Origin: a virus
Direction: 5' to 3' (one strand)
DNA length: 26,184 nt
IMG/VR virus record: IMGVR_UViG_3300042477_000229
Location: 1 to 26,184 of that record
Of this stretch, positions 1-26,184 are shown piece after piece; within the stretch, counting starts at the first letter, position 1; each line of letters opens with the position of its first letter. The notes below the pieces were generated by a model. It searched no databases. It was not told where the DNA came from and saw nothing but the letters and a program-made list of their open reading frames with translations. A program made the position numbers and the translations under genes.

Positions 1-32
1 AGGTAGTTCATAGCGGGGTCCTTTTCCCGTTA

Positions 33-68
33 GGGGCTGGAGAACACGGTTGCTGCCGTGCCAGCCCC
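33..68 (+). other. Bulged stem-loop upstream of the packaging genes
   Basis: GGGGCTGG (33-40) pairs perfectly with CCAGCCCC (61-68). Inside it CACGG (45-49) pairs with CCGTG (56-60) around the six-base loop TTGCTG. The only unpaired bases in the stem are AGAA (41-44). This gives 13 base pairs, nearly all G-C. No T-run follows, so it does not look like a standard intrinsic terminator. It could be a structured RNA leader, the end of an upstream transcript, or part of a packaging site; the sequence does not decide. Confidence 0.5.
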
Positions 69-84
69 GATTGATTGTCAAACA

Positions 85-103
85 TCACAGCGCTTCACAG
101 CGC
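85..103 (+). repeat. Short tandem direct repeat in the leader
   Basis: The nonamer TCACAGCGC occurs at 85-93 and again at 95-103, one base apart, so the period is 10 bases, about one helical turn. Such an arrangement suits a protein bound on one face of DNA, but two copies of nine bases are weak evidence. Apart from this repeat and the hairpin before it, I see nothing convincing in 1-208 and no clear promoter. Confidence 0.35.
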
Positions 104-208
104 ATGTCCCAAACATACGCATTCGCCTGTTGCGGGATACGTTACCGCTTCAAGTTACATGGCTGTCTACAAATCAACAGTTCGTGAAGTGACGCAGAGG
201 AAGGCAAG

Positions 209-583
209 ATGGCCTATCCCAACCCGATCATCCGATACCGCGAGAACAATCGCGAGATCTTGCGTGGCGTCACGAAAGACCATCGCGTCGGAAGGTTTGT
301 CTTGCAACAGCGCGAGAACGAGACAGGCAAAGCTGTCCTAGACTTTACCGACGTGCTCAACGGCGCAACGATTACTGCCGCTGTCACTGACAGCAACATC
401 AGCGGATCGGTTGCGGTTTCATCCGGCCAGGTCACGCTCACAACAACAGGCCTGGGAATGGGCTACGGCGACACAGACGTGACCGTGACGTTCAGCGATG
501 GCCGCGTGCGCATCGAGAAGCTGCGTTATGCCGAGGTCAACGGAAACTGGCGCAGTGACTATGGCTGGACTTACGCGTCCTGA
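209..583 (+). CDS. Small phage structural protein, possible fibre/tail adaptor
   Basis: This 124-residue protein starts with ATG behind a strong ribosome site (AGAGGAAGG, close upstream). Residues 40-110 alternate polar and hydrophobic positions in a pattern typical of a small beta-sandwich, with 'DVLNGATI' near the start and 'VTVTFSDGRVRIEKL' near the end. This resembles small fibre/tail adaptor-type proteins seen beside phage packaging genes, but the match is from memory of the pattern, not a search. It has no signal peptide or membrane segment. It is the first gene of the rightward cluster and lies 29 bases before the small terminase candidate. A virion role is inferred from position and fold style; the protein is otherwise hypothetical. 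Confidence 0.6.
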   Translation: MAYPNPIIRYRENNREILRGVTKDHRVGRFVLQQRENETGKAVLDFTDVLNGATITAAVTDSNISGSVAVSSGQVTLTTTGLGMGYGDTDVTVTFSDGRVRIEKLRYAEVNGNWRSDYGWTYAS

Positions 584-591
584 ACAATCTG

Positions 592-614
592 ATTATCATT
601 CAGTAAATTATCAT
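592..614 (+). promoter_or_regulatory. AT-rich spacer with repeated ATTATCAT before the small terminase gene
   Basis: The 29-base gap before the next gene is unusually AT-rich for this window. It holds ATTATCAT at 592-599 and 607-614, 15 bases apart; the second copy runs into the start codon. No Shine-Dalgarno motif is seen here. It could be a promoter element or a terminase recognition site, but no function can be assigned from sequence alone. Confidence 0.3.
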
Positions 615-957
615 GGGCACAAACGGCGGACGCAGACCAGGAGCAGGCAGAAAGCCGGGCTCGAAAGCGCAGGCAACGAAGCAGGCGCTTGAAGCTGCCG
701 GCCAAGGCGAGATGCCGCTCGAGTATATGTTGCGCGTGATGCGCGACCACACCGCAGACGAGAAGCGCCGTGACGCGATGGCTCAAGCCGCCGCCGCGTT
801 CATCCATCCCAAGCTGTCAAGCATAACCGGGACATTCTCGCACAAGCATGAGCCAAGCGAACTTAGCGATAGCGACCTCGCACATATCGCCACAAGCGGC
901 AGCATTGGAGCTTTTGAAACGCCGGAAGGCCCGAACGGGTCTGATCCCGTTCACTGA
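613..957 (+). CDS. Probable terminase small subunit
   Basis: This is a basic 114-residue protein. Its N-terminus 'GGRRPGAGRKPGS' is the AT-hook-like motif common at the start of phage small terminase and related DNA-binding proteins. A helical segment follows (about 20-70), then an acidic, variable tail. Small terminases recognise the phage DNA end and load the large subunit. The gene lies directly upstream of the large terminase and overlaps it by 110 bases in another frame. No good ribosome site precedes the ATG, which is odd; the upstream spacer is AT-rich. A general DNA-binding protein is the alternative. Position is the strongest argument. Confidence 0.65.
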   Translation: MGTNGGRRPGAGRKPGSKAQATKQALEAAGQGEMPLEYMLRVMRDHTADEKRRDAMAQAAAAFIHPKLSSITGTFSHKHEPSELSDSDLAHIATSGSIGAFETPEGPNGSDPVH

Positions 958-2302
958 ATACACCAACCACGCCTACGAACCCGCGCCGCCACATTCCGAG
1001 ATAGCCGAGAAGCTGGAAGCGGTAGAGCGGGGCGAGATCGACCGCCTCATGATCTTCATGCCGCCAAGGCACGGCAAGTCCGAACTGGCATCGAGGCGCT
1101 TTCCGGCCTGGTACATGGGCCGGAACCCGGACAAGCAGATTATCGCGGCGTCTTACAACTCGGATCTCGCCTCGGACTTCGGGCGCGAGGTCCGCAACAT
1201 CATCCGGACGAACGAGTTCAGCCGCCTCTTTAACGTGAAGCTGGCGGAAGACAGTCGCGCGGCCGGCAGGTGGAACACGGACGCGGGCGGCGCTTACGTT
1301 GCGGCTGGTGTCGGCACGGCCGTCACGGGTCGCGGCGCTCACATCCTGTTGATTGACGACCCTGTGAAGGACCGCGAGGAAGCCGAGAGCGAGCTACGGC
1401 GCGAGACGATCTGGAACTGGTACACGTCAACCGCTTACACCCGCCTGATGCCCGGTGGGGCTGTGATATTGATACAAACTCGCTGGCACGAGGACGATCT
1501 CGGCGGGCGGCTCCTCGAGGCGGAGCAGAACGGCGGTGACAAGTGGGTCAAGGTCAACCTGCCAGCGATCAAGGACGGCCAGGCGCTCTGGCCTGAGCGG
1601 TACAACGTAGACGCATTGAAGCGCATCAAGGCTGCAATTGGGCCTAGGGATTTCGAAGCCCTGTACCAGCAGAACCCGACGCCCGACGATGGCACGTTCT
1701 TCCTGCGCGATTGGTTCAAGCGCCACGATGACGCGCCGGCCAAGGGTCACATCTACATCACCAGCGATTACGCGGTGACAGAGGACGGCGGCGATTGGAC
1801 CGCGCATCTCGTGTGGAACTATCACGAGGACACGCTGACGCTGATTGACGGCTGGACAGGCCAGACCTCGGCGGACGTGTGGATTGAGGAACTGCTGCGG
1901 CTGTTCAAGCAGCATCGCCCGTTATGCTATTTCGGAGAGGCTGGCGTCATCGTGAAGGCGGTCAAGCCGATGCTGACCCGGCGCATGAATGAGCTCCGCG
2001 TGTTTGCGCGAACGGAATGGATACCGTCCATCTCGGACAAGCCGACCCGGGCAAGGGCATTCCAGGCTCGCGCTGCGATGGGCAAGGTGAGCTTGCCCAA
2101 GACGGATCTGGGCGAGAAGGTCTTGAACCAGCTTCTCAGCTTCCCGGCCGGCAAGCACGACGATCTGGTCGATACCTGCGCCCTGATGGGCATGGTGATC
2201 GACATGGCGCATCCAGGTTTCACGCCTGCCGCGCCTCAACCATTGACGCGACCACGCGACTACCGACCCCCGGCAAAGGCAGACAATTGGCGAGTGCTGT
2301 GA
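848..2302 (+). CDS. Terminase large subunit (packaging ATPase and nuclease)
   Basis: This 484-residue protein powers DNA packaging into the prohead and cuts the concatemer. The Walker A-type loop 'MPPRHGKSE' is at residues 71-79 and the Walker B strand 'HILLIDD' at 165-171. 'ILIQTRWHEDDL' at 207-218 is the conserved segment after the ATPase core. The C-terminal RNase H-like nuclease begins with 'YITSDYAV' (303-310, Asp307) and ends with 'HDDLVD' (437-442). Length and domain order are normal. The ATG at 848 has no clear ribosome site, but the segment around residues 20-65 matches what usually precedes Walker A in this family, so the start cannot lie much later. Translation is probably coupled to the overlapping upstream gene. 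Confidence 0.95.
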   Translation: MSQANLAIATSHISPQAAALELLKRRKARTGLIPFTEYTNHAYEPAPPHSEIAEKLEAVERGEIDRLMIFMPPRHGKSELASRRFPAWYMGRNPDKQIIAASYNSDLASDFGREVRNIIRTNEFSRLFNVKLAEDSRAAGRWNTDAGGAYVAAGVGTAVTGRGAHILLIDDPVKDREEAESELRRETIWNWYTSTAYTRLMPGGAVILIQTRWHEDDLGGRLLEAEQNGGDKWVKVNLPAIKDGQALWPERYNVDALKRIKAAIGPRDFEALYQQNPTPDDGTFFLRDWFKRHDDAPAKGHIYITSDYAVTEDGGDWTAHLVWNYHEDTLTLIDGWTGQTSADVWIEELLRLFKQHRPLCYFGEAGVIVKAVKPMLTRRMNELRVFARTEWIPSISDKPTRARAFQARAAMGKVSLPKTDLGEKVLNQLLSFPAGKHDDLVDTCALMGMVIDMAHPGFTPAAPQPLTRPRDYRPPAKADNWRVL

Positions 2303-2505
2303 CCACACCAACCTCATCATCGCTTGGGGAGCGCATCGCGGCTGTGCTGCCGCACCGCAACGGGGCGCCGCACGTGTTCCGCAGTGGTCGCCTGATGCAT
2401 TGGGGCGGTGACGAAGTGCCTTGCTATCTCACGTCAGACCCCTCGCTCTGGGTTGCCGGTGAGCTGCTGCTGCGCTTGAAAGGCACGAATTGGCAAACAT
2501 CGTAA
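2299..2505 (+). CDS. Hypothetical 68-residue protein between terminase and portal
   Basis: A GTG at 2299 overlaps the terminase stop in a GTGA arrangement and opens a 68-codon frame that ends 16 bases inside the portal gene. The start is easy to miss because the frame stays open far upstream inside the terminase gene, where an in-frame ATG makes the ORF look much longer. The product contains 'NGAPHVFRSGRLMHWGGDEVPCYL' split over residues 21-43 and a C-terminal helix around 'LWVAGELLLRL'. It has no signal peptide or clear membrane segment. Its tight fit between two coupled packaging genes supports it being real. I do not recognise the family. Confidence 0.6.
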   Translation: MTTPTSSSLGERIAAVLPHRNGAPHVFRSGRLMHWGGDEVPCYLTSDPSLWVAGELLLRLKGTNWQTS

Positions 2506-4640
2506 GCATGTCGTCTGCCAAGCCCGAAGCGGGCGAGGACGGTGCCGAGCGTATCCGGAAGATGGTGCGCGAGTATCTCGACACGATGGAAGAGGCCCGC
2601 GACCGCTCGGCCCTGGCGCGCGACTACTACGACGGCAAGCAATGGACGCGTGAGGAGATCGCGACCCTCAAGCAGCGCGGCCAGCCGCCTATCGTCTTCA
2701 ATCGCATCAAGCGCAAGGTGGACAGCATTCTCGGCGTCGAGCGCAACCGCCGCACCGATCCCAAGGCCTACCCGCGCACGCCACGCGACGAGCAGTCAGC
2801 CGACATCGTGACGCAGGCGCTGCGGTTCGTGAGCGACCAGACGCGGCTCAATAACATATTCTCTGGCGCTTTTGAATGCGGGATGATCGAGGGCGCGGGC
2901 GCTGCCGAAGTCATCATGGACGGGCCGGAAGACATTCGCGTCAACCTGATCCCGTGGGACGAGTTCATCTTCGACCCGAGAAGCAGCCGCCACGATTTCA
3001 GCGATGCGCGCTATTTGGGCGTCCTGAAGTGGATGGACGCGGACGACGCTATCAGCTTGTACCCCGACAAGGGCAAGGAGATCGAAGCGGGCATTACCGG
3101 CTCGGAAAAGGCGTTCGTTGCGGACCAGTCTGTAGACGACAAGCCGTCGTCCGGGACGTGGATCGACCGCAAAAGAAGAAGGGTTCAGGTCTGCCAGCTC
3201 TATTACAAGCAGGGCGCCGAACATAACTACGCGGTGGTTGTTGGCTCCACGCTGGTGATGGACGGGCCGAGCTACTACCGCGACGAGAAGGGCAAGACCG
3301 TCTGCCCAATCGAGGCATTCTCGGCCTACGTGGACCGCGAGAACGCCCGTTATGGCGTTGTCCACGACATGCGCGGGCCGCAAGACGAGATTAACCATCG
3401 CCGGTCCAAGGCCGTCCACTTCCTGCATTCGCGGCGCGTCATGGCCCAACAGGGTGCGGTGGCTGATGTCGGCCAGGCCAAGCGCGAGATTGCGCGTCCT
3501 GATGGGTGGGTCGAGGTTGTAGACCCGCAAGCCGTCTCAGTGCTGGACACAGCGCAGGAGACGACCGGCAACCTGAACATGTTGCAGGAAGCGAAAGCCG
3601 AGATTGACCTTCTCGGGCCGAACAACGCCTTGCAGGGCAAAGGCACGGAAGGCGAGAGCGGACGCGCCATCATTGCGCAGCAGCAGGCGGGGCTTGCCGA
3701 ACTCGCGCCGCTCTATGACCGGTTCAATGATTTCAAGCTGCGCGTCTACCGGGCGACATGGGCCAGGATCAAGCAATTCTGGAAAGCCCCGAAGTGGGTG
3801 CGCATCACGGACGATGAGCAGGCGACGCAATTCATCGGGCTGAACCAGGTGCAGGTTGACCCGATGACGGGCCAGCCGATGGTACAGAACGCCGTGGCGC
3901 AGATGGACGTGGACGTGATCCTTGAGACGGGACCGGACACGGTCACGCTTCAAAGCGAGGAGTTCGAGCAACTCGCGCAGATCATGCCGCAACTGGCCGC
4001 GCTGCCTCCGCCCTATGCGCTGGCGCTGATCGAGGCGAGCAGCCTGCCGGCGCAGCGCAAGAAGAAGATGACGGAACTGTTGTCGGGCGGTGGCGAGCAA
4101 AGCCCCGAGGCGCAGGCGATGGCGCAGAAGCAGGCCGAGATGGCCGAACGCGCTGCAATGGCCGAGATCGCGACAAAGGAAAGCTCCGCCGCGCTGAACA
4201 TGGCAAAGGCGCAGAACGAGGGTGCCCTTGCTCAGTCCAACATTGAGCTAGAGCGCGAGCGGATGACGGCTGAACAGGTCAAGGCGCAGGGCGAGACGGC
4301 TATCAAGGCGCAGGAACTACAGATCAAGCAGCAGGAACTGCAATTCAAGCTGGCCGAACTCGACCTGAAGCGCGCTGAACTCGGGCTGAAGCAGCAAGAA
4401 CTGGCGGCGAACGTCGAGATGGAACGGGAGCGTTCCGCGCTGACCGAACGCATGGCCGACCGGCAGGCGATGGCAGAGGACAATCGCGCGCAACGCGAGG
4501 CGTCGAAGCCCAAGGAAACCGAGAAGCCGGACAAGAGCGGGGATGCTGTGGGCATGGGCCTGCAAGCCCTGGCTGCGGCACTGAGCAAGCCTAAGTCAAT
4601 CGTCCGTGGTGCGGATGGCAAGCCGATAGGGATTGAATAA
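2490..4640 (+). CDS. Portal protein, P22-like
   Basis: This 716-residue protein is the dodecameric head vertex through which DNA enters and leaves. Early segments 'ARDYYDGKQW' and 'QPPIVFNRIKRKVDSILGVERNRR' (split here across about residues 45-85) are typical of the P22 gp1-type portal family. Residues about 536-677 form a long Gln/Glu/Ala-rich coiled coil, which matches the C-terminal barrel of the long P22-type portals. The chosen start is TTG at 2490 with AAAGG upstream; the ATG at 2508 has a poorer site. The gene overlaps the 68-residue gene before it, and its last base is the first base of the next start codon. Confidence 0.92.
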   Translation: MANIVSMSSAKPEAGEDGAERIRKMVREYLDTMEEARDRSALARDYYDGKQWTREEIATLKQRGQPPIVFNRIKRKVDSILGVERNRRTDPKAYPRTPRDEQSADIVTQALRFVSDQTRLNNIFSGAFECGMIEGAGAAEVIMDGPEDIRVNLIPWDEFIFDPRSSRHDFSDARYLGVLKWMDADDAISLYPDKGKEIEAGITGSEKAFVADQSVDDKPSSGTWIDRKRRRVQVCQLYYKQGAEHNYAVVVGSTLVMDGPSYYRDEKGKTVCPIEAFSAYVDRENARYGVVHDMRGPQDEINHRRSKAVHFLHSRRVMAQQGAVADVGQAKREIARPDGWVEVVDPQAVSVLDTAQETTGNLNMLQEAKAEIDLLGPNNALQGKGTEGESGRAIIAQQQAGLAELAPLYDRFNDFKLRVYRATWARIKQFWKAPKWVRITDDEQATQFIGLNQVQVDPMTGQPMVQNAVAQMDVDVILETGPDTVTLQSEEFEQLAQIMPQLAALPPPYALALIEASSLPAQRKKKMTELLSGGGEQSPEAQAMAQKQAEMAERAAMAEIATKESSAALNMAKAQNEGALAQSNIELERERMTAEQVKAQGETAIKAQELQIKQQELQFKLAELDLKRAELGLKQQELAANVEMERERSALTERMADRQAMAEDNRAQREASKPKETEKPDKSGDAVGMGLQALAAALSKPKSIVRGADGKPIGIE

Positions 4641-5080
4641 TGAGCAAGGGCAATACCTTTGAGAACGATCTGCTTTTGCTGATCTTCAACAACACCGCAG
4701 CGGCGCTCATTGGTGACGCATCGGGCCTGCAACCGTCAGCTACGGCGGGCTCGCTCTATGTGTCGCTTCACACGGGCGACCCGGGCGAAGCTGGAACCCA
4801 GACCACGAACGAATGCGCTTACACGAGCTATGCGCGGGTCGCTGTCGCGCGTTCTGGCGCGGGCTGGACGGTGTCGGGCAACGCCGTGACCAACGCTGCG
4901 CTTGTGCAGTTTCCGCAATGCACGGGCGGTTCCGAAACGGCGACATACTTCGCGATTGGCACGGCATCGAGCGGCACGGGCAAGGTGCTGTATCGGGGTG
5001 CGTTGTCGGCTTCGCTGGCGATTTCGTCGGGTATTCAGCCACAATTCGCTGCCGGTGACCTGGACGGCACCGAAGACTGA
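4640..5080 (+). CDS. Phage tail-fibre-like virion protein
   Basis: This 146-residue protein begins in a TAATG overlap with the portal gene. The N-terminus 'SKGNTFENDLLLLIFN', then 'GSLYVSLHTGDPGEAGTQ' and 'YARVAVAR', are hallmarks of a family widely annotated as phage tail fibre protein in tailed phages. The rest ('LYRGALSASLAISSGIQPQF') is beta-rich. It is a virion component by family and context; its exact location on the particle is unknown. It opens the block of six genes inserted between portal and scaffold. Confidence 0.75.
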   Translation: MSKGNTFENDLLLLIFNNTAAALIGDASGLQPSATAGSLYVSLHTGDPGEAGTQTTNECAYTSYARVAVARSGAGWTVSGNAVTNAALVQFPQCTGGSETATYFAIGTASSGTGKVLYRGALSASLAISSGIQPQFAAGDLDGTED

Positions 5081-5097
5081 ATTGAGGCGAGATCAGC

Positions 5098-5997
5098 ATG
5101 GCTGGCTTCCGCAACCTTCGCGCATGGACCGACGCGGACAACGCTGGGCAATGCCACTTCACCAGCTTCCGCAAGGCTGTCTCATCGACGGCCACGACGA
5201 CGAGCGCATGGATTGATTACAGCTACTTTCCGGGTGCGCCGACTGCCAACTTCTACGCATCCTCACCGCTTGAAGCAGCCTATGTGGATGCAGCGCGCGG
5301 CATCTACGTCCCGACCGTAACGCCTGCAACGCAATGGCTGCGCAACCTGAAGCTGATGAGCGCGGCGAGCAGCGCGACAAGCACGACGAGCGGGCGTCAG
5401 CAAATCGTTCTCGCTGACCTGCTGATGTACTATCCATTCGTGGATACCGATGCGGTAGGCGAACAGCAGGGCATGATTCAGACGGTGTCGCTGCCTCGCT
5501 ACACAAGCGGCAGGGTCATAGCGGTGGGTCAGTCGGCGTCATCGACCACGGGCCAGTTCACGTTCAGATACACTAATCAGGACGGCACGGCAGGACGGAC
5601 AAGCCAAAACCATTTCACCTTCGCGGTGGCTGGTGGCGGTCAGGTGGTGGCCTCAAGCGTTCAGAGCGCCACAAGCTATCACCCGTACCTGTCGCTCCAA
5701 GCTGGTGACAGCGGCGTGCGGTCTATTCAGTCGGTGACCTTCACGGCGGGCGGCGGCGGGCTGATGGCGCTGGTCATCGTGCAGCCTATCCTTGAGTGCT
5801 TCGTGACGCAGGAAAGCCGCAGGACAACGACTGGCAACCTTGAGAGCTACGGCGCGTGCGACGAGTTCGCCTCGGTCATCAATCACAGGCCGCGCCAGAT
5901 CAAGGACGGCGCAGTGCTTAACCTTTTCGCAGCCGGTCACGCTGGCTCCCTCGCCTCGTCGATCCTGGCGGGCATTCTTGAAACAACGTGGAACTGA
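5098..5997 (+). CDS. Virion structural protein, first of a related pair
   Basis: This 299-residue protein is rich in Ser, Thr, Ala and Gly, with no signal peptide or membrane helix. The start is ATG with GAGGCGAG upstream. It shares a recognisable pattern with the next gene: 'YHPYLSLQAGDSGVRSIQSV' around residue 200, a hydrophobic strand with 'VIVQPIL' near 225, and 'PRQIKDGAVLNLF' near 265. The next gene has 'YNPFLPLAAGDTGVSDIVSL', 'VIIGLCRPL' and 'PQIKDGANIQFL' in the same order. The pair therefore looks like an ancient duplication. Context and composition suggest a virion surface or appendage protein. No enzymatic motif is seen. Confidence 0.7.
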   Translation: MAGFRNLRAWTDADNAGQCHFTSFRKAVSSTATTTSAWIDYSYFPGAPTANFYASSPLEAAYVDAARGIYVPTVTPATQWLRNLKLMSAASSATSTTSGRQQIVLADLLMYYPFVDTDAVGEQQGMIQTVSLPRYTSGRVIAVGQSASSTTGQFTFRYTNQDGTAGRTSQNHFTFAVAGGGQVVASSVQSATSYHPYLSLQAGDSGVRSIQSVTFTAGGGGLMALVIVQPILECFVTQESRRTTTGNLESYGACDEFASVINHRPRQIKDGAVLNLFAAGHAGSLASSILAGILETTWN

Positions 5998-6000
5998 CGC

Positions 6001-6897
6001 ATGGGCTGGTCTTCACAGGACGACCTAATCAACCAGATCACGACCAACGGCAAAACAGGCAACGTCTATTCCAACAAAACCCTTTCATCTGCCGGAACGG
6101 CTGGTCACTGGACGCTGCTTGCTGGCCATGCGGGCTTTCCTGCGGCTGCGACGTTTGCGGGAGCGGACCTCACCTACGTAGCGACCAATGACACATGGGG
6201 CGAGGGAACGCTTTATCATGGTGGCAACGTCTCGACAGCGACGAAGCACTTCCTGACGGCTGGCGCGACAGTGGTCGCGGCTGCGGGTGCGCCGTGGTAT
6301 CTGATGGCGATTGACCTCGTTGGCTATGTGCCCTTGTCGGGAACCAACGTTTCGACCACGGGCACAAAGACCGTGACCATGACGGCGATTTCCAACACGG
6401 GCAGCACGGGTGATCGCTACGCCAATGGCGCCGGTCTTCAAATGTTCGTGGCGGCTGACACGGCGCTAGGCGCCAACGCGCCGACCTGCATTGTCAACTA
6501 TCTGGACACGGGCGGCGGCGCTGGTGCGACTACCACATTCACAAGCACGGCCTCGCTCGGCGTGGGTCAACTGCTCAACTCTGGGACTGCGGCCAACAAG
6601 TACAACCCGTTCCTTCCGCTTGCGGCGGGCGACACGGGTGTGTCCGACATCGTCTCGCTGGTCTGGGCGGGCACGGCGCACGCATCGGGTACGGTCATCA
6701 TCGGCCTGTGCCGGCCGCTGTGGACTATCCCGGTCCCGGCGACGGGCCTCTATACCAAGCTGGACTTCGTGAACGCCTTCCCGTCGCTGCCGCAAATCAA
6801 GGACGGGGCGAACATCCAGTTTCTCATGTTCCAGACCGGCGCCACGACCTCTGCCGGATCGATCATGGTGGATTTTGATTGGGGATATGGCGGCTGA
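6001..6897 (+). CDS. Virion structural protein, second of a related pair
   Basis: This 298-residue protein starts three bases after the stop of its relative. Its first residues 'MGWSSQDDLINQITTNGKTGNVYSNK' (split at residue 18) differ from the first copy, while the C-terminal half matches it in motif order ('AAGDTGV', 'QIKDGA'). N-terminal divergence with a conserved C-terminal half suggests that the two proteins attach to different partners or work as a hetero-oligomer (inference). It is beta-rich with low charge and no membrane segment. Its stop overlaps the next start as TGATG, so it is coupled to the 50-residue gene. Confidence 0.7.
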   Translation: MGWSSQDDLINQITTNGKTGNVYSNKTLSSAGTAGHWTLLAGHAGFPAAATFAGADLTYVATNDTWGEGTLYHGGNVSTATKHFLTAGATVVAAAGAPWYLMAIDLVGYVPLSGTNVSTTGTKTVTMTAISNTGSTGDRYANGAGLQMFVAADTALGANAPTCIVNYLDTGGGAGATTTFTSTASLGVGQLLNSGTAANKYNPFLPLAAGDTGVSDIVSLVWAGTAHASGTVIIGLCRPLWTIPVPATGLYTKLDFVNAFPSLPQIKDGANIQFLMFQTGATTSAGSIMVDFDWGYGG

Positions 6898-7049
6898 TGG
6901 ATAAATCTCTGCTCGACATCATCAACGATTTCGCAAGCTGGCGGGGCAACCCGTTTACCTTGGCCGCGCTTCTTATTGCGCAGCATACGGAACTGGTTAA
7001 ACAGCGCCTGATCAATGCGGGCTTTCAGGAAGCAGCGGATGCGCTCTAA
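6897..7049 (+). CDS. Hypothetical 50-residue protein
   Basis: The ATG overlaps the preceding stop (TGATG) and the TAA overlaps the following start (TAATG), so this short frame bridges two virion genes with no spare base. The product is 'MDKSLLDIINDFASW', then 'RGNPFTLAALLIAQHTELV' and an amphipathic end 'KQRLINAGFQEAADAL'. It looks wholly helical and soluble. Perfect start-stop coupling on both sides is strong evidence that it is translated. The family is unknown; a small assembly factor is one possibility. Confidence 0.65.
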   Translation: MDKSLLDIINDFASWRGNPFTLAALLIAQHTELVKQRLINAGFQEAADAL

Positions 7050-7837
7050 TGGCTTTGCTCCAGAACGGCTTCCGTGACGCATCGGCGGGCGTTCGTATCT
7101 TCGGGGCGACACAGAGCAACAACGCTTATCCGCCTGCGCTTCAGAGCAACAACGACAAGGCGGGCACAAAGCGGAATATCTTCACGGCTCAAGGCTATTC
7201 GGCCAAGTCGGGTATCCCAAGCGGCCACCTGCATCCCTCAAGCTGGATGCTGCCTCAGAAGCCTGGTGGTCTGTCCAGCCACTCCGAGAGCATCGGCGTT
7301 GCAAGCTGGTCTGGCGGGATTGCTGCGGGCCGGAATATCGTCGGCACGTTCGATGGCGCTGCGACATTCACCGGCACGGGTCAGCTCGTTGTTTCGGGTG
7401 TCGGCTCATTTGCCGGTGTTGGAGCCTTCGCAGGCAACGTCACGGCGGCTCTGGGTGCGGTTGGATCATTCACAGGCGCTGCGACGTTCTCAGGCGCTGT
7501 GGTGGCGACCGGACACATGCTTGGGGCCTTTACGGGTGTCGCAAGCTTCGAGGCGATCCGGTATGCGACGGGGTCCGTGTCGGGTTCATTTGCCCCGGCC
7601 ATCACACTGGAGGCGCAAGGGTTCTCGTCCTACCTGCTCGATCAGGAAGACGTTGAGACGGGCCTCACGCTGAGGCAGGCGCTGCGTCTGGTGACGGCGG
7701 CAACGGCGGGCAAGATCAGCGGCGGCGGGACGGCTACCATCACGATCCGCAATGCGGTGGCTGACGGCGCAAACCGCATCGTGGCAAGCGTGGACACGGA
7801 CGGCAATCGAACCGCCATAACCTACGACCTCGACTGA
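7049..7837 (+). CDS. Virion protein with five 20-residue repeats
   Basis: This 262-residue protein has an N-terminal part (1-98) containing 'SGHLHPSSWMLP', a repeat region (99-198) and a C-terminal domain (about 200-262). The repeats begin with Gly-X-Phe at residues 99, 119, 139, 159 and 179, exactly 20 apart; the core is G-[ST]-F-[TA]-G-[AV]-A-[TS]-F. Such regular short beta repeats suit a beta-solenoid fibre shaft (inference). The C-terminal part 'LTLRQALRLVTAATAGKISG' followed by 'VDTDGNRTAITYDLD' is a small domain that recurs at the ends of many phage proteins. The gene is coupled on both sides by TAATG and TGATG. Confidence 0.75.
   Translation: MALLQNGFRDASAGVRIFGATQSNNAYPPALQSNNDKAGTKRNIFTAQGYSAKSGIPSGHLHPSSWMLPQKPGGLSSHSESIGVASWSGGIAAGRNIVGTFDGAATFTGTGQLVVSGVGSFAGVGAFAGNVTAALGAVGSFTGAATFSGAVVATGHMLGAFTGVASFEAIRYATGSVSGSFAPAITLEAQGFSSYLLDQEDVETGLTLRQALRLVTAATAGKISGGGTATITIRNAVADGANRIVASVDTDGNRTAITYDLD
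7343..7642 (+). repeat. Five 60-base coding repeats
   Basis: The repeat units lie at 7343-7402, 7403-7462, 7463-7522, 7523-7582 and 7583-7642. Each starts with codons for Gly-X-Phe. The first four keep Gly-X-Phe-X-Gly; the fifth keeps only the opening Gly-Ser-Phe and is the most degenerate. Conservation is at the protein level; the DNA copies have diverged, so this is an old internal duplication rather than an unstable tandem repeat. Confidence 0.8.
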
Positions 7838-8295
7838 TGGCCAATTTCTTCTCAGCCGACTACTGGAAAGCGCTCTACTTCAAGGCGGCGGGCGGGCAGG
7901 AAACTGCAACCGATCCTAACGCGATGTCTGGCAGTTTTGCGGGCTCGTCCGAGTTCACCGCAACGCTGTCAGGTCAGGGTACTGAAGAAGTTCAGTCGCG
8001 CTCGCAAGGCGGCTTTGAAGACCCCTACTATTACAAGAAGCGCAAGAAGAAGAAGCCTGAGCCCGTCTCCAAGGACTTCGGGGACGATTGGCAACCGCCG
8101 ATGGTGCGGCCGGCAATCCCGCCGCTGGCAGCGCAAGACATCATCGCGCGCCAGGATGCAGCCTTTGCCAGGACGCAGGCCGCGATTGTCGCGGCGCTCG
8201 AGCAATACGACCGGCAACGCGCCGAGGCACTGGCCCGCGCTGCGCAGGAACAGGAAGACGAGGACGAGGCGATCATGCTGCTGATGGCAGCGTAA
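7837..8295 (+). CDS. Virion-associated protein sharing the repeat motif
   Basis: This 152-residue protein starts in a TGATG overlap. Its N-terminus 'MANFFSADYWKALYFKA' followed by 'DPNAMSGSFAGSSEF' recurs in many phage and prophage late regions, as far as I recall. Residues 32-40 carry one copy of the Gly-Ser-Phe-X-Gly motif that is repeated in the upstream protein. The middle is basic ('YYYKKRKKKKPEP', 60-72) and the end is a helical, charged segment (about 100-150). No enzyme motif is seen. It is last in its transcription unit, with a terminator 27 bases downstream. Confidence 0.65.
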   Translation: MANFFSADYWKALYFKAAGGQETATDPNAMSGSFAGSSEFTATLSGQGTEEVQSRSQGGFEDPYYYKKRKKKKPEPVSKDFGDDWQPPMVRPAIPPLAAQDIIARQDAAFARTQAAIVAALEQYDRQRAEALARAAQEQEDEDEAIMLLMAA

Positions 8296-8322
8296 CGCTT
8301 CGCAACAATTCGAGATGCAAGG

Positions 8323-8347
8323 CCCGCCCTGATCAGGCGGGTTTTTT
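8323..8347 (+). terminator. Rho-independent terminator
   Basis: CCCGCC (8323-8328) pairs with GGCGGG (8336-8341) around a seven-base loop and is followed directly by six T residues (8342-8347). It ends the packaging and accessory-virion unit and precedes the scaffold-capsid unit. Read-through or a promoter in 8348-8432 must supply the downstream genes. Confidence 0.85.
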
Positions 8348-8371
8348 CGTACCCGCCGCCGGGGTCAATCG

Positions 8372-8396
8372 GGCGTCAAACAGGACGCCGCTGTTT
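8372..8396 (+). promoter_or_regulatory. Two mutually exclusive hairpins in the scaffold-gene leader
   Basis: GGCGTC (8372-8377) pairs with GACGCC (8384-8389), leaving AAACAG as the loop. That same AAACAG (8378-8383) is perfectly complementary to CTGTTT (8391-8396). The two stems share bases and cannot both form easily, because the connecting loops are 0 and 1 base. The element lies between a terminator and the ribosome site of the scaffold gene. A role in RNA switching is only a possibility. Confidence 0.35.
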
Positions 8397-8432
8397 CGGG
8401 CGATTGCGTGACGACTACGGGAAGGTCGAACG

Positions 8433-9164
8433 ATGAGCGATGAGAAACTTAACTTTCTGGACGAAGCTGACGAACCGGCCGCCGCTGCGCCTGAGCCATC
8501 CGCTCCGGTGATCGAAGCCGAGAAGCCAGCCGCACCCGAGCCCGAGCCGCAAGGCGATGGCAGGGCGCGTGATCCGGAAACAGGGCGTTTCGTCCCCATC
8601 TCCGCGCTTCTAGACGAGCGCGACAAACGACAAGCCGAGACTGCCAAGCGGATAGACCTCGAAGCCCAACTCCAACGCTACCAGCAACCGCAACAGCCTG
8701 AGCAGATACCGACTGACCCTTCGGGGATCATCCAGTATGCGCTCGCTGAACAGCAGCGCATCGCCTTCAATGAACGCCTCAACACGTCCGAGCTGATGGC
8801 CCGACAGGCCCACGGCGAGGACATCGTGAGCGAGGCGCAACAGGCGTTTCTTGCCGCTGTCGGTCAGAACCCGATGCTGCAACAGCAACTGCAAGGCCAG
8901 ATCCACCCATATGATTTCGTGGTGAAATGGCACAAGCAGCACAAGCTGATGTCAGAGATCGGGCAAGACCCGGAAGCCTGGCGCAAGAGCGAAGCCGAGA
9001 AGATCCGCGCGCAGGTATTGGCTGAACTTCAGGGCCAAGGCGTCTCGCCGGCCCCATCGTCACAGCAACCCCCGCCGAGTGTGGTCGGAAGACCAGCGGC
9101 AGCAAGGGCAGGCTCCGTCCCCGTTGGGCCGGGCAATGCCTTTGACAACCTATTCAGAGGATAA
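8433..9164 (+). CDS. Capsid scaffolding protein
   Basis: This is an acidic, Gln- and Pro-rich 243-residue protein with no stable globular motif. It has an acidic N-terminus (Glu/Pro/Ala, 1-45), then 'DPETGRFVPISALLDERDKR' (47-66), a common segment in scaffolds of podovirus-type heads. A Gln-rich helical middle (70-205) and a flexible Pro/Ala end follow. Scaffolds guide capsid assembly and are then lost or cut. It lies directly upstream of the major capsid gene, as expected. The ribosome site GGAAGG is well placed before the ATG. Confidence 0.85.
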   Translation: MSDEKLNFLDEADEPAAAAPEPSAPVIEAEKPAAPEPEPQGDGRARDPETGRFVPISALLDERDKRQAETAKRIDLEAQLQRYQQPQQPEQIPTDPSGIIQYALAEQQRIAFNERLNTSELMARQAHGEDIVSEAQQAFLAAVGQNPMLQQQLQGQIHPYDFVVKWHKQHKLMSEIGQDPEAWRKSEAEKIRAQVLAELQGQGVSPAPSSQQPPPSVVGRPAAARAGSVPVGPGNAFDNLFRG

Positions 9165-9167
9165 CCA

Positions 9168-10280
9168 ATGTCAGAAGTCATGCTGGCTTCTGCTTCTGAA
9201 AAACAGAAGTGGATCAGCCAATACTACGCTGAGTATGTCCGCGCATCCGGCTTCAAGCCGTACATGGGCCGCTCGTCGTCATCCATCATCATCGCCAAGT
9301 ATGAGCTGCAGGAAGAAGCGGGAAAGACCATCAACATCCCGCTGATCACGAAACTGGTCGGCCAGGGCGTGAGCGGGGCAACCATGCTCGACGGCGCCGA
9401 GGAAGAACTCGGCAACTACAACTGCGCAATCTCCGTCGATTGGCGCAGGAACGGCGTGCGCGTGCCGAAATCGACCAGCTACAAGACCGAGATTGACCTG
9501 TACGGCGCCGCGAAAGACATGCTGCGCCAGTGGGAAGCGGAGAAGCTGCGCGATGACGTCATCACGGCTATGCTGTCGGCTGTCACGACTGGCGACACGA
9601 CTGTCACGCTTGCAAGCTCGTCGGCTGCGAACCGCAACGCTTACGCGGCTGCGAACGCTGACCGCCTGCTTTTCGGCAAGCTCAAGTCGAACTACTCCGC
9701 GACTTGGGCAACCGCCACGGCGACGCTCGACACGACCGACGACAAATGCACGGTTGCGTCGATGTCGCTGGCGAAGCGCATCGCCAAGTCGGCTGACCCC
9801 CATATCCGCCCGTACAAGACAGCGGACGGCCGGGAATACTACGTGGCGTTCCACGGTGCGCGGACATTCCGCGACCTGAAGGCCGACACCACGATGACGC
9901 AGGCGAACCGTGAGGCTCGCTCGCGTGAAGGCTCTGGCATGGACGACAACCCGATCTTCCAGGACGGCGACCTCCTGTATGACGGGATCATCCATCGCGA
10001 AGTGCCTGAAATCGATGACGTGTCATCGACCGGCACCTACAACCTGACCAACGCCGGCGCTTCTGGAACAACGGACGTCCGTCCGGTGTTCCTGTGCGGC
10101 GCGCAGGCGGTTGGCATCGCATGGGGTCAAGAGCCGACCCCGCGCAGCGACATGGACAAGGACTACAAGTTCCGCCCTGGCGTTGCCATCGAGGAACTGC
10201 TTGGCGTCAAGAAACTCGCATACAACGGCAAGCAACACGGCATGGTGTCGTGCTTCTTCGCAGCCGCCGCCGACTCGTAA
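9168..10280 (+). CDS. Major capsid protein, N4 gp56-type
   Basis: This 370-residue shell protein matches the N4 gp56-family capsid pattern: 'KPYMGRSSSSIIIAKYEL' near residues 30-47, 'GKTINIPLITKLVGQGVSG' (52-70), 'LDGAEEELGNYNCAISVDWRRNGV' (split across 74-97) and 'AAKDMLRQWEAEKLRDD' near 115-130. The C-terminal half contains 'RPVFLCGAQAVGIAWG', also typical of the family. The start is ATG with AGAGGAT upstream, three bases after the scaffold stop. This differs from the P22-like portal and neck genes around it, which suggests that the head module was assembled from different lineages. Confidence 0.88.
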   Translation: MSEVMLASASEKQKWISQYYAEYVRASGFKPYMGRSSSSIIIAKYELQEEAGKTINIPLITKLVGQGVSGATMLDGAEEELGNYNCAISVDWRRNGVRVPKSTSYKTEIDLYGAAKDMLRQWEAEKLRDDVITAMLSAVTTGDTTVTLASSSAANRNAYAAANADRLLFGKLKSNYSATWATATATLDTTDDKCTVASMSLAKRIAKSADPHIRPYKTADGREYYVAFHGARTFRDLKADTTMTQANREARSREGSGMDDNPIFQDGDLLYDGIIHREVPEIDDVSSTGTYNLTNAGASGTTDVRPVFLCGAQAVGIAWGQEPTPRSDMDKDYKFRPGVAIEELLGVKKLAYNGKQHGMVSCFFAAAADS

Positions 10281-10293
10281 GGAGCACTGAACA

Positions 10294-10806
10294 ATGGTTG
10301 CTGAAACACTCACCGCTACGCGCGGTGCAACGGGCTTCCCGATTGCGGGTCCTTCCCTGGCTGGCGTTCTCCAGTGCGCTTACGGCTCCTACACAATCGG
10401 GGCTGCGGTCGAAGATGGCGACATCTTCGAAATGTGCTGGGTTCCGGCCGGGGCGGTTGTCGTCGGAGGCATGTTCTACGGCGCCGACCTTGATACCGGC
10501 ACGGAGACGCTGGACATGGACCTCGGCTGGGCCGCTAACGGCGGGTCGGGAACATATGACGCTGCCGACCCTGACGGGCTTGGCAATCTCGGCGTGCTGA
10601 CGGGTGACGCGTTTGCCCTTGGCAACGTGTCGCCGGTTGCGGGCCTCATGTACCCGCTGAGCGGCATTCTCGCCACTGGCGTGCTGCCGTTCTTCACGAA
10701 GAAGACAAAGCTGCAAGTCGAAGCCAACGTAGCCGGCAACGCAGGCCACACGGGCACCATCTCGCTCGTCGTGTACTACGTGGTCGATCCGACGCTGGCC
10801 GTTTAA
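10294..10806 (+). CDS. Probable head decoration or minor head protein
   Basis: This 170-residue protein has a strong AAGGAG ribosome site and follows the capsid gene by 13 bases. It is rich in Gly, Ala and small hydrophobic residues, with a beta-type pattern throughout: 'VPAGAVVVGGMFYGADLDTG' near 50-69 and 'GTISLVVYYVV' at the end. It is too polar for a membrane protein. Small beta-rich proteins directly after the capsid gene are often decoration or cement proteins, so that role is inferred from position. No family is recognised with certainty. Confidence 0.6.
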   Translation: MVAETLTATRGATGFPIAGPSLAGVLQCAYGSYTIGAAVEDGDIFEMCWVPAGAVVVGGMFYGADLDTGTETLDMDLGWAANGGSGTYDAADPDGLGNLGVLTGDAFALGNVSPVAGLMYPLSGILATGVLPFFTKKTKLQVEANVAGNAGHTGTISLVVYYVVDPTLAV

Positions 10807-11147
10807 TGTCGGTGTTCATCTGGAAAGGTGACGATGAGGGGGGCGACGAGTTCGCCTCCCTCTACGGCGTCACGTTTTCGGCTGGCGCTCCTGTTGATGT
10901 CGGGCACCTGTTGCCCTGGCAGGTCAACAAACTGCGGAACCATCCGTATTTCACGGAAGTTCCGCAGGATGCGCCAGAGCCGAAAGGCTCACGGGAACAG
11001 GACGAACGCGCCATCATCAAGCAGCAACTGGACGACCTCGGCGCAAACTACGACAAGCGCTGGGGCATCGAACGGCTGCGCGCGGCGCTGGAAGGCGCGA
11101 CACGCGAACCGCTGGAAGTGATCGAGGGCGAGGTGGTCAATGGCTGA
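10806..11147 (+). CDS. Hypothetical head-completion region protein
   Basis: This is an acidic 113-residue protein starting in a TAATG overlap. The N-terminal half contains 'GHLLPWQVNKLRNHPYFTEV', similar in style to small proteins in phage head regions that carry 'KLRxNPxF'-like segments. The C-terminal half has a short LEM/SAP-like helical pattern, 'IIKQQLDDLGANYDKRWGIERLRAAL', which may contact DNA or a partner (inference). It overlaps the next gene by eight bases. Its place between decoration and neck genes suggests an assembly role. Confidence 0.55.
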   Translation: MSVFIWKGDDEGGDEFASLYGVTFSAGAPVDVGHLLPWQVNKLRNHPYFTEVPQDAPEPKGSREQDERAIIKQQLDDLGANYDKRWGIERLRAALEGATREPLEVIEGEVVNG

Positions 11148-11496
11148 CGCGACCCTTGCCGAGCTGCGCAACCGCGTGCTGCAAAAGCTCAAGGTGCTGC
11201 AAGCAGGCGAGACGGCTGAAGCCGAGGACACCGCGCTGATCGAGGGGCTGATTGCCAGCGTCAACGAGAAGCTGCGTGACCTCGGCATCGCCTACTGGTC
11301 CGACAGTGCTTGCCCGCAGTCGATGCTCGAGGATCTGGCTATGTATGTCGCCTGTCATGCGGCTGACGACTACATGGACGGCGGACAGGCTGCATCGTTC
11401 CGTCAGACCTATGAGCCGACAGCGGAGCGCAACCTGCGGCGGCTGGTGTCCAGCGGCGAGCGGTTCAACAAGCCGACGCGGGCGGAATACTTCTGA
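11140..11496 (+). CDS. Head-to-tail connector, P22 gp4-like
   Basis: This 118-residue helical protein contains 'LIEGLIASVNEKLRDLGIAYWSDSACPQSMLEDLAMYVACHAADDY' in several parts over residues 31-78. The pattern of an N-terminal helix, a Trp-containing turn and an 'ADDY' helix fits the P22 gp4-type neck protein, which binds below the portal and helps keep packaged DNA in. Its position directly before the gp10-like gene matches the P22 order 4-10. It starts inside the previous gene and its stop overlaps the next start (TGATG). P22 gp4 is longer and also has muralytic activity; this short form shows no such motif. Confidence 0.7.
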   Translation: MADATLAELRNRVLQKLKVLQAGETAEAEDTALIEGLIASVNEKLRDLGIAYWSDSACPQSMLEDLAMYVACHAADDYMDGGQAASFRQTYEPTAERNLRRLVSSGERFNKPTRAEYF

Positions 11497-12920
11497 TGCG
11501 CGTGCCTATGGCGACTTCCGCAGCCTCTGCCGTTGTTACGGGGCTGGCTGAGAAGAAGTGCCACAACGTCTACCGGGAACCGCATCCGAACGATCCGCAG
11601 CGCGAGAACGTTCTCATTGAAGCGCCTGGCAGTCTCCAGCGTGCCGACTTCGCTGGCGCGTGCCGAGGGATGTGGCAGGCAGACGGTCACGCCTCGGGCA
11701 AAGTGCTGATCGCGCAGGGGACGACCCTGTCCACCTTCGCGCCGGGATCCAACGCCACGGGAAGCCTCACAGGCACCATTGCCGGGACGGATCGTGGCGA
11801 CTTCGCATTTACGGAAACCGAGGGCTTTGGCCTGTTCAATGGCGGGCTGTACGTCTCGACGGGCACGGCCATCGCGGCTGTTGCCGATCCGCAGTTTGCA
11901 ACGCTTCTGTCTGACGCAAGCGCCTCGGCGTTCACGTCCGTGGACACGCTCGGGCAGCGCGGGCTGTTCACCTATAAGAACCGCTTTGGCTTTACGGCTG
12001 TTCTCGACCTCGATGACGTGACGGCGCTGAACTACTACACGGCTGAGAGTTCGCCTGACGACATCATCGCCGGCCGCGTGCTGGGCGAGTTCTACTACCT
12101 GCTGGGCTCGCAGACGATTGAGGTTTGGTCGCAGACAGGAGACAGCACGGACCCCTTCGCGGCGCAGGCGGGCATGACGCAGCAAGTCGGCTGCGCGTGC
12201 CGGGATGGCATCGTCAAGGCTGACAACTCGCTGTTTTTCGTGGACGAGGCGTTCAACGTCCGCCGGCTGGGACAGGGCGGCTCGCCCATCGTCTCGGAAC
12301 CGTGGGTATCTGCGGCGCTGCGCACGGCAGGCGCGGCCAACATCATTGGCAAGACCTACCAGGACCGTGGCCACATCTTCATCAGCTACCGGACGCCGAC
12401 CGCCTGCATGGTGTTCGACGTGCTGACGCAGGAATGGCACACGCGCGGGACCAACCTGCAAAACTCGTGGCGATACACGGACATCATCACGGCTGCGGGC
12501 CGGGTGTTTGTCTGCGATGGCACGGGGCAGTTTGACGAGCTGAGCCGGGACTACACGTCCGAGAGCATGGCGAGCGCTTCCACGATGGGTACGGAGATCG
12601 TGCGCGAGTTCACAGCGCACATGAGCGGAGTTCCCGATAGCCTTCCGATCACAACGCTGCGGCTCGAGAGCGCCAAGGGCGTAGGCGTGGCGACGGGTCA
12701 GGGCGTCAATCCCATCGTGCGGATGCGTGCGTCAGTGGATGGCGGCAATACGTGGACAAACTGGCGTGACCGCAAGCTCGGCGCGCAGGGTGTCTACGAC
12801 CAGCGTACAGTCTGGCATCGCTGCGGGCGCACGAAGCTCGCGGGCATGGTGTTCCAGTTCAGCAAGTCCGACCCCGCGCCGGCTGCCTATCTGGGCGTTC
12901 TGGTCAATGAGGATCTGTGA
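11496..12920 (+). CDS. Packaged-DNA stabilisation protein, P22 gp10-like
   Basis: This 474-residue neck/hub protein closes the channel after packaging and connects to the tail needle or spikes. The whole protein is beta-rich with repeated propeller-like blades: 'YKNRFGFTAVLDLDDV', 'FYYLLGSQTIEVWSQTGDS', 'SLFFVDEAFNVRRLG', 'HIFISYRTPTACMVFDV' and 'EWHTRGT'. These motifs and the length match the gp10 family of P22. The start is the ATG in the TGATG overlap; a second ATG four codons later is possible. Its stop overlaps the next start. Confidence 0.88.
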   Translation: MRVPMATSAASAVVTGLAEKKCHNVYREPHPNDPQRENVLIEAPGSLQRADFAGACRGMWQADGHASGKVLIAQGTTLSTFAPGSNATGSLTGTIAGTDRGDFAFTETEGFGLFNGGLYVSTGTAIAAVADPQFATLLSDASASAFTSVDTLGQRGLFTYKNRFGFTAVLDLDDVTALNYYTAESSPDDIIAGRVLGEFYYLLGSQTIEVWSQTGDSTDPFAAQAGMTQQVGCACRDGIVKADNSLFFVDEAFNVRRLGQGGSPIVSEPWVSAALRTAGAANIIGKTYQDRGHIFISYRTPTACMVFDVLTQEWHTRGTNLQNSWRYTDIITAAGRVFVCDGTGQFDELSRDYTSESMASASTMGTEIVREFTAHMSGVPDSLPITTLRLESAKGVGVATGQGVNPIVRMRASVDGGNTWTNWRDRKLGAQGVYDQRTVWHRCGRTKLAGMVFQFSKSDPAPAAYLGVLVNEDL

Positions 12921-13447
12921 TGGCGCGGGCTCCTAAACCGCCATCGCTGGCCGTGCCGCTTGTGGACAAGGACGGGCGATTAACGCCTGAGTGGTACAAG
13001 TATCTCACGGGCGGCGTGACGTTCACGGACAACGTCAACAGTGGGGTGACACAGGCCCAGGCTGCGGCAGCGCAGGCGCAAGCGACGGCAACGGGAGCGG
13101 TTGCGGGCATTGCCACACTGGCGAGCCAGACAGCGCCGGGAGGCTTCTATGCCTCTGCAACGCCTTCCAGCGCGTTCGGTGATCGTGTTGGTTCGGGAAC
13201 CGCGACGACTAACGCGGTGACGGTGACGCCAACGGGTGGGACGGGGCCTTACACCTATGCGTGGGTTCTGGACTTGGCGAACTTCACAATCGGCGCGTCA
13301 ACATCTGCAACGACCAGCTTCACCGGGTTCGTGTCCATCGGCACGACCACGGAGGACATCGCAACCTGTACGGTTACCGACAGCCTCGCGGCGACGGCAA
13401 GCATATCAATCGGCGTTGCGATCTACGCTGAAGGCGTCGCGCCGTAA
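12920..13447 (+). CDS. Tail appendage protein with Ig-like domain
   Basis: This 175-residue protein starts at the ATG in a TGATG overlap; a GTG one codon earlier is also possible. The N-terminus 'PPSLAVPLVDKDGRLTPEW' (8-25) is a segment often found on small podovirus tail or fibre proteins. An Ala/Gln-rich helix (44-62) acts as a likely coiled stalk. Residues about 93-170 form a PKD/Ig-like sandwich, with 'GGTGPYTYAWVLD' and 'ATCTVTDS'. Ig-like domains on virions are thought to aid weak surface attachment. It could be the tail needle or a spike accessory; a needle would normally be longer and more helical. Confidence 0.6.
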   Translation: MARAPKPPSLAVPLVDKDGRLTPEWYKYLTGGVTFTDNVNSGVTQAQAAAAQAQATATGAVAGIATLASQTAPGGFYASATPSSAFGDRVGSGTATTNAVTVTPTGGTGPYTYAWVLDLANFTIGASTSATTSFTGFVSIGTTTEDIATCTVTDSLAATASISIGVAIYAEGVAP

Positions 13448-13472
13448 CTTTTTGAAATCAGGACGGCATAGA

Positions 13473-14618
13473 ATGTGGGATCAGGTTGTTAAGTTCGCAG
13501 TCGATAACGCTCCCGCGCTGATCAATGCGGGCGCGTCTCTGGCTGGCGGCTACATGCAAGGCCAGGGCGGGCAGGCGTCAGCCAAAGCGCAGCAGGACGC
13601 GGCGAACCAGACGACCGCGCTTCAGCGCCAGATCTACATGGACCAGCGCGGTCTTGCTGCGCCGGGGTACATGACGGGCGGGGCTGCCTCCAACAAGCTC
13701 GCTGCGCTGTTCGGCATCGCCCCGCAGGACTATCAGGCGGCGTATGGCGGCGGCGGGATGAACATGCAGGGCGGCTCGCAGATGCTGCCTAACCTCGGCG
13801 CAGGCCAGCCTGTGCAGGGGCGTTCGGGCGGCGGCGGGTCCAACGCGGCGGCGGGCGCTGTCGGAAGCATCGCTGGCACATTCCTAGGCGGTCCTCTCGG
13901 CAGCGCTGTCGGCGGCGCGTTGGGCGGCATGATCCGCGACGGCGGCGACAACTGGAAGACAGTCGCCACGCAGGCTCCCGGCGGGTTCGACTACGCCGCA
14001 TACATGCAGCAGCCTGACCTTCAGGCCGAGTGGGCAAAGCCCGACATCAAGGCGCTGTTTGGCGGCAACCAGGACGCCTACGCAAACTGGCACTTCAACC
14101 AGTTCGGCAAGAACGAGGGCCGCACGCTCGCGCCGATGGCTGACAAGACCAACATGCCTGTCGGTGACGCGCAGATGGCGGGGCAGTCTGGCGGCGCGAT
14201 GGGCGGGCCGTCCAACCCGCTCGCGGAGTTCTACGCCTCGCCCTATGCCAAATTGGCGACGACGATCAGCGACGGCCAGTTCGACCAGATCAAGGGCAAC
14301 CTCGGCGCGGCCGGCAAGTCCATCAGCGGGGCTGCGGAAGGCCGCTATGCGAAGACGCTGGCGGGCAACACCTACGGCGCGTTCGGGGACTACACGAACC
14401 AGCTCGCCAACCTCGCAGGCATGGGCCAGACCAGTTCGCAGCTCGCGTCCAACGCTGCGGGCAACTACGGCGTCAACGCGGGTAATGCGATGATGAAAGC
14501 CGGTGATGCTCGAGCCAATGCGCTTTCATCCGCATACAAGGGCTATGGAACCGGCATCAGCGATGCCGTCGGCGGTATCGTGGACTACGGCAACAAGAAT
14601 AAGTGGTGGACGACATGA
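13473..14618 (+). CDS. Ejection (internal virion) protein with glycine zipper
   Basis: This 381-residue protein starts at the ATG at 13473 with AGGA upstream; an in-frame start far upstream would overlap the Ig-like gene and is unlikely. Residues 125-155 form a glycine zipper ('GSIAGTFLGGPLGSAVGGAL') that could insert in membranes. Residues 172-218 contain a 'DYxxYxxxPDLxAEW' element followed by 'HFNQFGKNEGR', resembling a short module found repeated in surface and RTX-type proteins. The rest is Gln/Gly/Ala-rich and helical. In P22-like phages, three ejection proteins lie between the neck genes and the tailspike and form the DNA channel across the envelope; this gene is the first of three here. 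Confidence 0.7.
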   Translation: MWDQVVKFAVDNAPALINAGASLAGGYMQGQGGQASAKAQQDAANQTTALQRQIYMDQRGLAAPGYMTGGAASNKLAALFGIAPQDYQAAYGGGGMNMQGGSQMLPNLGAGQPVQGRSGGGGSNAAAGAVGSIAGTFLGGPLGSAVGGALGGMIRDGGDNWKTVATQAPGGFDYAAYMQQPDLQAEWAKPDIKALFGGNQDAYANWHFNQFGKNEGRTLAPMADKTNMPVGDAQMAGQSGGAMGGPSNPLAEFYASPYAKLATTISDGQFDQIKGNLGAAGKSISGAAEGRYAKTLAGNTYGAFGDYTNQLANLAGMGQTSSQLASNAAGNYGVNAGNAMMKAGDARANALSSAYKGYGTGISDAVGGIVDYGNKNKWWTT

Positions 14619-16075
14619 TCCAGAACCCGCTTGCGGCAAGCATGGTTCAGAAGCCCATGCAGTCGGCTGCGCTTAACATGAACCCGCAAATGGCGCTGCC
14701 TGCGCCTGCACAAGCGAACGCTCCGGGGCCAATGTCTCCGCAGCAGCCAATGCAAGCCCCGCCGAACAATGCACTAATGCAAGCAATCGGCGGCGGGCTG
14801 AACGCCTTCCGCAAGAGCTTCGACCCGGAAGGCTACAAGGCCAGCCAGGCCGAGGCGAAAACCGCAGAAGGCGACAAGCTGAAACAGACGCTCGCCCTGA
14901 TGCAACAGCAACGCGCCTTGCCGGAACAGCAGCGCGGCCAGTGGTGGCAGCAGAACGCGCCGACGATTTCCAAGATCATCGGACAGGACGTCTCGCAGGT
15001 GCCGGTGGACGTCACGAAGTTCACGGACCAGGCGCTAGACGGGCAGATCGCGGCGCTGTCGGCGCAGGCGGGGATAGGGCCGGAAGTGGCAGAGCCGGTC
15101 AAGTTTCAGAGCGTCAACCTTGGCGATGGTGGCGTGGGCTCATTCAACCCGACCACGGGCAAGATGGACCTTGTGCGCGAGCCATCACCGCAGACCAACC
15201 AAGGCCCCGAAATCCAGAAGGTCGGCAATCAGATTGTCGAGCGTCAGGCTGACGGAAGCTGGAAAACCGTGTTCGAGGGAGCTACCGAAGCCGAGACGAC
15301 CCGTGCATTCCAAGGCTTCATCGACCAAGCGACAGGCGAGCAGATGCTTGTCATGTCGGACGGGACGGTCAGAGGCACGGGCCGCAACGCCTATGTCCCG
15401 CCGCAGATTTCGTCAGTCGGTGGCGTTCCTGTCGCTGTGGACAAGCGCACGCTGACGACATCAGAGCTTGCGCCGATCGCAGACGTTGCAGGCAACCGTG
15501 CGGCTGTGGCGAGTGCGGAAGTGCAGGGCAAGGCGCAGGGACAAGCGGCGTTCGACCTTCCGACCGTGGAACAACGCGCAAGCCTCGCCATCAACTCCAT
15601 TGCAGACCTCAAGAGCCGGAATATCGGCCAGCGCTTCGGGATGCAGGGCAAGCTGTACGCGATCCCCGGAACCGATGGCGCAGACGTGCAAGGGCTCGTC
15701 AATCAGGTTGTCAGCCAAGCGTTCCTCAACGCCTTCGACCAGCTCAAAGGCGGCGGCGCCATCACCGAGACGGAAGGTAGGGCGGCAACCGCTGCCGTTA
15801 CGCGCCTTCAAAATCAGGACATCACGGTTGGCGAAGCGCTTAAGGCGATGGACGAGTTGCAGCGCTACTATCAGAAGGGCATCCAGATCGCCCGCCAGAA
15901 AGCCGCCAAAGCCCCCGTTCTGCCGGGACGGCCGGCAGCAGCACCGAGCGCACCACGGACGCGCGTCGGTGTTCCGCCCTTGCTTGCCAAGCCGCAGGCG
16001 GCGGGCGTTCCTGACGGTGTGGACCCCGCAGACTGGGAGTTCATGACGCCTGAACAGAAAGCGCTGTTCCAGTAA
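14615..16075 (+). CDS. Ejection (internal virion) protein, Gln-rich
   Basis: This 486-residue protein starts at the ATG in an ATGA overlap; a GTG four codons earlier is possible. Residues 1-120 are rich in Gln, Met, Pro and Ala. A helical C-terminal half contains 'QAFLNAFDQLKGGGAITETE' near 367-386, followed by 'ATAAVTRLQNQDITVGEALKAMDEL'. That 'F..LKGGG.ITE.EG..AT.A..RL' pattern recurs in putative DNA-transfer proteins of podovirus-like prophages. No enzyme motif is visible. By position it corresponds to the second of the three ejection proteins in P22-like order. Confidence 0.65.
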   Translation: MIQNPLAASMVQKPMQSAALNMNPQMALPAPAQANAPGPMSPQQPMQAPPNNALMQAIGGGLNAFRKSFDPEGYKASQAEAKTAEGDKLKQTLALMQQQRALPEQQRGQWWQQNAPTISKIIGQDVSQVPVDVTKFTDQALDGQIAALSAQAGIGPEVAEPVKFQSVNLGDGGVGSFNPTTGKMDLVREPSPQTNQGPEIQKVGNQIVERQADGSWKTVFEGATEAETTRAFQGFIDQATGEQMLVMSDGTVRGTGRNAYVPPQISSVGGVPVAVDKRTLTTSELAPIADVAGNRAAVASAEVQGKAQGQAAFDLPTVEQRASLAINSIADLKSRNIGQRFGMQGKLYAIPGTDGADVQGLVNQVVSQAFLNAFDQLKGGGAITETEGRAATAAVTRLQNQDITVGEALKAMDELQRYYQKGIQIARQKAAKAPVLPGRPAAAPSAPRTRVGVPPLLAKPQAAGVPDGVDPADWEFMTPEQKALFQ

Positions 16076-18282
16076 TGCCGCTCACAATCGAACAACAGCG
16101 AGCGCTTGCGGTTGCGCAGGCGAAGCGGAAACGCGCCGAGGCGGAAGCCGGGCCGTCTCTGCGCTCCGAGACTGACGCCATCATCGAGGAAGCCGCGGCG
16201 AACATTCCTGGCGGATACGAAGCGTTCATTGCCAAGCCGCCAAATGCTGAACGCATGAAGGCGATGGGCTATGTCCCTGACCCGCTTGCGCCTGCGAGCA
16301 CGGGAGGCTTTTCCAAGCCAAGGGCGCAACCTCAGCAGGTAGTTGGACCCCTAACCGGCGACACCTCGCAGCCAAATGTGTTTACGGACGTGATGCGCGG
16401 CCTAGAAGCTCCGATTGCGGGCCTGACGGGCAATGCGCTGGAAGGCTGGGCGAAAACCACGACGCGCGACCCCGTGCGCGGCGCTGCTGAGGCTGTGGAC
16501 TTCATCAGCCCCGTGGACGACCTCGGACGCGCCTATCAGGGTGCGAAGCAGGCAGGCGCCGGGCTCATCGAAGGCGACATGGCGAAAGCGGGCGAGGGCG
16601 CCCAGCAGCTTGCCATCGACGGCAGCTTCGCGGCTTTGCAAATGCTTCCCGGCTCAATGGCGGCGCGCGGCCTCAACGTGCCGAAAAACACGCTCGCGCT
16701 CAACGTGGCCGATCTGGAACGCGCAGCCGTGCAGGCCACCAGAGCCCCGCCTGTGGGCAAGCCCGCTCCGCAAGCCGCAGCCCCCCAGCCGCAGCCCGCG
16801 CCCTTCAGCGCCCCCGCAGAACCCAAGGCGAGCGGCTTCCTGCGCAACAATGCGGACAGGATCGTTGGCGGTGGCGTGGGAGCGTTTGCCGGTAGCGCAG
16901 GGGACGCCCTTGCGGCGCCCGGCGATGGCGATCAGGGCGGCGGGCCGGATATCATCAACCCGGTGACGGGTGCCTTTGCGGGCATGATCGCGCCGCGCAT
17001 GGCGGCTCGTGGCTATCGTTCCGCAAGGGGCGCAATTCAGGGTGGCGGCTTCAACGAAGCGGTTGCCGTGCGCGCCGTGCGCAATGCGTTGGCCCCTGCC
17101 GGCCGTTCTGCTGATGAAATCCGCGCGCTCGACGTGTCGCAATATGGCGACAAGCCGTCCGTGCTGGCCGACCTGACGCAGAACGCGCAGAACTTCAGCG
17201 TTGGCCTGTCGCGCCAGCCGGGAAGGGCTGCGGAACTGGCAAGCGAGCAGTCTGGTGACCTTGCCCGCACGCGCACGGGACGGCTGTTCACGGACGTTCA
17301 GGCGACAACGAAGATCGACCCGGCGACGGTCACTGGCGACATTGACGCGGCCATCAAGCAGGCGTCCGAAGAAATCAGCCCAGCTTACGAAAAGCTGTTT
17401 GCGGACAATGCAGGCGTCAACTCGGAACGCCTGATGCAGTTGGCGGATGACCCGGTTGTTGGCCCCTACGTGCGGCGCGCAATCCAGGCGTCTGAAAGCT
17501 TGCAGACAACCGCAGGGCAAGCCCCCAGCAACGCCCGCATCTGGGATCTGGTCAAGCGTGGCCTTGACCGCACCATAGAGAGCCAGAAGCGTTCGGGCGG
17601 GCAAGCGGCCTATGAGCTTGAGAAGGCGCGCGGCGCGATCAAGGACGAGCTTGATGCGCTCATGCCAGAGTACAAGCCCTTGCGGGACGCAGCCGACGCG
17701 CCACGGATGCGCGATGCCCGCAAGCAAGGCGCACAAGTCGCAGGCGGTGGCCTGTCGGTTGAGAAGGTCCGCGCCATTGCGTCCAAGTTCACGGGCAAGC
17801 CACTGACGGCCTTGCAAATGGGCGCTGTGGAAAAGATCGTTCTCGACATCGAGAAGGCCCGCGGCCTTGATGGCTTGTCCAGCGAGCGTATGCGGCAGGT
17901 GTTCGGCGCGGTTTTTGATCAGGATGCAGCGGACAAGCTTGTTGCCCGCATCCGCGCCGACCAGACCATTCTGAAAAACGCACAACGGCGCGACCCGGAT
18001 TTTGGCTCTGCAACCTCGCAAGCCGGAATGGCTGACCGTGGCCTAGGCGCTGTCGCTGCCGATGCATTCCGTGCTGTGCGCAATCCGCTGGAAGCTGGCC
18101 TCGCCATGCTGTCACGCTCTGGAGCCTACACGCAGGAACAGCGCAACCGCATCGCGGAAATGCTCTACGGCGGCGCGACAGACGAAAACCTCGCCCGCAT
18201 CTACGGCAACCGCCCCCCACGCAATGCGCTGAACGTGGAGACGCCGCAGACCCCTCCGCCAAGGAACCCGCTGGCGCCCTGA
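16075..18282 (+). CDS. Large ejection (internal virion) protein
   Basis: This 735-residue protein starts in a TAATG overlap. It has a charged helical N-terminus (Arg/Lys/Glu, 1-60), a region with 'KTTTRDPVRGAAEAVDFI', a Pro/Ala/Gln-rich linker (about 220-265), and a Gly/Ala-rich, possibly membrane-active stretch around 'GGGVGAFAGSAGDALAAPG' (about 260-285). A long helical C-terminal half follows, with 'LTQNAQNFSVGLSRQPGRAAEL' and 'YEKLFADN'. It is the largest of the three ejection candidates and could line the DNA channel. No lytic or polymerase motif is seen. A terminator follows 25 bases after its stop. Confidence 0.65.
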   Translation: MPLTIEQQRALAVAQAKRKRAEAEAGPSLRSETDAIIEEAAANIPGGYEAFIAKPPNAERMKAMGYVPDPLAPASTGGFSKPRAQPQQVVGPLTGDTSQPNVFTDVMRGLEAPIAGLTGNALEGWAKTTTRDPVRGAAEAVDFISPVDDLGRAYQGAKQAGAGLIEGDMAKAGEGAQQLAIDGSFAALQMLPGSMAARGLNVPKNTLALNVADLERAAVQATRAPPVGKPAPQAAAPQPQPAPFSAPAEPKASGFLRNNADRIVGGGVGAFAGSAGDALAAPGDGDQGGGPDIINPVTGAFAGMIAPRMAARGYRSARGAIQGGGFNEAVAVRAVRNALAPAGRSADEIRALDVSQYGDKPSVLADLTQNAQNFSVGLSRQPGRAAELASEQSGDLARTRTGRLFTDVQATTKIDPATVTGDIDAAIKQASEEISPAYEKLFADNAGVNSERLMQLADDPVVGPYVRRAIQASESLQTTAGQAPSNARIWDLVKRGLDRTIESQKRSGGQAAYELEKARGAIKDELDALMPEYKPLRDAADAPRMRDARKQGAQVAGGGLSVEKVRAIASKFTGKPLTALQMGAVEKIVLDIEKARGLDGLSSERMRQVFGAVFDQDAADKLVARIRADQTILKNAQRRDPDFGSATSQAGMADRGLGAVAADAFRAVRNPLEAGLAMLSRSGAYTQEQRNRIAEMLYGGATDENLARIYGNRPPRNALNVETPQTPPPRNPLAP

Positions 18283-18307
18283 GCTACCCCCACCACAAAC
18301 GACCCAA

Positions 18308-18331
18308 CCCCGCTCACAAGGCGGGGCTTTT
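18308..18331 (+). terminator. Rho-independent terminator
   Basis: CCCCGC (18308-18313) pairs with GCGGGG (18321-18326) around a seven-base loop, followed by C and four T residues. It separates the ejection genes from the tailspike gene. The T-run is short, so termination may be partial. Confidence 0.75.
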
Positions 18332-18349
18332 CGCATTGGAGCCTGAGCA

Positions 18350-20110
18350 ATGGCCGCAACTGGCGTTCCGTTCTACATTCCCGCCGTCGCGGCTAACGGC
18401 ACAGTCGCGTCCTCATTTAAGGTCAACGGCTGGGTTCCGACATCCGCAGGCGCACCGACTGCAACGCGCCGCACGTTCTACACTGACGCAGAACTGACGA
18501 CGCCCGCAAGCAACCCCGCCACGCTTGGCGCATCGGGGCGCGTGTTCTACGTCAACCCCGCGCTGTCCTATGCGTTCACCATCACCGACGCTGCCGGGGC
18601 GGTGACGTATGACACCATCTATATGCCTGCCGAACTGGATGCGGCCGGCGCTGCGGTCCTGACGCCTCTCGTGGTGTCCAACAATGCAGCTCTCACGGCG
18701 CTGACGTCCAGCACAGGGCTCGTGGACAACGGGCTTTACCAGACGCTAGGCCGCACAACCGAAAACGATGGCGGGCAGGGCCAGTGGCTCTACGACAGCG
18801 CATCGACCGCAACGGCGAACGGCGGGACGATCCTGGCGATTGACGGCGGAGGGGCCGGGCGGTTCTTCCGCATCCTCGACGTTCCCCGCGTTGTCTGGGT
18901 CCAGTGGTTCGGGGATCTGACGACTGCAAGCGGGTTCACGGCTGCACTGCGAGCGGCGATTACGGCGGCGGGCTTGGGCGGTGAGGTGCATATCCCTTAT
19001 GGATCATACACTTATAATGACAGTTTCACGCTTCTCAGCGCGCAGCGCATCATCGGGCATGGCCTGCCGGTAATGACCAAGGCCGCGAACGTGGCGTCTA
19101 CGTTCATCATGACGAATGCCACGCGCGCCGAGATCGATGGCGTCTATCTGGCGGGCGCTGGCGGAACCTATACCGGAGCGGGCGTCTACATGGGCGCCCA
19201 TGCCGAGAGCTACGAGCAGCGCGTTGTCAATTGCGTCATCTATGATTTCGCGGGCGCGTGCGTTCACTTTGACGGGGCGGATGCAGGCAGCAAGGCTGAA
19301 GTCATCAACGGCCTGATGCGTCGCACAAACTACACGACTGATGCATCCATCGTAGGAACGACGACCGTAGACACAGCGGGTAACCGCAAGATCACGGATA
19401 TCATTACGGATGGCGGCGTTATCGTCGCCGTCAACAAGATGTTCAACACAGAGATTTCAGGCTGTAGCGGAAGAAGCATAGACTTCTCCGGATCGGATGG
19501 CATCCAGACACGAACCCGTCTCTATGGAAACCGTCTAGCAACCACCGGGCCGGACCAGGATATCTACGGCAACGACAACTCCATCGTGGGCAATGTGATC
19601 GCCGGCGGCCTCACGCTTAAAGGCGCCGCGTCGCGCAACCACGTTTCTGGAAACGTGTTGGCTACTTCGGAGGTTCCTGCCGACGAGAGCACGGCCACGG
19701 GCGATAACTGCAACTGGATTGATCACGCAGAATACACCTTCACGCCCACGATCAAAGCCGACTCGGTCGATCCAGCGGTTTGGGCAAGCACATTTGGCCG
19801 GATCCAGAGAACCGGAAAGAAGCTGCGCATCACATGCGGCGCGACGGCGGGCGCATCAACCACGTTCGGAACCGGATCATGGTATGTCCAGCTCCCATCA
19901 CCGTTTAACGGCTTTGTGTGGAAGGCGCAGACGATTGGATCAATCCGCATCTTGGACACCGGAACGCAATACTTCACAGGGACCGCGTCAGCCAGCGCCG
20001 GCGGTAACAAGATTTACTTTGAGGTCACGCAGTCAGTCGGCCCAACTCATCCGATGACATGGGCGAACGGCGATGCGTTCGTGGTCGAGATTGAAGTCGA
20101 AATCTCGTGA
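18350..20110 (+). CDS. Tailspike protein, beta-helix receptor-binding type
   Basis: This 586-residue protein probably binds, and may cleave, a surface polysaccharide. Residues 1-95 form an N-terminal virion-attachment region with 'TRRTFYTDAELTTP' and 'GRVFYVNPALSYAFTITDAAG', a pattern common on phage spikes. From about residue 180 ('VVWVQWFGD', then 'GGEVHIPYGSYTY') to about 450 the sequence has the spacing of a right-handed pectate-lyase-like beta-helix. The last about 125 residues ('YTFTPTIK' onward) resemble a small jelly-roll found at the end of phage fibres, perhaps a trimerisation domain. No catalytic residues can be assigned by eye. Its 3' end overlaps a convergent gene by 64 bases. 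Confidence 0.82.
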   Translation: MAATGVPFYIPAVAANGTVASSFKVNGWVPTSAGAPTATRRTFYTDAELTTPASNPATLGASGRVFYVNPALSYAFTITDAAGAVTYDTIYMPAELDAAGAAVLTPLVVSNNAALTALTSSTGLVDNGLYQTLGRTTENDGGQGQWLYDSASTATANGGTILAIDGGGAGRFFRILDVPRVVWVQWFGDLTTASGFTAALRAAITAAGLGGEVHIPYGSYTYNDSFTLLSAQRIIGHGLPVMTKAANVASTFIMTNATRAEIDGVYLAGAGGTYTGAGVYMGAHAESYEQRVVNCVIYDFAGACVHFDGADAGSKAEVINGLMRRTNYTTDASIVGTTTVDTAGNRKITDIITDGGVIVAVNKMFNTEISGCSGRSIDFSGSDGIQTRTRLYGNRLATTGPDQDIYGNDNSIVGNVIAGGLTLKGAASRNHVSGNVLATSEVPADESTATGDNCNWIDHAEYTFTPTIKADSVDPAVWASTFGRIQRTGKKLRITCGATAGASTTFGTGSWYVQLPSPFNGFVWKAQTIGSIRILDTGTQYFTGTASASAGGNKIYFEVTQSVGPTHPMTWANGDAFVVEIEVEIS

Positions 20111-20946
20111 GATGCGCGGATCTCATAGCGCCGCCCGTTTGTGTTCGGGTCGGTATTGTCGCTGGTCGAGAACAGGACGCGCGGACCAGTTGGGTAGTCC
20201 CAATGAGAGTATCTACCCCCTCCAATCTCCCTAATGTCGGCGTGAGACACCTGCGCGTGCGCCAGCGGCTTGCCGTCCTCAAAGAGGCGCACCAACCCGT
20301 CAATCGGGTCCGGTGCCGGCATCATCCACGCGAACCCCTCTTCCTTGCGATAGTGCGTGAAGTTGATCTTGCGGCGAAGCGTCGTGAACCACGTCCCGCC
20401 AATGAGTTCTCCGTCACCGAGAACGCCGGCGAGCGTCATCCGGTCAACCCATTCCTTGACGATGGACGCCTTTTCCTGACCGAACTGAGGATCGACCCAA
20501 TAGTCATCGAGAACAACCACACAGCCGGGCCGCATGTATTTGGCAAAGACCGAGAACTGTTCAGCGCATCGCCCGTCACCATCAAAGAAGAACAGGCCGA
20601 TGGAGCCGCTGTGCACAATGGCGGGACGGAACGCGCGGCTGTCGGTACTCCAACCCTCGAACATGCGGACATGGTCGGCAACGCCGAAGCGATCCACGTT
20701 CGCGCGCCAGTCGCGGATAATGTCGTCAGAGGGCAAGTGCGGCTGATCAGGGTAGCTGCCGCCGCAGTCGATGACAGCGTGCTGCCTGCGGCCCATGTGA
20801 CCACTAACAAGCGCGATAGTCGAGCCGCCGATGTAGGAGCCGACTTCCAGAATGCCGCCTTCACCTTCACGGGCGAGCGCCTGAAGACGTTCAAGAACCG
20901 GCGTTTCCAACATGCTGATGCGCCGCACTTCCGAGAGGTCAACCAT
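20047..20946 (-). CDS. Class I SAM-dependent methyltransferase with extra C-terminal domain
   Basis: This 299-residue protein lies opposite to all late genes around it. Motif I 'ILEVGSYIGGST' is at residues 32-43; 'GLFFFDGDG' (117-125) and 'VVVLDDYW' (143-150) are later core strands of the Methyltransf_24-like fold. Residues about 195-299 form an added beta-rich domain with 'GGGRYSHWDYPTGPRVLFS' (242-260) and 'DNTDPNTNGRRYE' (263-275), which I cannot name. The ATG at 20946 has AGAAGGG upstream; a TTG two codons earlier is possible. The substrate is unknown; beside a tailspike, modification of a surface sugar is a reasonable guess only. It is probably an accessory (moron) gene. Confidence 0.8.
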   Translation of the reverse strand: MVDLSEVRRISMLETPVLERLQALAREGEGGILEVGSYIGGSTIALVSGHMGRRQHAVIDCGGSYPDQPHLPSDDIIRDWRANVDRFGVADHVRMFEGWSTDSRAFRPAIVHSGSIGLFFFDGDGRCAEQFSVFAKYMRPGCVVVLDDYWVDPQFGQEKASIVKEWVDRMTLAGVLGDGELIGGTWFTTLRRKINFTHYRKEEGFAWMMPAPDPIDGLVRLFEDGKPLAHAQVSHADIREIGGGRYSHWDYPTGPRVLFSTSDNTDPNTNGRRYEIRASHEISTSISTTNASPFAHVIG

Positions 20947-21622
20947 GTCCAACCCTTCTGATAAAATCGCGTCAGGCTACCACGCCCGTTGCGTTTGGTT
21001 GTACGAGAAAGTTGTCGGCGAGCGAGATGTGATCACTCACGTCAAGTGCTCGTTGCGCATGAATGAAGTCCCGTTGTTGGAAGCCATCGCAGAGCTTCCC
21101 GCACCAGACCCGCAAGCGTTCACAGAATACTGGAGCGACACGGACAACCCGCTGTGGACGGACATGCAAGACCCGGCGGGCTTTGAACGGCCTGAGTACG
21201 TCCAGCGCGACAAGCTCGCCCCGTGGGCATGGTCCGTGCTAGACAAGGCCGCGCTGGAAGCCGAGGGCCTGGCGCTGTGGCGGGCAATCCTCGCGGCGCG
21301 TCAGACGGAAGCGGCGCCCGACCTTGCCGCAGAGCTTCGCGCGCTGCGTGAACGGCTCGATGCGATGACGGCCAGAGAACCGGCGCCAGAGCCCGCGCCC
21401 ATCGAACCCGAAACGCATTTCGCAGACCTGATGCTGGCAGACGAGACGCTTGACGACGCCAAGGCGCGTCTCTCGCAGCGCCTGCGCGAGCTTCGTCACT
21501 ACCTGATCGCCCCGGAAATCAAGGTCAACGAGGACGGCTCTGTCGGCCTCACTGCGGGCGAGCAGTCGGAACTGCAAGACCTTGAGCGAAGGCAGACGCT
21601 GGGGCGCTGGCTCGAAGCCTGA
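20945..21622 (+). CDS. Hypothetical protein at the start of the lysis region
   Basis: This 225-residue acidic protein starts at the ATG at 20945, behind GAGAGGT; an upstream in-frame ATG at 20912 lies inside the opposite gene and has no better site. The N-terminal half is globular, with several Trp ('VWLYEKVVGE', 'AFTEYWSDTDNPLWTDM', 'KLAPWAWSVLD'). Residues about 125-150 form an Arg/Glu helix, then a Pro/Glu/Ala linker, then a helical end ('LSQRLRELRHYL', 'DLERRQTLGRWLEA'). It has no signal or membrane segment. Its start codon shares CATG with the opposite methyltransferase gene. The family is unrecognised; a spike-associated or lysis-linked role cannot be chosen. Confidence 0.65.
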   Translation: MSNPSDKIASGYHARCVWLYEKVVGERDVITHVKCSLRMNEVPLLEAIAELPAPDPQAFTEYWSDTDNPLWTDMQDPAGFERPEYVQRDKLAPWAWSVLDKAALEAEGLALWRAILAARQTEAAPDLAAELRALRERLDAMTAREPAPEPAPIEPETHFADLMLADETLDDAKARLSQRLRELRHYLIAPEIKVNEDGSVGLTAGEQSELQDLERRQTLGRWLEA

Positions 21623-21647
21623 CGCTCGAACCTAAAAGGCTGGGAAA

Positions 21648-22055
21648 ATGGATGACGATTTCAACGAGCGCTTCAAGGCGCTCAAGCGTGAATTGCGTGA
21701 GGTTGCGGAGGACTTCGAACAGCTCAGGAAGCGCAAGGCAAACGGAGAAGACGTGGAACAGATCGCAGCGAAGGTGACCGCCATCGAAACCGAAATGCGG
21801 ACCAAGTTCGCATCGCTCCAATCCGACAGCCAGGAAGTCCGCCACGCGCTCCAGAAACTCGTTGAGACAATCGAACATCTCCGCACTGACCTGTCAGTCC
21901 ACAAGCGAGAAATTGCGCAGGTACAGGACACGCAGAAAATTTCGGGATGGTCGCGCATCCCTGTCGCCGGATGGGTGCTTATGGCGGTCGGATGCTTCGC
22001 GGTGATGCAGCTCGGCCTCGAGAGATGGGCTGAGTTTCAGGGGCTGGGCCGTTGA
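21648..22055 (+). CDS. Coiled-coil protein with C-terminal membrane anchor
   Basis: This 135-residue protein has AAAAGG before its ATG. Residues 1-95 are an almost unbroken charged coiled coil ('FKALKRELREVAEDFEQLRK', 'VRHALQKLVETIEHLRTDL'). Residues about 107-126 ('AGWVLMAVGCFAVMQLGL') form one membrane segment near the end. This layout resembles the XhlA-type proteins of phage lysis regions, which are shorter. The next gene's TTG overlaps its stop, so the two are probably made together. A direct role in lysis is inferred from position only. Confidence 0.6.
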   Translation: MDDDFNERFKALKRELREVAEDFEQLRKRKANGEDVEQIAAKVTAIETEMRTKFASLQSDSQEVRHALQKLVETIEHLRTDLSVHKREIAQVQDTQKISGWSRIPVAGWVLMAVGCFAVMQLGLERWAEFQGLGR

Positions 22056-23065
22056 GAGCCCCCACAAAAGCAGAGTGGGCGTCTGCTGGCCGCTGGGTCA
22101 GGGATCACGCTCCCGCGTTCACTGTGTCCTTCGTGACGTTCTCGGCGCTCTGGGCCGCTGTCGTGGTGGCGTGCCTGACGCTCTACGTATGGGACAGCCA
22201 ATTTTACTCCAGCCTCGCGCCGCCCGGCATGGAAGCCAGCTTCATGGCTGCGGGGATCGTCTTCAGGACGTTCGTCATCTTCGGCGGTCTGGCAATCGTC
22301 TGGATGAAGACCAACAAGCTGAACCCTGCTGCCGGCCGCACGCTGCGCTTCATCTGGGTTATGGGGCTTGTGGCTTGCGGTGTCGCGGCGCTGGGCTTCG
22401 TGACCGAGGGCAATGATTATCACTACCGCAAGGGCGCAGCCATCACGCAGACCGAGACGGCATCAACGGAAAGCGCCGACACGATCATTGCCCGCGCAAC
22501 TGGCGAGAAGGAAGCAATTCGCGCCGACCGTGACAGGCTGGTTGCGGGCGCCCGTGAAAGCATGCGGCTCGTGCTGTCTGACGGCATTGGCGGCAATGAC
22601 AACCTGACCGCATTCGAAGCGCAGATTGCAGCTTATGAAGACGACGCACGCATCAAGCTTGCGGCGCAGGATGAAGTGATCACGAAAGCCGAAACAGACC
22701 GTCTCGGCGCGCGACAGCAGGCCACGGAGGCCGCTGTAGGCGATCCGGCTTTGCCTGCGGTGTTCCAGGCTCCCGCGCGCTATTTCCCCGGCTTCGATGG
22801 CGTGACCTTCCGGGACATGTTCGCGCTGTTCTGGGTGATCCTGCTCGAGGCGTGCGGCTCTGTCGGCGCGCAGGCTTTGCTTGCGGTCCAGATGGGTATG
22901 AGCAAGCGCAAGGAAGCGCAGGAAAACGGAGCCAAGGGCGGGCGCACCACATCGCGCCGCCGCCTGATCGAAGACATGCGCAAGGCGCGAACCGAAACCA
23001 AAGCCGATCTCTCGGAGGACAAGAACGATGGCGATAGAAATTCTCCGCCGCAGGCCGCCGAGTGA
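22052..23065 (+). CDS. Four-segment membrane protein of unknown function
   Basis: This 337-residue protein starts with TTG in a TTGA overlap, with AGGGG upstream. Likely membrane segments are at 24-47, 65-86, 98-117 and 255-280. Between the third and fourth lies a charged, helical region (about 120-250) that would face the periplasm; the C-terminal tail is basic ('MSKRKEAQ', 'KGGRTTSRRR'), in line with a cytoplasmic location. It is too large for a standard holin. It is coupled to the coiled-coil protein before it and overlaps the lysozyme gene by 38 bases. Possible roles include lysis control or exclusion of other phages, but no known family is recognised. Confidence 0.65.
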   Translation: MRAPTKAEWASAGRWVRDHAPAFTVSFVTFSALWAAVVVACLTLYVWDSQFYSSLAPPGMEASFMAAGIVFRTFVIFGGLAIVWMKTNKLNPAAGRTLRFIWVMGLVACGVAALGFVTEGNDYHYRKGAAITQTETASTESADTIIARATGEKEAIRADRDRLVAGARESMRLVLSDGIGGNDNLTAFEAQIAAYEDDARIKLAAQDEVITKAETDRLGARQQATEAAVGDPALPAVFQAPARYFPGFDGVTFRDMFALFWVILLEACGSVGAQALLAVQMGMSKRKEAQENGAKGGRTTSRRRLIEDMRKARTETKADLSEDKNDGDRNSPPQAAE

Positions 23066-24212
23066 GCTGTACCCGTCGAAGGCCGCGCTAGACCTTATCC
23101 GACACTTCGAGGGGTTGAGCCTTACCGGCTACCTCGACCCTATCGGCATCCCCACCATCGGATACGGCAGGACCGGGCCTGTAGCTGTCGTGGGCAAGCG
23201 CATCACGCTGGCCGAAGCCGACGCGCTGCTTGACGAAGACGTGGCACGACACGCGCAGATTGTGCGGGACCAGATCACAGTGCCGCTCACGCAAGGCGAG
23301 TTCGATGCCCTCGCAAGTTTGGTCTTCAATCTAGGCTATATACCCAAAAGCCTGAAAGCCTGCCTCAACGGCGGCGTGACAGACGCGGGCAAGGTGATGA
23401 CGCCAGGCAGCTACGGCTCGGCGCTGTTGCAGTTCCCGCGCAACTGCCGCGCAGGTGGCAAGCCGCTCAAGGGCCTGTACCGGCGAAGGCTGGCTGAGGC
23501 GTGCCTGTTCTGCGACCTCCCGTGGGAGAACGCCTGTTCGATCAGCGTGGTCCAGCTATCTGTCGATGAGGCTGGCAAGATCGACACGAACGAAAGCACG
23601 TCTCTGGAAGACACCCTTATGCGTGCGCGGCTGGACACATCGCGCCCGCCTGACACGTCTCACATTCTCAAGAAACAGTGGTCCGAGCTGGTCAAGCCCG
23701 AACCCGTCAAAGCTGAGCCTGAAGCCGTGCCGGCGCCAGGCGATGCGGAGCCAGCGGAGAAGGAAGCCCCCCAGCCCAACCCCCCTCCGCTGGTATCTGC
23801 CCCCGTTCCTGCGCAGCCGAGTGGTCCCGCTGTCGCAGGGCCGGCGGTGGAGGCTGGCGTATCTCAGCCCCCGCCGCCGGTTTCCAAAGGGCCGCCAAAG
23901 GTTGAGCCGAAACCGCCGCGTCTGCCAGATCCGCCCGTTCCCATCGGCCAACAGACCGGCGCTGTAGACGCTGCGAGAAAGTCGGAGGAGTGGTCATCAT
24001 CTGCCAAGTCGATGATCTACTCCCGCCGATTTTGGGGCCTTCTCCTGGTTGTGGCGGGCCGTGTGTGGATGCTCAAAACTGGCAGCAACGCGGTTCTTGG
24101 GGCTGTTTCTGATCCGCTCGTGATGGAGATGTTCTCAGGCTTCATGGTCATGGTGATCGGGGAAGCCGTCCAGCACTGGGGCGAACGCAAAGCGACACGG
24201 CCTCTCAAATGA
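23028..24212 (+). CDS. Endolysin: GH24 lysozyme fused to a proline-rich linker and membrane tail
   Basis: This 394-residue muramidase cleaves peptidoglycan. Residues 15-165 are the T4/P22 lysozyme-type domain with the triad Glu28, Asp37 and Thr43 in the exact T4 spacing (9 and 6 residues). 'VPLTQGEFDALASLVFNLG' (85-103) is also typical. A Pro-rich linker (222-305) follows. The tail (325-394) has two hydrophobic segments, about 335-350 and 366-383, in a pattern that resembles small phage holins ('SRRFWGLLL' start, basic end). There is no N-terminal signal peptide. The start is ATG behind GGAGG. A membrane-tethered or holin-fused lysozyme is unusual; most relatives are about 150-180 residues. 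Confidence 0.88.
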   Translation: MAIEILRRRPPSELYPSKAALDLIRHFEGLSLTGYLDPIGIPTIGYGRTGPVAVVGKRITLAEADALLDEDVARHAQIVRDQITVPLTQGEFDALASLVFNLGYIPKSLKACLNGGVTDAGKVMTPGSYGSALLQFPRNCRAGGKPLKGLYRRRLAEACLFCDLPWENACSISVVQLSVDEAGKIDTNESTSLEDTLMRARLDTSRPPDTSHILKKQWSELVKPEPVKAEPEAVPAPGDAEPAEKEAPQPNPPPLVSAPVPAQPSGPAVAGPAVEAGVSQPPPPVSKGPPKVEPKPPRLPDPPVPIGQQTGAVDAARKSEEWSSSAKSMIYSRRFWGLLLVVAGRVWMLKTGSNAVLGAVSDPLVMEMFSGFMVMVIGEAVQHWGERKATRPLK

Positions 24213-24511
24213 TGGCGCTGTGGATGGGCCTGCCACAATGGGCGCGCACTGCGCTCATGTGGTGCGGCGCGCTGTTCATGATGGCGCTGACCGGCAAGTT
24301 CCTGCTGTCGCAGCACGACAAGCGCATCCGCAGGGAAGTGAACGACGCGCGCGACATCGAAGCCGCGCAAGTAGAGTCGGAAGTCCTCACCCAGATCACG
24401 GAAAACACAAATGAAGTCGTTCGCGAGGCTGACGCTGTGCGCAGCCATACCGCTGTTGTCGAGCTGCCAGACGGAACCAAAAGCCTCCCCCAATATCATT
24501 ACCGCGACTAG
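24209..24511 (+). CDS. Inner-membrane spanin (Rz-like)
   Basis: This 100-residue protein starts in an ATGA overlap with the lysozyme gene. An N-terminal membrane segment is at about 13-33 ('RTALMWCGALFMMALTGKFL'), followed by a charged helical stretch (36-80) that would reach into the periplasm. A lipoprotein gene is nested in its 3' part in another frame. This is the classic arrangement of i-spanin and o-spanin, which fuse inner and outer membranes at the last step of lysis in Gram-negative hosts. It is shorter than lambda Rz. Sequence similarity is not used here; topology and nesting are. Confidence 0.75.
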   Translation: MMALWMGLPQWARTALMWCGALFMMALTGKFLLSQHDKRIRREVNDARDIEAAQVESEVLTQITENTNEVVREADAVRSHTAVVELPDGTKSLPQYHYRD

Positions 24512-24686
24512 CGGCGCGATCTGGAAAGAGGCGCTCTGCACCACGGGGACGCCGATCCTGATCTCGCGCGGCGACGTGCTGACGCTCCCGACCGCCGAGG
24601 CAATCGGGGACCACAACAACGCGATCTTCTGCGCTTGTCCGGAGAAGCGGCCTCCGGCGTTTGATGCCGCCATTTGCAAAACATAG
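24411..24686 (+). CDS. Outer-membrane lipoprotein spanin (Rz1-like)
   Basis: This 91-residue protein begins with a lipoprotein signal peptide: 'MKSFARLTLCAAIPLLSSC' with the lipobox Leu-Ser-Ser-Cys and lipidated Cys19. The mature part contains 'ISRGDVLTLPTAEAIGDHNN' (51-70) and three further Cys. The gene begins 101 bases before the i-spanin stop and runs in another frame, so the pair is partly overlapping. It should sit in the outer membrane and bind the i-spanin through its C-terminus. It is longer than lambda Rz1 and not notably Pro-rich. Confidence 0.78.
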   Translation: MKSFARLTLCAAIPLLSSCQTEPKASPNIITATSGAIWKEALCTTGTPILISRGDVLTLPTAEAIGDHNNAIFCACPEKRPPAFDAAICKT

Positions 24687-24696
24687 GAGACTTGAC

Positions 24697-24933
24697 GTGA
24701 ACATTCTCGGGCTGGAAATCACAAGCAAGGGGGGCGCCGTGAACTGGATGAATGTTCGCCGGTTCTTCTACGTTGCAATCGTAACCTGGCTGGTCGGCGT
24801 TCGCCTGATCGGCTTGAACCCGTTCGATGACAAATCCATCGGGCTGGACACCATCCTCGACGGCCTCGCGCTGTACGCCGTCTGGCTGATCGTCTGGCAC
24901 ATGCTCTGGGCCTTGCGTCCGAAGTTCAGCTAA
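24697..24933 (+). CDS. Two-segment small membrane protein, holin candidate
   Basis: A GTG at 24697 with AGGAG seven bases upstream opens a 78-residue frame; an in-frame ATG at 24661 has no such site and overlaps the spanin gene. Hydrophobic segments lie at about 22-40 ('FFYVAIVTWLVGVRLIGL') and 54-72 ('LALYAVWLIVWHMLWAL'), with a short polar turn between. Size and topology fit a two-segment holin, but the lysozyme's own membrane tail and other genes nearby are rivals for that role. The N-terminus is 'NILGLEITSKGGAVNW'. Confidence 0.6.
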   Translation: MNILGLEITSKGGAVNWMNVRRFFYVAIVTWLVGVRLIGLNPFDDKSIGLDTILDGLALYAVWLIVWHMLWALRPKFS

Positions 24934-24935
24934 CC

Positions 24936-25157
24936 TTGCAGGTACGTGTAACCAACCCGGCGATGCTCGGCGCTGTCGCGCTGTGTGTCGCCGGGGCCGT
25001 CGGCGCGTGGGCGTTCGTGGCCGGCCATGCGCATGACTGCGCGGCGCGCTGGGCTGATAGTGGCCTGCGTGTGACCTACCGGGACGGGCAGTGCCTCGTT
25101 GAAGCTGGCGGGCGGTTCTACCCCGAACGGGTTATCCGCGTCTGGGTGCGGCAATGA
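24936..25157 (+). CDS. Small membrane-anchored protein
   Basis: This 73-residue product is read from TTG at 24936, two bases after the preceding stop; ATG at 24963 is an alternative, and neither has a strong ribosome site. Residues about 9-30 ('AMLGAVALCVAGAVGAWAFV') form a membrane segment. The rest contains 'HDCAARWADSG', 'YRDGQCLVEAGGRFYPE' and two Cys that could pair outside the cytoplasm. The C-terminal pattern resembles small proteins seen in other phages, but I cannot name the family. Its stop overlaps the next start as ATGA. Confidence 0.5.
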   Translation: MQVRVTNPAMLGAVALCVAGAVGAWAFVAGHAHDCAARWADSGLRVTYRDGQCLVEAGGRFYPERVIRVWVRQ

Positions 25158-25246
25158 GATACGCGCCATTCCTCAAGACGCTGTTGCTGGCTGTCTCAGG
25201 CCTTAGCTTCTTGGTATGGTTCGCTGTGGTGCTGGAAAGGTTGTAG
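25154..25246 (+). CDS. Thirty-residue single-membrane-segment protein
   Basis: ATG at 25154 overlaps the preceding TGA (ATGA), and a 30-codon frame runs to TAG. The product is 'MRYAPFLKTLLLAVSG' followed by 'LSFLVWFAVVLERL': a basic N-terminus, one membrane segment (about 9-27) and a charged end. Start-stop coupling and a clean membrane profile support it, but a frame this short can arise by chance. If real, it is the last gene of the lysis cluster. Confidence 0.45.
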   Translation: MRYAPFLKTLLLAVSGLSFLVWFAVVLERL

Positions 25247-25249
25247 GGC

Positions 25250-25555
25250 TCACTTCTCCCCGCTCCCCGCTAGTGCTGGCGTCAGCCGCGCCACGACCGT
25301 GTCGATAAGATCGACCGCATCGTATTCGCCCATCTGCGTGAGCCGTGAGGCCAGCGCGTTGAGCCCGGCAATCAGCTCTGGCGATACGGGCGGGGGCATC
25401 GCGGCCTGATACGCGGTGACGGCGGCGCGGGCGAGGCTGCGAAACTCATCAGCCCGGATTGGGTGTTGGACGTCCCAATGGTGAACGTGAGGTCCGTCAG
25501 CATTATAGACAGCCCTTGCGGCCGCCTCCAGCGCGCGGGGGTGGGGGTGGGTCAT
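25250..25555 (-). CDS. Small phage protein of the leftward operon
   Basis: This is a 101-residue soluble protein. Residues 8-50 ('LEAAARAVYNADG', 'EFRSLARAAVTAYQAAM') follow a pattern of small proteins in phage early regions: 'A.A.Y...G...W......FR..A.AA..AY'. Function is unknown. AAGGA lies six bases before its ATG. Its start overlaps the stop of the upstream gene (ATGA on its strand). It ends three bases from the end of the rightward lysis cluster, so the two operons converge tail to tail. Confidence 0.6.
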   Translation of the reverse strand: MTHPHPRALEAAARAVYNADGPHVHHWDVQHPIRADEFRSLARAAVTAYQAAMPPPVSPELIAGLNALASRLTQMGEYDAVDLIDTVVARLTPALAGSGEK

Positions 25556-25866
25556 GGGGTGTCCTTCGATAGTGCGTCGAGCGCGGCGCGGGCTTGTGTT
25601 AGCGCTTCACGTTCGCCATCGTACATGCCGCCTATCGCGATAGCTGGCGGCTCAAACCATTCAATCATCCCCGCCAAAGCCTCCGCGCACTCCAGCAGCG
25701 CGGGGAGCGCGACAGACGCAGCCGCCACGAAATCGCGGTCGAGTTCGGCCAAGCGCAGATGGTCGAGGGGCCTCCTGTTGCGCGGCGATTTGAAAGGTCC
25801 CGCTGCTTTCAGGTGTTCTGCGTGCAACTCTCGCAGGCGCGCGATTGCTTGTGATGCGTCAGTCAT
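25552..25866 (-). CDS. Hypothetical small protein of the leftward operon
   Basis: This 104-residue protein starts at 25866, where ATG follows GGAG and overlaps the preceding stop; a longer frame to 25953 exists, but it would overlap the upstream gene far more. The product is helical and rich in Ala, Leu and Glu ('AIARLRELHAEHLKAAG', 'LLECAEALAGMIEWFEPP', 'EREALTQARAALDAL'). It resembles small early-region proteins of phages in style only. Function is unknown. Confidence 0.6.
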   Translation of the reverse strand: MTDASQAIARLRELHAEHLKAAGPFKSPRNRRPLDHLRLAELDRDFVAAASVALPALLECAEALAGMIEWFEPPAIAIGGMYDGEREALTQARAALDALSKDTP

Positions 25867-26184
25867 GCTGCTTGCTCCGCTTGCGCATACCCGCCCCACT
25901 GGTCGGCCATCGCCTCGGCAATGCCGCTGAAGGTGCGCGAGCGTTCTTTCCATCTGTCAGGGCCGGGCGGCATGCGATGGACGCGGGCAATGCGGCCGGC
26001 GACGACGTTGGTCGGCTCCAGCTTTGGCAAGCCCTTTAGCCACAAGCACGTCGCCTTGACCTCGCCGTGGCCAAACTGCCAAGGCTGAATTGTCTGGTCC
26101 GGCTTGCGTATGCGGCTGCTGATAATGCTGACCGGGTTTTCGATTGCGATGCGCGGAATGGGCGCGGCCATCAGGTCACGCACA
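25863..26184 (-). CDS. C-terminal part of a phage DNA methyltransferase-like protein (partial)
   Basis: The frame enters from beyond the right edge and ends at 25863; about 106 codons are visible. 'PIPRIAIENPV', 'QPWQFGHGEVKATCLWLKGL' (split at Lys), 'PTNVV' and the end 'RSRTFSGIAEAMADQWG' match, from memory, the C-terminal part of a phage family usually annotated as DNA cytosine methyltransferase or class I methyltransferase-like. 'IENP' is the ENP/ENV-like motif region of that fold. The SAM-binding N-terminus lies outside the window, so activity cannot be judged. It leads the leftward operon as seen here. Confidence 0.7.
   Translation of the reverse strand, partial: VRDLMAAPIPRIAIENPVSIISSRIRKPDQTIQPWQFGHGEVKATCLWLKGLPKLEPTNVVAGRIARVHRMPPGPDRWKERSRTFSGIAEAMADQWGGYAQAEQAA

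Follow-up and report, generated by a model that had tools for sequence, protein, structure and literature searches.

A GH24 lysozyme joined through a proline-rich linker to a conserved, exchangeable tail that likely tethers it to the membrane in uncultured phages

The window analyzed in this study (the whole stretch of DNA, 26,184 bases, from an IMG/VR record) represents an uncultured short-tailed phage. Its closest named relative is the Pseudanabaena cyanophage Pam1 (61% for TerL and 49.5% for the major capsid protein). A gene on the plus strand (positions 23028-24212) encodes a 394-amino-acid protein composed of a GH24 lysozyme, a Pro-rich linker and a predicted two-helix tail. Its open reading frame is intact, runs from an ATG at 23028 to a TGA at 24210-24212, exactly as delimited in the first-pass annotation, and is preceded on the 5' side of the ATG by a GGAGGA motif.

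The neighboring genes of the lysis region are also on the plus strand. Upstream are genes for a 135-amino-acid protein (21648-22055), which gave coiled-coil-type matches and has one C-terminal hydrophobic segment, and for a 337-amino-acid protein (22052-23065) with four hydrophobic segments, whose gene overlaps the start of the lysozyme gene. On the other side, the lysozyme stop codon overlaps, through ATGA, the gene for a candidate Rz-like i-spanin (24209-24511), assigned from one N-terminal hydrophobic segment, its position and a weak match to phrog_1026 (E = 0.11). The gene for an Rz1-like o-spanin lipoprotein (24411-24686; phrog_1275, Rz-like spanin, E = 3e-8) starts inside the Rz-like gene. 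It is followed by a gene for a 90-amino-acid protein (24661-24933) with two hydrophobic segments (Kyte-Doolittle values of 1.73 and 1.78). By size and shape, which are usual for a class II holin, this protein is the best holin candidate, and it matched no family in Pfam, PHROGs or NCBIfam. Rz1 is followed by a two-segment ORF of 60-90 amino acids in the window as well as in the majority of the relatives examined. The proteins encoded at this position in different relatives show no clear homology, and in two contigs (L065 and L069) only a 55-amino-acid, single-segment ORF is found there. In two other contigs (L009, 6164-7046; L058, 5234-5919), an insert of about 0.7-0.9 kb lacking an obvious gene lies between the lysozyme-tail gene and Rz.

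Two further regions of the window were noted. A methyltransferase-like gene (20047-20952; Pfam Methyltransf_24, E = 3e-9) is located on the minus strand among plus-strand neighbors, between a long ORF that is tailspike-like by position (18350-20110) and the lysis region. In addition, about 3.7 kb between the portal gene and the gene in the scaffold position (4640-8295) contain several ORFs, two of which (5098-5997 and 6001-6897) are weakly related (31% over 96 amino acids); Pam1 has almost no space there.

The lysozyme domain (residues 26-157, positions 23103-23498) matches Pfam Phage_lysozyme (PF00959) with an E value of 9e-28 (97.5 bits against a cut-off of 22.3), and for most of its length the pLDDT exceeds 90 in an AlphaFold model of the fusion built with 22 aligned sequences. 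In T4 lysozyme the catalytic residues are E11, D20 and T26, and the putative catalytic residues of the window protein, E28, D37 and T43, have the same spacing. Most relatives that carry the fusion have either E-D-T or E-C-T at these positions. In three contigs (L059, L064 and L066) the triad is replaced by E-C-E, with Cys at the Asp position and Glu at the Thr position, so the activity of these lysozymes is uncertain. Hydropathy analysis (Kyte-Doolittle) detected no hydrophobic segment at the N-terminus of the fusion protein, and thus neither a signal peptide nor the weakly hydrophobic N-terminal transmembrane segment typical of SAR endolysins. A pattern method found no relatives of the lysozyme domain in bacterial genomes.

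The linker (residues 222-317, positions 23691-23978) contains 29 Pro among its 96 residues and is predicted to be disordered, pLDDT being below 50 over most of its length. The tail (residues 318-394, positions 23979-24209), hereafter tail A, comprises 77 residues. AlphaFold predicted helices at residues 311-330, 333-350 and 363-388 with moderate confidence; a model of a fusion carrying another tail type, tail B, was of low confidence and was left out. The first tail helix (residues 333-350, positions 24024-24077) is weakly hydrophobic and has Arg345 inside it, and the second (residues 363-388, positions 24114-24191) is followed by a basic C-terminus, so that basic residues lie at both ends of the hairpin. 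Scored by the best 19-residue Kyte-Doolittle window, the two segments reach 1.18 and 1.57, both below 1.6 and hence marginally hydrophobic. The characterized tails of the phage endolysins M4Lys (1.33 and 1.57) and Enc34 ORF39 (1.17 and 1.57) score alike. A shuffle test for two strong transmembrane segments gave no support, neither tail segment reaching its cut-offs, and hydropathy alone would be no proof of membrane insertion. The architecture drawn in the first-pass annotation, i.e., a complete GH24 domain with a Glu-Asp-Thr triad, a long Pro-rich linker, a C-terminal tail with two hydrophobic segments and no signal peptide, is borne out in all these parts, the hydrophobic segments being present but weak.

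That annotation had also proposed a search for the same fusion in relatives. Using the whole protein and the tail as two separate queries of IMG/VR, we found the fusion in 38 other contigs, some of which are near-identical to one another. In 37 of them the frame is uninterrupted and the stop codon follows the tail. In the remaining one (L067, 4197-5216) two stretches, in the lysozyme part and in the linker, are out of frame, and the frame is regained before the tail; these breaks are probably sequence errors. In all 13 records tested (26-54 kb) the fusion is the sole GH24 gene.

The tail was fused to a lysozyme in all 38 contigs. With a profile of tail A (profile A1), every one of 11 records gave exactly one site, behind a lysozyme, and a record with tail B gave none. 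No stand-alone tail gene was found by tail searches of IMG/VR or by the profile scan of the records, the pattern method detected no relatives of the tail in bacterial genomes, and named phages gave chance-level matches only for tail A and none for tail B. No holin family was matched by the fusion (Pfam, PHROGs) or by the tail alone (PHROGs, NCBIfam). When the tail was compared between the window and two related contigs, pS was 0.24 and pN 0.00 with L017, and pS was 0.63 and pN 0.04 with L018. Because pN is far below pS, the tail is conserved as protein, under strong purifying selection, and these values reject conservation at the DNA level in place of the protein level.

Three types of tail (A, B and C) occur behind these lysozymes. 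Tail A is that of the window, tail B is found, for example, in L020, L021, L034 and L075, and tail C, a distant relative of tail A, in L030 and L070. Both tail A and tail C have an invariant Met329. An internal start at this residue, which would make a free tail, was judged a weak candidate: the purine-rich GAGGAG motif is 21 nt away on the 5' side and lacks conservation.

The linker evolves under relaxed selection (mean pS 0.39, pN 0.23), and the divergence on its two sides differs. Compared with the window, the lysozyme of L009 is almost identical (pS 0.055) and its tail divergent (pS 0.86), whereas in L017 and L022 the lysozymes are divergent (pS 0.64-0.72) and the tails close (pS about 0.2). 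Tail A also sits on quite different lysozymes in L033, L059, L063, L064 and L066, which are without the upstream genes of the window. These contrasts and the foreign lysozymes under tail A place the junction within the linker. Judged from the flanking pS values, lysozymes and tails have been exchanged by recombination at the linker in both directions. The two upstream genes (those starting at 21648 and 22052) accompany the enzyme half, and Rz/Rz1 usually accompany the tail. The latter association is attributable to the adjoining position of the genes: other Rz/Rz1 genes are found at tail B loci, and the L058 locus is mixed. An obligate pairing of tail and spanin types was rejected since L058 combines tail A with a tail-B-type Rz1.

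The fusion and its conservation, the active-site residues, the predicted disorder of the linker, and the conservation and exchange of the tail are the observations on which an interpretation has to build. We infer from them how the tail would insert and be oriented in the membrane, which protein would serve as holin and how the enzyme would cross. The gene product would be a phage endolysin with an active-looking GH24 lysozyme, and the tail likely tethers this enzyme to the inner membrane, to judge by its modeled helices and by analogy with known membrane-tailed lysins. Lacking a signal peptide, the enzyme would reside in the cytoplasm at the end of a flexible linker of about 100 residues, with the tail forming an N-in/C-in hairpin, a topology that the flanking charges make probable. 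At lysis a hole would be formed, most likely by the product of the gene at 24661, to whose action the tail may or may not contribute; the tethered enzyme would reach peptidoglycan through this hole, the disordered linker giving it the reach, and Rz/Rz1 would then disrupt the outer membrane.

We consider this explanation, taken as a whole, somewhat better than an even bet. It is based on the GH24 catalytic residues, the single GH24 gene per record and the position before Rz/Rz1; on a tail that is always fused to lysozyme, conserved, helical in the model and flanked by basic residues; and on the separate small two-segment protein in the cassette together with precedents for C-terminal membrane segments. 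Against it stand the marginal hydropathy of the tail, a holin candidate that matches no family, the lack of clear homology among the proteins at the 24661 position and the single-segment ORF of L065 and L069.

A trivial origin of the fusion, by a sequencing or assembly frameshift that joined two separate genes, had been named as one outcome that would undo the first-pass annotation. The disrupted frame in the linker of L067 shows that errors do occur in such contigs, but the uninterrupted arrangement in the other 37, the codon-level selection across the tail and the failure of the IMG/VR tail search to find a separate tail gene refute this origin, to which we assign a negligible probability; the single fused gene stands. 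The same annotation had suggested that the tail, should it insert in the membrane, tethers the enzyme, and that this implies either release by C-terminal insertion or a single protein with the work of both holin and endolysin. In the second case the tail would oligomerize as a holin or pinholin and open the membrane for its own lysozyme. The two helices and the basic C-terminus are as in class II holins, the flanks being basic and the hydropathy weak, and the tail is strongly conserved. Moreover, M4Lys lyses Escherichia coli unaided and without Sec, and its membrane domain is bacteriostatic by itself (PMC7143992). However, spanin genes and a separate two-segment protein lie downstream, the latter in most relatives, and therefore the tail need not serve as the phage's holin. 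The tail also matches no holin family, never occurs alone and has no well-placed ribosome site before Met329. We thus do not favor a protein with both jobs, which seems unlikely to us. The same low expectation attaches to its extended form, in which the tail would be a timed membrane-opening device of a single holin-endolysin polypeptide whose lysozymes and tails are interchanged through the Pro-rich linker.

Two other roles of the tail appear slightly less probable again. SAR segments are weakly hydrophobic, and the tail segments share this property, which would fit a C-terminal counterpart of a SAR segment that moves the enzyme into the periplasm ahead of lysis, its activity or release being controlled by membrane depolarization. 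Sec-linked export by a C-terminal segment was proposed by the authors who described the Acidovorax phage AP1 lysin LysAP (PMC8879335). On the other hand, a folded N-terminal domain has no known route out by means of a C-terminal signal, as argued in PMC8943055, lysis by M4Lys is independent of Sec (PMC7143992), and the basic residues on both flanks of the tail suggest N-in; hence we regard such export as doubtful. About as doubtful is a tail that acts, for example, as an interaction domain for a spanin or holin partner or as an amphipathic membrane-active segment, with ordinary holes releasing the enzyme. Marginal hydropathy and the usual co-occurrence of the tail with Rz/Rz1 would agree with it, but adjacency accounts for the latter, L058 breaks the pairing, and the segments of tail B have Kyte-Doolittle values of 1.61 and 2.05. 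Tethering to the membrane, which the first-pass annotation expected of an inserted tail, therefore remains the best reading of the tail, on the basis of its conservation, the modeled helices and the analogy to M4Lys, Enc34 and LysAP.

Lysins with C-terminal membrane tails are already known, as are a GH24 version (LysAP) and the layout of SpmX; the novelty of this system consists in its long linker, the unrelated and interchangeable tails, and the pattern of swapping. Our data extend the two-helix tail design to GH24 enzymes of uncultured Pam1-like phages, in which the tail is under strong selection. Several natural tails on near-identical enzymes form a test set for the way in which lysins of this kind get across the inner membrane. 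The value of the system thus lies in natural enzyme-tail combinations for the unsolved question of export, and not in a new principle.

It was for phage Siskin that a new class of endolysins, with two membrane segments at the C-terminus and an N-in/C-in topology by prediction, was put forward (PMC6498227), and later studies addressed such lysins in M4Lys of phage BSPM4 (PMC7143992) and Enc34 ORF39 (PMC8943055). The membrane segment at the C-terminus is important for lysis or toxicity in M4Lys, Enc34 and LysAP (PMC7143992, PMC8943055, PMC8879335), and in M4Lys and LysAP lysis requires it (PMC7143992, PMC8879335). Like the Siskin, M4Lys and Enc34 proteins, the fusion has an N-terminal enzyme, C-terminal hydrophobic segments modeled as two helices, no signal peptide and a basic C-terminus, and in Enc34, as in the window, spanin genes are located downstream (PMC8943055). 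Two-helix C-terminal membrane tails have been described as apparently restricted to Chi-like and related phages (PMC8943055). In the Chi-like endolysins, however, the enzyme is PHA02564 and not GH24, the linker is short and the tail sequence is unrelated by eye. The fusion would therefore work like these endolysins and yet fall outside their family, because its enzyme is GH24 and its tail is unmatched beyond chance in named phages.

C-terminal hydrophobic segments are also present in other GH24 enzymes. LysAP shares the GH24 domain, the E-D-T triad and a C-terminal membrane segment on which lysis depends (PMC8879335), but it has 228 amino acids, a short linker, one annotated transmembrane segment and a different tail sequence. 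Lysozymes of the Roseobacter phages CRP-3, CRP-212, CRP-235 and CRP-738 and of Rhizobium phage P106B also combine GH24 with a C-terminal hydrophobic pair and are followed by an Rz-like ORF; their tail sequences differ from that of the fusion, the CRP enzymes have a short linker, and P106B has, by eye, a region resembling a peptidoglycan-binding domain in between. The proteins of CRP-235 (L090, 1183-1917) and P106B (L092, 1465-2448) are annotated only as lysozyme despite these hydrophobic pairs, which suggests that membrane-tailed GH24 lysins are under-annotated. An uncultured Caudovirales phage protein (A0A6J5RPU8, UniProt/BFVD) is 54% identical over essentially the full length of the fusion, and its entry, named only endolysin, makes no mention of a tail. 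Pam1 itself has an unrelated lysozyme of 169 amino acids, GH108-like by eye, with no tail. A natural holin-endolysin fusion is known in the TpeE type of Clostridium sporogenes (PMC9527704), in which the holin is N-terminal, the host Gram-positive and the family unrelated.

The same order of parts is found outside phages. SpmX, a polarity protein of Caulobacterales, has a lysozyme domain, a Pro-rich intermediate domain and two C-terminal transmembrane segments (PMC5347347), the corresponding segments of the fusion being predicted only. The SpmX model NF051871 (NCBIfam) matched part of our lysozyme domain (E = 4e-12, 45.9 bits against a cut-off of 700) and did not match the tail. SpmX is a cellular scaffold protein that reportedly derives from a phage lysin (Randich 2019, cited by PMC12364344 and PMC8987985). 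The presence of its domain order in phage lysins, a link of architecture only and not of sequence, therefore means that the phage origin of SpmX could exceed its enzyme domain.
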